64,000 nucleotides of DNA from Georgenia subflava (GTDB taxonomy: Bacteria; Actinomycetota; Actinomycetes; Actinomycetales; Actinomycetaceae): positions 124,001 through 188,000 of the forward strand of contig NZ_VUKD01000003.1 in NCBI RefSeq assembly GCF_009193155.1. Direction: 5' to 3'. The notes under the pieces were generated by a model. It was not told where the DNA came from. It was given only the letters and a program-made list of their open reading frames with translations, and ran no database searches. Shown here one piece after another: positions 1-64,000 of this stretch. Numbering within the stretch: the stretch's first letter is position 1; each line of letters begins with the position of its first letter. Position numbers and translations under genes: made by a program.

Positions 1-1
1 C

Positions 2-1876
2 ACGCTGCGGCGCAGCCTCGCCCTGCTCGGCCGCGGCATCGCCGACTCGCCGCGCACGTCGACGATCGCCATCATCGCCTCCGCGGTGTACGGCGTCGGC
101 ACCGTCGCCTCGGGCTGGCTGCTCGGGCAGATCACCGACTCCGTCATCGCCCCCGCCGTCGCCGAGGGCACGGTGAGCCCCTCGCAGGCGTGGCGTGCGG
201 GCGCCGTGCTGCTCGTCGTCGGCCTCGTCACCGCCGCCGGCGTGGCGCTGCGACGCATCTACGCCGGCTGGGCGGCGTACGAGATCCAGGCCGTGCACCG
301 CCTGCGCGTGACCCGTCAGTACCTGCGGCTGCCGATGAGCTGGCACCGTCGCCACCCCACGGGCCAGCTCCTCTCGAACGCCAACGCCGACGCGGAAGCC
401 GCCTCCGGGGTATTCGTGCCCCTGCCGTTCGCGCTGGGCGTGGCCGTCATGATGGTCGTCGCCTCCGCCGCGATGTTCCTGGCCGACCCCCTGCTCGGTG
501 CCATCGGCGTGACGGTCCTGCCGCTGATCGTCATCGCGAACGCCTTCTTCCGACGGCGGATGTCCCCGGCCGTCACCCGGTCCCAGCGCCTCCGTGCCGA
601 GGTCTCCGACGTCGCGCACGAGAGCTTCGAGGCCGCCCTGCTCGTGAAGTCCCTCGGCACCGCCGACGTCGAGACCGAGCGTTTCGCCGCCTCCACCGAG
701 GAGCTGCGGGACGCCAACGTGAACATGGGCCGCATCCGGGCGGTCTTCGACCCGGTCATCGAGCTCCTCCCGTCGGCGGCCACCCTCGCGGTGATCGCCG
801 TCGGGGCCTGGCGGGTGCGGACCGGCGCGGCTGTCACCGGCGACGTCGTCACCGTGGCCTACCTGCTCACCGTCATGACCATGCCGATCCGCTCGATCGG
901 CTTCGTGCTGGGCGAGCTGCCCCGCTCGCTGGTCGGTCACGACCGCATCGCCCGCGTCGTCGACGCGACCGGCGCCCTCACCACCGGTCCCGTCGGCCTC
1001 GACGGCACCGAGGGCCTCGACGTGCGCGTCGAGGACGTCACCTTCACCGTCCCAGCCCGGCTCGCCGTCGGGCCGGAGGGCGCGGCCGCCGGACGCCCCG
1101 GGGAGCAGCCGGGGACCGTCGACCTCCTCCGCGGCGTCTCGATGCACGTCGCACCCGGTCGGACCGTCGCCCTCGTCGGTCCCACCGGCGCCGGGAAGTC
1201 CACCCTGGCCGCGCTGGTGGCCCGGCTCATGGACCCCACCCACGGCCGGGTCCTCCTCGACGGACACGACGCCAGCGAGATCGACGCAGAGGGGCGCACC
1301 CGTGCGGTGGCCCTCGTCAGCCAGTCGACCTTCGTCTTCGACGACACCGTGCGGGGCAACATCACCCTGGACGACTCCGGCCGCTTCGACGACGACCAGG
1401 TCTGGGCCGCCCTGCGCACCGCCCGCGGCGAGGGGTTCGTCCGGGCCCTGCCCGACGGCCTCGACACCGTCGTCGGCGAGCGCGGCGCGACCCTCTCCGG
1501 CGGGCAGCGTCAGCGCCTGGCCATCGCCCGTGCCCTCGTCCGCCGGCCCCGGCTGCTGATCCTCGACGACGCGACCTCCGCCGTCGACCCGGTCGTGGAG
1601 CAGCAGATCCTCGCCGGCCTCGGCGCCACCGGGGCGGGAGGGCCCACCGTCCTGCTCGTGGCCTACCGGACCTCGACCATCGCCCTGGCCGACGAGGTCG
1701 TCCACCTCGACGCCGGCCGGGTGGCGGGCGTCGGCACCCACGAGGACCTCACCGTCCGCGACCCGGGCTACAACGAGCTCGTCACCGCCTACGCCGTCCG
1801 CACCGCCGAGCGCGAGGCCGCGAGGGACGCGGGGCGAGAGGCCCACCGGGCCGCCGCCGGGGAGGGACGACGATGA
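2..1876 (+). CDS. ABC exporter subunit, permease-ATPase fusion with degenerate ATP site (5' end missing)
   Basis: The reading frame is open from the first bases, so the true start lies upstream of the window. It is a half-transporter: an N-terminal ABC type-1 transmembrane domain followed by an ATPase domain with Walker A GPTGAGKS (about 1178) and a canonical signature LSGGQ (about 1493). Two catalytic residues are changed. The Walker B runs LLILDDATSA, so the catalytic Glu is Asp (codon 1568). The H-loop reads AYRTST where AHRLST is usual, so the His is Tyr (codon 1664). Such losses are known in the non-hydrolysing site of heterodimeric exporters. The stop overlaps the start of the next gene as ATGA, so the two are translationally coupled and probably form one dimer in the membrane. 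The substrate cannot be told from sequence. Confidence 0.93.
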   Translation, partial: TLRRSLALLGRGIADSPRTSTIAIIASAVYGVGTVASGWLLGQITDSVIAPAVAEGTVSPSQAWRAGAVLLVVGLVTAAGVALRRIYAGWAAYEIQAVHRLRVTRQYLRLPMSWHRRHPTGQLLSNANADAEAASGVFVPLPFALGVAVMMVVASAAMFLADPLLGAIGVTVLPLIVIANAFFRRRMSPAVTRSQRLRAEVSDVAHESFEAALLVKSLGTADVETERFAASTEELRDANVNMGRIRAVFDPVIELLPSAATLAVIAVGAWRVRTGAAVTGDVVTVAYLLTVMTMPIRSIGFVLGELPRSLVGHDRIARVVDATGALTTGPVGLDGTEGLDVRVEDVTFTVPARLAVGPEGAAAGRPGEQPGTVDLLRGVSMHVAPGRTVALVGPTGAGKSTLAALVARLMDPTHGRVLLDGHDASEIDAEGRTRAVALVSQSTFVFDDTVRGNITLDDSGRFDDDQVWAALRTARGEGFVRALPDGLDTVVGERGATLSGGQRQRLAIARALVRRPRLLILDDATSAVDPVVEQQILAGLGATGAGGPTVLLVAYRTSTIALADEVVHLDAGRVAGVGTHEDLTVRDPGYNELVTAYAVRTAEREAARDAGREAHRAAAGEGRR

Positions 1877-3753
1877 GCTCGCAGATCTCCTCGGCCAGCG
1901 AGCTCGGGGTCGTGGCCACCGTGCGGCGCGGGCTCCAGCTCTCGCCCGCGATGGTCGAGGGCATCCGCGTCACGCTGCTCCTGGCCGCCGTCGCCACCAT
2001 CGGCCGCGTCGTCGTCCCCGTCACCGTCCAGCAGGCCACCGACAACGGGATCCTCGCCGCCGGCGGCCCCGACGTCGCCCACGTCGTCCTCCTCTGCCTG
2101 ATCGGCTTCGCCGTGCTGCTGGTCACCGGCCGGGTCAGCGCCCTGGTGAACGTCCGGCTCTACCGCACCAGCGAGAAGGGCCTCGCGCAGCTGCGTGTGC
2201 GGACCTTCCGGCACGTGCACGACCTGTCGACCCTCACCCAGTCCACCGAGAAGCGTGGCTCGCTCGTCTCCCGGGTGACCTCCGACGTCGACACCGTCTC
2301 GATGTTCGTCCAGCGCGGCGGGCTGATGCTCGTCCTCAACGCGGGCCAGCTGATGCTCGCCTCGCTGGCGATGCTCGTCTACTCGTGGCAGCTCGCCCTG
2401 CTGGTGTGGGCCTGCTTCCTGCCGATGATCTTCCTCGCGCCCCGTGCGCAGCGGGTTGTCTCGGTCGCCTACGCCGGTGTGCGCGTGCGGGTCGGGGCGA
2501 TGCTCTCGGCGATCTCCGAGTCGGTCGTCGGGGCCGAGACCATCCGCGCCTTCGGGGCGTCCGAGCGGACCCAGCGGCGCATCGACACCGCCGTGCGCGA
2601 GCACCGCGAGGCCGCGGTGCGGGCCCAGACGTACGTGGCCCTCGCGTTCTCCACCGGCGTGGTCCTCTCCGCGGTGGCGCTGGCCGCCGTCGTGGTGCTG
2701 GGTACCTACCTCGGGGTGCGCGGCGACATCAGCATCGGCGCGCTGCTCGCGTTCCTCTTCCTCGTGCAGATGTTCACCGGCCCGGTGCAGAACGCCACCG
2801 AGATGCTCAACGAGCTGCAGAACGCCGTCGCCGGCTGGCGCCGCGTCATCGCCGTGCTCGAGACGCCGGTCGACGTCACCGAGCCCGACGAGCCGGTCGA
2901 CCTCTCCCGGGCGGGGCACCGTGGTCGTGGCGGTGCGGACGCGCCGACCGGCGCCACCGCCGCGGACGGGGTCGACGCGGGGCGAGTCGTGGCCGCACCC
3001 AGCGACGGCACGCACCGGGCAGCGCGGGTCACCTTCGAGGGCGTGCGCTACGCCTACCCGGGCGGCCCGGAGGTCCTGCACGGCGTCGACCTGACGATCG
3101 AGCCCGGCACCCAGGTGGCGGTCGTCGGCGAGACGGGCTCGGGCAAGACCACCCTGGCCAAGCTGCTCGCCCGGCTCATGGACCCCACGGGCGGTCGGGT
3201 GCTCCTGGACGGCGTCGACCTGCGGGACCTGCGCCTGCGCGAGCTGCGTTCGCGGGTGGTCCTCGTCCCGCAGGAGGGGTTCCTCTTCGACGGCACCATC
3301 GGGTCCAACATCGCCTACGGGCCGACCGCCCGCAGCGCCGAGCAGGTCCGCGAAGCCGTGACGTCGCTCGGCCTCGACGGGTGGACCGACACCCTGCCCG
3401 CCGGCCTGGACACCCCGGTCGGCCAGCGCGGCGAGTCGCTCTCCGCCGGTGAGCGCCAGCTCGTCGCCCTGGCCCGCGCCTACCTGGCCGACGCGGACCT
3501 GCTGATCCTCGACGAGGCCACCTCGGCGGTCGACCCGGCCACGGAGACCCGGATCAACCGGGCGCTGGACCGGCTCACCCACGGGCGGACCTCGGTGACG
3601 ATCGCCCACCGCCTGTCCACGGCCGAGGCCGCCGACCTGGTGGTCGTCGTCGACGACGGCGACGTCGTCGAGACCGGCGGGCACCACGAGCTCGTGGGAA
3701 GCGACGGGACCTACGCCCACATGTACCGCTCGTGGGTGGCCCAGACCCGGTAG
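1873..3753 (+). CDS. ABC exporter subunit, permease-ATPase fusion with intact catalytic residues
   Basis: A 626-residue half-transporter starting at the ATG of the ATGA overlap with the preceding gene. About six membrane segments occupy residues 30-320, and the ATPase follows. Walker A GETGSGKT, Walker B LLILDEATSA with the catalytic Glu, and AHRLST with the H-loop His are intact, but the signature is LSAGERQ instead of LSGGQ. This is complementary to its partner: the good Walker motifs here face the good signature of subunit 1, and the poor Walker motifs of subunit 1 face this altered signature. That gives one active and one degenerate site, as in TM287/288-type exporters. Residues about 340-380 between the domains are Gly/Ala-rich and probably a linker. 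It likely exports a drug, lipid or peptide; the cargo is unknown. Confidence 0.95.
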   Translation: MSSQISSASELGVVATVRRGLQLSPAMVEGIRVTLLLAAVATIGRVVVPVTVQQATDNGILAAGGPDVAHVVLLCLIGFAVLLVTGRVSALVNVRLYRTSEKGLAQLRVRTFRHVHDLSTLTQSTEKRGSLVSRVTSDVDTVSMFVQRGGLMLVLNAGQLMLASLAMLVYSWQLALLVWACFLPMIFLAPRAQRVVSVAYAGVRVRVGAMLSAISESVVGAETIRAFGASERTQRRIDTAVREHREAAVRAQTYVALAFSTGVVLSAVALAAVVVLGTYLGVRGDISIGALLAFLFLVQMFTGPVQNATEMLNELQNAVAGWRRVIAVLETPVDVTEPDEPVDLSRAGHRGRGGADAPTGATAADGVDAGRVVAAPSDGTHRAARVTFEGVRYAYPGGPEVLHGVDLTIEPGTQVAVVGETGSGKTTLAKLLARLMDPTGGRVLLDGVDLRDLRLRELRSRVVLVPQEGFLFDGTIGSNIAYGPTARSAEQVREAVTSLGLDGWTDTLPAGLDTPVGQRGESLSAGERQLVALARAYLADADLLILDEATSAVDPATETRINRALDRLTHGRTSVTIAHRLSTAEAADLVVVVDDGDVVETGGHHELVGSDGTYAHMYRSWVAQTR

Positions 3754-3768
3754 GTCGGTGGACCGTCA

Positions 3769-3802
3769 GGGCCGTCGCAGTCAGTGGAGACGTCGACGGC
3801 CC
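3769..3802. terminator. Bidirectional terminator between ABC gene and tricorn protease
   Basis: A perfect 9-bp inverted repeat, GGGCCGTCG (3769-3777) and CGACGGCCC (3794-3802), with a 16-nt loop, sits between two convergent stop codons. There is no T tract, which is usual at this GC content. Confidence 0.55.
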
Positions 3803-3810
3803 CGTCCGGC

Positions 3811-6800
3811 TCAGCCGCGCCGCACCTTCGGCTCCGGCAGCTCCGGCGGCGTCGAGGTGCCCTGCTGCTCCACGAGCGCAAGGGCCTCGGCAATCGCCCG
3901 GTCGAGCTGCGGGTCGTCGTCGGAGAAGAAGTCGGCGGGGGAGTGGACCACCTCGATGTCCGGGTCGACGCCGTAGTTCTCCACCGCCCAGCCCTTCCCC
4001 TGCAGCCAGGTGCTGTAGCGCGGCTGCGTGACCTTGGTGCCGTCGACCAGCTCGAACCGGCCGTCGATGCCCACCACGCCGCCCCAGGTCCGCACGCCGA
4101 CCACCGGGCCGACGCCCATCGCCTGCGCGACGGCGTTGACGATGTCGCCGTCGGAGCCGGAGTTCTCGTTCGCGACCAGGACGACGGGTCCGCGGGGTGC
4201 GTGCTCGGGGTAGGTGCCCGGCTCGGCGTAGTGCCGGCCGCTCGACCAGCCCACGACGCGGGCGGCGAGCCGGGCGACGACCAGCTGGCTGGTGTGACCG
4301 CCGCGGTTGTAGCGCACGTCCGCCACGAGCGCGTCGGCGCTCACCGCGTGCCGCAGGTCCCGGTGCAGCTGGGCCCAGCCGTAGCCCATCATGTCCGGCA
4401 CGTGCAGGTAGCCCAGCCGTCCGCCGCTGCGCTCGCGCACGTATTCCCGGCGCCCGCGCACCCAGTCCTGGTAGCGGAGCACCTCCTCGTCGGGCAGCGG
4501 CACGACCACCACGCGGCGGTCCGCGCCGTCTCGCCGCAGCGTGAGCTCCACGGGCTTCTCCGCCGCCCCCATCAGCTGGGCGAGTGGCCCGTGCGCGGGG
4601 TCGACCGGCACGCCGTCGACGGCGACCACCAGGTCGCCGGCGCGGGCGTCCACGCCGGCCGCGCGCAGCGGCGAGCGGGCGTCGGGCTCGGAGGACTCGC
4701 CCGGCAGGACCCGCTCGATCCGCCAGCCGCCGTCGGCCGGTGACAGGTCCGCGCCGAGCAGACCCAGCCGCCGGTCCTGGTCACCGGGCGGCTCCTCCGC
4801 CATCACGTAGGCGTGCGAGGTGTTGAGCTCGCCGACGGTCTCCCACAGCAGGTCCACCAGGTCGTCGTGGCTGCCCAGCCGCTCCACCAGGGGCCGCCAG
4901 CGTGCGACGACGGCGGCGAAGTCCACGCCGTCCATGTCCTCGCGCCAGAAGTGGTCGTGCATGAGCCGCGCGTTCTCGTCGAACATCTGCTGCCACTCGG
5001 CGTGCGGGTCGACCTCGAACCGGAGCCGGTCAAGGTCGACCGTCACCTTCTCGGGGTCGTCGTCCTCCACCTTGCGGCCGGACGGGAGGACGGTGACCGC
5101 GTCCTTGTGCCGCACGACGACGCGCTCGCCGTCGCCGGAGACGCCGTAGCCGTCCACCGCGTCATGGATCACCGTCACCCGGCGCTGCGGGAACGACCAG
5201 TGCTCCAGCGCGTCCGGCGTGGGGTCGCCCGTGACGGCCGCCCGGCGGCTGCCGAGGGTGCCGGTCTCGCCGGCCTCCCGGATCCACAGCACACCGTCCT
5301 TGGCCGCGCGCAGCTGCCGGTAGCTGCCGGACGGCACCGGGAACGGGATGATCCGCTCCTCGGCACCCGCCAGGTCGAGATCGGGGCTGCGCGGCGTCTG
5401 CTCGGCGCCGCCGGCACCGGGGCGGCCGTCGTCGTCCTGCCGGTCGTCCTTGGGCGTGCTGATCCGCCACCCGTCGGCGCTCGGACCGAACGGCGCCGGC
5501 TCGGTCGCGGCGAGCGGCATCAGCCAGGGCCGGGTGGAGCCGGTGAAGGACATCGCGAACTCGTGCGTGTCGTACGTCGGGTCGAAGGTCCGGTCGGAGA
5601 GGAAGACCACGTACTTGCCGTCGGCGCTGAACGTGGGGCTGTGGTCGTGGAACTTCCCGGCGGTGAGGGCGCCGGGCTCGCCGGCGTCCGCCGCCAGGTC
5701 CAGGATCATCAGCCGGTGCAGCGCACCCTCGCTGTGCGTGGGCTCGGCCCACAGCAGGTAGCGGCCGTCGGGGGAGAAGGACGGTGAGACCGCCTCGCCC
5801 TGCCGGGACCGGTGGACCTCGCGCACCGCGCCGTCGGCCACCTCGACCAGTCGGACCCAGCCGTCGTGGGAGACGGTCGCCAGCCGCCGGCCGGCGGGGT
5901 CGCCGGCGAGGTGCAGCACCCGGCCCAGCCGGCCGGCGGCCCGCTCCACCGGTGGCGTCGCGCCGGTGAGGCTGCGCACCTCGAGCCGGTCCGCACCGCC
6001 GGCGTCGCTGACCATGACGGCGTGGTCGTGGCCGAGCAGGGTCGGCTCGCGGTACCGGGTCGCGGAGTCGGCGGCGACCGCGCGCGCCGGGCCCTCCCGG
6101 TGGCTGAGCCGGAAGACGTTCCCGCGCCAGCCGACCAGGCTGGCGTCACCGCCGCGGTCGGGCACGAGCACGTCGAGGTTCTTCGTCGGCCTCGCCGCGA
6201 ACGTGGCCGGCGCGCCGCCCGGGAGCAGGACCTCGAGCCGGCGCGGCACGCCGTCGAGGTCGTCCAGGACCCACAGGTCGCCGCGGCTGTGCCACACCAC
6301 CCGCTCGCCGTCGGTCGACGCGTCCCGCACGTACCCCTCGTCCGGCCCCTGCCGGGTCAGCTGCCGCGGGGCGCCCTCGCCAGGGGCGTCCCACACCCAC
6401 AGGTTCGCCTGCTCGTCGGCGTGGTCCGGGAACGCGGCGGCCCGGTCGGAGACGAACAGCAGACGCTCGCCGAGCCACATCGGGTCGACCAGCGAGGCCG
6501 GCTCGTCGGCGAGCAGCTGCTCCCAGCCGCCGTCGCCCGCACGGTCCAGCCACAGCCGGGGCGCGGTGCCCCCGCGGTACCGCTTCCAGTGCGCGGGCGG
6601 CCGGCTGCCCGGGGTGGCGAGGGCCACCGCGCCGTCGCCGCGGACCGCGACGCCCGACGCCGGCCCGTAGCGCAGCCGCTCCACCGCGCCGTCGAGCCCG
6701 ACCGCCTTCACGACGAGGTGGCGGACGTTCGCCTCACCGGCGTGCGAGGCGGCCAGCACCCGGCCGTCCGCGGTCCAGCCGAGCACCAGGGTGTTCTTCG

Positions 6801-7059
6801 CGCCCCACCAGGTCAGGCGCCGCGGCGCGGTGCCGTCGAGGTCGGTGACCATCACCTCGGGGTGCCCGTCGCGGTGCGAGACGAAAGCGACGTGCGTGCC
6901 GTCCGGGGAGATGCGCGGGTTGCGCACCGGCGTGCGGTCGTTGGTGAGGCGCCAGGCGCGCCCGCCGTCGGAGGGGGCGAGCCAGACGTCGTCGGCGGCG
7001 ACGAACGTGACGAGGTCGTCGTGGACGTGCGGGTAGCGCAGGTACGCGGAGGAGCTCAT
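3811..7059 (-). CDS. Tricorn-like protease, S41 family
   Basis: The 1082-residue length matches tricorn protease homologues. The first roughly 650 residues are WD40/TolB-like propeller repeats (SPDGTHVAFVSHRDG, SADGKYVVFLSDR). A PDZ domain follows (about 765-850), then the S41 catalytic domain. The catalytic set known from archaeal tricorn is visible: Ser-His in NTSHAYV (about 747), the nucleophile in NSGSDGD (about 968) and Glu in ENYGVDPD (about 1026). The family cuts peptides from larger proteases in the cytoplasm into short peptides. No signal peptide is seen. The start is fixed by TACCGT (7066-7071, minus strand) 6 nt before the ATG, a leaderless promoter. A low-complexity Asp/Gly stretch lies near residues 530-550. 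It is transcribed alone, divergent from hisI. Confidence 0.95.
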   Translation of the reverse strand: MSSSAYLRYPHVHDDLVTFVAADDVWLAPSDGGRAWRLTNDRTPVRNPRISPDGTHVAFVSHRDGHPEVMVTDLDGTAPRRLTWWGAKNTLVLGWTADGRVLAASHAGEANVRHLVVKAVGLDGAVERLRYGPASGVAVRGDGAVALATPGSRPPAHWKRYRGGTAPRLWLDRAGDGGWEQLLADEPASLVDPMWLGERLLFVSDRAAAFPDHADEQANLWVWDAPGEGAPRQLTRQGPDEGYVRDASTDGERVVWHSRGDLWVLDDLDGVPRRLEVLLPGGAPATFAARPTKNLDVLVPDRGGDASLVGWRGNVFRLSHREGPARAVAADSATRYREPTLLGHDHAVMVSDAGGADRLEVRSLTGATPPVERAAGRLGRVLHLAGDPAGRRLATVSHDGWVRLVEVADGAVREVHRSRQGEAVSPSFSPDGRYLLWAEPTHSEGALHRLMILDLAADAGEPGALTAGKFHDHSPTFSADGKYVVFLSDRTFDPTYDTHEFAMSFTGSTRPWLMPLAATEPAPFGPSADGWRISTPKDDRQDDDGRPGAGGAEQTPRSPDLDLAGAEERIIPFPVPSGSYRQLRAAKDGVLWIREAGETGTLGSRRAAVTGDPTPDALEHWSFPQRRVTVIHDAVDGYGVSGDGERVVVRHKDAVTVLPSGRKVEDDDPEKVTVDLDRLRFEVDPHAEWQQMFDENARLMHDHFWREDMDGVDFAAVVARWRPLVERLGSHDDLVDLLWETVGELNTSHAYVMAEEPPGDQDRRLGLLGADLSPADGGWRIERVLPGESSEPDARSPLRAAGVDARAGDLVVAVDGVPVDPAHGPLAQLMGAAEKPVELTLRRDGADRRVVVVPLPDEEVLRYQDWVRGRREYVRERSGGRLGYLHVPDMMGYGWAQLHRDLRHAVSADALVADVRYNRGGHTSQLVVARLAARVVGWSSGRHYAEPGTYPEHAPRGPVVLVANENSGSDGDIVNAVAQAMGVGPVVGVRTWGGVVGIDGRFELVDGTKVTQPRYSTWLQGKGWAVENYGVDPDIEVVHSPADFFSDDDPQLDRAIAEALALVEQQGTSTPPELPEPKVRRG

Positions 7060-7065
7060 CGTCCG

Positions 7066-7071
7066 ACGGTA
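7066..7071 (-). promoter_or_regulatory. -10 hexamer of leaderless tricorn transcript
   Basis: TACCGT on the minus strand, followed by 6 nt and the ATG. It is the same arrangement as at about 14 other genes in this window. No purine-rich ribosome binding site is present. Confidence 0.6.
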
Positions 7072-7220
7072 GCGGCACCCTGGCCACGCGTCGCCCGAGA
7101 ATCCCGGGCCCGTCTCCGGGCCTGCGGGGCGCTCGTGGCCCGGTGCGGTGGCTCTGAGACGTGGGCTCCGCGACGTGGGCGGCGCGACGGTGCGGACGGG
7201 CCGCGTGGCAAGATCGTCCG

Positions 7221-7604
7221 GTGCCCGCGAACAACCTCGATCCCGACGTCGCCGCCCGCCTGAAGCGGGACGAGCACGGCCTGGTCTGCGCCGTCGTCCA
7301 GCAGCACGACACCGGCGAGGTCCTCATGGTCGGCTGGATGGACGACGAGGCCCTGCACCGCACGCTGACCTCCGGGCGCGTGACCTTCTGGTCGCGCTCG
7401 CGCGGGGAGTACTGGCGCAAGGGCGACACCTCCGGGCACACCCAGCACGTCCGGAGCGTGGCGCTCGACTGCGACGGCGACGCCGTCCTCGTCCGCGTCG
7501 ACCAGGTGGGTGCCGCCTGCCACACCGGCACCCGGACCTGCTTCGACGCCGGCGGCGACCTCGGCGCCGTCGTCGGGTCCGCCCCCGGGCAGGACCACCC
7601 GTGA
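7221..7604 (+). CDS. hisI: Phosphoribosyl-AMP cyclohydrolase
   Basis: A 127-residue single-domain HisI that opens the cyclic ring of PR-AMP in histidine biosynthesis. The hallmark stretch W-R-K-G-D-T-S-G is near residue 63, the metal-binding D-C-D-G-D near 82, and Cys residues near 83, 100 and 107 bind zinc. The histidine biosynthetic partners are not in the window. GTG 7221 is preferred because the family aligns from there ([14 protein letters not shown]) and CAAGAT (7209-7214) lies 6 nt upstream as a weak leaderless -10; an earlier in-frame ATG at 7161 would add an unconserved 20-residue tail. The stop overlaps the trpE start as GTGA, coupling the genes, an arrangement shared with other actinobacteria. 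Confidence 0.95.
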
Positions 7605-9217
7605 GCGCGCCGCGGACGGCCACGACCCCCGCACCGGCCGAGGTGGCGTGGGGGCAGACCTGGCCCGCGCTGCCCGAGTTCCGGCAGATGGCCACCGACC
7701 GGCGCGTCATCCCGGTGGTGCGGCGCCTGCTCGCCGACGACGTCACGCCCGTCGGCCTGTACCGCCAGCTCGCGGGCGGTCGCCCGGGCACCTTCATCCT
7801 CGAGTCCGCCGAGCACGACGGCGCCTGGTCGCGGTGGTCCTTCGTCGGCATCGCCGCCCGGGCGACCCTGACCAGCCGCGGCGGGCACGCCCGCTGGACC
7901 GGCGACGTCCCCGTCGGCATCCCGGCCGAGGGGCCCGTGCTGGAGGTCCTCGACGCCACCCTCGAGGCGCTGCGGACCCCGACCATCCCGGGCCTGCCGC
8001 CGCTGACCGGCGGGCTCGTCGGCGCCCTCGGCTGGGACGTGCTGCGCCAGTGGGAGCCCACCCTGCGTGCCCTCGCGCCGGTCGAGCACGACACCCCCGA
8101 GGTGGCGCTCTGCCTGGCGACCGACATGGCCGCCGTCGACCACCACGACGGCTCGGTGTGGCTGATCGCCAACGCGGTCAACTTCGACGACACGGACGAG
8201 CGGGTGGACGCCGCCCACGCGGACGCCGTCGCCCGGCTGGACGCCATGGCCGCCGCCCTGACCCGGCCGGCGGCCAGCGCCGCCGCCGTCCACGTGCCCA
8301 CCGACGTCCCGCAGCTGCGCTTCCGCACGCCCCGCGCCGACTTCGAGAACGCCGTGCTCGCCGGCAAGGAGGCGATCCGCGACGGCGAGGTCTTCCAGGT
8401 GGTCCTCTCCCAGCGGCTCGACATCGACTGCGTCGCAGACCCGCTGGACGTCTACCGGGTGCTGCGCACGATCAACCCCAGCCCGTACATGTACTACCTC
8501 CAGCTCGACGGCGGCCCGGTCCCGGACGGGCCGGGCGCCGCCGGGGACACGGCGACCGGGACCTTCGCGGTCGTGGGGTCGAGCCCGGAGACCCTCGTGC
8601 GGGTGCAGGACGGGCAGGTCACGACCTTCCCGATCGCCGGCTCGCGCCCCCGCGGCGCCACCCCGGCGGAGGACAAGGAGCTCGCCGAGGAGCTGCTCGC
8701 CGACCCCAAGGAGCTCTCCGAGCACGTGATGCTCGTCGACCTCGCCCGCAACGACCTGGCGAAGGTGTGCCGCCCGGAGACCGTCGAGGTGGTCGACCTC
8801 ATGGAGGTCAAGCGCTTCAGCCACATCATGCACATCTCGTCCACCGTCGTCGGCCGGCAGCGGGCCGACGCCTCGGCGCTGGACTGCCTCATGGCCACCT
8901 TCCCGGCCGGCACGCTCTCGGGGGCGCCCAAGCCCCGCGCGATCGAGCTCATCGACGCCCTCGAGCCCGCCCGGCGCGGCATCTACGGCGGTGTGATCGG
9001 CTACCTCGACCTCGCCGGCAACGCCGACCTGGCCATCGCGATCCGCACGGCGGTCATCTCCGGCGGGCAGGCGACCGTGCAGGCGGGCGCCGGGATCGTG
9101 GCCGACTCCGACCCGGCGACGGAGTACGAGGAGACCCGCAACAAGGCCGCTGCCGCCGTCCGGGCCGTCCAGGTGGCCGCCGGTCTGCGTGCCGCCACGG
9201 AGGCGGGACCGACGTGA
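7601..9217 (+). CDS. trpE: Anthranilate synthase component I
   Basis: A 538-residue enzyme that makes anthranilate from chorismate using ammonia from TrpG, the first step to tryptophan. The chorismate-binding C-terminal half carries [15 protein letters not shown] and [11 protein letters not shown]; Mg-binding [14 protein letters not shown] precedes them. FILESAE near residue 65 corresponds to the LLES element that binds tryptophan for feedback inhibition, so the enzyme is probably Trp-sensitive. It starts at the GTG of a GTGA overlap with hisI and its own stop overlaps the next start in the same way. trpG and trpD are not in the window, as in most actinobacteria, where they lie elsewhere. A Gly/Pro/Asp-rich loop around residues 305-318 is an unconserved insertion. 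Confidence 0.97.
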
Positions 9218-9888
9218 GTGCCGACCGGTCCCGGCCCGGGCCGCGACGCCTGCTCGAGCGACGTCCGGTCGTGATCGCCGCGCTGGTCCTCGCCGGGCTC
9301 CTGCTGCTCGTGGGCTCGCTGCCCTGGGCCGTCGGGGAGGCGAGCACGGTGCTGGGGGCACGGGACGTCTCGGTGCCCGGCTCGGCGGCGGCACCCGGCG
9401 TGGGCGCCGCCGCGCTCGTGGTCGCAGCGGCCGCGCTCGCCGCCGCGCTCGGCCGCCGGATCGGCGCCGTGCTCGCCGGCCTGGTCCTCGTCGGTGCGGC
9501 AGCCCTGGTGGCCGCCTCGACCGTGGGCTTCCTCTCGGACCCGGCGGCGCCGGTCCGGTCCGCGGCCGCCGAGCTCTCCGGCGTCCCCGAGCTCGACGGT
9601 GCCGCGACGACGACGCCATGGCCGGCCCTCGCGATCGTCCTCGCCGTCGCGCTCCTGGTTCTCGGGGTCGTCACCCTGGTGGCGAGCCGGCGCTGGCAGG
9701 CCGCCGGGCGGCGCTTCGAGCGCGACACACCGGCACCGGGACCGCGGTCGGCAGCGAGCCGCGCCACCGACGACCGCACCCGGGCGATGGACGACTGGGA
9801 CGCCCTCGGCCGCGGCGAGGATCCCTCCCAGCCGGCCGGGCCCGGTACCGGCGCGCCCGAGCAGCCATCCTCGGCCACCACGCCGTGA
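9214..9888 (+). CDS. Trp biosynthesis-associated membrane protein
   Basis: A 224-residue protein of the actinobacterial family always found between trpE and trpC (TIGR02234 type). Four hydrophobic segments are clear at about residues 20-40, 62-83, 86-108 and 140-162, with a soluble loop between the third and fourth. The conserved C-terminal signature DDWDALGRGEDPS is present, followed by a Pro/Gly/Ala-rich tail. Its biochemical role is unknown; position in the operon is the only functional clue, and an indole or tryptophan handling role is speculation. It starts at a GTG overlapping the trpE stop (GTGA), so it is translated with trpE. Confidence 0.9.
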   Translation: MSADRSRPGPRRLLERRPVVIAALVLAGLLLLVGSLPWAVGEASTVLGARDVSVPGSAAAPGVGAAALVVAAAALAAALGRRIGAVLAGLVLVGAAALVAASTVGFLSDPAAPVRSAAAELSGVPELDGAATTTPWPALAIVLAVALLVLGVVTLVASRRWQAAGRRFERDTPAPGPRSAASRATDDRTRAMDDWDALGRGEDPSQPAGPGTGAPEQPSSATTP

Positions 9889-9941
9889 CGGTCGCCGTCC
9901 CGTCTGCGCGCGTGGGACGGCCGGGGAGTGCCGTCAGCCGA

Positions 9942-9947
9942 TAAGGT
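9942..9947 (+). promoter_or_regulatory. Candidate -10 for the HGxxPAAW gene
   Basis: TAAGGT lies 37 nt before the ATG at 9985. Unlike most promoters here it leaves a short leader with a GAGGAG ribosome binding site. No convincing -35 is seen. Confidence 0.4.
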
Positions 9948-9984
9948 GTGGCGATACCGACGAACGCCGCCGAGGAGAACCCCC

Positions 9985-10269
9985 ATGGCCCAGACCCCCG
10001 AGCCCCACACCTACACGCTGCCGCCCGCCGCGCCGTTCACCAACCACGGACGCACCCCGGCCGCCTGGGTCCTGATGCTCGGCGCCAGCCTGGGCGTGCT
10101 CGTCTTCGGCGTCGGTCTCATCCTCAACCTGATGTGGGTGATCATCGTCGGCATCGTCGTCGCCCTCGGCTCCCTGGTGATCAGCCAGATCCTGCGGAGC
10201 ATGGGCATGGGCCAGCCGGCGCCCGCGGCCGCCGTGCACGACGAGAACAAGGACTGGTACAGCGCCTGA
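9985..10269 (+). CDS. HGxxPAAW-family small membrane protein
   Basis: A 94-residue protein with the family signature H-G-R-T-P-A-A-W at residues 21-28, then two closely spaced hydrophobic segments (about 29-52 and 55-73). The C-terminus ends in the conserved DENKDWYSA. The family is restricted to actinobacteria and is usually found beside trp genes; its function is unknown. A GAGGAG ribosome binding site 6 nt before the ATG decides the start. It lies on the same strand as trpE and trpC and may be co-transcribed, although TAAGGT upstream suggests its own promoter. Confidence 0.85.
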   Translation: MAQTPEPHTYTLPPAAPFTNHGRTPAAWVLMLGASLGVLVFGVGLILNLMWVIIVGIVVALGSLVISQILRSMGMGQPAPAAAVHDENKDWYSA

Positions 10270-10461
10270 GGCCGAGGCCGTCCCCGCACTCGGCACGGGA
10301 CCGGTGCACCTGTCGTGCGTGCGAGGACCGTGGGTCGGACCGCCGCCGCATGAGTCGTTGGGCGTCCGATAACCTGGCCGGGCGTCGAGCAGCCGAGCGC
10401 GCCGACGCCCAGCACGCCCGCCCGGAGCACATGTCCGGCACGATCCACGGAGGACCCTTTC

Positions 10462-11046
10462 ATGAGCTCTGACGGCTCCCAGCCCCGCTACGGCCAGAAC
10501 CCCGAGCCCGGCCAGCAGCCGCCGTTCGGTCAGGACCCGCAGCACGGCCAGCCGGTCCCGCCCGCGCCGCAGTACGGGCAGCGGGCCCAGTACGGCCAGC
10601 AGGCACCGCAGTACGGCCAGCAGGTCCCGCCGGCACCGCAGTACGGCCAGCACGCGCCCCAGTACGGGCAGGAGACCGGCCAGTACGGGCAGGTGCCCCG
10701 GTACGGAGCCCATCCCGGCCAGGACGCGTACGGCCAGCAGGGCTACGGCTACGCCGCCCAGGGCGTCTTCGGTGCCCCGACCACCGAGAAGGACGGGCAG
10801 GCGACCACGTCGCTCGTGCTCGGCATCATCGGCGCCATCGCCTTCTGGATCCCGCTGGTCGCCATCGGTCTCGGCATCGCGGCGACCGTGCTGGGCAGCA
10901 AGGCGAAGAAGGCGGCCGCCGAGGGACGCGCGACCAAGGTGGGCCAGGCCAAGGCCGGCTTCGTCCTCGGCATCATCGCCATCGTCCTCGGCGCGCTCGC
11001 CTGGATCGGCAACGCCGCCCTGCTCGCCAGCGAGATGGGGCTCTGA
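10462..11046 (+). CDS. DUF4190-type membrane protein with Gln/Tyr/Gly-rich N-terminus
   Basis: A 194-residue protein. Residues 1-95 are a low-complexity tail built from repeats of P-Q-Y-G-Q and Q-Y-G-Q units, almost free of charged residues. Residues about 108-180 form two membrane segments with the conserved small-residue pattern [14 protein letters not shown] and [19 protein letters not shown], separated by a basic loop, as in DUF4190 proteins. ATG 10462 follows a GGAGGA ribosome binding site. Its function is unknown. The repeats resemble disordered, condensate-prone tails, but this is an inference from composition. It is located between two trp membrane genes and trpC, and a terminator-like hairpin follows. 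Confidence 0.85.
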
Positions 11047-11061
11047 CCCGCAGCACCACCA

Positions 11062-11096
11062 CCGGCGCCCGGCGCACTCGCTCCCGCGGGCGCCGG
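11062..11096 (+). terminator. Hairpin after the DUF4190 gene
   Basis: CCGGCGCCCG (11062-11071) pairs perfectly with CGGGCGCCGG (11087-11096), 15-nt loop, 15 bases past the stop codon. It separates the upstream genes from trpC. Confidence 0.5.
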
Positions 11097-11185
11097 GCAC
11101 CGTCACGCGGGCGCGCTGCCCGCGCGCCCCGACGCCCGCTGCGCCAGTCCTCGGACGGGCGGAGCGGGCATCGTCGTGCCGCGCC

Positions 11186-11191
11186 TACCAT
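11186..11191 (+). promoter_or_regulatory. Candidate -10 of the trpCBA operon
   Basis: TACCAT is followed by a leader of about 27 nt with GGGGAGG before the GTG of trpC. No leader peptide rich in Trp codons and no attenuator hairpin pair is visible between here and the start. Confidence 0.45.
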
Positions 11192-11224
11192 GGACTGGTC
11201 CGCAGTCGAAGGGGAGGACGCGTC

Positions 11225-12040
11225 GTGACCGTGCTGGAAGAGATCGTCGCCGGGGTCCGGGAGGACCTGGCCGAGCGGGAGGCCGCGCGACCGCTGGACG
11301 TCCTCAAGGAGCTGGCGCAGCGCCAGCCCGGTGCCAAGGACGCCGTCGCGGCCCTGCGCGGTGAGCACGACGCCGTCACGATCATCTCCGAGGTGAAGCG
11401 CTCCAGCCCGTCCAAGGGCGCCCTCGCGGACATCGCGGACCCGGCCGGCCTCGCCGCCGAGTACGAGGCGGGCGGCGCGAGCGTCATCTCCGTCCTCACC
11501 GAGCGACGCCGCTTCGGCGGCTCCCTCGAGGACCTCTCCGCCGTGCGCGCCGTCGTCGACGTGCCCGTGCTGCGCAAGGACTTCGTCGTCACCCCGTACC
11601 AGGTCTGGGAGGCCCGGGCCCACGGCGCCGACGTCGTCCTCCTCATCGTCGCCGCCCTCGAGCAGACCGTGCTGACCTCCCTCATCGAGCGGGTGCACTC
11701 GCTCGGCATGACCGCCCTCGTCGAGGCCCACGACCGCGAGGAGGCCAAGCGCGCGGTCGACGCCGGTGCACGCGTCGTCGGGATCAACGCCCGTAACCTG
11801 CACACGCTCCAGGTCGACCGCGCGGTCTTCGGCCAGGTGGTCGACGTCGTCCCGGACCACATCCTCAAGGTCGCCGAGTCCGGCGTCCGCGGCCCGCACG
11901 ACGTGCTCGACTACGCCCGCGCCGGCGCCGACGCCGTCCTGGTCGGCGAGGCGCTGGTCATCCAGGGCAACCCCCGCCAGGCGGTGGCGGACATGGTCGC
12001 GGCCGGCTCGCACCCGTCCATCCGGGCGGTACGCCGGTGA
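11225..12040 (+). CDS. trpC: Indole-3-glycerol phosphate synthase
   Basis: A 271-residue TIM barrel that closes the indole ring, using CdRP. Family motifs in order: [12 protein letters not shown] (catalytic Lys and phosphate loop, about residue 56), [39 protein letters not shown] and AVLVGEAL. All expected catalytic Lys and Glu residues are in place. GTG 11225 is chosen because a strong GGGGAGG lies 9 nt upstream and the family N-terminus ([17 protein letters not shown]) begins there. The stop overlaps the trpB start as GTGA. It is transcribed with trpB and trpA. Confidence 0.97.
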
Positions 12041-13371
12041 GCGAGGACACCGCGAGAGCGCAGCTGGCCGACGCGCCGGGTCCCTACTTCGGCGAGTTCG
12101 GCGGCCGCTTCGTCGCCGAGGCGCTCGTCGCCGCCCTCGACGACCTCACCGCGGCATGGGAGGAGCTCAAGACCGACCCCGGCTACCTCGCCGAGATGGA
12201 CCGACTGCACCGCACCTACACCGGTCGGCCGAGCATCATCACCGAGGTGCCCCGCTTCGCCGAGCACGCCGGCGGCGCCCGGATCATCCTCAAGCGCGAG
12301 GACCTCAACCACACCGGCTCACACAAGATCAACAACGTGCTCGGCCAGGCGCTGCTGACCCGCAAGGTCGGCAAGAAGCGCGTCATCGCGGAGACGGGCG
12401 CCGGTCAGCACGGCGTCGCCACCGCGACCGCGGCGGCGCTGCTCGGCCTCGAGTGCACGATCTACATGGGTGCGGAGGACGTGCGCCGCCAGGCGCTCAA
12501 CGTCGCGCGCATGCGCCTGCTCGGCACCGAGGTCATCCCCGTCACGACCGGCTCGCGCACCCTCAAGGACGCCATCAACGAGGCCTTCCGGGACTGGGTC
12601 ACCAACGTCGAGACCACCAACTACATCTTCGGTACCGCGGCGGGTCCGCACCCCTTCCCGGCGATGGTCCGCGACCTGCAGAAGATCATCGGCGACGAGG
12701 CCCGCGAGCAGGTCCTCGAGCTCACCGGCGCGCTGCCCGACGTCGTGTGCGCGTGCGTGGGCGGCGGCTCGAACGCCATCGGCATCTTCAACGCCTTCCT
12801 CGACGACGCAGGCGTCCGCCTCGTCGGCCTCGAGGCGGCCGGCGACGGCGTCGAGACCGGCAGGCACGCCTCGTCGATCACCGGCGGCGAGCCCGGCGTG
12901 CTGCACGGCGCCCGCAGCTTCCTGCTCCAGGACGAGGACGGCCAGACCAAGGAGTCCCACTCGATCTCGGCCGGGCTTGACTACCCCGGTGTGGGGCCCG
13001 AGCACTCCTGGCTGGCCAGCATCCACCGCGCCGAGTACCGCCCCGTCACCGACGCCGAGGCGATGGAGGCGTTCCGGCTGCTCTGCCGCACCGAGGGCAT
13101 CATCCCGGCGATCGAGAGCGCCCACGCCCTGGCCGGCGCGCTGCACATCGGCGAGGAGGCCGCCGCCGCGGGGGAGCCCGCCCCGACGATCCTCGTGAAC
13201 CTCTCCGGCCGCGGCGACAAGGACGTGGAGACGGCGGCCGCGTGGTTCGAGCTTCTCGACGACGACGAGACGCAGAGCGACGCCGAGCACGCCGCCCGGC
13301 CGGAGGACCCGAGCAAGACCGGCGCCGTGGACGACGCCCCGTACCGCGCCACCGGAAGCGTCGAGAAGTGA
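12037..13371 (+). CDS. trpB: Tryptophan synthase beta chain
   Basis: A 444-residue PLP enzyme that joins indole and serine. The PLP lysine is in HTGSHKINN (about residue 93), the phosphate-binding loop is GGGSNAIG (about 246), and the COMM/alpha-contact region is intact. The body ends near residue 405; the last 40 residues are an acidic, low-complexity extension ([11 protein letters not shown]...) not needed for catalysis and rarely conserved. It starts within trpC (GTGA overlap) and ends 5 nt before trpA, so the alpha and beta chains are produced together. Confidence 0.97.
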
Positions 13372-13376
13372 GTGAC

Positions 13377-14207
13377 ATGACCACGTCGTCCCCGGCCCAG
13401 GCCACCACCTCACGCTCCGGCGCCGCGATCGACGCCGCCAAGGCCCGCGGCGGGGCGGCGCTCGTCGGCTACCTGCCCGTCGGCTTCCCCGACGTCGCCA
13501 CCTCGGTGCGCGCCGCGAAGACCCTCGTCTCCGCCGGCGCGGAGGTCATCGAGCTCGGCCTGCCCTACTCCGACCCCGGCATGGACGGCGAGGTCATCCA
13601 GCGCGCCGCCCAGGCGGCCCTGGACGGCGGGACCCGCACCGCCGACGTCCTCCGCGCCGTCGAGCAGGTCGCCGCCACCGGCGCCGCGGTGCTCGTCATG
13701 ACCTACTGGAACCCCGTGCACCGCTACGGCGTCGACCGCTTCGCGCGCGACCTCGCCGCCGCCGGCGGTGCCGGCCTGATCACCCCGGACCTCATCCCCG
13801 ACGAGGCCGGCGAGTGGATCGCGGCCTCCGACGCCCACGGGCTCGACAGGGTCTTCCTCGTCGCGCCGAGCTCGACCGACGCGCGCCTCGCCATGACGGC
13901 CGAGGCGTGCCGCGGCTTCGTCTACGCCGCCTCGACCATGGGTGTCACCGGCGCGCGGACGAGCGTGGACACCCACGCCCGTGAGCTGGTCGGCCGCACC
14001 CGCCAGGCCGGCGCCGAGCGGGTCTGCGTCGGCCTCGGCGTCTCCACGCGCGAGCAGGCCGCCGAGATCGCCGAGTACTCCGACGGCGTCATCGTCGGCT
14101 CCGCGTTCGTGCGCACGCTCGCGCGCGAGGACGGCGACGTCGACGCCGGTCTGCGCGACCTCGCGGCCCTCGGCGAGCAGCTCGCCGCCGGCGCGCACGG
14201 CGCCTGA
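13377..14207 (+). CDS. trpA: Tryptophan synthase alpha chain
   Basis: A 276-residue TIM barrel that releases indole from indole-3-glycerol phosphate. The catalytic Glu and Asp are both in the [13 protein letters not shown] stretch (about residues 59-71) with the correct spacing; PGM replaces the common PLA between them, typical of actinobacterial TrpA. Later motifs MTYWNPV and VGLGVST are present. ATG 13377 is 5 nt after the trpB stop. An earlier in-frame start within trpB would add an unconserved 45-residue tail and is rejected. This is the last trp gene of the cluster. Confidence 0.96.
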
Positions 14208-14220
14208 GCGCCTTCGGCTC

Positions 14221-14226
14221 TAGCAT
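14221..14226 (+). promoter_or_regulatory. -10 hexamer of leaderless nadE
   Basis: TAGCAT is 7 nt before the ATG at 14234, which argues against the earlier in-frame ATG at 14225 (it would lie inside the hexamer). It gives nadE a promoter separate from the trp operon. Confidence 0.6.
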
Positions 14227-14233
14227 GGGCCGC

Positions 14234-15070
14234 ATGCGGACACTGCAGGCAGCAATCATCGACGAGCTGGGCGTGAAGCCGGAGATCGACCCCCAGCAGG
14301 AGATCGAGGCGCGGGTCCGGTTCCTGAGCGAGTACGTCCGGACCGTCGGCGCCCACGGCCTGGTGCTCGGCATCAGCGGTGGCCTCGACTCGACCCTGGC
14401 CGGCCGGCTCGCGCAGCTCGCGGTCGAGCGGCTCCGGCAGGAGGGCGGGACCGGGGAGTTCGTGGCCGAGCGCCTGCCCTACAAGGTCCAGCACGACGAA
14501 AACGACGCCCAGGCGGCACTGCGGTTCATCGTCCCGGACCGCACCGTCACGTTCGACATCGGTGCGGCAGTGGACGGCTTCGCGCAGGAGTTCGTCCAGG
14601 CGACCGGGCAGGAGATCGCCGACTTCAACAAGGGCAACATCAAGGCCCGGGTGCGGATGGTTGCCCAGTACGCGCTCGCCGGCGGCCAGAACCTGCTGGT
14701 GATCGGTACGGACCACGGCGCCGAGTCGGTGACCGGGTTCTTCACGAAGTTCGGCGACGGCGCCGCTGACATCCTGCCGCTGTTCGGGCTGAACAAGCGG
14801 CAGAACCGGCAGATCCTGCGGGCCATGGGCGCCGAGGAGCGACTGTGGGCGAAGGTCCCCACCGCCGACCTCCTCGACGAGAGACCTGGCCAGTCGGACG
14901 AGACCGAGCTGGGCCTGCGGTACGACGAGATCGACGACTACCTCGAGGGACGGGCGGTGGACGACGTCGTCGCCGAACGGATCGAGAACCAGTACCTGCG
15001 GACGCGGCACAAGCGGACCACGCCCGTCACCGTCCTCGACGACTGGTGGCGCACCACACCCGGCGAATAA
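14234..15070 (+). CDS. nadE: NAD synthetase, ammonia-dependent
   Basis: A 278-residue enzyme that amidates deamido-NAD with ammonia and ATP. It has the PP-loop [14 protein letters not shown] (about residue 44) and [42 protein letters not shown] and LNKRQNRQ, all as in the short bacterial NadE; the glutaminase domain of the long actinobacterial type is absent. Most actinobacteria carry the long glutamine-dependent form, so this short form may be additional or acquired. The ATG at 14234 gives the family N-terminus [13 protein letters not shown] and fits the TAGCAT leaderless promoter. With the next gene it interrupts the usual trpA-lgt neighbourhood. Confidence 0.95.
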
Positions 15071-15085
15071 TCCGTTGCCCGGTGG

Positions 15086-15115
15086 GCCGGCGGCCGATCA
15101 CACTGGACCGCCGGC
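15086..15115 (+). terminator. Hairpin downstream of nadE
   Basis: GCCGGCGG (15086-15093) and CCGCCGGC (15108-15115) form a perfect 8-bp stem with a 14-nt loop, 15 bases after the nadE stop. No T tract follows. Confidence 0.45.
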
Positions 15116-15212
15116 CGATCGCCGGAGCCGTGCTGTCGGCGAACGCGCTGCTCTGCCGGCCGACCGCAGGACCTGTGCAGCCGCTGCTGCCCGAGGACGA
15201 GGAGGTGACCTG

Positions 15213-15314
15213 ATGGACCCCGTCGTGCACACCAACGCGCGCCAGCACCTCTCTCACCTCAGGAGCACCTCCGATGTCTTCCGACGTCTTCGATCACCTG
15301 CACCACCTCACTGA
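15213..15314 (+). CDS. Possible 33-residue leader peptide overlapping the RIO kinase start
   Basis: An ATG with the best Shine-Dalgarno of the window (AGGAGGTGA, 15201-15209) opens a 33-codon frame that overlaps the first 41 bases of the kinase gene in another frame. The peptide starts MDPVVHTNARQHLSHLRS and is His/Arg-rich with no membrane segment. Its coding status is uncertain: it could be a true small protein, a regulatory upstream frame whose translation affects the kinase start at 15274, or chance. The ribosome binding site is the main evidence. I know no family for it. Confidence 0.35.
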   Translation: MDPVVHTNARQHLSHLRSTSDVFRRLRSPAPPH

Positions 15315-16149
15315 CACCTCTCGCCCCGACATCTTCGCCGCCGGGACCGACGCGCTCGCCGTCGACGACCTCGGGCCAGGACGGCGCTGGTCCACCTGGC
15401 TCGACGTCGAGCGCGGCTGCCGCGGTCCCGAGCCCCGACCCGACTGGGTCGTGACCGAGCAGGCCGCCCTGGACACCGAGCTCGGCATCGTCAAGACCGG
15501 CAAGGAGGCCGACGTCTTCCTCCTCGAGCGCGCCGTGCCCGACGACGCCGGCCCGTCCGTCCTCATGGCCGCCAAGCGTTACCGCAGCGCCGAGCACCGC
15601 TCGTTCCGCCGCGACGAGTCCTACCTCGAGGGACGCCGCACCCGCCGCAGCCGCGACGCCCGCGCCCTCGAGCGGAAGAGCGCCTACGGACGCGCCGTCG
15701 CCGCCGGCCAGTGGGCGATGGCGGAGTTCGCGGCGCTGGGCAGGCTCTGGTCCGAGGGTGTGCCCGTGCCCTACCCGGTGCAGATCGACGGCACCGAGCT
15801 GCTCATGGAGTACATCGAGGCCGACGGCGCACCCGCTCCGAGGCTCGCCCAGGTCCGCCCCGACCACGACCTCCTCGTCTGGTACCACCGCCAGATGCTC
15901 GATGCCATGCGCGTCCTCGCCCGCGCCGGGCTGGCCCACGGCGACCTCTCGCCGTACAACGTCCTCGCCCAGGGCGAGCGCCTCGTGCTCATCGACGTCC
16001 CGCAGATCGTGGACATCGTCGCCAACCCGCACGGCGTCGACCTCCTCCAGCGCGACTGCCGCAACGTCTGCGCCTGGTTCGCCGCCCGCGGGCTGGAGAC
16101 CGACGACGAGGCACTGCTCGCCGACCTGCTCGGGGAGGCGTTCGGCTGA
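15274..16149 (+). CDS. RIO1-like atypical serine kinase
   Basis: A 291-residue protein matching the RIO1 kinase fold. ATP-binding TGKEADVFLLE is near residue 72, the catalytic loop HGDLSPYNVL near 222 and the metal-binding IDVPQ near 238, followed by LLQRDCRNV typical of RIO1. In archaea and eukaryotes RIO1 acts in small ribosomal subunit maturation; bacterial members have no settled role, so ribosome or translation involvement is only an inference. ATG 15274 has AGGAG 9 nt upstream. The gene follows nadE on the same strand and is preceded by a possible leader peptide. The TIM-barrel-free, single-domain layout and length match bacterial RIO kinases. Confidence 0.9.
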   Translation: MSSDVFDHLHHLTDTSRPDIFAAGTDALAVDDLGPGRRWSTWLDVERGCRGPEPRPDWVVTEQAALDTELGIVKTGKEADVFLLERAVPDDAGPSVLMAAKRYRSAEHRSFRRDESYLEGRRTRRSRDARALERKSAYGRAVAAGQWAMAEFAALGRLWSEGVPVPYPVQIDGTELLMEYIEADGAPAPRLAQVRPDHDLLVWYHRQMLDAMRVLARAGLAHGDLSPYNVLAQGERLVLIDVPQIVDIVANPHGVDLLQRDCRNVCAWFAARGLETDDEALLADLLGEAFG

Positions 16150-16314
16150 ACCGACGGTCCGACGGCCCGACGCGGCAGAGAGGGAGCGGCCGACCGTCGA
16201 CGGACCGGCCCTGCCGCGGTCGGAGGTGGCGGACCCGGCCAAGGGCCCGTCGACGCGACGGTGCGACAGTCACCCGGAGCGCCGGGCGCGGACCGGCGAC
16301 ACCGGTGTGCCAAG

Positions 16315-16320
16315 TACGCT
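16315..16320 (+). promoter_or_regulatory. -10 hexamer of leaderless lgt
   Basis: TACGCT with a 6-nt gap to the GTG at 16327. It rules out the upstream in-frame ATG at 16261. Confidence 0.6.
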
Positions 16321-16326
16321 TCGGGG

Positions 16327-17475
16327 GTGCACCCGACGTCACTGCTGTCCGCGCCCGTGCTCGCCGGGATCCCCAGCCCCTCCCAGGGTGAGTGGTCCCT
16401 CGGCCCGGTGCCGGTGCGCGCCTACGCGATCTTCATCCTCCTCGGCATCGTCGCGGCGTGGTGGATCCTCGACCGTAGGTACACCGCCAAGGGCGGCCCC
16501 AAGGATGCCGCGCTCGACGTCGCCTTCTGGATGGTGCCGTTCGGCATCGTCGGGGCGCGGATCTATCACGTCTTCTCCTCTCCGGACGCCTACTTCGGCC
16601 CCGACGGCGACCCCGTGCGTGCGCTGTACATCTGGCAGGGCGGACTGGGCATCTGGGGCGCCGTCGCCCTGGGTGCCGTCGGCGCCTGGATCGGGCTGCG
16701 CCGCCGGGGCCTGCGCATGGCGCCCTTCGCGGACGCGCTCGCCCCCGGCCTCCTCGTCGCCCAGGCGATCGGCCGCCTGGGGAACTACTTCAACCAGGAG
16801 CTCTACGGCAGGCCGACGACGCTGCCGTGGGGCCTGCAGATCGACGACGCGCACCTGGTCGGCGACTTCGCGTCGGGAACCCTCTTCCACCCCACCTTCC
16901 TGTACGAGCTGGTCTGGAACCTCGCCATGGCGGTCGTGCTGGTGTGGGCCGCGAAGCGGTTCCAGCTCCGCCACGGCCGGGTCTTCTGGCTCTACGTCAT
17001 GCTGTACACCGCCGGCCGCGTGTGGATCGAGTACCTGCGCATCGACGACGCCGAGATCGTGCTCGGCCTGCGGCTGAACGTGTGGACGTCGCTGCTGATC
17101 TTCCTCGTCGCCCTCGTGGCGTTCGTGCTCATCGGACGCCGCACCAAGGACGTCCCCGACAGCGTCTGGCTCCCCGGACGGGCGCCGGCCGACGACGACG
17201 CCGTGACCGGCACGGACGACGTGAGCTCCGACGACGTGCGGAAGGCCGAGGACGAGGGGCTCGGGTCCGGCGCAGGCGAGGGGTCCGGGTCCGGCACGGG
17301 CGAGGACTCCGACGACGTGCGCACGGACGACGAGAGCGTGTCCGGCACGGGCGAGGACTCCGACGACGTGCGCACGAACCACGAGAGCGTGTCCGGCACG
17401 GGCGAGGACTCCGACGACGAGCGCACGAACCACGAGAGCGTGTCCGGCACGGGCACGACGCCGAACCACGGCTGA
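16327..17475 (+). CDS. lgt: Prolipoprotein diacylglyceryl transferase
   Basis: A 382-residue membrane enzyme that moves diacylglycerol from phosphatidylglycerol to the lipobox cysteine of prelipoproteins. About seven membrane segments span residues 20-275. GARIYHV and the Lgt signature GRLGNYFNQELYG (about residue 148) are present, as is the C-terminal GRVWIEYLR. The last 100 residues are a cytoplasmic acidic tail containing three copies of a 17-residue unit (S-G-T-G-E-D-S-D-D-V-R-T-...-E-S-V), encoded by a 51-bp tandem repeat. Actinobacterial Lgt proteins often have tails of no known function. GTG 16327 is set by the leaderless promoter. Located upstream of gltB as in mycobacteria. Confidence 0.96.
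   Translation: MHPTSLLSAPVLAGIPSPSQGEWSLGPVPVRAYAIFILLGIVAAWWILDRRYTAKGGPKDAALDVAFWMVPFGIVGARIYHVFSSPDAYFGPDGDPVRALYIWQGGLGIWGAVALGAVGAWIGLRRRGLRMAPFADALAPGLLVAQAIGRLGNYFNQELYGRPTTLPWGLQIDDAHLVGDFASGTLFHPTFLYELVWNLAMAVVLVWAAKRFQLRHGRVFWLYVMLYTAGRVWIEYLRIDDAEIVLGLRLNVWTSLLIFLVALVAFVLIGRRTKDVPDSVWLPGRAPADDDAVTGTDDVSSDDVRKAEDEGLGSGAGEGSGSGTGEDSDDVRTDDESVSGTGEDSDDVRTNHESVSGTGEDSDDERTNHESVSGTGTTPNHG
17290..17442 (+). repeat. 51-bp tandem repeat, three copies, in the lgt 3' end
   Basis: Units 17290-17340, 17341-17391 and 17392-17442 differ at a few bases only; a partial fourth copy starts at 17443. The period is a multiple of three, so copy changes keep the frame and only lengthen or shorten the acidic tail of Lgt. 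Confidence 0.9.
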
Positions 17476-17601
17476 AGCTGCCACCAACCCTCTGGCCCGC
17501 GCGCACATTCGCAGTCGCCCGCGCCAGCAGGCCGTCGACCCTTGACACCGGTGCCCTCGTGGCACTTCGCTGAAGCCCCATACCGGCGACGCCGCGCGGG
17601 A

Positions 17602-17654
17602 GTGTCAAGAATGTGGACACCTTGCGTCACTTCCCGGTCATGTGCGAGTAATAT
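17602..17654 (+). promoter_or_regulatory. Candidate gltB promoter region
   Basis: The 282-bp gap before gltB is locally AT-rich. It holds TAATAT (17649-17654), the best -10 there, leaving a leader of about 95 nt, and a 5-bp inverted repeat GTGTC-N9-GACAC (17602-17620) about 30 nt upstream that could be a regulator site. No -35 at normal spacing is clear. I see no gene in this gap. Confidence 0.35.
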
Positions 17655-17757
17655 CGCCGCACCAACCAACGGGACGACGACGACCCACCGACATCATTGA
17701 GCTCGACGATGCGGGGCGTCCCCGTCAGGGGCTCCCTGCGGTGAGGACAGCACGCGG

Positions 17758-20700
17758 ATGGATGCAGCCCAGGCGATGACCGGCCCCTTCCACGCACGTT
17801 CGCGCGAGGGCCTCTACGACCCCCTCAACGAGCACGACGCGTGCGGGGTCGCCTTCGTCGCCACCCTGCGCGGGACGCCGGGCCGGGACATCGTCGACGC
17901 CGGGCTCGCCGCGCTGCACAACCTCGACCACCGGGGCGCCGTCGGCGCCGAGGAGAACACCGGCGACGGCGCTGGCCTGCTCACCCAGGTCCCCGACGCC
18001 TTCCTGCGCGCGGTCACCGACTTCCCGCTGCCCCCGGCGGGGAGCTACGCCGTCGGCCTCGTCTTCCTGCCCGGACCGGACGCGGACCCCGCCGAGCGGG
18101 ACTCCGCCGTCGCACGGATCGAGGCCCTGGCGGCCGAGGAGCACCTCGACGTCCTCGGCTGGCGCGACGTCCCGGTCGACGCCTCGATGATCGGCCCTAG
18201 CGCGCTCGCCTCCATGCCGACGTTCCGCCAGCTCTTCGTGGCCGGCGACGGCGTCGCCGGCCTCGACCTGGACCGGATGACCTACCGGCTGCGCAGACGG
18301 GCGGAGCGTGAGACGGGCACCTACCTCGCGTCGCTGTCCGCGCGGACCCTGGTGTACAAGGGCATGCTCACCACCACGCAGCTCGAGCCGTTCTTCCCCG
18401 ACCTCTCGCACCCACGGTTCGCCAGCGAGATCGCGCTGGTCCACTCGCGCTTCTCCACCAACACGTTCCCCTCCTGGCCGCTCGCGCAGCCGTTCCGGAT
18501 CGTCGCGCACAACGGCGAGATCAACACCGTGCGCGGCAACCGAAACTGGATGTCCGCGCGGGAGGGGATGCTCGCCTCCGACGTCCTCGGCGACCTCGAG
18601 CAGCTCCTGCCGGTGTGCACCCCGGGCGCGTCGGACTCGGCCACCTTCGACGAGGTCCTCGAGCTCCTCCACCTCGCCGGCCGGTCGCTGCCGCACGCGG
18701 TGCTGATGATGATCCCCGAGGCGTGGCAGAACCACACGAGCATGGACCCGGACCTGCGGGCGTTCTACGAGTACGCCTCCACGATCGTCGAGCCGTGGGA
18801 CGGGCCCGCCGCCATGACCTTCACCGACGGCACCCTCGTCGGCGCCGTCATGGACCGCAACGGGCTGCGCCCGGGCCGGTACTGGGTCACCGACGACGGC
18901 CTCGTGGTCCTCGCGTCGGAGTCGGGCGTGCTCGACATCGCCCCCGAGAAGGTCGTGCGCAAGGGCCGCCTCGAGCCGGGCCGCATGTTCCTCGTCGACA
19001 CGGGCACCGGCCGCATCGTTGACGACGAGGAGATCAAGCGGTCCCTCGCCGACGCACACCCCTACCGGCAGTGGCTCGACCGCGGCCTGGTCCACCTCGA
19101 GGACCTGCCCGAGCGCGACCACGTCGACCACTCCCACCTCTCGGTCGTGCGCCGCCAGCAGACCTTCGGCTACACGGAGGAGGAGCTGCGGATCCTGCTC
19201 GCCCCGATGGCCTCCTCCGGCGCCGAGGCGATCGGGTCGATGGGCACCGACACGCCGCTGGCGGTGCTCTCCGCGCGCCCGCGGCTGCTGTTCGACTACT
19301 TCGCCCAGCTCTTCGCCCAGGTGACCAACCCGCCCCTGGACGCGATCCGTGAGGAGCTGGTGACCTCTCTCGGCGGGGCGATCGGGCCCGAGCCGAACAT
19401 GCTCGCCGACACCCCGGAGCACACCCACAAGGTGGTCGTGCCGTTCCCCACGATCGACAACGACCAGCTCGCGAAGATCAAGTACATCGACAAGGCCCGG
19501 CGCACCGGCGCGGGGTTCTCCGCGGTCACCATCGAGGGCCTGTACTCGGTGTCCGGCGGCGGCGCGGCCCTGCAGGCCCGGCTCTCCGAGATCTGCGACG
19601 AGGTCGACAACGCGATCGACGCGGGCGTGAGCTTCATCGTGCTCTCCGACCGGGAGTCCACCGCGGAGCTGGCCCCGATCCCGTCGTTGCTGCTCACCTC
19701 CGCGGTCCACCACCACACGCTCCGCCGGCACACCCGTACCAAGATCTCCCTGATCGTCGAGGCGGGTGACGTCCGCGAGGTCCACCACGTCGCGCTGCTC
19801 ATCGGCTACGGCGCCGCGTGCGTGAACCCGTACCTCGCGATGGAGTCCGTCGAGCACCTCGTCCGTGAGGGCATCGTCAGCGGTGTCACCCCGGACCAGG
19901 CCGTCAGCAACGTCATCAAGGCGCTCGGCAAGGGGGTGCTCAAGGTGATGTCGAAGATGGGCATCTCCACGGTGATGTCCTACCGCGGAGCCCAGGTCTT
20001 CGAGGCCATCGGCCTGTCCGCGGACCTCGTCGCGGAGTACTTCACCGGCACCCCCACGCCGCTCGGCGGCGTCGGGCTCGACGTCATCGCCGCCGAGGTC
20101 GCCGCCCGCCACGCGACCGCCTACCCGCCGTCGGGCATCCCGCCGGCGCACCGGACCCTGCGTGCCGGCGGGGAGTACCAGTGGCGCCGCGAGGGCGAGC
20201 CGCACCTGTTCGACCCCGAGACGATCTTCCGGCTGCAGCACTCCACCCGGACCCGCCGCTACGACATCTTCCGCAGGTACACCGACGGCGTGAACACTCA
20301 GTCGCGGCGCCTGATGACCCTGCGCGGCCTCATGCGGCTGCGGACCGGGGCGCGCGAACCGATCAGCGTCGACGAGGTCGAGCCCGTGGCCGAGATCGTC
20401 AAGCGCTTCTCCACCGGCGCGATGAGCTACGGCTCGATCTCCGCCGAGGCGCACGAGACCCTCGCGATCGCGATGAACATGCTCGGCGCGAAGTCCAACA
20501 CCGGAGAGGGTGGTGAGGACACGGACCGCCTGCACGACCCGCGACGGCGCTCCGCCATCAAGCAGGTCGCCTCCGGCCGCTTCGGCGTGACCGCTGACTA
20601 CCTCACCCACGCCGACGACATCCAGATCAAGGTCGCCCAGGGCGCCAAGCCGGGGGAGGGCGGGCAGCTTCCCGCGCACAAGGTCTACCCCTGGGTCGCC

Positions 20701-22332
20701 CGGACCCGGCACTCCACCCCCGGCGTCGGCCTGATCTCGCCGCCGCCGCACCACGACATCTACTCCATCGAGGATCTCGCCCAGCTCATCCACGACCTGA
20801 AGAACGCCAACCCCGCGGCGCGCATCCACGTCAAGCTCGTCTCCGAGATCGGGGTCGGCACCGTCGCCGCCGGGGTGGCCAAGGCCCACGCGGACGTCGT
20901 TCTCGTCTCCGGGCACGACGGCGGGACGGGCGCCTCCCCGCTGACCTCGCTCAAGCACGCGGGCGGACCCTGGGAGATCGGCCTCGCCGAGACCCAGCAG
21001 ACCCTCGTGCTCAACGACCTGCGGGACCGGATCGTCGTCCAGACCGACGGCCAGCTCAAGACCGGCCGGGACGTGGTCGTCGCGGCGCTGCTGGGCGCCG
21101 AGGAGTTCGGCTTCTCCACGGCCCCGCTCGTCGTCGAGGGCTGCATCATGATGCGGGTCTGCCACCTCGACACCTGCCCGGTCGGCGTCGCCACCCAGAA
21201 CCCCGAGCTGCGGGCCCGGTTCACGGGCAAGGCCGAGCACGTCGTCACCTTCTTCGAGTTCATCGCCGAGGAGGTGCGCGAGCTGCTCGCCTCCCTGGGG
21301 CTGCGCTCGCTCGAGGAGGCGGTCGGGCAGGTCGACCTGCTGGACACCGCCGAGGCCGTCGAGCACTGGAAGGCCTCCGGCCTGGACCTCTCGCCTCTGC
21401 TGGCCAAGGTCGAGCCCAGGGAGGGCTCGGCGCTGCGCCGGGTCCGCGCCCAGGACCACGGGCTCGAGAGGGCGCTGGACAACGAGCTCGTCGCCCGCGC
21501 CGCCCCCGCCCTCGAACGCGGCGAGCCGGTGCGCATCGAGGCACCCGTGCGCAACGTCAACCGGACGGTGGGCACCATGCTCGGCCACGAGGTGACCAAG
21601 CGGTACCGCGACGTAGGCCTGCCCGACGGCACTATCGACGTCACCCTCACCGGCTCGGCGGGGCAGTCCTTCGGCGCCGTCCTGCCGCGCGGCATCACCC
21701 TCAACCTCGTCGGCGACGCCAACGACTACGTCGGCAAGTCCCTCTCCGGCGGCCGCATCGTGGTGCGCCCGGACGAGCGGGCCGTCTTCGCGGCGGAGGA
21801 CAACGTCGTCGCGGGCAACGTCGTCGCGTACGGCGCGACGTCCGGGGAGATCTTCCTCCGCGGCCGCGCCGGCGAGCGCTTCGCCGTCCGCAACTCCGGC
21901 GCCACCGCCGTCGTGGAGGGGGTCGGGGACCACGCCGCCGAGTACATGACCGGCGGGACGCTGCTGGTCCTCGGCCCCACCGGGCGCAACCTCGGCGCCG
22001 GCATGTCCGGCGGGACGGCGTTCGTCCTGGACCTCGACCCGGCGCAGGTCAACGCCGCCGCCCTCGCCGGCGGCGAGCTGCTGCTCTCCCCGCCGGACGC
22101 CGAGGACGTGGCGATCGTCGCCGACCTCCTGCGCCGGCACGCGGAGCTGACCGGCTCGCCCGTGGCCACGCGCCTCCTGGCCGAGCCGGACACGCTGACC
22201 GAGCGGTTCACCAAGGTGCTGCCACGTCAGTACGCCGCCGTCTCCGCCGCCCTGGTCCGGGCGGCCGAGGACGGCCTCGACCCGGCCTCGCCCGACGTGT
22301 GGGCCACGATCATGGAGGCCTCCCGTGGCTGA
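17758..22332 (+). CDS. gltB: Glutamate synthase large subunit
   Basis: A 1524-residue enzyme that makes two glutamates from glutamine and 2-oxoglutarate. A short propeptide ends before Cys29 in HDACGVAF, the N-terminal nucleophile of the glutaminase domain (to about residue 430). The central domain, FMN/synthase domain (about 800-1200) and C-terminal GxGxG helix follow; the [3Fe-4S] ligands are C-x5-C-x4-C at about 1128 ([12 protein letters not shown]). ATG 17758 is used; ATG 17776 would shorten the propeptide by six residues and is equally possible. It overlaps gltD by 8 bp, and the two subunits form the NADPH-GOGAT complex. It is the central ammonia assimilation enzyme. Confidence 0.97.
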
Positions 22333-23809
22333 TCCGACCGGATTCCTCAAGCACCGCGAGCGCGAGCTGCCGCAGCGCCGTCCGGTGCCCGTGCGCATCC
22401 TGGACCACCGCGAGGTCTACACCCGCCGGCAGGAGGACGGCCCCGCGCTGGTGCGCCAGGCCGGTCGCTGCATGGACTGCGGCGTGCCCTTCTGCCACAA
22501 CGGCTGCCCGCTGGGCAACCTCATCCCCGAGTGGAATGAGCTGACCCGGCGGCAGGACTTCGCCGGGGCGATCGAGCGCCTGCACGCGACGAACAACTTC
22601 CCGGAGTGGACCGGTCGGCTGTGCCCGGCACCCTGCGAGACGGCCTGCGTGCTGGGCATCAACCAGCCGGCGGTGACGATCAAGCACATCGAGCAGTCGA
22701 TCGCCGACAACGCCTGGGACGCGGGCCTCGTCGAGCCGCAGGTCCCGCAACGACTGACCGGGCGCACGGTCGCCGTCGTCGGGTCCGGGCCGGCTGGGCT
22801 GGCCGCGGCCCAGCAGCTGACCCGAGCCGGCCACACGGTGACCGTCTACGAGAAGGACGACCGGATCGGTGGGCTGCTCACCTACGGGATCCCCGACTTC
22901 AAGATGGAGAAGGACCAGGTCTCGCGCCGCCTGGAGCAGATGGAGGCCGAGGGCACCCGCTTCCGGGCCGGCGTCGACGTCGGCGGCACCGGCGACGGCG
23001 CACTGACCGGTGCGGACCTCCTGGAGCGCTACGACTCCGTCGTCCTCGCGGTCGGCTCCACGGTGCCGCGTGAGCTGGACGTCCCGGGGCGCGAGCTCGG
23101 GGGCATCCACCCGGCCATGGACTACCTCGTCCAGGCCAACCGGGTGGTGGCCGGGGACGACGTGCCCGGCCAGATCCTCGCCACCGGCAAGGACGTGGTG
23201 ATCATCGGCGGCGGCGACACCGGGTCCGACTGCCTCGGCACCGCCACCCGGCAGGGCGCGCGCTCGGTCACGCAGATCGACATCAACCCCCTGCCCAGCG
23301 CGGAGCGTCCCGCCGACCAGCCCTGGCCCACCTACCCCAAGGTGTTCCGCACCTCGACCTCGCACGAGGAGAACGGCGAGCGCGTCTACGCGACCTCCAC
23401 CGTCGAGCTGCTCTCCGACGGGTCGGCGGGGGAGGGGCAGGTCACCCACCTGCGACTCACCGACGTCGACCGCAGCTCGGGGCGCGCGGTCGTCGTCGAG
23501 GGCACCGAGAGGGTCGTGGCGGCCCAGCTCGTGCTGCTGGCGCTGGGCTTCTCCGGGGTGCCGCAGGGCGGTCTCGTCGACGCGCTCGGCGTCGCCGTGG
23601 ACGGGCGGGGGCGTGTCGTGCGCGATGAGAGTTTCGCCACCTCCGTCCCCGGGGTCTTCGTCGCGGGCGACGCCGGACGGGGCCAGTCGCTCATCGTCTG
23701 GGCGATCGCCGAGGGACGCTCGGCGGCCGCCTCCGTGGACGCCTTCCTGCGCGGGGAGACCGACCTGCCCGCGCCGATCCTGCCCTCGACGGTGTCCGTC
23801 TCGGCCTGA
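22325..23809 (+). CDS. gltD: Glutamate synthase small subunit
   Basis: A 494-residue flavoprotein that feeds electrons from NADPH to GltB. N-terminal cysteine clusters [17 protein letters not shown] and [12 protein letters not shown] bind two [4Fe-4S] centres. The FAD site [12 protein letters not shown] is near residue 154, the NADPH site [14 protein letters not shown] near 294, and a second FAD contact [12 protein letters not shown] near 445. It starts with GTG 22325 inside gltB (8-bp overlap), so translation is coupled. A strong hairpin follows the stop. Confidence 0.97.
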
Positions 23810-23849
23810 GCGACAACCGCCCGGGCCCCGTCCGCCCGGCTCCCGACGA

Positions 23850-23885
23850 CGGCCCGGCCCGCCCCGCACGGAGCGGGCCGGGCCG
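23850..23885 (+). terminator. Terminator of the gltBD operon
   Basis: A perfect 13-bp stem, CGGCCCGGCCCGC (23850-23862) with GCGGGCCGGGCCG (23873-23885), and a 10-nt loop, 41 bases after gltD. No T tract. Confidence 0.7.
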
Positions 23886-23941
23886 CCGCGGCAACAGATG
23901 GCACCCGGGACCTGCGGCGGCAGCATCACGACGGCAGGCTC

Positions 23942-23947
23942 TAGGCT
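23942..23947 (+). promoter_or_regulatory. -10 hexamer of leaderless pyk
   Basis: TAGGCT, 7 nt before the ATG at 23955; no ribosome binding site lies between. Confidence 0.65.
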
Positions 23948-23954
23948 AGGGATC

Positions 23955-25379
23955 ATGCGTAGAGCGAAGATCGTCTGCACCATTGGCCCAGCCACCGCGT
24001 CTGCCGAGAGGGTCCAGGAGCTGGTCGACGCCGGCATGGACGTCGCCCGGATCAACCGCAGCCACGGGGCTGTCGAGGAGCACGAGGCGGTCTATCAGAA
24101 CGTGCGCGCCGCGGCGCAGGCCTCCGGCCGCGCCGTCGCCGTCCTCGTCGACCTCCAGGGGCCGAAGATCCGCCTCGGCAACTTCGCCAACGGCAAGGAG
24201 GAGCTGAAGGAGGGCGACACCTTCACCATCACCACCGAGGACGTCCCCGGCACCGCCGAGCTGGCCTCCACCACCTACAAGGGCCTGCCGGGCGACTGCA
24301 ACCCCGGTGACCGGATCCTCATCGACGACGGCAAGGTCGCCGTGCGCGTCCTCGAGGTCGACGGCCCGCGCGTCGTCACCCGCGTCGAGGTCCCCGGCCC
24401 CGTCTCGAACCACAAGGGCCTGAACCTGCCCGGCGTCGCCGTCTCCGTGCCCGCCCTGTCCACCAAGGACAAGGACGACCTGCGCTGGGCGCTGAAGGTC
24501 GGCGCCGACCTCATCGCGCTGTCCTTCGTGCGCTCCGCCGAGGACATCGACGACGTGCACGCGATCATGGACGAGGTCGGCCGCCGCGTGCCGGTCGTCG
24601 CCAAGGTCGAGAAGCCCCAGGCCGTGGACAACCTCGTCGAGATCGTCGACGCGTTCGACGCGATCATGGTCGCCCGTGGCGACCTGGGCGTCGAGCTCCC
24701 GCTCGAGCAGGTCCCGCTGGTGCAGAAGCGCGCGATCGAGCTCGCCCGCCGGTCCGCCAAGCCCGTCATCGTCGCCACGCAGATGCTCGAGTCGATGGTC
24801 ACCAGCCCGCGGCCCACCCGCGCCGAGGCCTCCGACGTCGCCAACGCCATCCTCGACGGCGCGGACGCGGTCATGCTCTCCGGCGAGACCTCCGTCGGTG
24901 ACTTCCCGATCGAGACGGTGCGCACGATGGCCCGGATCGTCGAGAACACCGAGGAGAACGGTGGCGAGCGCATCGCCCCGCTGGGCACGAGCCCGCACAC
25001 CCGCGGCGGCGTCATCACCAAGGCGGCCTCCGACATCGGCGAGATGCTCGAGGTCAAGTACCTCGTGACGTTCACCCAGTCGGGTGACTCCGCCCGCCGG
25101 ATGTCGCGCCTGCGCTCGGCGATCCCGCTGCTCGCGTTCACCCCCGACACGGACACCCGCAACCGCCTCGCCCTGAGCTGGGGCGTCCAGACGCACACGG
25201 TGCCCGAGGTCAGCCACACCGACGACATGGTCAACCAGGTCGACCAGCTCCTGCAGACCACCGGTCTGGCCGAGGAGGGAGACCGGGTGGTGATCGTCGC
25301 CGGCATGCCCCCCGGCAAGGTCGGCTCGACCAACTCGATCCGCGTGCACAAGATCGGCGAGCACTACACCAAGGCCTGA
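23955..25379 (+). CDS. pyk: Pyruvate kinase
   Basis: A 474-residue glycolytic enzyme converting PEP and ADP to pyruvate and ATP. The barrel begins MRRAKIVCTIGPAT, with ARINRSHG (about residue 32), the B domain (about 70-165), the catalytic AKVEKPQA (about 215) and MVARGDLGVELP, then MLESM and SGETSVG. The C-terminal domain (about 340-474) would carry the effector site. The ARINRSHG stretch has Arg where Phe or Leu is common (ARLNFSHG); this position tolerates change. The leaderless TAGGCT fixes the start; longer in-frame starts inside gltD are rejected. It is transcribed alone and ends at a strong terminator. Confidence 0.97.
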   Translation: MRRAKIVCTIGPATASAERVQELVDAGMDVARINRSHGAVEEHEAVYQNVRAAAQASGRAVAVLVDLQGPKIRLGNFANGKEELKEGDTFTITTEDVPGTAELASTTYKGLPGDCNPGDRILIDDGKVAVRVLEVDGPRVVTRVEVPGPVSNHKGLNLPGVAVSVPALSTKDKDDLRWALKVGADLIALSFVRSAEDIDDVHAIMDEVGRRVPVVAKVEKPQAVDNLVEIVDAFDAIMVARGDLGVELPLEQVPLVQKRAIELARRSAKPVIVATQMLESMVTSPRPTRAEASDVANAILDGADAVMLSGETSVGDFPIETVRTMARIVENTEENGGERIAPLGTSPHTRGGVITKAASDIGEMLEVKYLVTFTQSGDSARRMSRLRSAIPLLAFTPDTDTRNRLALSWGVQTHTVPEVSHTDDMVNQVDQLLQTTGLAEEGDRVVIVAGMPPGKVGSTNSIRVHKIGEHYTKA

Positions 25380-25400
25380 TCGACGCCCCGCTCCGCGCAT

Positions 25401-25441
25401 CGCCGCAGCCCCGCCCGCCCCGTGCCGGCGGGGCTGCGGCG
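25401..25441 (+). terminator. Terminator of pyk
   Basis: A perfect 15-bp stem (25401-25415 with 25427-25441, core GCAGCCCCGCC / GGCGGGGCTGC) and an 11-nt loop, 21 bases past the stop. It is the longest perfect stem of the terminators here. Confidence 0.75.
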
Positions 25442-25534
25442 TCCCGGACCTCGTCATTCGGTCCGCGGGCCGGTGCGCCTGCACTCTTGTCCGGTGGCCG
25501 GGCAGGGCCGGTGCGTCCAGCACCTTGTCCAGCG

Positions 25535-25564
25535 TTCAGGACCGCCCTCGGGTCGCGATATCGT
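25535..25564 (+). promoter_or_regulatory. Promoter of tRNA-Leu
   Basis: TTCAGG (25535-25540), an 18-nt spacer and TATCGT (25559-25564), placing transcription start near 25571, about 14 nt before the tRNA. Confidence 0.45.
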
Positions 25565-25584
25565 GGGCGCCGCCCGCAACACAC

Positions 25585-25666
25585 GCTCCTGTGGTGGAAC
25601 TGGCAGACACACCGCACTCAAAATGCGGCGCCGAGAGGCATGCGGGTTCGAGTCCCGCCGGGAGCA
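25585..25666 (+). tRNA. tRNA-Leu (CAA anticodon)
   Basis: An 82-nt class II tRNA with a long variable arm. The acceptor stem GCTCCTG pairs with CGGGAGC (one G-U), anticodon stem CCGCA/TGCGG (25612-25616, 25624-25628) holds a 7-nt loop with CAA at 25619-25621, and the T arm is GCGGG-TTCGAGT-CCCGC (25642-25658). It reads UUG. The CCA end is not encoded. It sits alone between pyk and the response regulator. Confidence 0.96.
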
Positions 25667-25771
25667 CAGCACGACGAAGCCCGCCGACACGGATCCGGGT
25701 GCCGTCAGGCCGGATCGCGGGTGAGGCATGAGTCACGCCGTCTGCGTAGGTGCGCCGTCCGACCCGCGCTA

Positions 25772-25777
25772 TAGGCT
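25772..25777 (+). promoter_or_regulatory. -10 hexamer of leaderless ANTAR regulator gene
   Basis: TAGGCT (within TATAGGCT), 7 nt before GTG 25785, which decides that start over an upstream ATG at 25728. Confidence 0.6.
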
Positions 25778-25784
25778 TGCGTTC

Positions 25785-26474
25785 GTGACGAACAACGAGA
25801 GCAGCGCCGAGGCTGCCCCCAACGAGGACGCCCCCAGCACGGACACGGCAGCGGTCGACCTGCCCGGCCCCGAAGCCGGTGCGGCACCCGAGCCCACGAG
25901 CCGGCGACGGATCGTCGTCGCCGAGGACGAGACCCTCATCCGGCTCGACATCGTCGAGTCGCTGACCGAGGCCGGCTTCGACGTCGTCGGGGAGGCCGCC
26001 AACGGCGAGCAGGCCGTGGCGCTGGCCACCGAGCTCGAGCCCGACGTCGTCGTGATGGACGTCAAGATGCCCGTGATGGACGGCATCACCGCCGCCGAGC
26101 GCATCATCGGCGCCCGCACCTGCGCCGTCGTCATGCTCACCGCGTTCTCCCAGAAGGAGCTCGTCGAGCGTGCCCGCGACGCCGGCGCGATGGCGTACGT
26201 GGTCAAGCCCTTCACTCCGGCGGACCTGCTGCCCGCCGTCGAGATCGCCATTTCGCGCCACCAGGAGATCACCTCGCTGGAGTCCGAGGTCGCTTCGCTG
26301 TCCGAGCAGTTCGAGACCCGCAAGCGCGTGGACCGCGCCAAGGGCCTGCTGATGACGAAGATGGGGCTGAGCGAGCCCGAGGCCTTCCGCTGGATCCAGA
26401 AGACCTCCATGGACCGCCGCCTGACCATGCGCGAGGTCGCCGACGCCGTGATCGAGCAGGTCGGCGCCAAGTAG
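25785..26474 (+). CDS. pdtaR: Response regulator with ANTAR RNA-binding output, PdtaR type
   Basis: A 229-residue two-domain protein. A disordered acidic N-terminus of about 38 residues precedes the receiver domain (about 42-160), with acidic pocket AEDE, phospho-acceptor Asp in VMDVKMP (about residue 87), Thr in MLTAFS and Lys in VVKPF. The C-terminal ANTAR domain (about 175-225) carries RAKGLLM and the AFRWIQKTSM helix. ANTAR domains bind paired hexaloop hairpins in nascent RNA and stop termination. Orthologues of mycobacterial Rv1626 are found, as here, near polA and rpsA; the cognate kinase (PdtaS type) is not adjacent. The GTG is set by the leaderless promoter. Confidence 0.93.
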   Translation: MTNNESSAEAAPNEDAPSTDTAAVDLPGPEAGAAPEPTSRRRIVVAEDETLIRLDIVESLTEAGFDVVGEAANGEQAVALATELEPDVVVMDVKMPVMDGITAAERIIGARTCAVVMLTAFSQKELVERARDAGAMAYVVKPFTPADLLPAVEIAISRHQEITSLESEVASLSEQFETRKRVDRAKGLLMTKMGLSEPEAFRWIQKTSMDRRLTMREVADAVIEQVGAK

Positions 26475-26493
26475 CAGACCCGCAGCGCTGGCC

Positions 26494-26523
26494 CGGCCCG
26501 GTTTCCGCGAGGGAGCCGGGCCG
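26494..26523 (+). terminator. Hairpin after the ANTAR regulator
   Basis: CGGCCCGG (26494-26501) pairs with CCGGGCCG (26516-26523) across a 14-nt loop, 20 bases past the stop; a T-containing stretch (CTCTCTTGT) follows shortly after. Confidence 0.6.
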
Positions 26524-26622
26524 TCGCTCTCTTGTCGAGCACCTCGCTGCACGACGACGAGTTACCCTGAGCTGGTCCTCCACCGGCCGGAGATGTCATG
26601 GCCCAGGTGGTGGTGCCTCGCC

Positions 26623-27468
26623 CTACCGCGCGTGCGACGTGACCTCCAGGAGATCGAGCGGGGTCTGTGCGCTCGCCCGGACATCCGGAAGCGCCCTCAG
26701 CAGCGGGTAGAAGTGTGGGTCGCTGGTGTGCCCGTCGAACATCACCGGGACGCCGTCCGCCGCGCTGAGAACGCTGGCCATGCAGGCTGCGACGGCTCGC
26801 CGAGCATGCGGGTGCTCCGGTAACAAGGCTTCGGTGACGGCCTCGACCGCCGGGTCGTCCGACGTGCCGAACACGAAGCACGCGGCGACCAGTTCTGCAC
26901 CGACGAGGCTCAGGACGGTCCGCTCGGTATCGAGCTCCTCCGCGATCATGGGCGCGAACTCGGCAAGCAGCGTCGACCGTTTCGCGGTCGGTGCCCACGA
27001 GGAGTGCACTACCTCGTACAGCCGCGTCCACGCCGCGTTGAGGTCCTCTGGCGTCCACGTGGAGGCGCGCACGACCGGGGCAGCCCGGTTGTCAGCGCAC
27101 CAGGCCCGAAGCGATGCCGTTCCGGTGATGACCAGCTCGGCCGGACAGTGCTGGTACCGCGCACCGCCCGCCGCGACCGCAGCAGCGTGCTCCCAGGTCC
27201 CGGGCCGAGCCTTGACTGACAAGGGAAGCCCGCCCAAGTCCATGAGCGCATCGAGCAACGCGCTCGATCCACCTGCCGGTAACGCCAGCCACGCGTTGTC
27301 GCGAGTCGGGTGCAGCCCGTTCGGACACCGCATCGCCGCGCCCACGACCTGACCGTCTTTCAGCTGGACGAACGAATGCCCGTCGGGTCGCCAGCCGTCC
27401 GGCCTCAACCAAGCCACCGGGGACCGGGCGACGTCGTCGGGTGTCGCACGTCGAATCACCGACGTCAT
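26623..27468 (-). CDS. Acetyltransferase-like protein, function uncertain
   Basis: A 281-residue protein not clearly assigned. The start TSVIRRATPDDV looks like GNAT acetyltransferases, and two weak alpha/beta halves (about 1-120 and 130-275) could be a tandem GNAT pair; the acetyl-CoA P-loop (R/Q-x-x-G-x-G/A) is not clear, so activity is in doubt. ATG 27468 is chosen because GGAGG stands 8 nt upstream; earlier in-frame ATGs at 27531 and 27591 lack this. Base composition is about 67% GC against 72-75% around it, and it sits on the opposite strand inside a conserved pdtaR-thioesterase-polA neighbourhood. Both suggest later insertion. Confidence 0.6.
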   Translation of the reverse strand: MTSVIRRATPDDVARSPVAWLRPDGWRPDGHSFVQLKDGQVVGAAMRCPNGLHPTRDNAWLALPAGGSSALLDALMDLGGLPLSVKARPGTWEHAAAVAAGGARYQHCPAELVITGTASLRAWCADNRAAPVVRASTWTPEDLNAAWTRLYEVVHSSWAPTAKRSTLLAEFAPMIAEELDTERTVLSLVGAELVAACFVFGTSDDPAVEAVTEALLPEHPHARRAVAACMASVLSAADGVPVMFDGHTSDPHFYPLLRALPDVRASAQTPLDLLEVTSHAR

Positions 27469-27607
27469 GCTTTCAACCTCCTGCACCTCGGCGGCGCTCA
27501 GCCCTCCGGGAAGGACGATCTTGGGGCGCATGGCGATGATCGATGCACGCACCCGTCCAGTCGGCGCGCTCAGACAGGGGCCCCCCATCATCGCGCCAGC
27601 CCCCGCC

Positions 27608-28021
27608 TCAGGGCTCGACGTCGAGGATCATGCAGCTCAGCCGCGCCGTGGTCAGCCGGCGGCCGGCGTCGTCGACGACCGCGATGTCATAGACCGCGGT
27701 GCGCCGCCCCTCGTGCAGCGGGGTCGCGGTCGCCGTCACGTGTCCCTCGCGGGCGCTGCGGTGGTGGCTGGCACTGAGCTCGGTGCCGACCGGCGCCCGG
27801 CCGGGGCCGGCGTGGATCGCCGCCGCGAACGAGCCGACGGTCTCGGCGAGGGCCGCCGTCGCGCCGCCGTGCAGCAGCCCCTGGGGCTGGGTGTTGCCCG
27901 CCACGGGCATCCGGGCCACAACCCTGCCGGGCTCGGCCTCGAGCAGCTCGATGCCGAGCCGCTCCATCAGGGTGCCGCGGGCAGCCGCGCTCAGGCGGGT
28001 GAGGAGATCGCTGTCAGTCAT
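27608..28021 (-). CDS. Hotdog-fold acyl-CoA thioesterase, PaaI/MenI-like
   Basis: A 137-residue single hotdog domain. The stretch QPQGLLHGGATAALAETVGS (about residues 44-63) contains the HGG and the catalytic Glu/Asp helix of the family; VGTELSASHHRS and GRRTAVYDIAVVDDAGRR complete the fold. Members hydrolyse aromatic or short acyl-CoA esters in the cytoplasm, including DHNA-CoA in menaquinone synthesis; the exact substrate is not shown. It is divergent from polA with only 19 bases between starts, so the two promoters overlap. The same neighbour pair is common in actinobacteria. Confidence 0.88.
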   Translation of the reverse strand: MTDSDLLTRLSAAARGTLMERLGIELLEAEPGRVVARMPVAGNTQPQGLLHGGATAALAETVGSFAAAIHAGPGRAPVGTELSASHHRSAREGHVTATATPLHEGRRTAVYDIAVVDDAGRRLTTARLSCMILDVEP

Positions 28022-28027
28022 GACGCT

Positions 28028-28033
28028 TAGGGT
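28028..28033 (+). promoter_or_regulatory. -10 hexamer of leaderless polA
   Basis: TAGGGT, 7 nt before GTG 28041, inside the 19-bp gap to the divergent thioesterase gene. Confidence 0.65.
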
Positions 28034-28040
28034 GTCACCC

Positions 28041-30725
28041 GTGACCGAATCAGCGCGCCCCCGTCTCCTGCTCGTCGACGGCCACTCGATGGCCTTCCGT
28101 GCGTTCTACGCACTCCCGGCCGAGAACTTCTCGACATCGACCGGTCAGCACACGAACGCGGTGTACGGGTTCCTCTCCATGCTGATCAATCTCCTGGCCC
28201 AGGAGCAGCCCACCCACCTGGCCGTCGCCTTCGACGTCTCCGGCGGCACGTTCCGCACGGAGGAGTACGCCGAGTACAAGGGCAACCGCGACGCCGCACC
28301 GGAGCCGTTCCAGGGCCAGGTGCCGCTCATCCAGGAGATCATGCGCGCGATGAACGTCGACGTGCTGGAGAAGTCCGGTTTCGAGGCGGACGACATCCTC
28401 GCCACGCTCGCCACCCGCGGCGCCGCCGCCGGCATGGAGGTGCTCATCATCTCCGGCGACCGCGACACCTACCAGCTGGTCACCGAGGACGTCACGGTGC
28501 TCTACCCGGTCAAGGGTGTGTCCACCCTGACCCGGATGACCCCGCAGGCGGTGCTCGACAAGTACGGCGTCGGGCCGGAGCGCTACCCGGACATCGCCGC
28601 CCTGGTGGGGGAGACCAGCGACAACCTGCCCGGAGTCCCCGGCGTGGGGCCCAAGACGGCCGCGAAATGGATCAACCTCTACGACGGGCTGGACAACGTC
28701 GTCGCGCGGGCGGACGAGATCGGCGGCAAGGCCGGCCAGAGCCTGCGCGACAACCTCGCCCAGGTGATCCTCAACCGCCAGATCAACCGGCTGCTGACCG
28801 ACGTGGAGCTGCCGCTGGGCGTGGACGACCTCGCGCGCCGGGCCGTCGACCGCGAGCAGGTGCACCAGGTCTTCGACGCCCTCGAGTTCGACGTGCTGCG
28901 CGAGCGGCTCTTCGCCACCCTGCCCGAGGCGCAGCAGAGCGACGAGCCCGCCCCCTCCCTCGAGGTCGACGTCGTCGCGCTGGCGGACCTGCCCGACGGG
29001 CTGGACGGTTGGCTCTCCGCCCGCAACGGCAACCTCCTCGGCCTGGACGTCACCGGCAGCGCCGCCCAGGGCGGCGGGGACGCGTGGGCCTTGGCCGTCG
29101 CCGACGACGCCGGCCACGCCGTCACCGTCGACCTCTCGGAGATCGACCCGGCCAGCGAGCAGGTCCTCGCCACCTGGCTCGCCGACGCCACCTCGCGCAA
29201 GGCCGTGCACGAGGCGAAGGTGGCTTGGCACGCCCTCGGCGGCCGCGGCCTCGCCCTCGACGGAGTCGTCTTCGACACCTCGCTCGCCGCGTACCTGTGC
29301 CACCCCGACCAGCGGCGCTACGCACTGCCGGACCTGACGGTGCGCCACCTGAAGCGTGAGCTGCGCGAGGACGAGGAGACCGACGGGCAGGCCATGCTCT
29401 CCCTCGATGCCGACGGGGTGGACCGGGTCGCCGGGCTGCGGGCCGGCGCGGTCGTCGAGCTCGCCGACGTCCTCGGCCAGGAGCTGGCGGACCGTGGTGC
29501 CGCGCACCTGCTGGAGGAGCTCGAGCTGCCGGTGCTCCGGGTCCTGCAGGACATGGAGAAGGCCGGCATCGCCGCCGACACGGAGAACCTGGAGTCCCAG
29601 CGCCACGACTTCGACCACGCCGTCGAGCGGGCCGCCGCGATGGCCTACGAGGCGATCGGCCGCGAGGTCAACCTCGCCAGCCCGAAGCAGCTCCAGGAGC
29701 TGCTGTTCACCGAGCTGGAGATGCCCAAGACCAAGAAGACGAAGACCGGGTACACGACGGACGCCGACGCGCTCGCGGACCTGTACGTCAAGACCGAGCA
29801 TCCGTTCCTCGAGCACCTGCTCACGCACCGCGACCAGATCCGGCTGCGCCAGACCGTCGAGGGGCTCCTGCGGTCGGTGGCGCCGGACGGACGCATCCAC
29901 ACCACGTTCCACCAGACCATCGCCGCCACCGGACGGCTGAGCTCCACCGACCCCAACCTGCAGAACATCCCCGTGCGCACCGATGACGGGCTGCGCATCC
30001 GCGAGGGCTTCGTCGTCGGGGAGGGGTTCGAGTCGCTGCTCACCGCCGACTACTCCCAGGTCGAGATGCGGATCATGGCGCACCTGTCCGGCGACGCCGG
30101 GCTCATCGAGGCCTTCAACTCCGGCGAGGACCTGCACTCCTTCGTCGGCTCGCGGGTGTTCGGGGTGCCCACCGACGAGGTCACGCCGGCCCAGCGCTCC
30201 AAGATCAAGGCGATGAGCTACGGCCTGGCCTATGGGCTCAGCGCCTTCGGCCTGTCTCGGCAGCTCAAGATCGAGGTGAGCGAGGCCCGCGGGCTGATGG
30301 AGGAGTACTTCGAGCGCTTCGGCGGGGTCCGGGACTACCTCACCGGGGTCGTCGACGCGGCCCGCAAGACCGGCTACACCGAGACGATCATGGGGCGGCG
30401 CCGCTACCTGCCCGACCTGACGAGCGACAACCGCCAGCGCCGCGACATGGCCGAGCGTATGGCCCTCAACGCCCCGATCCAGGGCTCGGCGGCGGACCTG
30501 ATCAAGGTCGCGATGAAGGGCACCCGGCGTGCCCTGGACGAGGCGGGCCTTCGCTCACGGCTGCTGCTCCAGGTGCACGACGAGCTCGTCCTGGAGGTCG
30601 CCCCGGGCGAGGCCGAGCAGGTCGAGGCGCTGGTGCGCGAGCAGATGGGCGCCGCGGCCGACCTGTCGGTCCCGCTCGACGTCTCGGTCGGCACAGGCCG
30701 GTCCTGGCGGGACGCCGCGCACTGA
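28041..30725 (+). CDS. polA: DNA polymerase I
   Basis: An 894-residue repair and gap-filling polymerase. The 5'-3' nuclease domain (about 1-300) has LLVDGHSMAFRAFYAL and GVPGVGPKTAAKW. The middle 3'-5' exonuclease-like domain (about 315-500) lacks the catalytic acidic residues (LLGLDVTGSA in place of the DTE motif), so proofreading is absent, as in mycobacterial PolA. The polymerase domain has motif A ADYSQVEMRIMAHLSGD (about 670), motif B RSKIKAMSYGLAYG and motif C QVHDELVLEV (about 844). GTG 28041 is set by the leaderless TAGGGT. The last 12 codons are copied 222 bp downstream in the repeat region. Confidence 0.97.
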   Translation: MTESARPRLLLVDGHSMAFRAFYALPAENFSTSTGQHTNAVYGFLSMLINLLAQEQPTHLAVAFDVSGGTFRTEEYAEYKGNRDAAPEPFQGQVPLIQEIMRAMNVDVLEKSGFEADDILATLATRGAAAGMEVLIISGDRDTYQLVTEDVTVLYPVKGVSTLTRMTPQAVLDKYGVGPERYPDIAALVGETSDNLPGVPGVGPKTAAKWINLYDGLDNVVARADEIGGKAGQSLRDNLAQVILNRQINRLLTDVELPLGVDDLARRAVDREQVHQVFDALEFDVLRERLFATLPEAQQSDEPAPSLEVDVVALADLPDGLDGWLSARNGNLLGLDVTGSAAQGGGDAWALAVADDAGHAVTVDLSEIDPASEQVLATWLADATSRKAVHEAKVAWHALGGRGLALDGVVFDTSLAAYLCHPDQRRYALPDLTVRHLKRELREDEETDGQAMLSLDADGVDRVAGLRAGAVVELADVLGQELADRGAAHLLEELELPVLRVLQDMEKAGIAADTENLESQRHDFDHAVERAAAMAYEAIGREVNLASPKQLQELLFTELEMPKTKKTKTGYTTDADALADLYVKTEHPFLEHLLTHRDQIRLRQTVEGLLRSVAPDGRIHTTFHQTIAATGRLSSTDPNLQNIPVRTDDGLRIREGFVVGEGFESLLTADYSQVEMRIMAHLSGDAGLIEAFNSGEDLHSFVGSRVFGVPTDEVTPAQRSKIKAMSYGLAYGLSAFGLSRQLKIEVSEARGLMEEYFERFGGVRDYLTGVVDAARKTGYTETIMGRRRYLPDLTSDNRQRRDMAERMALNAPIQGSAADLIKVAMKGTRRALDEAGLRSRLLLQVHDELVLEVAPGEAEQVEALVREQMGAAADLSVPLDVSVGTGRSWRDAAH

Positions 30726-30822
30726 GCGAGGCCGGCCAGGACGCGCGACGGAGAAGGCGGCCAGGACGCGCGACGGCCAGCGCGCCGCAGCCAGTCCTGC
30801 CACGCGCCGGGGACGGATTAGG

Positions 30823-30861
30823 CCGAAGGGTTTGTACCGGTATCCGGTACAAATCGTTCGG
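30823..30861. repeat. Palindrome in repeat copy 1
   Basis: TTTGTACCGG-TAT-CCGGTACAAA (30831-30853) is perfect with 10-bp arms and is enclosed by CCGAA (30823-30827) and TTCGG (30857-30861). Its AT-rich arms stand out in this genome. It could be a terminator for polA and the convergent gene, a REP-like element or a protein site. Confidence 0.9.
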
Positions 30862-31044
30862 TTTGTCGTGGTTGGCGTGCGCTCTTGCGGCGTCCCGTCC
30901 TGTCGGCCGTCGGCACGGGCCGGTCCTGGCGGGACGCCGCGCACTGAGCAACGCCGGCCAGGACGCGCGACGGAGAAGGCGGCCAGGACGCGCGACGGCC
31001 AGCGCGCCGCAGCCAGTCCTGCCACGCGCCGGGGACGGATTAGG

Positions 31045-31083
31045 CCGAAGCGTTTGTACCGGTATCCGGTACAAATCGTTCGG
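31045..31083. repeat. Palindrome in repeat copy 2
   Basis: The same TTTGTACCGG-TAT-CCGGTACAAA core (31053-31075) and CCGAA/TTCGG flanks, 222 bp from copy 1. Flanking bases differ between the copies while both arms are unchanged. Confidence 0.9.
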
Positions 31084-31149
31084 CTTGTCGTGGGAGGTCT
31101 TACGGCGTCCCGTCGGGGCGGTCTTGCGGCGTCCGGCCCGTGGCCGGCC

Positions 31150-31971
31150 TTACGGCCTGCGGGTGACGACGATGATCGTGCCCGGCACCAGCGCGCCCCG
31201 CACCGGCCCCCAGCCGCCCCAGACGTTGTCGTTGTCGGTCGGCCACTCCGGCTCGACGAGATCCTCGATCACCAGACCCGCCGCGACGACGTCCCGGACG
31301 TGGTCGCCGAAGGTGCGGTGGTACTCGGCGTACAACGGCTCGCCCGAGGCGTCGACCTCGACGTAGGGCGTCCGGTCGAAGTAGGACCGGTTCACGGTCA
31401 GGCCGTGCGCCGTCGGGTCGTCGGGGAACGCCCACCGCACCGGGTGGGTCACGGAGAAGACCCACCGTCCACCCGGGCGCAGCACCCGCGCTACCTCCGC
31501 GTGCACCCGGTGCGCGTCGGGCACGAAGGGCAGGGCCCCGAACGCGGTGAACACGACGTCGAACGACTCCGGCCCGAACGGCAGGTCGCGGGCGTCGGCG
31601 AGCACGGTCGGCACCGTGAGAGCCGTCCGGGCGTCAAGCTCGGCGGCCCGCGCGAGCATGCCCGCCGCGACGTCGGTAGCGACGACCTCGACGCCCTGCC
31701 CGACCAGCCACCGCGAGCACTGCGCCGCGCCGCAACCCACCTCCAGCACCCGGGCCTCGCGCAGCCGGGCCAGGTCCCCGAGCAGGTGCGCGTCCGCCTC
31801 GCGCAGTCCCTCCGGGCACCAGCAGAAGTCGGCGGCACCCAGGAACTCACCGTGCTCGGCGAGGTACTCCGCCGAGGCGGTGCTCCACCACCGGGCGTTG
31901 GCACGGGCGGCGGCGCCGCCGTCGACGTTCTCGTAGCCGGCGTGACCGACGCCAGGGCTCTGCGGATCCAT
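31150..31971 (-). CDS. Class I SAM-dependent methyltransferase
   Basis: A 273-residue methyltransferase. Motif I VLEVGCGAAQCSRWL (about residue 73), acidic VVATDVA (about 95), LPFGPESFDVVFTAFGALPFV and the strand LRPGGRWVFS define the Rossmann SAM site. The N-terminus YENVDGGAAARANARWWSTASAEYL is conserved in an actinobacterial subgroup without known substrate. ATG 31971 gives that N-terminus; the alternative GTG at 32031 would add 20 unconserved residues. It converges on polA across the 222-bp repeat region and is divergent from rpsA. Confidence 0.87.
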   Translation of the reverse strand: MDPQSPGVGHAGYENVDGGAAARANARWWSTASAEYLAEHGEFLGAADFCWCPEGLREADAHLLGDLARLREARVLEVGCGAAQCSRWLVGQGVEVVATDVAAGMLARAAELDARTALTVPTVLADARDLPFGPESFDVVFTAFGALPFVPDAHRVHAEVARVLRPGGRWVFSVTHPVRWAFPDDPTAHGLTVNRSYFDRTPYVEVDASGEPLYAEYHRTFGDHVRDVVAAGLVIEDLVEPEWPTDNDNVWGGWGPVRGALVPGTIIVVTRRP

Positions 31972-32100
31972 ACGGTCAGTGTGGCGGTACCTGCTCCGGC
32001 GGACGCCGGTGCTGGGGGGCGAGGCCGACACACGGCCGCGGCTCGACCGGTGCTGAGAGGGATGTCACCGCCGACGTCGAGCTGCCCCGGCCGAAGGCGG

Positions 32101-32130
32101 TTGCCCGTGACGGACGCCGGTCGATAGGAT
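32101..32130 (+). promoter_or_regulatory. Promoter of rpsA
   Basis: TTGCCC (32101-32106), an 18-nt spacer and TAGGAT (32125-32130), so transcription should begin near 32137 and leave a leader of about 92 nt. The leader has no strong ribosome binding site (only ACGGAG 11 nt before the ATG), in keeping with S1 messages. Confidence 0.6.
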
Positions 32131-32228
32131 GCCCGTTGGCGCAGTCATGCCTTCCGTGCTGCCTGCACATCAGAAAACCAGAACATCCTGTCCGCACTAC
32201 TTCCTGTCCCAACGGAGTCCACAGCTCA

Positions 32229-33713
32229 ATGACCACCACTACGCCCACGCAGCCGACGTCCCCCCAGGTTGCCGTCAACGACATCGGTTCGGCCGAGGAC
32301 TTCCTCGCCGCGATTGACGAGACCATCAAGTACTTCAACGACGGGGACATCGTCGAGGGCACCATCGTCAAGGTCGACCGGGACGAGGTCCTCCTCGACA
32401 TCGGTTACAAGACCGAGGGCGTCATCCTCTCTCGCGAGCTGTCCATCAAGCACGACGTGGACCCGGACGAGGTCGTCTCCGTCGGGGACAAGATCGAGGC
32501 CCTGGTTCTCCAGAAGGAGGACAAGGAGGGTCGGCTGCTCCTGTCGAAGAAGCGCGCCCAGTACGAGCGCGCCTGGAGCACCATCGAGAAGATCAAGGAC
32601 GAGGACGGCGTCGTCACCGGCACCGTCATCGAGGTCGTGAAGGGCGGCCTGATCCTCGACATCGGCCTGCGCGGCTTCCTGCCCGCCTCCCTCGTCGAGA
32701 TGCGTCGCGTCCGCGACCTCCAGCCCTACGTGGGCAAGGAGCTCGAGGCCAAGATCATCGAGCTGGACAAGAACCGCAACAACGTGGTGCTCTCCCGTCG
32801 CGCGTGGCTCGAGCAGACCCAGTCCGAGGTGCGCTCGCACTTCCTGCAGACCCTGCAGAAGGGCCAGGTCCGCCCCGGTGTGGTCTCCTCCATCGTCAAC
32901 TTCGGCGCGTTCGTCGACCTGGGCGGCGTGGACGGCCTCGTGCACGTCTCCGAGCTGTCCTGGAAGCACATCGACCACCCGAACGAGATCGTCGAGGTCG
33001 GCCAGGAGGTCACCGTCGAGGTCCTCGACGTCGACATGGACCGCGAGCGCGTCTCCCTGTCGCTCAAGGCCACCCAGGAAGACCCGTGGCAGGCCTTCGC
33101 CCGCACGCACGCCATCGGCCAGGTCGTGCCCGGCAAGGTCACCAAGCTGGTCCCCTTCGGTGCGTTCGTGCGCGTCGAGGACGGCATCGAGGGCCTGGTC
33201 CACATCTCCGAGCTGGCCCAGCGCCACGTCGAGGTGCCCGAGCAGGTCGCCAAGGTCGGTGACGAGGTCTTCGTCAAGGTCATCGACATCGACCTCGACC
33301 GTCGCCGTATCTCCCTCTCGCTGAAGCAGGCGAACGAGGGCGTCGACCCCAGCTCGGACGACTTCGACCCGTCGCTGTACGGCATGGCCGCGGAGTACGA
33401 CGAGCAGGGCAACTACAAGTACCCCGAGGGCTTCGACCCGGAGACCAACGAGTGGCTCGAGGGCTACGAGGCGCAGCGCGAGGCCTGGGAGAACGAGTAC
33501 GCCCAGGCGCAGGCTCGCTGGGAGGCCCACAAGAAGCAGGTCGCCGCCGCCGCGGACGCCGACGCCGAGGCCGCCGAGACCGGCACCACCTCGAGCTCCA
33601 GCTCCGCCCCCGCCGGCCCGACCACCTACAGCTCGGCCCCGGCCGAGGCTGCGGGCACGCTGGCCTCCGACGAGGCCCTCGCCGCCCTGCGCGAGAAGCT
33701 CACCGGTCACTGA
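32229..33713 (+). CDS. rpsA: 30S ribosomal protein S1
   Basis: A 494-residue protein with four S1 RNA-binding domains at about residues 35-105, 123-188, 209-277 and 294-363, for example GDIVEGTIVKVDRDEVLLDIGYK and GQVVPGKVTKLVPFGAFVRV. It helps messages bind the small ribosomal subunit and is essential in actinobacteria. The four-domain form, shorter than the six-domain E. coli protein, is normal for this phylum. The C-terminal 130 residues are acidic and Ala/Ser-rich without fold. ATG 32229 is used; earlier in-frame starts fall in the leader. A strong terminator follows. Confidence 0.97.
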   Translation: MTTTTPTQPTSPQVAVNDIGSAEDFLAAIDETIKYFNDGDIVEGTIVKVDRDEVLLDIGYKTEGVILSRELSIKHDVDPDEVVSVGDKIEALVLQKEDKEGRLLLSKKRAQYERAWSTIEKIKDEDGVVTGTVIEVVKGGLILDIGLRGFLPASLVEMRRVRDLQPYVGKELEAKIIELDKNRNNVVLSRRAWLEQTQSEVRSHFLQTLQKGQVRPGVVSSIVNFGAFVDLGGVDGLVHVSELSWKHIDHPNEIVEVGQEVTVEVLDVDMDRERVSLSLKATQEDPWQAFARTHAIGQVVPGKVTKLVPFGAFVRVEDGIEGLVHISELAQRHVEVPEQVAKVGDEVFVKVIDIDLDRRRISLSLKQANEGVDPSSDDFDPSLYGMAAEYDEQGNYKYPEGFDPETNEWLEGYEAQREAWENEYAQAQARWEAHKKQVAAAADADAEAAETGTTSSSSSAPAGPTTYSSAPAEAAGTLASDEALAALREKLTGH

Positions 33714-33771
33714 GCCCTGGCCGCCCGTTCCGGGCAGCCGGTCGGACCGCTGGGTCCGTGTGAACCACCGA

Positions 33772-33808
33772 CGAGGCCCGTCGTCCCCCCAGGGGACGGC
33801 GGGCCTCG
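33772..33808 (+). terminator. Terminator of rpsA
   Basis: A 17-bp stem, CGAGGCCCGTCGTCCCC (33772-33788) with GGGGACGGCGGGCCTCG (33792-33808), one G-U pair and a 3-nt loop, 58 bases past the stop. Confidence 0.75.
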
Positions 33809-33863
33809 CCGCATCATCGGCGTCAGCCCGCGGCGTGACGGCGTCAGCCGCGCCGTGACGGCG

Positions 33864-35405
33864 TCACTCCGGATGGTTCGCCGCCTCGCCACCGAGGAGG
33901 AACGGCGTGGTCACTCCGGCGTAGGCGAGGTGCGCGACCATCCCGTCCGCGGCGTGCCGGAGGTCGTGGCAGTGGTCCATCCAGATGCCCGGGTTGTCGG
34001 CGACGAACGCGATCTCGTAGGACTCGCCGTCGTGCACGTCGAGGGAGTCCACCCACCACGGGCTCCCGGTCGCCGCGACTCCGTCGCGGGACAGCACCAC
34101 CACGTGGTGACCGTGCAGGTGCATCGGGTGCACCTGGCCGGAGCTGTTGGTGATCGTCATGACGACGACGTCGCCCTCCTGCACGAGGTACATCGGCACG
34201 TCCGGGTAGAGGTGGCCGTTGATGGACCACCACAGCCCGGGCCGGCCGTCGAGGAAGCCGGGCCGGCGCCCGATGGTGTAGTCGAAGCGCCGGTCCGCGT
34301 CGGCCGGATCCAGCCCGAGCGGGGCCGGGCTGCCGTAGGTGAGCAGGTCGAGCCGTTCCGCCGGCGGCGCCGCGAGTGCCCGTCCGGGATCATCGGGCCC
34401 GACCGCGACCAGGCTGCCCCCGCCCAGGCCGATCAGCACCGCCCCGGACTCCGGCACCGGCACCTCCAGGTCCACGCGACCGCCCCCGGAGACAGGCACC
34501 GTGACGTCGTCGAGCGCGGTGGGGGCGTTGAGGTCGCGTCCGTCCACGGCGACGACCCGGAACTGTGCCCCGTCCACCCACACCTGCATCGAGGCGCCGT
34601 CGGTGTTGACGACCCGCACGCGGGCCGTCGTGCCGCCGGGCACCTCGTGGAACGAGGTGCCGGAGCTCCCGGCCACCGTGCGCAGCCCGTCGTACGTGTG
34701 CACCGGGAGGACGACGTCGAGCTCGCCCTGCGCCTCCGGGCGGACCACGAAGGCCCCGAAGAGGCCGCGGCGGACCTGCTCGTGGGAGACCTGGTGCGAG
34801 TGGTACCAGAACGTGCCGGCGTCCTCGACGACGAAGCGGTACACGTGGCTGCTGCCCGGTGGGACCGCGTCCTGCGTCACCCCGGCCACGCCGTCCTCCG
34901 CGTTCGGCACGTCGATGCCGTGCCAGTGCAGCGTCACCCCGTCGGGCACCGAGGCGTTGACGAGCGTGATCTCGACCAGCTCGCCCTGCACGGCTTCGAT
35001 CGTCGGCCCTGGCGAGCTGCCGTTGAGGGTGTAGCCCTCGAGCCGTTCACCGGTGCCGAGCTCGATCGTCCCGGCCTCGGCCGTGAGCGTCATCCGGACG
35101 TCCGGTGCGCCGTCGGGCGGGCCCGCGAGGTCCGTCACGTCGACGATCGAGGCCAGGGCTGCGACCGAGGGCTCGTCGTGACCGGCGTGCGCAGCCCCGG
35201 CCATGCTCGTCCCGTCCGGCATCTCGTGAGCCACGGGAGGTCCGCCGCCGAGATCCGGGTAGCCCATCGACATGACCGAGACGGTCCCCGGCACGAGCGA
35301 CGTCACCCACGCCGCGCCGAGCACGGCGAGGAGCCCTGCGAGCAGGACCGCGCCCCAGGTCGCCGGGCGCCGCAGCAGCGACGGCCGCCCGGCAACACCG
35401 GTCAT
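33864..35405 (-). CDS. Multicopper oxidase, membrane-anchored or secreted
   Basis: A 513-residue three-domain cupredoxin oxidase. An N-terminal hydrophobic segment (about residues 13-33) exports or anchors it. All four copper motifs are present: HWHGI (about 160), HSHQ (about 202), HPMHLHGHH (about 428) and HCHDLRHAADGM (about 480), which supply type 1, 2 and 3 copper. Such enzymes oxidise Cu(I), Mn(II) or phenols with O2 outside the membrane; the substrate is not shown. A Met/His-rich stretch after the anchor (MSMGYPDLGGG... to HAGHDE, about 45-80) could bind copper. The ATG shares one base with the stop of the upstream membrane gene (TGATG), so the two are coupled. Confidence 0.93.
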   Translation of the reverse strand: MTGVAGRPSLLRRPATWGAVLLAGLLAVLGAAWVTSLVPGTVSVMSMGYPDLGGGPPVAHEMPDGTSMAGAAHAGHDEPSVAALASIVDVTDLAGPPDGAPDVRMTLTAEAGTIELGTGERLEGYTLNGSSPGPTIEAVQGELVEITLVNASVPDGVTLHWHGIDVPNAEDGVAGVTQDAVPPGSSHVYRFVVEDAGTFWYHSHQVSHEQVRRGLFGAFVVRPEAQGELDVVLPVHTYDGLRTVAGSSGTSFHEVPGGTTARVRVVNTDGASMQVWVDGAQFRVVAVDGRDLNAPTALDDVTVPVSGGGRVDLEVPVPESGAVLIGLGGGSLVAVGPDDPGRALAAPPAERLDLLTYGSPAPLGLDPADADRRFDYTIGRRPGFLDGRPGLWWSINGHLYPDVPMYLVQEGDVVVMTITNSSGQVHPMHLHGHHVVVLSRDGVAATGSPWWVDSLDVHDGESYEIAFVADNPGIWMDHCHDLRHAADGMVAHLAYAGVTTPFLLGGEAANHPE

Positions 35406-35854
35406 CAGGGCCTGACGGGAGCGCGTTGCCGAGCCGCCGTCGGGACGGTCTCGGAGGCTCGCCCAGCGGCCCGGAAGGCGAGCAGGGCGAGCACGAGGAT
35501 GGCGAGTGCGTTCGCGCCGTGGAGGATCCCGACCCCAGGCACCGAGAAGGCGAGGATCCCGAACACCCACTGCAGGACGACGGCGGCAAAGGTGGCTGCC
35601 GCCCACTTCTTCGCGCCGGGGAACCGGTTGAGGAAGGACACGATCAGCAGGAGCAGGGCCAGGGCGGCGACGACCATGGCCCCCATGCTGTGGGTCGCGA
35701 GACCCGTGTTCGCCTGGGGGTCGTAGCTCGAGTCGATGACGGCGCCGCCCTCGACCTCGCTGATCATCGTGAACACGCCCCAGGCGATCGCTGCCGCCTG
35801 GACGGCCACGCCGAGGGCGGTCAGCAGGGCCAGGGCTCGGTAGAGAGTACGCAC
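35405..35854 (-). CDS. Four-helix membrane protein upstream of the multicopper oxidase (DUF6220-like)
   Basis: A 149-residue protein with four hydrophobic segments (about 8-30, 53-74, 83-103, 111-128). Two His residues lie at the edges of helices 2 and 4 (HSMGAM and HGANAL), a pattern seen in small heme- or quinone-binding membrane proteins and in the DUF6220 family; assignment is tentative. GTG 35854 is preferred since GGAGG lies 5 nt upstream; the in-frame ATG at 35881 lies inside a hairpin without a ribosome binding site. The gene ends one base into the oxidase start, so it may deliver electrons to, or help localise, that enzyme. Confidence 0.7.
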   Translation of the reverse strand: MRTLYRALALLTALGVAVQAAAIAWGVFTMISEVEGGAVIDSSYDPQANTGLATHSMGAMVVAALALLLLIVSFLNRFPGAKKWAAATFAAVVLQWVFGILAFSVPGVGILHGANALAILVLALLAFRAAGRASETVPTAARQRAPVRP

Positions 35855-35875
35855 GAGAGCCTCCGGAAGGAGACG

Positions 35876-35895
35876 GGGCATCACCGTTGATGCCC
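35876..35895. promoter_or_regulatory. Inverted repeat in the leader of the oxidase operon
   Basis: A perfect palindrome GGGCATCA-CCGT-TGATGCCC, 22 bases upstream of the GTG of the membrane gene. A second pair, CCCGGGTA (35893-35900) and TACCCGGG (35941-35948), brackets the promoter region. They may be operator or leader hairpins; they do not match CsoR or CopY sites that I know. Confidence 0.45.
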
Positions 35896-36029
35896 GGGTA
35901 GCCGAAAGGTACGCCCATCGGCGCGCGCTGCCTACGGGTTTACCCGGGTGATCTGCGCGGGAAGGGGGCGAGGTCGGTGGACGACGCGCGGCGGCCGTCG
36001 AGCGTGCCCGGGCGTGGGAGGGTGGGAGC

Positions 36030-37034
36030 GTGAGACCGAGAGCTGCGGTCGGTGCCCTCGGGGGCACCATCGCCATGACCCCTGCCCGCTCCGGCGAGGG
36101 CGTCACGCCGCACCTGGACGCCGCGACGCTCGTCGCGGTGGTGCCGGGTCTGACCGAGATGGCGGACGTCACGGCCGAGACCCTGCAGCGCCTGCCCTCG
36201 GCGTCGCTTCTTCCCGAGCATCTCGTCGCTGCGCTCGGCTGGGCGCGGACCCAGGTCGCCGACGGCGCCGCCGGGGTCGTCCTCACGCACGGCACCGACA
36301 CGATGGAGGAGTCCGCCTACCTCCTGGACCTCCTGTGGGACCGGCCGGAGCCCCTCGTCCTGACCGGCGCGATGCGTCCGCCGCTCGTCGCCGGCGCGGA
36401 CGGCCCCGCCAACGTGCTGGCCGCCGTGACCGTCGCCGTCTCGGAGGGTGCGCGTGGGCTCGGCGTGCTCGTGGTGATGGACGACAGCGCCCACCTCGCG
36501 GCCGCCGTCACGAAGACCCGCGCCACTGGTACCGGCGCCTTCGCCTCGCCGGGCGGCGGAGCCGTCGGCCGGGTCGTGGAGAGCGAGTACGTGCCGGGTC
36601 TGGTCCCGGCGCGGTCGCGACCGCCGGCCCTCCCGCAGCCGTCCCGCACCGCGGTCCGGGTCGCGCTGCTCGAGCCCGGGATCGGCGACGACGGCGGTGT
36701 CGTGGACCTGGTCGTCGAGGCGGGGTACGACGGGCTCGTGCTCGCCGGCTCCGGCGCGGGTCACGTCCCGGAGCCCGTGGCCGACGCCGTCGGTCGGGCC
36801 GTCCTCAGGCTGCCGGTGGTGGTGGGCTCGCGCACCGGCTCCGGGACGACGGCCACCCGCACGTACGGCTACGCCGGCTCCGAGGTCGACCTCCTCGCAC
36901 GCGGCGCGGTCATGGCCGGGCCGCTCAGCCCGCGCAAGGCACGGGTGCTGCTGTGGACGCTGCTCGCCGGCGGTGCGGACGGCGCAGCGGTACGTGCGGA
37001 GTTCCGGCGCCGGGGCGGTGCGGCCGGCGACTGA
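36030..37034 (+). CDS. Asparaginase
   Basis: A 334-residue L-asparaginase-type amidohydrolase converting asparagine to aspartate and ammonia. The first catalytic Thr is in LGGTIAM (about residue 13), the second in VLTHGTDTMEESAYLL (about 87), and LTGAMRPP follows. The C-terminal domain has GYDGLVLAGSGAGHVP. No signal peptide is seen, so it acts in the cytoplasm. GTG 36030 follows a GGGAGGG sequence. The gene stands alone and converges with an OsmC gene; GC content is normal. Confidence 0.92.
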   Translation: MRPRAAVGALGGTIAMTPARSGEGVTPHLDAATLVAVVPGLTEMADVTAETLQRLPSASLLPEHLVAALGWARTQVADGAAGVVLTHGTDTMEESAYLLDLLWDRPEPLVLTGAMRPPLVAGADGPANVLAAVTVAVSEGARGLGVLVVMDDSAHLAAAVTKTRATGTGAFASPGGGAVGRVVESEYVPGLVPARSRPPALPQPSRTAVRVALLEPGIGDDGGVVDLVVEAGYDGLVLAGSGAGHVPEPVADAVGRAVLRLPVVVGSRTGSGTTATRTYGYAGSEVDLLARGAVMAGPLSPRKARVLLWTLLAGGADGAAVRAEFRRRGGAAGD

Positions 37035-37073
37035 CCAGGGGCCGCCGTCGTGGTCGAAGACCACTTCAGACAC

Positions 37074-37110
37074 GCCGACGGCGCCACCCGACCCGGGCGG
37101 CGCCGTCGGC
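37074..37110. terminator. Bidirectional terminator between asparaginase and OsmC
   Basis: GCCGACGGCGCC (37074-37085) pairs perfectly with GGCGCCGTCGGC (37099-37110), 13-nt loop, between two convergent stops. Confidence 0.7.
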
Positions 37111-37134
37111 CTGTCGAGCTCTCCTGCCCGGCTG

Positions 37135-37566
37135 TCAGGCCAGCGTGGCGTCCAGGGTGATGTCGATGGCCTTGAGCGCCTGGCTCACCGGGCACCCCTC
37201 CATCGCGGCGTTGGCGACGCGCTGGAAGTCCTCCTCGGAGATCCCGTCGATCGTCGCGCGCACGATGATGTGGCTGCCGGTGACCTTGGGGCCGCCCTCG
37301 GTGTCGAAGGTGACCTCGACCGTCGTCTCCAGCTTCGTCGGGGGCGTGCCGTTGGAGTCGAGCTCGTTGGAGAACGCCATGGAGAAGCACGTCGCGTGGG
37401 CCGCGGCGAGGAGCTCCTCCGGGTTCGTCGTCTTCGTGCCGTCCTCCGTGCGGGCCTTCCAGTTGACGTCGAACGTGCCCTTGCCGGAGCTCTCCAGCGT
37501 GGTCTGGCCGCTGCCCTGGAAGAGGTTGCCGTTCCAGGTGGTGCTGGCCTTGCTCGTCAGTGTCAT
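37135..37566 (-). CDS. OsmC-family thiol peroxidase
   Basis: A 143-residue OsmC/Ohr-fold protein that reduces organic hydroperoxides with two cysteines. The peroxidatic Cys is in TNPEELLAAAHATCFSMA (about residue 57), the second in AMEGCPVSQAL (about 125), and an Arg of the active site is in the early strand region. ATG 37566 follows GAGGGAG 6-7 nt upstream; starts at 37572 and 37608 are less well placed. It detoxifies peroxides in the cytoplasm, using a lipoyl or mycothiol-type reductant in related bacteria (not shown here). Confidence 0.92.
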   Translation of the reverse strand: MTLTSKASTTWNGNLFQGSGQTTLESSGKGTFDVNWKARTEDGTKTTNPEELLAAAHATCFSMAFSNELDSNGTPPTKLETTVEVTFDTEGGPKVTGSHIIVRATIDGISEEDFQRVANAAMEGCPVSQALKAIDITLDATLA

Positions 37567-37654
37567 GCTCATCTCCCTCGTTGCCCGGCTTCGTGTGTCG
37601 TTCCCCATCCTGCCCCGGTGCGGCGAGACCTGCAGCAGATGGGCTGCTGTCCGA

Positions 37655-37674
37655 GGTTAGGACTGCCTTACCTG
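37655..37674 (+). promoter_or_regulatory. Iron box (DtxR/IdeR type)
   Basis: AGGTTAGG-ACTG-CCTTACCT, arms 8 bp with one mismatch, matching the core TTAGGNNNNCCTNACCT consensus for DtxR/IdeR at 13 of 19 positions. It covers the -35 region of the TATGGT promoter (37692-37697), where a regulator would block transcription when iron is plentiful. Confidence 0.75.
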
Positions 37675-37691
37675 GAGGTCGTGGGACGGGC

Positions 37692-37697
37692 TATGGT
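37692..37697 (+). promoter_or_regulatory. -10 hexamer of leaderless siderophore-interacting protein gene
   Basis: TATGGT, 6 nt before the ATG at 37704. Confidence 0.65.
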
Positions 37698-37703
37698 GCC
37701 GGT

Positions 37704-38570
37704 ATGACCCAGAACCTCGCACACGCGGACCGGACCGGCCAGCGCGTCCTGGTGCGCGACCGCCTGCGCCACCCGCTCGTCTTCCGCCGCCTCACGGTGC
37801 TCCGCCGCACCGGCCTCGGCGGCAACCTGCTCCGACTCACCGTCGGAGGAGCGGACCTCGCCGGGTTCGTCGCCACCGGACCGGGCGACCACGTCAAGCT
37901 CTTCGTCCCGGACCCGGCGACGGGCGAGCTCCACGTGCCGACGGTCGGGCCCGACGGCGGCATCCAGCGACCGGCCGTCCCGGCCACCGTGCGCGACTAC
38001 ACCCCGCGCGCCGTCCGTCCCGGCGAGCTGGACATCGACGTCGTCCTCCACGAGCACGCCGGCCCCGTCTCCGCCTGGGCGGCGGCCGCCCGCCCGGGCG
38101 ACCCGCTCGCGATCGGCGGCCCGCGCGGCTCCCAGCTGGTCCCCACCGATGCCGATCACTTCCTGCTCGGTGGCGACGAGACCGCGCTGCCCGCGCTGGC
38201 TCGATGGCTCGAGCTCGTCCCGGCCGGTGTGCCGGTGGACGTGCTCGTCGAGGCCTCTCACCCGTCGGCGGGGGAGTACCTCGCCGAGGTTGCCCGGCCC
38301 GAGCATCACGTGCAGGTCCTGGACCGCGCCGGTGCCGATCCCGGCAGCACCACCGTGCTCGCCGACGCCGCCCGGTCCGCGGCCGTGCGTCCCGGCACCG
38401 GGTTCGCCTGGTTCGCCGGCGAGGCCGGCTCGCTCGTGCCCCTGCGTCGCTGGCTGCGCAACGACTCCGCCTTCGACCGCCGCAACACCAAGGTCGACGG
38501 CTACTGGAAGCGTGGCATAGTCGCGCTCGACCACCACGCCCCCATCGACCCCGACGACCCCGAGGACTGA
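37704..38570 (+). CDS. Siderophore-interacting protein, ferric-siderophore reductase
   Basis: A 288-residue FAD and NAD(P)H flavoprotein (SIP family, ViuB/YqjH) that reduces iron in imported ferric siderophores in the cytoplasm. The FAD domain has GDHVKLFVPD and RDYTPRA (about residue 100), then GPVSAWAAAARPGDPLAIGGPRGS; the nucleotide domain has LLGGDETALPALARWLE (about 158) and FAGEAGSLVPLRRWL (about 237), ending in the conserved KVDGYWKRG. A DtxR/IdeR-type iron box over its promoter agrees with expression under iron starvation. No siderophore uptake genes are in the window. It overlaps the coaE start by one base (TGATG). Confidence 0.95.
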   Translation: MTQNLAHADRTGQRVLVRDRLRHPLVFRRLTVLRRTGLGGNLLRLTVGGADLAGFVATGPGDHVKLFVPDPATGELHVPTVGPDGGIQRPAVPATVRDYTPRAVRPGELDIDVVLHEHAGPVSAWAAAARPGDPLAIGGPRGSQLVPTDADHFLLGGDETALPALARWLELVPAGVPVDVLVEASHPSAGEYLAEVARPEHHVQVLDRAGADPGSTTVLADAARSAAVRPGTGFAWFAGEAGSLVPLRRWLRNDSAFDRRNTKVDGYWKRGIVALDHHAPIDPDDPED

Positions 38571-39184
38571 TGCTCGTCGTCGGCCTCACCGGCGGGATCG
38601 GCTCGGGCAAGTCGACGGTCGCCGCCGAGCTGGCCCGCCTCGGTGCCACGGTGATCGACGCCGACGTGCTCGCCCGCCGGGTCGTGGCACCCGGCACGCC
38701 GGGCCTCGCCGCCGTCGTGGGCGCCTTCGGCACCGAGATCCTAGGCCCGGACGGCGCGCTCGACCGGCGGGCGCTCGCGACGCGGGTCTTCGCCGACCCG
38801 GCTGCCCGCTCGCGCCTCGAGCAGATCACCCACCCGCTCGTGGCGGCGGAGAGCGCCCGGCTGCAGGCGGAGGCCGGGCCGGGCGCCGTCGTCGTCCACG
38901 ACGTCCCCCTCATCGTGGAGAAGGGCCTCTCGGACCGCTACGACCTCGTCCTGGTCGTCGGTGCCGACGAGGACACCCGTGTCGCGCGGCTCGTGAACCA
39001 CCGCGGGATGTCCGAGGCGGACGCACGGGCGCGGGTCCGCGCCCAGGCGGACGACGCCGCCCGGCGGGCCGTCGCGGACGTCTGGCTCGACAACTCCGGC
39101 ACCGCCGAGGAGCTGGTCGACGCCGTCGGCCGGCTGTGGCGCGAGCGGCTCGTGCCCGAGCGGGACGCGCGCGTCCGCGGCTGA
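38570..39184 (+). CDS. coaE: Dephospho-CoA kinase
   Basis: A 204-residue P-loop kinase for the last step of coenzyme A synthesis. GLTGGIGSGKST (residues 6-17) binds ATP; VIDADVLAR and VVHDVPLIVEKG bind dephospho-CoA. Many actinobacterial CoaE proteins have a C-terminal GrpB domain; this one is the short form. ATG 38570 overlaps the preceding stop, so it is produced with the iron-regulated reductase, an unusual partner. In actinobacteria coaE is normally next to rpsA; here it is 4.9 kb away, pushed off by an accessory block. An earlier in-frame start would overlap the reductase gene for 366 bp and is rejected. Confidence 0.95.
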   Translation: MLVVGLTGGIGSGKSTVAAELARLGATVIDADVLARRVVAPGTPGLAAVVGAFGTEILGPDGALDRRALATRVFADPAARSRLEQITHPLVAAESARLQAEAGPGAVVVHDVPLIVEKGLSDRYDLVLVVGADEDTRVARLVNHRGMSEADARARVRAQADDAARRAVADVWLDNSGTAEELVDAVGRLWRERLVPERDARVRG

Positions 39185-39221
39185 CGCGCCGGACAGGGGC
39201 CCGAGGCCGGCGCGGCCGGGC

Positions 39222-40901
39222 CTAGGTCTCCGTCGGCGACCTGGGTCCCCGGTCCAGCGGCCCGTCGGCCGTCGGGTCGGCGAACGGGACGTCGGACGGG
39301 ACGGCGATGGCCTGGCGGACCGGTGCTGCCCTGCGCAGGCGCAGGGGGTCCCGGCGGAGGTCCACGTAGAGCGAGACGCACAGTCCGACCATGATGAGGA
39401 CGAACGGCGTGGCGGCGAGGATCGTGAACGTCTGGAGGGCACCGAGGCCGCCGACGAAGAGCAGGACTGCGGCGACCGCGCCGGTCAGGATGGCCCAGAC
39501 GATCACCACCGGGGTCCAGGGAGTCTCGCGTCCGTAGGAGGACAGCGTGCCCATGACCAGCGAGCCGGCATCGGCGCCGCTGACGAAGAACACCGCCGTG
39601 AGCACCATGACGACGAGGGCGGCGCCGGTGAAGAACGGGTACTCGGCGAGCATCGCGAAGAATCCGGCGGCCTCGCTGCCGGTGCCTGCGATGTCGACGC
39701 CGTTGATCTGCAGGTCGATGCCCGCCCCGCCGAAGACCGCGAACCAGATGACGCTCACGCCGGTGGGCGCGAGGAGGACGCCGAGGACGAACTCGCGGAT
39801 GGTGCGCCCGCGGGAGATGCGCGCGATGAACGTCCCGACGAAGGGTGTCCACGAGATCCACCAGGCCCAGTAGAAGATCGTCCAGCTGGCGAGCCAGTCA
39901 CCACCGCCGAAGACGGCCGAGTGGAAGCTCATCGGCACCAGGTTGGCGAAGTAGGTGCCGAGCGAGGCGGGCACGAGGTCGAGGATGAAGACGGTGGGAC
40001 CGACGACGAAGACGAACACCAGCAGGGCGGCGGCGAGCACGACGTTGGTGTTGCTCAGCCACTTGATGCCGCGCGAGACCCCGCTCGCCGCCGAGATGAT
40101 CACCCCGACGGTCAGGACGCAGATGATGATGACAGGGAGGCGGGCGCTCGGGTTCTCCTCGAACTCACCGGTGCGCAGCAGCGAGAGCCCCGCGGCGATC
40201 TGCAGGGCCCCGAGGCCGAGCGAGGTGGCCGAGCCGAACTTCGTGCACAGGATCGCCAGGATGTCGATGGGCCGGCCCCAGCCCCGGTCCTCGATCCGCT
40301 CGCGCCCGAGGATGGCCTGGAACGGCGCACTCATGAGGTTGCCGCGGCCCATCCGGTGGGTGGAGTACGCCAGCGCTAGACCGACCACCGAGTAGATGGC
40401 CCACGGGTGCAGGCCCCAGTGGAAGAGCGTGTAGGCCATGGCCGACTCGGCCGCCTGGGCGCTCTCCGGCGCGGCGTCGACGAACGGGGGCGGCGAGGCG
40501 AGGTGGGTGACGGGCTCGTACACACCGAAGAACATCAGGCCGATGCCCATGCCGGCGCTGAACATCATGGCGATCCACGACATCCGGGAGAACTCGGTCG
40601 TCTCGCCCTCCTGGGAGATCGGGATGCTCCCGAACCGACCGAACGCGAGCACCACAGAGAACGCGACGAAGCCCGCGGCCGCGAGGATGAACACCCAGCC
40701 GAAGGTGGTGGTCACCCACCCGAGCGCAGCGCCCGCCACCTCACCGACCGTCTCGGTGAACAGCACGCCGAGGAGACAGATGATCACCACGAGCCCGACG
40801 GCGACGAAGAAGACCGGCTTGTCGACGGTCGACCATCCGCGCGGCGCCTCGGACGGTTTCGCTGGCATCCCGGGTAGATCCTCCGGCGGCTGGGTGACCA
40901 T
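39222..40901 (-). CDS. BCCT-family betaine/choline/carnitine transporter
   Basis: A 559-residue membrane carrier with 12 predicted helices (about 28-520), sodium- or proton-driven uptake of quaternary ammonium compounds. The glycine-rich GMGIGLMFFGVYEP (about residue 120) is close to the betaine-binding GMGIGLMFYG stretch of BetP, and the tryptophan box WTIFYWAWWISWTPFVGTFIARISRGRTIREF (split across 340-370) is complete. Glycine betaine uptake in osmotic stress is the likely role; choline is possible. ATG 40901 follows AAGGAAA; a longer frame start at 41066 has no such signal. A hairpin-like GGCCCG/CGGGCC lies at its 3' end facing coaE. Confidence 0.93.
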   Translation of the reverse strand: MVTQPPEDLPGMPAKPSEAPRGWSTVDKPVFFVAVGLVVIICLLGVLFTETVGEVAGAALGWVTTTFGWVFILAAAGFVAFSVVLAFGRFGSIPISQEGETTEFSRMSWIAMMFSAGMGIGLMFFGVYEPVTHLASPPPFVDAAPESAQAAESAMAYTLFHWGLHPWAIYSVVGLALAYSTHRMGRGNLMSAPFQAILGRERIEDRGWGRPIDILAILCTKFGSATSLGLGALQIAAGLSLLRTGEFEENPSARLPVIIICVLTVGVIISAASGVSRGIKWLSNTNVVLAAALLVFVFVVGPTVFILDLVPASLGTYFANLVPMSFHSAVFGGGDWLASWTIFYWAWWISWTPFVGTFIARISRGRTIREFVLGVLLAPTGVSVIWFAVFGGAGIDLQINGVDIAGTGSEAAGFFAMLAEYPFFTGAALVVMVLTAVFFVSGADAGSLVMGTLSSYGRETPWTPVVIVWAILTGAVAAVLLFVGGLGALQTFTILAATPFVLIMVGLCVSLYVDLRRDPLRLRRAAPVRQAIAVPSDVPFADPTADGPLDRGPRSPTET

Positions 40902-40981
40902 GCGATCGGGTTTCCTTCCGTCAGGTGAGGCCGGACCGACGACGGTGCACCGGCTGCCTCTGCGGTACCGCCTGCGGTCAG

Positions 40982-40987
40982 TATCGT
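40982..40987 (+). promoter_or_regulatory. -10 hexamer of leaderless adenosyltransferase gene
   Basis: TATCGT, 7 nt before ATG 40995, preferring it to the GTG at 40986 that lies within the hexamer. Confidence 0.65.
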
Positions 40988-40994
40988 GGCACCC

Positions 40995-41612
40995 ATGAAT
41001 GACGACGGCGACCCAGGACCGGCCGAGCACCTCGGCGACACCGGGCGGATCTTCTTCGGGAGCCACGGCGAGCTGCCGAAGTCGGACGCCCGGGTGACGG
41101 CGTACGCGGAGGTCGACGCGGCGAACGCGGCGATCGGGGTGGCCATGGCCGCAGCCCCGTTGGAGCGGGAGATCGCTACGACCCTGCTGAGCGTGCAGAA
41201 CGACCTGCTCGACCTCGTCACCGACCTCGGGGTGTCGACGTTCGGTGACGAGCCGGTGATCACGATCGTGCCCGGCTACGTCGAGCGGCTGGACCGGGCG
41301 ATCCAGTACTTCGAGGAGCGCTCCGAGAACCTCGGCGGGATGGTGCTGCCCGGCGGCACGCTCGGAGCGGCGCTGATGTACCAGGCACGGGCCGCCGTAC
41401 GACGTGCCGAGCTCGCCGTCTGGCGCGCCGTCGAGGCGTACCCCGAGGTGGTCAACCGTGAGGCGGGTCGGTACCTGAACCGGCTGTCGACCCTGCTCTT
41501 CGTCACCGCCCGGGGCATCAACGCCGACCAGGGCGACGTCTCCTGGGTCCCCGGCTCCTCGGTCCAGGCGATCGGTCAGGGGACCGCCGACGTGGCGGAC
41601 GCCACCGGTTGA
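40995..41612 (+). CDS. PduO-type corrinoid adenosyltransferase (variant)
   Basis: A 205-residue PduO fold that adds the adenosyl group of ATP to cob(I)alamin. TGRIFFGSHGELPKSDARVTAYAEVDAANAAIG (about residues 15-48, in two halves) resembles the ATP site, with AYAEVDAAN where AYGxVDELN is usual; RAAVRRAELAV (about 135) provides the second arginine. Actinobacterial homologues with these changes are annotated as cob(I)yrinic acid a,c-diamide adenosyltransferases, so function is likely but the altered residues leave some doubt. It stands alone; no cobalamin genes are next to it. It converges on ftsH with a 10-bp gap. Confidence 0.8.
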   Translation: MNDDGDPGPAEHLGDTGRIFFGSHGELPKSDARVTAYAEVDAANAAIGVAMAAAPLEREIATTLLSVQNDLLDLVTDLGVSTFGDEPVITIVPGYVERLDRAIQYFEERSENLGGMVLPGGTLGAALMYQARAAVRRAELAVWRAVEAYPEVVNREAGRYLNRLSTLLFVTARGINADQGDVSWVPGSSVQAIGQGTADVADATG

Positions 41613-41622
41613 GCTCTCCGCC

Positions 41623-43698
41623 TCAGTGAGCCGCCGACTCGTCCGCCGGCCGGCCGGGTGACCCGGGTGCGGCGCCGACGAGCAGCGGACGTGCCGGCGC
41701 CTGGGTGAGCCCGGCAGCGGCGTAGGCCTCCGTCTCGTCGAGCGTCTCGTGCTCCATCAGGGCCGCGACGATCGCGTCGTGCCGGTCGCGGTTGTCCCGC
41801 AGGAGCCGGCGCGCCTCGTCGTAGCACTCGTCGACCAGCGCCCGGACCTCGGCGTCGACGGCCTCGAGCAGCGACTCCGAGGCGCCGTTCTGCCGGGCGT
41901 CGCCCTCGTCCGGGTACACCTGGACGGCTCCGATCGTCGGGGACATGCCCCACCGGCCGACCATCTGGCGGGCGATCGCCGTCACGGTCTGCAGGTCGGA
42001 CTCCGCGCCGGTGGTGGTCACGCCGAAGACCTCCTGCTCCGCGGCCATGCCGCCCAGGGCGCCGATGATCCGGCCCTTGAGGTAGGCGACGTCGTAGCCG
42101 TAGCGGTCCGTCTCCGGCGTTGACAGGGTCACGCCGAGGGCCCGGCCGCGGGGGATGATCGAGATCTTGCGGACGGGGTCGGCGCCGGGCTGGAGCATGC
42201 CGAGGAGTGCATGGCCTGCCTCGTGGTAGGCGGTGCGCAGCCGTTCCTCCTCCGGCATGACCACGGAACGCTCGGAGCCCAGCTGGACCTTCTCGAGCGC
42301 GTCGGCGAAGTCCTTGGCGTGAATCTGGTCCTGCTCGCGCCGGGCGGCGAGGAGGGCCGCCTCGTTCGCGAGGTTCGCCAGGTCGGCGCCCGTCATGCCG
42401 GGGGTCGTCCGGGCGACCTGGGCGAGCTCGACGTCGGCGGCCAGCGGCTTGCCCCGGGTGTGCACGGCGAGGATCTGCTCACGCCCCACCTGGTCGGGTG
42501 CCGAGACGGTGACCTTCCGGTCGAACCGGCCCGCGCGGGTCAGCGCGTCGTCGAGGACGTCCGCGCGGTTGGTGGCGGCGATGACCACCACCCCCTCGGT
42601 GCCGGAGAAGCCGTCCATCTCGGTGAGGATCTGGTTGAGCGTCTGCTCGCGCTCGTCGTTCCCGCCCATCGAGCGCGAGCTGGACCGGGACCGGCCGATG
42701 GTGTCGATCTCGTCGATGAAGATGATGGCCGGCGCGACCTTGCGCGCCTCGGCGAACAGCTCGCGCACCCGTGAGGCGCCGACCCCGACGATCATCTCGA
42801 TGAACTCGGAGGCCGAGGCGGAGAAGAACGGGACCTGTGCCTCGCCGGCCGTGGCGCGAGCGAGCAGGGTCTTGCCGGTGCCCGGGCCGCCCTCGAGGAG
42901 CACGCCCTTGGGGACCTTTGCGCCCAGACGGGTGTACTTGTCGGGGTTCCTGAGGAAGTCCACGATCTCGGAGATCTCGTCCTTGACCTCGTCGATCCCC
43001 GCGACGTCGTCGAAGTTGACGCGCACCTCTTCGGGATCGACCGGCTTGGTCTTCTTCCCGCCGAGCAGTCCGCCTGCACCGCCGGCGCCCATCTTCTTGG
43101 CCTGGCGGCGGAAGATCCAGACCCAGAAGGCCACGATGAGGACCAGTGGGAGCAGCGAGATCAGCAGGTTGGAGAGCAGCCCGCGCTCCTGCGTGATCGG
43201 GGTGGCCTGGACGACGGCGTCGCTCGCCTCGAGCTCGGCGAGCAGATCGTCCTGCGCGAAGGTCGGACGCTCGGTGACGAACTGGCGGTAGGTCGCGTCG
43301 CCCTCCGGCAGCTCGGCCGCCTCGGTCAGGACACCTTCGATGCTCTGGCCGCGGGAGAAGACCTCCTCGACGTTGCCCTCGCTCACCTGTTGCGTGAACT
43401 CGGTGTACGAGACGGTCGCCACCCGCGAGGTGGCCGCGTCCTGGAAGCTGGCGAGCGCGAAGAACGCCAGCCATGCGACGGCGATCCACACGGCGACCCG
43501 GCCCCACCGGGGCGACTCCGGGGGACGACCGCCGTCCGAGAGCCCCTCGGTCCGCCACGGCCGGCCTTCCGGCCGGCGGGAGTCATCGTTGTGCCTGTCC
43601 CGCGGGCGAGAGTCGTCGTCGCGCCTGTCCCGCGGTGCGGTGTCCTGCGTCCGATCGACCACGTCGCTCCTCCGTCTGCCGTCAGGTTGGTTGGCCAT
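41623..43698 (-). CDS. ftsH: FtsH-like ATP-dependent membrane zinc protease with altered pore loop
   Basis: A 691-residue AAA+ protease. A charged N-terminus (1-63, Arg/Asp-rich) precedes helix 1 (about 66-86), an extracytoplasmic region, and helix 2 (about 172-194). Walker A is GGPGTGKT (about 271), Walker B IIFIDEID, arginine fingers TRAGRFDRKV, zinc site HEAGH (about 494) and third ligand in TGAESDLQ. The pore loop reads FIEMIVGVGASR, so the aromatic Phe of the canonical FVG motif is Ile (codon 42790-42792). That Phe grips substrate in E. coli FtsH. GGPGTGKT also replaces GPPGTGKT. A specialised paralogue is therefore likely; a housekeeping ftsH would be elsewhere. TATATT lies 8 nt before the ATG, and the promoter faces marR. 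Confidence 0.9.
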   Translation of the reverse strand: MANQPDGRRRSDVVDRTQDTAPRDRRDDDSRPRDRHNDDSRRPEGRPWRTEGLSDGGRPPESPRWGRVAVWIAVAWLAFFALASFQDAATSRVATVSYTEFTQQVSEGNVEEVFSRGQSIEGVLTEAAELPEGDATYRQFVTERPTFAQDDLLAELEASDAVVQATPITQERGLLSNLLISLLPLVLIVAFWVWIFRRQAKKMGAGGAGGLLGGKKTKPVDPEEVRVNFDDVAGIDEVKDEISEIVDFLRNPDKYTRLGAKVPKGVLLEGGPGTGKTLLARATAGEAQVPFFSASASEFIEMIVGVGASRVRELFAEARKVAPAIIFIDEIDTIGRSRSSSRSMGGNDEREQTLNQILTEMDGFSGTEGVVVIAATNRADVLDDALTRAGRFDRKVTVSAPDQVGREQILAVHTRGKPLAADVELAQVARTTPGMTGADLANLANEAALLAARREQDQIHAKDFADALEKVQLGSERSVVMPEEERLRTAYHEAGHALLGMLQPGADPVRKISIIPRGRALGVTLSTPETDRYGYDVAYLKGRIIGALGGMAAEQEVFGVTTTGAESDLQTVTAIARQMVGRWGMSPTIGAVQVYPDEGDARQNGASESLLEAVDAEVRALVDECYDEARRLLRDNRDRHDAIVAALMEHETLDETEAYAAAGLTQAPARPLLVGAAPGSPGRPADESAAH

Positions 43699-43706
43699 GC
43701 CAAACT

Positions 43707-43712
43707 AATATA
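43707..43712 (-). promoter_or_regulatory. -10 hexamer of the ftsH-like gene
   Basis: TATATT on the minus strand, 8 nt before the ATG, in the 64-bp AT-rich gap to divergent marR. Confidence 0.55.
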
Positions 43713-43742
43713 GCGCTGTCATGTTGAGAGTTCAAGAAACTA

Positions 43743-43762
43743 GTTGGTGTAATCTCACTAAC
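43743..43762 (+). promoter_or_regulatory. Candidate MarR operator over the marR promoter
   Basis: GTTGGTG-TAATCT-CACTAAC, arms 7 bp with one mismatch. The centre is the TAATCT -10 (43750-43755) of the leaderless marR start at 43763, so binding would exclude RNA polymerase. A smaller palindrome TTGA-GAGT-TCAA (43724-43735) lies between it and the ftsH promoter. Confidence 0.65.
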
Positions 43763-44437
43763 ATGTGGCAGGAGCAAGAGGGAGTCCCGGACGAGCGAGC
43801 ATTGGGCCGGCAGGGCCGGCGTGGGCATGACGAGCGAGCAGCGGCCGGCAGAGCGGCGGACTCCGCGGCAGGCTCCAGGTCCCGTCCGGCGCCGTCCGGT
43901 GCCGAGCGCGAGCCTGCCTCGGTGGGCGAGGCCGAGGGCTCGGTGGGCGAGGCTGAAGGGGTGGGTGCCGACCTTCAGGCGGCGTTCGCGACGGTCCTGC
44001 GCTGGGCGAGCCGCGCGGCCGTCCAGGCCAGGCTCTGGGCGCACGAGGAGACCGCCGGTCTGACGCCCACCGACGCCTGGCTCGTCGAGGCCCTCGCGAC
44101 CCAGGGTCCGATGCGTGCCTCCGCGCTGGCCGCGTGGCAGGGGGTGGACAAGTCCACGGTGACGCCCCAGGTCCGTCGGCTCGAGCGCGCGGGTCTGGTC
44201 GACCGCACGCCCGACCCGCAGGACGGCCGGGCAGTGCTTCTCCGGCTCTCGGGTCGCGGCCGTGAGGTGCGCGAGCTCGTCCGCCGGGCCGGTGCCGGCG
44301 TGATCGAGGAGCAGCTGTCCTCCTGGGACGAGGACGACCGTCGGACCTTCGCCGTGCTGCTCGCCCGCTTCGCCGCCGGGCTGGCTGCCGAGGGGCGGGA
44401 GGCGGACCACCGGCCGGCCCCGGCGCCCCGCGTGTGA
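43763..44437 (+). CDS. MarR-family transcriptional regulator
   Basis: A 224-residue regulator. Residues 1-75 are a disordered Gly/Ala/Glu/Arg-rich tail; the winged helix is in residues about 80-205, with LTPTDAWLVEALATQGPMRASALAAWQGVDKSTVTPQVRRLERAGLVDRT (about 105-155, in separate motifs) giving the helix-turn-helix and DPQDGRAVLLRLSGRG the wing. ATG 43763 is set by TAATCT 7 nt upstream; the earlier ATG at 43721 is less likely. It is divergent from the ftsH-like protease, sharing a 64-bp gap with two palindromes, so it probably controls both genes. The ligand is unknown. Confidence 0.9.
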   Translation: MWQEQEGVPDERALGRQGRRGHDERAAAGRAADSAAGSRSRPAPSGAEREPASVGEAEGSVGEAEGVGADLQAAFATVLRWASRAAVQARLWAHEETAGLTPTDAWLVEALATQGPMRASALAAWQGVDKSTVTPQVRRLERAGLVDRTPDPQDGRAVLLRLSGRGREVRELVRRAGAGVIEEQLSSWDEDDRRTFAVLLARFAAGLAAEGREADHRPAPAPRV

Positions 44438-44516
44438 CAGGCCACCTCGAAGCCGTGACGCCGGCACGGGGCGTGCTCCGGAGGACCCCGTCGCCGCAGT
44501 TGTCGGTGCCGCGTCG

Positions 44517-44522
44517 TACCGT
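44517..44522 (+). promoter_or_regulatory. -10 hexamer of leaderless uvrB
   Basis: TACCGT, 6 nt before ATG 44529. No LexA-like box is seen upstream. Confidence 0.6.
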
Positions 44523-44528
44523 TGACCC

Positions 44529-46625
44529 ATGCGTCCTGTGACCGACCTGAAGCGGACCGTCGCCCCGTTCGAGGTGGTCTCCGAGTACAGCCCCTCCGGT
44601 GACCAGCCGACCGCGATCGCCGACCTCACCGACCGGCTCACGGCGGGGGAGAAGGACATCGTCCTGCTCGGGGCCACCGGCACCGGCAAGTCGGCGACCA
44701 CCGCGTGGCTCGTTGAGCAGGTGCAGCGTCCCACCCTGGTGATGGCGCCGAACAAGACCCTCGCCGCACAGCTGGCCACGGAGTTCCGCGAGCTGCTCCC
44801 GAACAACGCCGTCGAGTACTTCGTCTCCTACTACGACTACTACCAGCCCGAGGCCTACGTCCCGCAGACGGACACCTACATCGAGAAGGACTCCTCCATC
44901 AACGACGAGGTCGAGCGTCTGCGGCACAGCGCGACGAACTCCCTGCTCACGCGGCGGGACGTCGTCGTGGTGGCGTCGGTGTCCTGCATCTACGGCCTCG
45001 GCACACCCCAGGAGTACGTCGACCGGATGGTCCAGCTCCAGGTCGGGCAGCAGGTCGACCGGGACGACCTCCTGCGCCAGTTCGTGACGATGCAGTACAC
45101 GCGCAACGACCTGGCCTTCACCCGCGGGACCTTCCGTGTCCGCGGGGACACGATCGAGATCATCCCGGTCTACGAGGAGCTCGCGATCCGGATCGAGCTC
45201 TTCGGGGACGAGATCGACGCGCTCAGCACGCTGCACCCCCTCACGGGGGACGTGGTGCGCAAGGAGGACGCCGTGCACCTGTTCCCGGCGACGCACTACG
45301 TCGCCGGGCCCGAGCGGATGGAGCGGGCGCTCGGCACGATCGAGACCGAGCTCGCCGAGCGGCTGGAGGAGCTGGAGCGGCAGAACAAGCTCCTCGAGGC
45401 GCAGCGGCTACGGATGCGCACCACCTACGACCTCGAGATGATGCGCCAGATCGGGACGTGCTCGGGCATCGAGAACTACTCCCGGCACATCGACGGACGC
45501 GCGCCGGGCACGGCCCCGCACACGCTGCTGGACTACTTCCCCGAGGACTTCCTGCTCGTCATCGACGAGTCGCACGTGACCGTCCCGCAGATCGGCGCCA
45601 TGTTCGAGGGCGACATGTCCCGCAAGCGCACCCTGGTCGACCACGGCTTCCGGCTGCCGTCGGCCATGGACAACCGTCCGCTGCGCTGGGAGGAGTTCCT
45701 CGAGCGGATCGGCCAGACGGTGTACCTCTCCGCGACGCCCGGGCCGTACGAGCTCAGCCAGTCCGACGGCGTGGTCGAGCAGATCATCCGCCCGACCGGC
45801 CTGGTCGACCCCGAGGTGGTGGTCAAGCCGACCAAGGGACAGATCGACGACCTGCTGGGCGAGATCCGCGACCGGGTCGACCGCGACGAGCGGGTCCTAG
45901 TCACCACGCTGACGAAGAAGATGGCCGAGGACCTCACCGACTACCTCCTCGAGCGCGACGTCCGCGTGCGCTACCTGCACTCCGACGTGGACACCCTGCG
46001 TCGCGTCGAGCTGTTGCGCGAGCTGCGGATGGGCACGTTCGACGTGCTCGTCGGCATCAACCTGCTGCGCGAGGGCCTGGACCTGCCCGAGGTCTCGCTC
46101 GTCGCCATCCTCGACGCCGACAAGGAAGGCTTCCTGCGCTCGTCGACCTCGCTGATCCAGACGATCGGGCGCGCGGCCCGCAACGTCTCCGGACAGGTGC
46201 ACATGTACGCGGACACGATCACCCGGTCGATGGCGCAGGCGATCGAGGAGACGACGCGACGCCGGGAGAAGCAGGTCGCCTACAACACCGAGAACGGGAT
46301 CGAGCCCAGAGCGCTGCGCAAGCGGATCGCGGACGTGACCGACATGCTCGCCCGGGAGGACATCGACACCGCCGAGCTGCTCGAGGGCGGCTACCGCGGC
46401 GCCGGGAAGGGCGCGGGTGGGAAGGAGCGACGGAAGGCGGGCGAGTCGGCGCGCGAGAAGCTCGCCGGTGCGGCCGCGAGCGACCTCGCCGGGCTCATCC
46501 AGGAGCTCTCGGACCAGATGCACGCCGCCGCCGAGGAGCTGCAGTTCGAGCTGGCCGCCCGCCTGCGGGACGAGATCGCCGACCTGAAGAAGGAGCTGCG
46601 GCAGATGGCTGCCGCGAACGCCTGA
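44529..46625 (+). CDS. uvrB: Excinuclease ABC subunit B
   Basis: A 698-residue helicase-like DNA damage verification protein of nucleotide excision repair. Walker [10 protein letters not shown] is near residue 47, the damage-probing beta hairpin [17 protein letters not shown] near 98, the DEAD-like IDESH near 344, RAARN in motif VI near 548, and a C-terminal UVR motif (about 655-690) binds UvrC. Usual length and layout. uvrA and uvrC lie 9 and 12 kb downstream in the same direction, but each has its own promoter. Confidence 0.97.
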
Positions 46626-46686
46626 CCCACCTCGACCCGGGCGGTATGTCCAGGTTCGCCGGTGTCGCGTCCCACATCGCGCCACG

Positions 46687-46716
46687 TTCGCGGCCGGGCT
46701 CGTCCTGCCGTATCGT
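46687..46716 (+). promoter_or_regulatory. Promoter of the terC leader
   Basis: TTCGCG (46687-46692), an 18-nt spacer and TATCGT (46711-46716), so RNA would start near 46723, directly at the aptamer. Confidence 0.55.
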
Positions 46717-46724
46717 GTCGCCTG

Positions 46725-46890
46725 CGGAGGGGAGTATTCCCCCAACAGTGGTGCCGTCATCACGGCGGGCGAGTTCGCCCGCTCGGTGCCACCGGCCCGG
46801 ACACGAGGTCGCCCACATCCCGAACCGGGGACGTGGGCTGCACGGACCAGGCGGAAGAGACCTCCGGTACTCGCCCCTACGTACCGGAGG
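46725..46890 (+). promoter_or_regulatory. yybP-ykoY (manganese) riboswitch with ribosome-binding-site switch
   Basis: A 170-nt structured leader before a TerC gene, the classic partner of yybP-ykoY RNAs. It has the conserved GGGGAGTA near its 5' end (46730-46737), the CCGTCATCACGG element, and a GGCGGAAGAGACC stretch at the 3' side. CGGAGG (46725-46730) can pair with CCTCCG (46861-46866) to close the aptamer. The same CCTCCGGTAC (46861-46870) also pairs perfectly with GTACCGGAGG (46881-46890), which contains the GGAGG for terC. The two pairings exclude each other, so metal binding should free the ribosome binding site. Family membership is by motif and context. Confidence 0.78.
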
Positions 46891-46894
46891 AACA

Positions 46895-47980
46895 GTGGAA
46901 GTTCACGCCCTTGGCTGGATCGGCCTGATCGCGCTGATCGTCGTGATGATCACCGTCGACATCGTCGGACACGTCCGTACCCCGCACGCGCCCTCGTTGA
47001 AGGAGGCCGCCTGGTGGTCGGTCGCCTACGTCGCCATGGCCCTCGTCTTCGGACTGATCGTCTGGGGTGTCTGGGGCTCGACCTACGGCGGCGAGTACTT
47101 CGCCGGGTACGTCACCGAGAAGAGCCTGTCCGTCGACAACCTCTTCGTCTTCGTCATCATCATCGCGGCCTTCAAGATCCCGCGGAAGTACCAGCAGGAG
47201 GTCCTGCTGGCCGGCATCATCATCGCGATCGTGCTGCGCGCCGTCTTCATCGCGCTCGGCGCCGCCGCCATCGAGAACTTCACCTGGATCTTCTACATCT
47301 TCGGGGCCTTCCTCATCTACACGGCGATCGCCCAGGCCCGCCAGGGCGTGGAGAAGCCCGACGAGACGGAGGAGTACCACGAGAACGGGTTCGTCCGCCT
47401 CGTGCGCCGCGTCGTCCCCGTCACCGAGGGCTTCGTGGGCGGCAAGCTCATCCACCGCCACTCCGGCAAGACGTTCATCACCCCGATGCTCCTGGCGATC
47501 ATCGCGATCGGCAGCGCCGACATCCTCTTCGCGGTCGACTCGATCCCGGCCATCTTCGGCCTGACCCAGGAGCCCTACCTGGTGTTCGCCGCGAACGCCT
47601 TCTCGCTGCTCGGTCTGCGTCAGCTGTACTTCCTCGTCGACGGGCTGCTCGACAAGCTGGTCTACCTGCACTACGGCCTGGCCGCGATCCTCGGCTTCAT
47701 CGGTCTCAAGCTGGTCGTCCACGCGCTGCACGAGAACGAGCTGGGCTTCATCAACGGCGGCGAGCCGTGGCTCGCCATCCCCGAGCCGGGCATCGCGGTC
47801 TCGCTCGCCTGGATCGTCGGCGTGCTGGCCATCACCGTGATCGCCAGCCTCGCGCGCAACAAGAAGGACGCACGGCTCGCTGCTGCCGAGCCGGCCATCC
47901 GGGACCGCGGCGAGGGGGACGGGCCGAGCAGTCCCTCCGGCCCGCCCGTGGACGCCGAACGGCACACGTCGGGCGAATGA
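46895..47980 (+). CDS. TerC-family membrane protein, probable metal exporter
   Basis: A 361-residue integral membrane protein with about nine helices (2-320). Acidic, metal-binding-like motifs SLSVDNLFVF (about residue 75) and ILFAVDSIPAIFG (about 210) in helices are conserved in the family, as is LLGLRQLYFLVDGLL. TerC proteins act in tellurite resistance or, more generally, in manganese efflux at the membrane, helping secreted metalloenzymes. GTG 46895 follows GGAGG 4 nt upstream, the site that the riboswitch hides. The C-terminal 45 residues are polar and disordered. The riboswitch argues for Mn2+ as the ligand. Confidence 0.93.
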   Translation: MEVHALGWIGLIALIVVMITVDIVGHVRTPHAPSLKEAAWWSVAYVAMALVFGLIVWGVWGSTYGGEYFAGYVTEKSLSVDNLFVFVIIIAAFKIPRKYQQEVLLAGIIIAIVLRAVFIALGAAAIENFTWIFYIFGAFLIYTAIAQARQGVEKPDETEEYHENGFVRLVRRVVPVTEGFVGGKLIHRHSGKTFITPMLLAIIAIGSADILFAVDSIPAIFGLTQEPYLVFAANAFSLLGLRQLYFLVDGLLDKLVYLHYGLAAILGFIGLKLVVHALHENELGFINGGEPWLAIPEPGIAVSLAWIVGVLAITVIASLARNKKDARLAAAEPAIRDRGEGDGPSSPSGPPVDAERHTSGE

Positions 47981-48048
47981 CATGGCCCGCGGCCAGTAAA
48001 CCGGCCGCGACCGCCCCCACCGCAGCCGATCAGCTGTCGACCTTCTGA

Positions 48049-48092
48049 CCGCCCGGTCGGGCAGCCCCGCACGGGGCGCCCGGACCGGGCGG
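48049..48092 (+). terminator. Terminator of terC, next to the iclR promoter
   Basis: CCGCCCGGTC (48049-48058) pairs perfectly with GACCGGGCGG (48083-48092), with an inner GC hairpin in the loop. It ends one base before the TAGCAT -10 of the next gene, so it could also serve as an operator there. Confidence 0.55.
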
Positions 48093-48093
48093 T

Positions 48094-48099
48094 TAGCAT
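48094..48099 (+). promoter_or_regulatory. -10 hexamer of the first leaderless iclR gene
   Basis: TAGCAT, 7 nt before GTG 48107. Confidence 0.6.
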
Positions 48100-48106
48100 G
48101 CGGCCC

Positions 48107-48922
48107 GTGGGAGAACTAGACCAGTCCGAGCCCGACCCCGCCGCGGGGCGCCCCACCGAGACCATCCGGTCCCTGGAGCGCGGCCTCTCGGTGATCCGGG
48201 TCTTCGACGAGGACCATCCCCGTCTCACGCTCAGCGAGGTGGCAGCCCGCTCGGGCATGCCGCGCGCGGGCGCCAGACGCGCGCTCCACACGCTCGTCGA
48301 GCTCGGCTACGCGGACCAGCGCGGCCGTGAGTTCATCCTCCGGCCGGCCCTCCTCGAGCTCGGGTTCGAGCAGCTCGCGGAGCTGACGCTCGCCGAGGTC
48401 GTGACCCCGCACCTGAAGGAGCTGTCGAGCCGCGTGGGCGAGTCGGTATCGGCGTCGGTGCTCGAGGCCGGCCAGATCGTCTACGTCGCCCGCGTCGCCA
48501 CCCGGCGGGTCATGCGGGTGAGGATCCGTACAGGCACCCGCTTCCCCGCCGAGTCGACGTCGATGGGGCGAGTCCTGCTGGCAGGCCGCACGGACGACTG
48601 GCTCGAAGGCTTCGTGGACTCGGTCCGCGTCGAACGACGCTCACCCTTCACGACCACCGACACGGGTCGCCTCCGCGAGATCCTCGCCGAGACCCGCGAG
48701 CAGGGCTATGCGCTGGTCGACCAGGAGCTCGAGGAGGGGCTGCGCTCGCTCGCCGTGCCCGTCCATGACGGCGAGGGCACGGTCGTGGCCGCCATCAACG
48801 TCGCGACCGCCGTCGGCGACGAACCGCCGTCGGCGCTGGTCGACCGCGTGCTGCCCGAGCTGCGTGCGGCCGCGGCCGCCGTCGACGCGGACCTGGTCCA
48901 CCTCGGCCACGTCGTGGCCTGA
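48107..48922 (+). CDS. IclR-family regulator, PcaR/PobR-like
   Basis: A 271-residue regulator with an N-terminal winged helix (about 18-85; LSEVAARSGMPRAGARRALHTLVELGYA) and a C-terminal IclR effector domain (about 95-260). RSLERGLSVIRVF at the start is typical of the PcaR/PcaU/PobR group controlling protocatechuate catabolism. GTG 48107 is chosen for its TAGCAT promoter; ATG 48098 lies in that hexamer. It lies 50 bp upstream of the PcaD-PcaC fusion, its probable target. A second IclR gene follows that enzyme. Confidence 0.9.
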   Translation: MGELDQSEPDPAAGRPTETIRSLERGLSVIRVFDEDHPRLTLSEVAARSGMPRAGARRALHTLVELGYADQRGREFILRPALLELGFEQLAELTLAEVVTPHLKELSSRVGESVSASVLEAGQIVYVARVATRRVMRVRIRTGTRFPAESTSMGRVLLAGRTDDWLEGFVDSVRVERRSPFTTTDTGRLREILAETREQGYALVDQELEEGLRSLAVPVHDGEGTVVAAINVATAVGDEPPSALVDRVLPELRAAAAAVDADLVHLGHVVA

Positions 48923-48972
48923 GCCGACGGACGGATACCCTGTCCGGACCACGGTTCGGCAGGAGGGCGACG

Positions 48973-50166
48973 ATGCTGAGCGACCATCTCCCGGCCTACG
49001 AGGCGAGCGGTCCGGACGGCGCACCCGTCGTCGTGCTGGGCTCCTCGCTGGGCACCGACCGGCACACGTGGGACGAGCAGGTGCGCCTGCTCGAACGGCG
49101 CTATCGCGTGGTGCGCTACGAGCTGCCCGGCCATGGCGGCTCGGCCACCCGCGCCCCGGGCGCGACGATCCCGGTCGAACCTGCCACCACCGGGGCGGGC
49201 GGGAGAACGATCGCGGACCTGGGCTCCGGCGTCCTGCGCCTCATGGACCACCTCGGGGTGCCCGCCGCCCACCACGTGGGTCTGTCGGTGGGCGGCATGG
49301 TCGCGACGTGGCTGGCGGTGCACCACCCCGAGCGCGTGAACCGCCTCGCGCTCGTGTGCAGCTCCGCGCACCTGCCGCCTGCCGAGAAGTGGCTCACGCG
49401 GGCGGCGATCGTGCGTGAGCAGGGCATGGGTGCGATCTGGGAGAGCGTCGTCGCCGGCTGGTTCACACCGGCCTGGCACGACCCGCAGCGCCTGGCCCGG
49501 ATCCGTGAGACGTTCCTCGCCGTCGAGCCCGAGGGGTACGCCCAGTGCTGCGAGGCCATCGCGAGCACGGACCTGCGGCCTGGGCTCGGCGACATCACGG
49601 CGCCGGTGCTCGCGGTCGCCGGCGCCGAGGATCGCTCCACGCCGCCGGAGATGTCCGAGGAGCTCGTCGCGGCGGTCCGCGCCGCCGGCGGCGACGCCCG
49701 GCTCGAGGTCGTCGACGGGGCCGCCCACCTCAGCGCCGTGCAGCAGTCGGCGACCGTCACCGCCCTGCTGCTCGAGCACCTGGATGCCGACCGGGCCGGC
49801 CACGCCGCCGGCATGCGGGTCCGGCGCGAGGTTCTCGGTGACGCCCACGTGGACCGTGCGCAGCTCGGCACCACGACGCTGACCGTGGACTTCCAGGACT
49901 TCATCACCCGGTACGCGTGGGGCGACGTGTGGGCCCGTCCGGGGCTCGACCGGCGCACCCGCAGCGCGATCACGCTGGCGCTGCTCGCCGCGCTCGGGCA
50001 CGACGGCGAGTTCGCCATGCACGTGCGCGCCGCCCTGCGCAACGGCCTCACCGTCGACGAGATCCGCGAGGTGCTCCTCCACCTCGGCGTCTACGCGGGG
50101 ATCCCCGTCTCGAACCACGCCTACGGCATCGCCCAGCGCGTCCTCACCGAGGAAGGGCTCGGGTGA
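48973..50166 (+). CDS. pcaL: PcaD-PcaC fusion: 3-oxoadipate enol-lactonase / 4-carboxymuconolactone decarboxylase
   Basis: A 397-residue fusion. Residues 1-270 are an alpha/beta hydrolase with nucleophile elbow GLSVGGM (about residue 107), acid in GAEDRSTPPE and His in GAAHLSAV (about 255), matching PcaD. Residues about 280-395 are the decarboxylase PcaC: FQDFITRYAWGDVWARPGLDRRTRSAITLALL (in separate motifs) and GNGLT-like ALRNGLTVDEIREVLLH. This fusion, PcaL, is known in Rhodococcus and Streptomyces in the protocatechuate branch of the beta-ketoadipate pathway. ATG 48973 follows GGAGG 6 nt upstream. The other pathway genes (pcaGHB, IJF) are not in the window. The stop overlaps the next regulator (GTGA). 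Confidence 0.95.
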   Translation: MLSDHLPAYEASGPDGAPVVVLGSSLGTDRHTWDEQVRLLERRYRVVRYELPGHGGSATRAPGATIPVEPATTGAGGRTIADLGSGVLRLMDHLGVPAAHHVGLSVGGMVATWLAVHHPERVNRLALVCSSAHLPPAEKWLTRAAIVREQGMGAIWESVVAGWFTPAWHDPQRLARIRETFLAVEPEGYAQCCEAIASTDLRPGLGDITAPVLAVAGAEDRSTPPEMSEELVAAVRAAGGDARLEVVDGAAHLSAVQQSATVTALLLEHLDADRAGHAAGMRVRREVLGDAHVDRAQLGTTTLTVDFQDFITRYAWGDVWARPGLDRRTRSAITLALLAALGHDGEFAMHVRAALRNGLTVDEIREVLLHLGVYAGIPVSNHAYGIAQRVLTEEGLG

Positions 50167-51053
50167 CCGTGCCGAACACGACGCCGCCCGGCCGGCCGGC
50201 GCCGCCGACCACGACGCCGCCCGGCCGGCCGGCGCCGGCCGCGCGCTCCCGGCACGACGTGCCAGCGCCCACCGGGCAGCCCGCCTCTGAAGGACTCCAG
50301 GCTCTCGCGCGCGGGCTGGCGGTTCTCCGCGCGCTCGCCGGGGCGCCCGGACCGATGACCCTCGCGCAGGTGGCGCAGGGGGCCGGGCTGAACCGCGCGG
50401 TCGCGCGTCGGGTGCTGCTCACCCTCGCCGAGGCCGGGTACGTGCTCGGGCGCGGTCGAGACTTCAGCCTGCGCCCACGGGTGCTCGAGCTGGGGGAGGC
50501 CTACCGGTCGGCCCTGCGGCTCCCGGACCTCGCCGTCGGCGCGATGCGGCGGCTCAGCGCCGAGACCGGCCACTCGATCTCGCTCGCTGTGCTCGACGGC
50601 GCCGACATCGTCTACGTGGAGCGGGTGCCCGGCTCGCGGATCATCGACACCGTCCTGCCGGTCGGTACTCGCCTGCCCGCGCTCAGCACGGCCATGGGCC
50701 GGGTGCTGCTCGCGGGCCTGGACCCGGCCGAGCTCGACGCGCACCTCGGCTCCCTGCCCCCCGGGACGGGGCCGGTGGACGGTCGGGCGCTGCGCGCCCA
50801 GCTCGACGAGGTGCGGGACGTGGGCCACTGCCGGGTGGACGACGAGCTCGAACGCGGACACATCGCCCTCGCCGCCCCGGTGCAGGTCACCGACGGCCGG
50901 GTGGTCGCCGCCGTGAACCTGCCCCTCACCGTCGCCGCCCTGCCCGGCGGGCACGTCCGCACCCGGCACGCCGAGGCGGTGACGGCGTGCGCGCGGGCGG
51001 TCAGCGCGGCGGTCGCGCGTCACCAGCTGCGAAGGCCCGGCCCCTTCGGCTGA
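50163..51053 (+). CDS. Second IclR-family regulator, downstream of pcaL
   Basis: A 296-residue regulator. The first 45 residues are a Pro/Thr/Gly-rich tail with a duplicated TPPGRPAP unit. The winged helix (about 45-105) has MTLAQVAQGAGLNRAVARRVLLTLAEAGY; the effector domain (about 120-285) has HSISLAVLDGADIVYVERV, LSTAMGRVLLAG and GHIALAAPV. GTG 50163 overlaps the pcaL stop (GTGA); GTG 50169 two codons later is possible. Coupling to pcaL suggests it senses a protocatechuate-pathway compound or controls the genes elsewhere. It is clearly different from the first IclR in sequence. Confidence 0.88.
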   Translation: MTVPNTTPPGRPAPPTTTPPGRPAPAARSRHDVPAPTGQPASEGLQALARGLAVLRALAGAPGPMTLAQVAQGAGLNRAVARRVLLTLAEAGYVLGRGRDFSLRPRVLELGEAYRSALRLPDLAVGAMRRLSAETGHSISLAVLDGADIVYVERVPGSRIIDTVLPVGTRLPALSTAMGRVLLAGLDPAELDAHLGSLPPGTGPVDGRALRAQLDEVRDVGHCRVDDELERGHIALAAPVQVTDGRVVAAVNLPLTVAALPGGHVRTRHAEAVTACARAVSAAVARHQLRRPGPFG

Positions 51054-51175
51054 GCACGAGTCTCTCGCCTGCGTGCGCCGGGGGTACCCGCCCGCGGCCG
51101 CTCCGGGAGACCGTCGGCGCGTCGCCCGTGCGGGACGCGTCGCCCGGCGGCTCGGGTACGGGCCCGACGGCGGCC

Positions 51176-52138
51176 TCAGGCCGACGCGCGCCGCGCGAGG
51201 CGCCGCGCCAGCACGGCGCACACCACCAGCTGCAGCTGGTGGAAGACGATGACCGGCACCGCGACCGTGGCCGCCGTCGCGACCGGGAACAGCACGGCAG
51301 CCATGGGCAGCCCGGTGGCGAGGGACTTCTTCGAGCCGCACATCAGCAGCGCGACACGGCCCGGCAGCCCCAGCCCCAGCGCACGCCCGCCCCACCACGT
51401 CGCTGCGAGCATGGCCGCGAGCAGCACGGCGCACAGCGCCAGCAGCGCGACGATCGTCCCCGCTGAGACGGTCTCCCACACGCCGGCGGCGGTCGCCGCC
51501 GCCACGGCGCCGAGCACCACGACCAGGATCGTGCCGCGGTCGACCGTGAGCGTCAGCCACCGCCGCGCGCGGACCCAGCCGCCCACCAGCGGCTGCAGCA
51601 GCTGGCCGACGACGAACGGCAGCAGCAGCTGCAGCAGCACGTCTCGCAGACCACCGAGCCCCACCGATCCCGAGCGGTCCATCACGAGCAGGACCAGCAG
51701 CGGCGTGAGCACCATGCCGAGCACGTTGGAGACCGTCGCGGCGCAGATCGCACCGGCGACGTCGCCGCGCGCGATCGACGTGAAGGCCACCGACGACTGC
51801 ACCGTCGACGGCAGGAGCGTCAGGTAGAGCAGCCCGGCGGCCAGCGCGGCACCCACCAAGGGGTCCGCGACGGCGTAGAGGATGATCCCCAGCACCGGGA
51901 ACAGCAGGTACGTCGACGCCAGGATCGAGCCCTGGAGACGGACGTTGCGGAGGCCGCCCAGCACCTCCCGGGTGGACAGCCGCATCCCGTAGACGAGGAA
52001 CAGGACGGTGACGGCGACGTCGCCGGCCACCGTGAGCACCTGGCGCGCGTACGCAGGCACCGGCACGACCAGACCCACCACCATCGTGGTGAGGAGAGCG
52101 ACGACGAAGGGGTCGAAGGTGCGCAGCACCCGGCCCAT
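51176..52138 (-). CDS. Bile acid:sodium symporter-family transporter
   Basis: A 320-residue membrane protein with about ten helices (10-310), of the BASS/SBF-like family. Motifs include LFLVYGMRLSTREV, LLPSTVQSSVAFTSIARGDVAGAICAATVSNVLG (split across about 108-140, sodium-site region) and CGSKKSLATGLPMA (about 268). The family takes up organic anions with Na+; the substrate is unknown. ATG 52138 shares one base with the upstream YciI stop (TGATG), so translation is coupled. A longer frame to 52297 overlaps YciI and is rejected. The 122-bp gap to the IclR gene holds nothing visible. Confidence 0.88.
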   Translation of the reverse strand: MGRVLRTFDPFVVALLTTMVVGLVVPVPAYARQVLTVAGDVAVTVLFLVYGMRLSTREVLGGLRNVRLQGSILASTYLLFPVLGIILYAVADPLVGAALAAGLLYLTLLPSTVQSSVAFTSIARGDVAGAICAATVSNVLGMVLTPLLVLLVMDRSGSVGLGGLRDVLLQLLLPFVVGQLLQPLVGGWVRARRWLTLTVDRGTILVVVLGAVAAATAAGVWETVSAGTIVALLALCAVLLAAMLAATWWGGRALGLGLPGRVALLMCGSKKSLATGLPMAAVLFPVATAATVAVPVIVFHQLQLVVCAVLARRLARRASA

Positions 52139-52425
52139 CAGCCGAGAGAGCCGATCACCGGGTTCCAGGCGCGGGCGGTGCGGCGCACGATCAGGTGGGC
52201 ACGGTGGAAGGGGTCGGCGTCGAGGACCTTCAGGACGGCGTCGTGGTCGGCCGCCCTCACGAGCAGCAGCGCCCCGGGGGTCGCGGCGTCCGACCACGGC
52301 CCGGAGGCCACGAGCGTGCCCTCGTCGTGCAGCCCGGACAGGAAGGCGCGGTGCTGGGGACGGAGCTGGTCGAGGTCCCCGGTCCGGCCGATGTCGTAGA
52401 CGTACTCGACGGCGAAGAGGGTCAT
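52138..52425 (-). CDS. YciI-family protein
   Basis: A 95-residue protein of the dimeric alpha-beta barrel YciI family. The conserved HRAFLSGLHDEGTLVASGPW (about residues 18-37), the Asp-Pro-Phe (DADPFHRAHL) and C-terminal W-N-P are present. The His-Asp pair suggests hydrolase activity but no function is settled. ATG 52425 is fixed by TACGCT 7 nt upstream on the minus strand. It is coupled to the symporter through a one-base overlap, so it may act on the same small molecule. Confidence 0.88.
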   Translation of the reverse strand: MTLFAVEYVYDIGRTGDLDQLRPQHRAFLSGLHDEGTLVASGPWSDAATPGALLLVRAADHDAVLKVLDADPFHRAHLIVRRTARAWNPVIGSLG

Positions 52426-52432
52426 ACGAGCC

Positions 52433-52438
52433 AGCGTA
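52433..52438 (-). promoter_or_regulatory. -10 hexamer of leaderless yciI-like gene
   Basis: TACGCT on the minus strand, 7 nt before ATG 52425; it can express the YciI-symporter pair apart from the GH15-MBL genes upstream. Confidence 0.6.
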
Positions 52439-52528
52439 GCGGCCTGCGGGCCGACCGCGGCCGGTGGGCCGGGCACCGGCGGGGACGCGCCGCGCGGCCG
52501 CCCGGTGACTCCGCCGCCGCCCGTGCTC

Positions 52529-53209
52529 TCACCAGCCGCGGGCTCGCCACCGACCGAGGTGCGGGCGCTCGGCCCCGAGGGTGGTGTCGTCGCCGTGCCC
52601 CGCGTAGACGCGTGCGTCGTCGCCGAACCGGGCGAAGACCCGCTCCTCCAGATCGTCCATGAGCGAGGTGAAGCTCTCCGGCGACGTGGTCCGCCCAGGG
52701 CCGCCCGGGAAGAGCGAGTCGCCGGTGAAGAGGTGCACGCGACCCGGGCGGTCGCCGTCGTCGCCCTCGCGCAGCGCTAGCGCGACGGAGCCGGGGGTGT
52801 GACCCCGCAGGGCGATCACCTCCACGACGAGGTCCCCGACGGCGATCGTGTCGCCGTCGGCCAGGCGGCGGTCGACCGGCACGGGCAGGGCGTCGGCGTC
52901 CTCCGCCCCGGCGAGCACCTGTGCACCGGTGGCCGCGACGACGGCCGGCAGGGCGCGGTGGTGGTCCCAGTGCTGGTGGGTCGTGACGACGGCGGCCAGG
53001 GAGCCGCTGCCCTCCGCGACCAGCGCCAGGACCCGGTCGGCGTCGTCGGCCGCGTCGACGAGAAGCTGCGTGCCGTCCGGCGCGGTGACGAGGTAGGCGT
53101 TGTTGTCCTGCTCGGAGACGGAGGCCTTGCGCACCGTCGTCGCGCCGAGCCGGTGTGCGGCGCTCGGGCCGCCGTAGGTGACGTGGGCGTCGTCGAGGGG
53201 GTCAGTCAT
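52529..53209 (-). CDS. Metallo-beta-lactamase-fold hydrolase, glyoxalase II-like
   Basis: A 226-residue MBL-fold enzyme with the dinuclear zinc ligands in THQHWDHH (about residue 78), RGHTPGSVAL (about 136), FTGDSLF (about 165) and YAGHGDDTTLG (about 205). The pattern fits hydroxyacylglutathione hydrolase-like or related thioesterases; actinobacteria would use mycothiol or other thioesters. Its start ATG 53209 overlaps the GH15 stop by 8 bp, so it follows that gene in one transcript. The substrate is not shown. Confidence 0.87.
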   Translation of the reverse strand: MTDPLDDAHVTYGGPSAAHRLGATTVRKASVSEQDNNAYLVTAPDGTQLLVDAADDADRVLALVAEGSGSLAAVVTTHQHWDHHRALPAVVAATGAQVLAGAEDADALPVPVDRRLADGDTIAVGDLVVEVIALRGHTPGSVALALREGDDGDRPGRVHLFTGDSLFPGGPGRTTSPESFTSLMDDLEERVFARFGDDARVYAGHGDDTTLGAERPHLGRWRARGW

Positions 53210-55424
53210 GGTCGCCTCCCTCCGGGCCGGGGTCGGCGTCCTCCCGCGCGACGGGGGCGTCGTCGACGGCCTCCATGTCGTCCGGGCGGGCCTGCGCGCC
53301 CAGCGGCTCCGCGCTCTTCTCGGCGGCGTGCAGGGCGTGCGCGGCCCGGACGAGGGTCAGGTGCGAGAAGGCCTGCGGGAAGTTCCCGGTGAAGCGCTCG
53401 CCGTGGGGGTCGTACTCCTCGGACAGGAGCCCGACGTCGTTCATCACGGCGACCAGCTGGTCCATGTGCTGCTTGGCGGTGGTGACGTCCCCGATCCGGG
53501 CGAGCGCGTCCACCAGCCAGAAGCAGCAGGCGAGGAACGGGTGCTCGTCGCCGGCCAGGCCGTCCACCCCGCTCGCGGTGAGGTAGCGGTGCACCCACGG
53601 CCCGTCCGCGAGCTCCTCGCGGACCCGCCTGACGGTGCCGTGCAGGCGCTGGTCCTCCGGCGGGAGGAAGCCCACCTGGACGAGCTGGAGCAGGGACGCG
53701 TCGGTGGTCTTCGACCCGTAGTACTGCACGAAGGAGCCGAGCTCCTCGTCGTAGCCGTGCTCGAGGACGTCGGCCTTGACCTCCTCGCGGACCTCGCGCC
53801 AGCGTTCCACCGGCCCGTCGCAGCCCTCCTCCTCGACGGCGCGGACCGCACAGTCCAACGCCGCCCAGCACATGACCTTGGAATGGGTGAAGTGGCGCAA
53901 CGGGCCGCGGATCTCCCAGATCCCGTGGTCGGGCAGCCGCCACTTGTCGATCATGTTCTCCACGAGGACCCGCTGCAGCGCCCAGGAGTCGCCGTCGGCG
54001 GCCAGCCCGGACCGCCGCGCGAGGTCGAGGGCGAGCATGACCTCGCCGAGGACGTCGTTCTGGTGCTGGTCCACGGCGCCGTTGCCCACCCGCACCGGTG
54101 TGGAGCCCGCGTAGCCGGTGAGGTGCGCGAGCTCGCGCTCGGGCAGCTCGCGGGAGCCGTCCAGCCGGTACATGATCTGCAGGTTCTCTGGGTCGCCGGC
54201 GACGGCGCGCAGGAGCCAGGCGCGCCACTCCTCGGCCTCCTCCCGGAACCCGACCTCGAGCATGGCCTCCAGCGTCAGGGCGGCGTCACGCAGCCAGGAG
54301 AAGCGGTAGTCCCAGTTGCGCTCGCCGCCGATCTCCTCCGGCAGCGAGGTGGTGGCGGCGGCGGCGATGCCCCCGGTGGGCTCCTGGGTCAGGAGCCGGA
54401 GGACGAGGAGGGAGCGGACGACCTGCTCGCAGTAGTCGCCGTCGTAGGAGTTGGCTCGCGCCCAGTCGCCCCAGACCGTCTCGGTGTGGCGCAGCGCCTT
54501 CTCGACGTCGGGGCGGGTGGGGATGCCCTCCCACGACTTCGACCAGGTCATCACCAGCTCGACGGTCTCCCCGCCCGTCACCTCGAAGCCGTCCTGGTGC
54601 CGGCCCTCGACACCCTTGGGCAGCCGGTCGCCGGCGAGCGTGATGGCGTCGGGACCGGCGACGGCGCGGATCACCTCGGCCCCGTCGGGGTCCGTGTCGC
54701 GGTGCACCCACGGCCGGGTCTTGCCGTAGCCGAAGCGCACGACCCACTCGTGCTCGAAGGTCACGGTGCCGGTCAGTCCCTCCACCCGGCGGATGAGGTC
54801 CGACCGGCCGTCCGCCACCGGCATGGCGTCGATCACGCGGGCGGTGCCGGTGGGGGTGGTCCAGGTGGTCTCGAGCACGAAGCTGTCCCCGACGTATCGA
54901 CGGGACGCGGTCACGCCGTCGTCGTTGCCGCTGTTCGCGCCGCCGTCGTTGCCCCGGCTGGTGCCGGTTTTCGCGCCGGCGTCGCGGCTGCTGGTGCCGT
55001 TGTTAGCGCCGTCGTCGTCACGGCTGCTGGTGCTGCTGTTCGCGCCGTCGTCGGTGGTGGCGCCGCTTTTGTCAACGCCGTCGTCGTCGGTGCCGCCTTC
55101 CGCGTCGTTCGCGCCGCGGTCCGTGGCGACGGCGGCCAGCAGCCAGCGGCCGTTCTCCGGGGTACCGAGCAGCGCGGCGAACAGCGCATGCGAGTCGAGC
55201 CACGGCAGGCACAGCCAGTCCACCGAACCGCGCCGCGAGACGACCGCCACCGAGCGCGCGTCCCCGACAACGGCGTAGTCCTCGATAGGCGTGGGTCCGG
55301 GCTGGTCAGCGGTCTCCTGCCGCTCGGCGTCGGCCTGCTGCTCCGCGGTGGCCTGCTGCTCGGTGGCCTCGTCCTTTGCGTCGGTCGCCGCATCGGCTGC
55401 TCTGATGTCGCTGGGTGCCGTCAT
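53202..55424 (-). CDS. Glycoside hydrolase family 15, trehalase/glucoamylase-like, with a repeat-rich insert
   Basis: A 740-residue enzyme of family GH15. The N-terminal beta-sandwich begins near residue 45 ([28 protein letters not shown]); the (alpha/alpha)6 barrel carries [18 protein letters not shown] (about 368) and the catalytic Glu region LLSEEYDP (about 670). Mycobacterial homologues hydrolyse trehalose; glucan activity is possible. A roughly 70-residue Asp/Gly/Ser/Thr/Asn insert (about 101-173) of near-repeats such as D-D-G-A-N-S/N and T-S-S-R-D breaks the sandwich. Start ATG 55424 has CAGGAT 7 nt upstream; ATG 55433 is an alternative. No signal peptide; cytoplasmic. An acidic N-terminus (Glu/Gln/Ala) precedes the fold. 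Confidence 0.9.
54905..55120 (-). repeat. Degenerate short repeats inside the GH15 gene
   Basis: Imperfect units resembling GCGCCGTCGT-N-GTCACGGCTGC recur across this stretch (for example 54985-55060), all in frame, encoding the low-complexity insert. They look like expansion of a short unit. Confidence 0.65.
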
Positions 55425-55552
55425 CTTTCCCATCCTGGCAGAGCACGCGAACCGGGACGCGGCGAAGGCCCGGCGTCGCGACCGCCGGGACCGGGGCGGC
55501 CGCGTCGCCCACTCCGTCGACTCCCGATCGTCGGCGGGCAGGACCGGGCGAC

Positions 55553-55715
55553 GGGGGAGTGGCGTATCCGGAGCGTGACGAGCAGAGGGCGCGCGGATCC
55601 GGACCGCCCGAGGAGAAGGGGCGTGCGGATCCGGACCGACGGACGGGCAGGGGGGCGCGCGGAACCGGGACCGGCCGACGAGCAGGGGCGTGCGCAGCCG
55701 GAACATGTGACGAAT
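55553..55715. repeat. Degenerate 31-35-bp tandem repeat upstream of uvrA
   Basis: About five diverged units sharing GGGGCGYGCGGATCCGGACCG-like cores occur at roughly 55553, 55585, 55617, 55650 and 55685. They fill much of the 335-bp divergent gap between the GH15 gene and uvrA, and hold no gene. Confidence 0.65.
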
Positions 55716-55730
55716 CGAACAGTTGTGCGG
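55715..55730 (+). promoter_or_regulatory. LexA-like box upstream of uvrA
   Basis: TCGAAC-AGTT-GTGCGG against the actinobacterial SOS consensus TCGAAC-N4-GTTCGA: the left half is perfect, the right half 4 of 6. It overlaps the -35 region of the uvrA promoter. Confidence 0.55.
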
Positions 55731-55747
55731 CTGTGGGTGCGGGCGCA

Positions 55748-55753
55748 TATCAT
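55748..55753 (+). promoter_or_regulatory. -10 hexamer of leaderless uvrA
   Basis: TATCAT, 6 nt before GTG 55760, fixing that start against earlier in-frame codons in the repeat region. Confidence 0.65.
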
Positions 55754-55759
55754 CGCCGG

Positions 55760-58600
<2,841 letters not shown>

Positions 58601-58646
58601 CCTGCGCGGCAGACGGTGAATCCTCGCCCGGGCACCGGCGGACGGC

Positions 58647-58652
58647 TAGCGT
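58647..58652 (+). promoter_or_regulatory. -10 hexamer of the leaderless OsmC-like gene
   Basis: TAGCGT, 6 nt before ATG 58659; an in-frame GTG at 58653 lies directly behind it. Confidence 0.6.
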
Positions 58653-58658
58653 GTGGTC

Positions 58659-59144
58659 ATGGGAGCACTCCAGACGTACAACGTGACAGTCGACTGGACC
58701 GGGGCCGACGAGCGCGGCACGTCGAGCTACACCAGCTACTCGCGCGACCACGAGGTGCGGGTGGAGGGCAAGCCCACGCTGCTGGCCACCTCGGACCTCA
58801 AGGTCCGCACCGACGTGAGCCGGTACCGCGCCGAGGAGCTCTTCGTCGGCTCCATCTCCCAGGCCCAGATGCTGTGGTTCCTGCGCACCGCCGCGAGGCA
58901 CGACGTCGTCGTGCTCGGCTACGCCGACAAGGCGACCGGGACGCAGCGCGTGGAGGGCGCCGGCTCGGGGCCCTTCGTCGAGGTCGTGCTCCGCCCCCGG
59001 GTGACGTTCGCCGACCCGGGCGTCAGCGAGGAGCTCGCCGCCCGCCTGCACCACGAGGCCCGTGAGTACAACCACGTCGCCCGGTCAGTCGGCTTCCCGG
59101 TCCGTGTCGAACCCGCGCACACCACGGCCCACACCACCGCCTGA
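58659..59144 (+). CDS. OsmC-like protein lacking both catalytic cysteines
   Basis: A 161-residue OsmC fold (GALQTYNVTVDWTGA...; RYRAEELFVGSISQAQMLWFLRTA near residues 60-85). Where OsmC and Ohr have a peroxidatic Cys (xxxCH) it has Q-A-Q-M, and the second site (about 140) reads EYNHVARSVGFPV; no cysteine exists in the whole protein. It therefore cannot act by the usual Cys-based peroxide reduction. Cysteine-free OsmC relatives are common beside uvrA in actinobacteria to my memory, but their role is unknown. ATG 58659 is set by the leaderless promoter. Confidence 0.87.
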   Translation: MGALQTYNVTVDWTGADERGTSSYTSYSRDHEVRVEGKPTLLATSDLKVRTDVSRYRAEELFVGSISQAQMLWFLRTAARHDVVVLGYADKATGTQRVEGAGSGPFVEVVLRPRVTFADPGVSEELAARLHHEAREYNHVARSVGFPVRVEPAHTTAHTTA

Positions 59145-59229
59145 CCACCGCGCGACCGGCGGCAGCGCCACCGGCCGAGTGGGGTCCGGATCCGACGCGA
59201 CGGCGCCGCGAGGCGTCCCCGTGCTGACG

Positions 59230-59235
59230 TAGGCT
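59230..59235 (+). promoter_or_regulatory. -10 hexamer of leaderless uvrC
   Basis: TAGGCT, 7 nt before ATG 59243. Confidence 0.65.
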
Positions 59236-59242
59236 CGAGGGC

Positions 59243-61402
59243 ATGGCCGACCCGTCCACGTACCGACCCCGGCCGGGGGAGGTGCCCGACCAGCCGGGCG
59301 TCTACCGCTTCCGCGACCCGCACGGCCGCGTCGTCTACGTCGGCAAGGCCAAGAGCCTGCGCAGCCGGCTCGCCAGCTACTTCCAGGACATCGCGGCGCT
59401 GCACCCACGGACCCGGCAGATGGTCACGACCGCCTCCTCGGTGGAGTGGACGGTCGTCGGCACCGAGGTCGAGTCGCTCGCGCTCGAGTACGCCTGGATC
59501 AAGGAGTTCGACCCGCGGTTCAACGTCAAGTACCGCGACGACAAGTCCTACCCCTTCCTCGCCGTCACCATGGGGGAGGAGGTGCCCCGCGTCCAGGTCA
59601 TGCGCGGCGCCAAGCGCAAGGGCACCCGCTACTTCGGTCCCTACACGCACGCCTGGGCGATCCGCGAGACAGTCGACCTGCTGCTGCGGGTCTTCCCTGT
59701 GCGCACCTGCTCGCCGGGCGTGTACCGGCGCGCGGAGTCCTCGGGCCGGCCGTGCCTGCTCGGCTACATCGACAAGTGCTCGGCGCCGTGCGTGGGGCGG
59801 ATCTCCAAGGAGGACCACCGCGAGCTCGCGGACGAGTTCTGCCGCTTCATGGAGGGCGAGACCGGTCCGCACCTGCGCCGCGTCGAGCGGGAGATGCGCG
59901 CGGCCGCGGCGGAGCAGGACTACGAGCGCGCCGCCCGCCTGCGTGACGACGTCGCCGCCCTGCGCAAGGTGGTGGAGAAGAACGCCGTCGTCCTCCCCGA
60001 CGGCACCGACGCGGACATCTTCGCCCTCGCCGCCGACGAGCTCGAGGCGAGCGTCCAGGTGTTCCACGTGCGCGGCGGCCGGATCCGCGGCCAGCGCGGC
60101 TGGGTGGTCGAGCGCGTCGAGGAGCTCGACGAGGCGGGCCTCGTCGAGCACCTCCTGCTGCAGGTGTACGGCGACGCCCCGGCCGCCGTCGCCCCGCACG
60201 ATGCGAACTCGGTCGGCAAGTCCCGTGCGCGCCGGGCCGACGGCGAGGCGACGAGCGTCGACGACGTTCCCCACACCCCGACCACGGCCGTGCCGCGCGA
60301 GATCCTCGTGCCGGTCCTGCCCGCCGACCTCGAGGGCGTGACGGCGTGGCTCTCGGGTCTTCGCGGTGCCCGGGTCAGCATCCGGGTGCCGCAGCGCGGC
60401 GACAAGAGGAAGCTCGCCGAGACGGTGCACGCCAACGCCGAGCAGGCGCTGACGCTGCACAAGACCCGCCGCGCCGGCGACCTGACGTCCCGGTCCAAGG
60501 CCCTCGGCGAGCTGCAGGAGGCGCTCGGGCTGGCGGAGTCCCCGCTGCGCATCGAGTGCTACGACATCTCCCACACCCAGGGCGCCCACCAGGTGGGCTC
60601 CATGGTCGTCTTCGAGGACGGCGTCGCCAAGAAGTCCGAGTACCGCCACTTCGTCGTCCGCGGCGAGGACGGCGAGGGGGCCCGCGACGACACCGCGGCC
60701 ATGGACGAGGTGCTGCGCCGGCGCTTCCGCCGCTACGTCGCCGAGCAGGAGGCGCTCGCCCAGGCCCGCGCGGACGCGCCGGGTCTCGCCGACGCCGCGG
60801 CGCTCGCGGTCGGCGCCGCCCTCGCCGGCGACGACCCCGACCGCCAGGACACCCCCGTCGTCGACCTCGACGCCGTGGACGACGACGGCGTGCCGCTGCG
60901 ATCCGGACCGGTGGACCCCACCACGGGACGGGCACGCCGTTTCGCCTACCCGCCCAACCTGGTGGTGGTCGACGGCGGGCAGCCCCAGGTCGCCGCCGCC
61001 CAGCGGGTCCTCGACGAGCTCGGCATCGACGACGTCGCGCTCGTCGGTCTGGCCAAGCGTCTGGAGGAGGTCTGGCTGCCCGGCGACGACTTCCCGGTGG
61101 TGCTGCCGCGCACCTCGCCGGCCCTGTACCTCCTGCAGCACCTGCGCGACGAGTCGCACCGCTTCGCCATCAGCCACCACCGCTCCCGGCGCGCCAAGGC
61201 CATGACCCGCTCCGTGCTCGACGACGTCCCCGGCCTCGGCCCCACCCGCCAGGCGGCCCTGCTCAAGGCCTTCGGCTCGGTCAAGAACATCCGGGCCGCC
61301 TCCGTGGAGGAGGTCGCCGCCGTCAAGGGCGTCGGCCCGCGCACCGCCCAGGCGGTCCTGGACGCGCTGGCACCCGGCGGGCGTGACCACCTGGCATCCT
61401 GA
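59243..61402 (+). CDS. uvrC: Excinuclease ABC subunit C
   Basis: A 719-residue dual-incision nuclease. The N-terminal GIY-YIG domain (PGVYRFRD...[14 protein letters not shown], about 18-45) makes the 3' cut; a UVR motif (about 205-240) binds UvrB; the RNase H-like domain makes the 5' cut, with [11 protein letters not shown] (about 435) and [10 protein letters not shown] (about 573); a helix-hairpin-helix pair ends the protein (about 655-710). An acidic insert in the RNase H region (about 510-560, [12 protein letters not shown]) is typical of actinobacteria. It is followed by rapZ after 4 bases. Confidence 0.97.
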
Positions 61403-61406
61403 GGGC

Positions 61407-62357
61407 ATGACGAACGAGGGCACCGACGACACGCGTCCGCAGACCGTCCCCGAGGGGATCCCGCTGCTGGACGCCGAGTCGCGGCTGCCCAAGAACGACC
61501 CGCCAGAGCTGCTCATCATCACCGGCATGTCCGGCGCCGGCCGCTCGCGCACCGCCGCCGCGCTGGAGGACCTCGACTGGTACGTCGTCGACAACCTGCC
61601 GCCGCGGATGCTCGCCGCGCTGGCCCGGATGATGACCCCGGCCGAGGGTGGCGTGCACCGCCTCGCCGCCGTCGTCGACGTGCGCAGCCGCGAGTTCTTC
61701 GCGGACCTGGTCAGCGTCCTGGACCAGCTGCGCATGCAGGGCACCGACTACCGGATCGTCTTCCTGGACGCCGCCGACGACGAGCTCGTCCGCCGCTACG
61801 AGTCCGTCCGCCGCCCGCACCCGCTGCAGGGCGAGGGCCGCCTGCTGGACGGCATCGCCGAGGAGCGCCAGCTGCTGGCGCACCTGCGCCGCCGCGCCGA
61901 CGTCCTGATCGACACCACCGACCTGTCCGTGCACGACCTGGCCCGCAAGGTCCGTGAGGTCGTCGCGGGGGAGGGCGACCGGCCGCTGCGGCTGACGGTG
62001 GTCTCCTTCGGCTTCAAGTACGGCCTGCCGCTCGACGCCGACCACGTCGTGGACGTGCGCTTCCTGACCAACCCCTACTGGGTGACCGAGCTGCGCCACC
62101 TCACCGGCCGCGACGAGCAGGTGCGCGACTACGTCCTCGGCCTCGAGGGGGCCGAGGAGTTCGCCGACCGCTACGTCGACGCCATCGCCCCCGTGCTGGA
62201 CGGCTACATCAACGAGCTCAAGCCCTTCGTGACCATCGCGGTGGGCTGCACCGGCGGCAAGCACCGCTCCGTGGCGATGACGGAGGCGATCGCCGAGCGG
62301 CTGCGCGACCGCGGCCAGTCGGTGCGCACCCTGCACCGGGACCTGGGGCGCGAATGA
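61407..62357 (+). CDS. rapZ: RNase adapter protein RapZ (YvcJ-like ATPase)
   Basis: A 316-residue P-loop ATP/GTP-binding protein with Walker A GMSGAGRS (about residue 41), [12 protein letters not shown], and a C-terminal domain with [23 protein letters not shown] (about 205-230, in two motifs) and [12 protein letters not shown]. In E. coli RapZ guides a small RNA to RNase E; in actinobacteria its role is not clear but it is always with yvcK and whiA. ATG 61407 is 4 bases after uvrC; CATCCT (61395-61400) 6 nt upstream is a weak leaderless -10. The stop overlaps yvcK (ATGA). Confidence 0.95.
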
Positions 62358-63382
62358 GCGTCCTCGACCCGGGAGGCGTCCCCGACCGCGGCACGGGCCT
62401 GCAGCCCGGCGCGCGCGGGCCCGCCGTGGCCGCGCTCGGCGGTGGGCACGGCCTCGCCGCGACCCTGGGGGCGCTGCGCCACATCTCGCAGAACCTCACC
62501 GCGGTGGTGACGGTCGCAGACGACGGCGGATCGTCCGGCCGCCTGCGCCACGAGCTGAGTGTGCTCCCGCCGGGGGACCTGCGCATGGCGCTGTCCGCGC
62601 TGTGCGACGACGGCGAGTGGGGCCTGACCTGGCGCGACGTGCTCCAGCACCGCTTCGTCTCCGAGGGGCCGCTGAACAACCACGCCGTCGGCAACCTGCT
62701 CATCGTCGCGCTCTGGGAGCTCCTCGGCAACGAGGTCGCCGGGCTCGACCTCGTCGGCCGGCTGCTCGGCGTGCGCGGACGCGTGCTGCCGATGGCCGCG
62801 GTCCCGCTGGAGATCGAGGCCGACGTGTGCTCCGACGGCGTCGTGCGCACCGTGCGCGGCCAGGCCAACGTCGCCGTCTCCGAGGGGCGGGTCGAGCACG
62901 TGCGGCTCGTGCCCGAGGACCCGCCCGCGTGCCCCGAGGCGCTCGAGGCCGTGCGGGCCGCGGACTGGGTCGTCCTCGGCCCCGGCTCCTGGTACACCTC
63001 CGTGATTCCGCACCTGCTCGTGCCCGAGCTCTACCGCGCGCTCCACGAGACGACGGCGCACCGCGCCCTGACCATCAACCTCACCGCCCAGGTGGGGGAG
63101 ACCAGCGGCATGACCGCCGCCGACCACGTGCGCAGCCTCCACGAGCACGCCCCCGACCTGCGGCTGGACGTCATCCTCGCCGACCCCACCGCCGTCGAGG
63201 ACATCGACGACCTCACCGACGCGGCCTCCGGGTGCGGCGCCCGGGTGCTGCTGCGCCAGATCGGCGGCGGGGACGCCCGCGACCGGCACGACCCCCTCCG
63301 GCTGGCGGCGGCCTACCGGGACGCCTTCGAGGGCGTCCTGGGCGACGTCGCGCCGGGCGCGGGAGGAACGTCGGCGCGATGA
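62354..63382 (+). CDS. yvcK: YvcK/CofD-like protein, gluconeogenesis factor family
   Basis: A 342-residue YvcK family protein. The nucleotide-binding [12 protein letters not shown] (about residues 27-38), [10 protein letters not shown] (about 56), [14 protein letters not shown] and the GNLLIVAL stretch are characteristic. It helps growth on gluconeogenic carbon and cell-wall building in other Gram-positives, with UDP-GlcNAc as ligand. ATG 62354 overlaps rapZ (ATGA); its own stop overlaps the ATG at 63379. The three-gene rapZ-yvcK-whiA set is a fixed actinobacterial and firmicute group. Confidence 0.94.
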
Positions 63383-63399
63383 GTGCGAAGATGACCGGC

Positions 63400-64000
63400 A
63401 TGTCGTTGACCTCCGCCGTGAAGGATGAGCTCGCCCGTCTCCGGGTGGACAAGGTGTCGGCCCGCAAGGCGGAGGTGGCCGCGACGCTGCGGTTCGCCGG
63501 TGGCCTGCACATCATCTCGGGCCGCATCGTGGTCGAGGCCGAGCTCGACGCCGGCATCGCCGCCCGCCGGCTGCGCCAGACCATGCAGGAGGTCTACGGG
63601 CACTCCTCCGACATCATCGTCGTCTCCGGCGGCGGGCTGCGCCGCGGCAACCGCTACGTCGTCCGCGTCGTCAAGGACGGCGAGTCCCTCGCCCGGCAGA
63701 CCGGGCTGCTCGACAACCGGGGCCGCCCGGTGCGGGGCCTGCCGCCGCAGGTCGTCTCCGCCGGCGTCGCCGAGGCCACCGCAGCGTGGCGCGGCGCCTT
63801 CCTCGCGCACGGCTCGCTCACCGAGCCGGGCCGCTCCAGCTCCCTCGAGGTGACCTGCCCCGGCCCCGAGGCCGCGCTCGCCCTGGTCGGCGCCGCCCGC
63901 CGCATGAACGTCGCCGCCAAGGCCCGCGAGGTCCGCGGCATCGACCGCGTCGTCATCCGCGACGGTGACGCCATCTCGGCGATGCTCACCCGCATGGGCG
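63400..64000 (+). CDS. whiA: Sporulation/cell-division regulator WhiA (3' end missing)
   Basis: The first 200 residues of WhiA; the frame runs off the window end. The LAGLIDADG-like fold starts [36 protein letters not shown] (in two parts, about 2-37) and continues [27 protein letters not shown]. WhiA binds DNA to control cell division and, in Streptomyces, sporulation, with a C-terminal helix-turn-helix outside the window. ATG 63400 gives the family N-terminus and has GAAGAT 7 nt upstream; ATG 63379, overlapping the yvcK stop (ATGA), and ATG 63391 are in-frame alternatives adding seven and three residues. Confidence 0.95.

Follow-up and report, generated by a model that had tools for sequence, protein, structure and literature searches.

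A dispersed REP-like hairpin in Georgenia subflava and its association with a gene for a predicted AbiEi/DUF559-like nuclease

The spacer downstream of polA in Georgenia subflava holds two copies of a palindrome that is dispersed through the genome, placed in intergenic DNA, and specific to the species. Copies of the same palindrome flank a gene for a predicted AbiEi/DUF559-like nuclease, and palindromes beside related genes have cognate matches in many other genomes. We interpret the palindrome as a non-coding REP-like hairpin of ~47 bp that is recognized and probably spread by this nuclease, and we assign this explanation a probability of about 0.6. We infer that the linked protein would bind and nick the hairpin and so bring about its copying: the winged helix would read the stem sequence, the nuclease domain would nick, probably near the apex, and repair would place new copies of the hairpin in intergenic DNA, mainly at the 3′ ends of genes. 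The 222-bp tandem duplication that follows polA would be a later, local event that carried one hairpin copy along. Throughout, the window is the whole stretch of 64,000 nucleotides that was analyzed, and its relevant features are these.

28041..30725, + strand: polA, the left neighbor (named in the original prediction; congener DNA is 80-86% identical)
30687..30871, + strand: tandem module 1, starting inside the polA 3′ end; 5 of 185 positions differ from module 2
30734..30776, + strand: pair of 18-bp direct repeats in module 1 (30734, 30759; module 2 equivalents at 30956 and 30981)
30819..30865, no strand assigned: 47-bp REP-like hairpin, copy 1 (core 30831-30853)
30909..31093, + strand: tandem module 2, whose first 39 bp repeat the polA 3′ end
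31041..31087, no strand assigned: 47-bp REP-like hairpin, copy 2 (core 31053-31075)
31150..31971, - strand: right neighbor, convergent, methyltransferase-like as judged by eye

Hairpin copies downstream of polA and across the genome

The two modules occupy the spacer between polA (+) and the convergent gene (-, 31150-31971). The observations behind the original prediction were confirmed, and its interpretation was partly supported. The modules lie 222 bp apart and are identical at 180 of 185 positions (97%, 5 differences); given that polA ends at 30725, the second begins with the duplicated last 39 bp of the gene, inside which the duplication therefore began, as had been proposed. The nested repeats were confirmed: each module contains the 18-bp direct repeat GGCCAGGACGCGCGACGG twice, 25 bp apart (starts at 30734, 30759, 30956, and 30981), together with one palindrome, TTTGTACCGG-TAT-CCGGTACAAA, at 30831-30853 and 31053-31075 (C5:154831 and C5:155053). 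Once the outer arms are included, the hairpin measures 47 bp. The intactness of an AT-rich palindrome in both tandem copies had been read as a sign of selection. This argument fails because, with 5 differences over 185 positions, we estimate that a 23-bp core would escape any change by chance in roughly half of cases. The tandem duplication itself looks ordinary and incidental to the palindrome. In the congener G003, the matches to the two flanks (query positions 1-835 and 1245-2700 out of 2701) are separated by 9 bp, indicating that ~400 bp of the spacer after polA is missing there. The end of polA, GGCGGGACGCCGC (window 30706-30718), also has 13-nt inverted counterparts downstream (31126-31138, 92% complementary), so the spacer may additionally have been reshaped by inversion or template switching. 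Elsewhere in the genome, at L019:3983-4135, another pair of copies sits 94 bp apart with its flanking DNA repeated, a second local duplication of the element.

Folded as single-stranded DNA, copy 1 reaches -16.8 kcal/mol (z -7.8) and copy 2 reaches -17.9 kcal/mol (z -8.1); none of 200 shuffles folded as well as the window hairpins. The pattern TTYGTACCGRNNNYCGGTACRAA occurs at 29 places in the genome (no mismatch in 24, one in 4, two in 1; three in none), and the reversed control pattern occurs at none. A covariance model built from the 29 copies found 31, including two clear extra ones on contig C4; two weak matches, at C3:929215 and C6:38393, were left out of this count. The palindrome is thus not unique to the polA locus, and the condition that was to refute the original prediction does not hold: it is nearly absent from relatives, though dispersed in 29-31 copies in its own genome, and the suggestion of a REP-like element is supported.

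The aligned element reads CAGRCCGAAGGG-TTYGTACCG-N5-CGGTACRAA-CCCTTCGGYCTG, with GTACCG and CGGTAC invariant in 29/29 copies and conservation fading near +/-23 bases. All 29 copies fall outside called genes; the genes were called with a codon model that we trained on 17 ORFs of the window, not taken from an annotation. The 27 spacers that bear sites comprise 12 convergent, 2 divergent, and 13 tandem ones; convergent spacers are over-represented whether the expectation is set by spacer length (p = 1.5e-5) or by number of spacers (p = 0.006). When the copies are aligned on the contig + strand (alignment A1), conservation is higher in the right arm than in the left one (column 48 is A in 7 copies, column 12 is T in 1); since contig orientation should be arbitrary, this asymmetry would reflect chance or a strand bias.

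Outside the species the palindrome is rare. At one mismatch or fewer, the pattern was found in 2 of 59 genomes, namely its own and that of one congener with a single copy, and a longer pattern matched one contig of a public species collection, from Georgenia sp. EYE_87 (our genome's own record is perhaps excluded there). Viral contigs gave 0 matches to the palindrome pattern. At E <= 0.01, the covariance model detected versions in 7 of 8 congeners, few and diverged, and GTACGG mostly replaces GTACCG as the core in G008, G006, G004, and G002; single places found by the model in G010, G022, and G039 have unlike arms and were not counted as members of the Georgenia hairpin family. We searched five congeners for the flanks of 12 own sites and compared spacers for the 6 (of 29) with both flanks found: the palindrome was present in 0 of 20 orthologous congener spacers, which were too diverged for insertion ends or a target-site duplication to be defined, a point against our explanation. 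At a few loci, orthologous spacers carry species-variant palindromes (L019/L076, L034/L071 and L077, and L017/L069, the last judged by the right-hand gene), so that some positions are old and their sequence has shifted species by species. In G001, the orthologue of the spacer at own site L024 contains a long palindrome of another kind (score 23), which may belong to that species' own family, and one copy in G008 (L073:2001-2085) is closely trailed by a second right half-arm, TATCAGTACGAAGTTACCGGC.

The linked gene and hairpins beside its homologues

At one locus outside the window (L034), two of the dispersed copies flank a gene for a 325-aa protein (L034:4214-5191), and the pairing of the upstream copy, with 22 stem pairs, is the best among all 29. 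A variant palindrome also lies upstream of the syntenic genes in G008 and G006 and upstream of the G005 homologue. The N-terminal half of the protein is AbiEi-like (PADLOC AbiEi, 1.3e-18; solved AbiEi structure 6y8q, E 3e-4), and AbiEi_4 is matched by 34 of 38 family members at E <= 1, the Georgenia subflava member scoring under the curated cutoff. In the C-terminal half, DUF559 is matched by 17 of 38 members (best 3.4e-6) and REase_MTES_1575 by 2 of 38 (best 0.0099), both at E <= 1; the own member has no DUF559 match, which counts against our explanation. Residues E200, H210, D231, E242, G245, H249, D257, R260, D261, C285, C307, and C311 are invariant in the 38 members, and E200, D231, E242, H249, D257, and D261 are putative catalytic residues. 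The family resemblance suggests that the C-terminal domain may be the part of the protein that nicks. Sequence comparison places the gene under purifying selection: dN was below dS in seven gene pairs (dN/dS about 0.1-0.35), two of which have dS above 1.3.

The gene lies between convergent neighbors in 8 of 11 loci inspected, and no AbiEii toxin was found among 10 neighboring proteins from 8 loci, plus OpuAC. Phage or plasmid cargo was rejected: plasmids searched with the G227 protein yielded no homologue, a phage search with the own protein returned one partial record (55% covered, 41% identity), 83 pattern matches in viral contigs included no confirmed relative, and the window segment matched no phage. 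The genome also encodes a second homologue, in which the search alignment shows a stop. Around it lies a second, unrelated palindrome family with at least 8 places (L120; G000:C3:1090960-1096987 and C6:201833-257798), including at least 4 copies on contig C6, which lacks a clear copy of the first family.

Homologues of the gene were detected in 23 of 59 relatives (E <= 1e-6) and in 85 of 296 sampled genomes of the class (E <= 1e-15). For hairpin scoring we took the 57 best-scoring loci, 30 from relatives and 27 from the class sample with two duplicates left out, and the frequencies given here hold for that sample. One fixed rule was applied with a score cut of 14, a threshold of our choosing below which the polA copies themselves fall. 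Hairpins were present within 400 bp of homologues in 53 of 113 windows, corresponding to 37 of 57 genes, 16 of them with hairpins on both sides; distal windows at 880-1300 bp gave 2 of 108 (Fisher p = 9e-17 against the near windows), in-gene windows 0 of 114, and dinucleotide shuffles 0 of 565. Per intergenic kilobase, the density was 2.24 near the genes (49 hairpins) versus 0.25 further out (4 hairpins). The same scoring around the window's 48 called genes found hairpins in 12 of 94 flank windows, and some of the 53 flank hairpins resemble ordinary GC-rich ones (G002, G003 downstream, G042). The 20 homologues that have no hairpin within 400 bp at this cut count against our explanation.

Spacing relative to the gene is often fixed: among 27 downstream hairpins, 14 have their center 20-22 bp past the stop codon, and among 26 upstream hairpins, 8 have theirs 88-90 bp ahead of the start codon. 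The apex is ATAG or CTAT in 15 of the 53 gene-flanking hairpins, 13 being CATAG or CTATG; shuffled apices gave an expectation of 1.6, and the motif occurred in 1 of 608 stem windows. This apex motif is nevertheless a minority feature (15/53), a further point against our explanation, and among the 29 own dispersed copies an ATAG/CTAT apex occurs in 4 and ATAT in 11. On a gene tree of 56 homologues, hairpin presence is unclustered (16 changes versus a shuffled mean of 16.6), which also counts against our explanation; the link is spread over the whole gene family; the pattern fits, without proving, an old gene-hairpin link that was often lost.

For the most part, palindromes that flank a homologue are also scattered through the genome that carries it. 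Joining 17 of them into one query and searching 19 genomes, with copy numbers that are lower bounds, yielded at least 115 cognate places (17 being the sources) versus 2 non-cognate ones among the matches listed, both in G006 for a segment of its sister G005. Among the matches listed, the richest genomes were G020 (at least 20), G039 (at least 17), G051 (at least 14), and G010 (at least 13); G003, G005, and G010b had 2 each, and both listed places in G016 are the flanks of its own gene. For the G052, G006b, and G005b segments, the source place stood alone among the matches listed; these three, together with G016 and G003, count against our explanation. Another 18 segments, searched as a second set, had matches in 18 of 18 source genomes, broadly agreeing with the first set, and none in G000, G039, G295, G174, or G163. 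Two results from these searches also count against us: G253 has at least 35 dispersed matches, yet its sampled gene lacks a near palindrome, and G134 and G264 have just 2 and 5 among the matches listed. Segments of the f38 family resemble each other, so their matches are not strictly cognate.

Competing explanations

Passages of PMC3985639 describe the AbiEi protein of a type IV toxin-antitoxin system as binding inverted repeats in its own promoter. By analogy, recognition of the hairpin by the winged helix is plausible, and a protein-binding site, one of the roles originally proposed for the palindrome, is possible given the AbiEi-type winged helix of the linked protein. The same precedent would suit a regulon in which an AbiEi-like transcription factor controls its own gene and others through selected palindromic operators; upstream palindromes lie 23-270 bp from the start codon, and the core is invariant in all 29 copies. 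We consider such a regulon unlikely, in view of the 2 divergent and 12 convergent spacers among 27, the many palindromes situated just past a gene's stop, and the near absence of the repeat from close congeners (0/20 orthologous spacers). A position at the 3′ end of a gene or between two convergent genes would suit an RNA-level element, that is, a terminator or a stabilizer of mRNA 3′ ends that has multiplied. A terminator scanner returned one match, at 30829-30855 in copy 1, and none at copy 2 (shuffled mean 0.3), and the arms covary somewhat: the covariation score was matched by 0 of 500 shuffles, and the number of pairs changed on both sides by 55 of 500. The inner stem is invariant, however, unlike that of a structure-only element, and wobble pairs ignore the transcribed strand at ++ sites (7 vs 7) and follow it weakly at -- sites (3 vs 8), with gene-context labels assigned by hand from the codon-model gene calls. 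A T run is absent from the 29-copy alignment, and Rfam had no match in window 30400-31500 at E up to 1, on which ground an Rfam RNA was rejected. The spacer at L039 and its orthologue L203 in G005 share a GC-rich hairpin, GGGCCGGTGG...CCACCGGCCC, which is the better terminator candidate than the adjoining REP-like palindrome. An RNA-level element is improbable to us, and the original suggestion of a terminator keeps its one scanner match and is weak as a primary role.

Species-specific bursts and placement in spacers would also be expected of a miniature element moved by an ordinary transposase, for which the AbiEi-DUF559 gene is just a favored landing place. Yet unrelated palindromes stand beside members of this one gene family in many genera, at fixed distances and, for 16 of 57 genes, on both flanks, and the own genome lacks a Y1 transposase (the sole transposase family searched); we regard this account as quite improbable. 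Chance local duplication, which the apparently local and recent 222-bp repeat (97% identity) and the second locally repeated pair at L019 might suggest, stands for the duplication itself. For the palindrome it is refuted by 27-29 further dispersed copies, and as the whole story, in the face of 29-31 dispersed copies, we rejected it as scarcely credible.

Relation to known systems

With slightly less assurance than for a REP-like hairpin spread by the linked nuclease, we lean toward the view that actinobacteria possess a second, independently evolved REP-type system, in which species-specific hairpins, a fraction of them with a (T)CATAG apex, are copied around the chromosome by an AbiEi winged-helix/DUF559 nuclease that is unrelated to the HUH transposases of classical REPs and whose gene the hairpins flank. 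This would supply a candidate maker for dispersed palindromes of actinobacteria, suggest a repeated origin of REP-like systems from unrelated enzymes, and provide a testable function for a large chromosomal gene family known just by its AbiEi and DUF559 matches. Given that each genome supplies its own enzyme-substrate pair, specificity can be tested through pair swaps. The open-licence literature that was searched yielded no description of such a palindrome/nuclease-gene system and no paper naming both "AbiEi" and "DUF559".

Several known systems share part of this architecture. AbiE type IV toxin-antitoxin systems offer an N-terminal winged helix that aligns with that of the Georgenia protein (6y8q, as above); they differ in that the C-terminal half of the Georgenia family carries a nuclease-like motif set and that AbiEii is absent from the neighborhood. 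The DUF559/REase_MTES_1575 nucleases of the PD-(D/E)XK type provide family matches and conserved E, D, ExDG-like, H, and RDN positions, and the DUF559-like domain is presumably linked to Vsr-like PD-(D/E)XK nucleases. Here, however, the domain is fused to an AbiEi winged helix and linked to dispersed palindromes. MITEs are likewise small, non-autonomous repeats that may be moved in trans, but the present element is one 47-bp palindrome instead of two terminal repeats around a spacer, with no target duplication defined.

The architecture also parallels that of REP/RAYT. Passages of PMC2817692 and PMC3733652 describe RAYT genes flanked by two REPs, with a species-bound pairing of REP and gene, and the likeness to those accounts lies in many-copy, species-specific extragenic palindromes that match the ones flanking a gene for a DNA-processing enzyme. 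As in a REPtron, a short extragenic palindrome is present in many copies (29) and copies flank an enzyme gene; the enzyme is unrelated, combining an AbiEi winged helix with a DUF559-like domain rather than being an IS200/IS605-type tyrosine transposase. RAYT REPs proper were rejected, as a search for RAYT (Y1_Tnp, HUH; PF01797) gave 0 matches in the own genome and was positive in 5 of 14 control genomes. No GTAG or CGTC tag is conserved beyond the palindrome in the 29 aligned copies. We read the system as REP-like in its working and as standing outside the REP/RAYT family.
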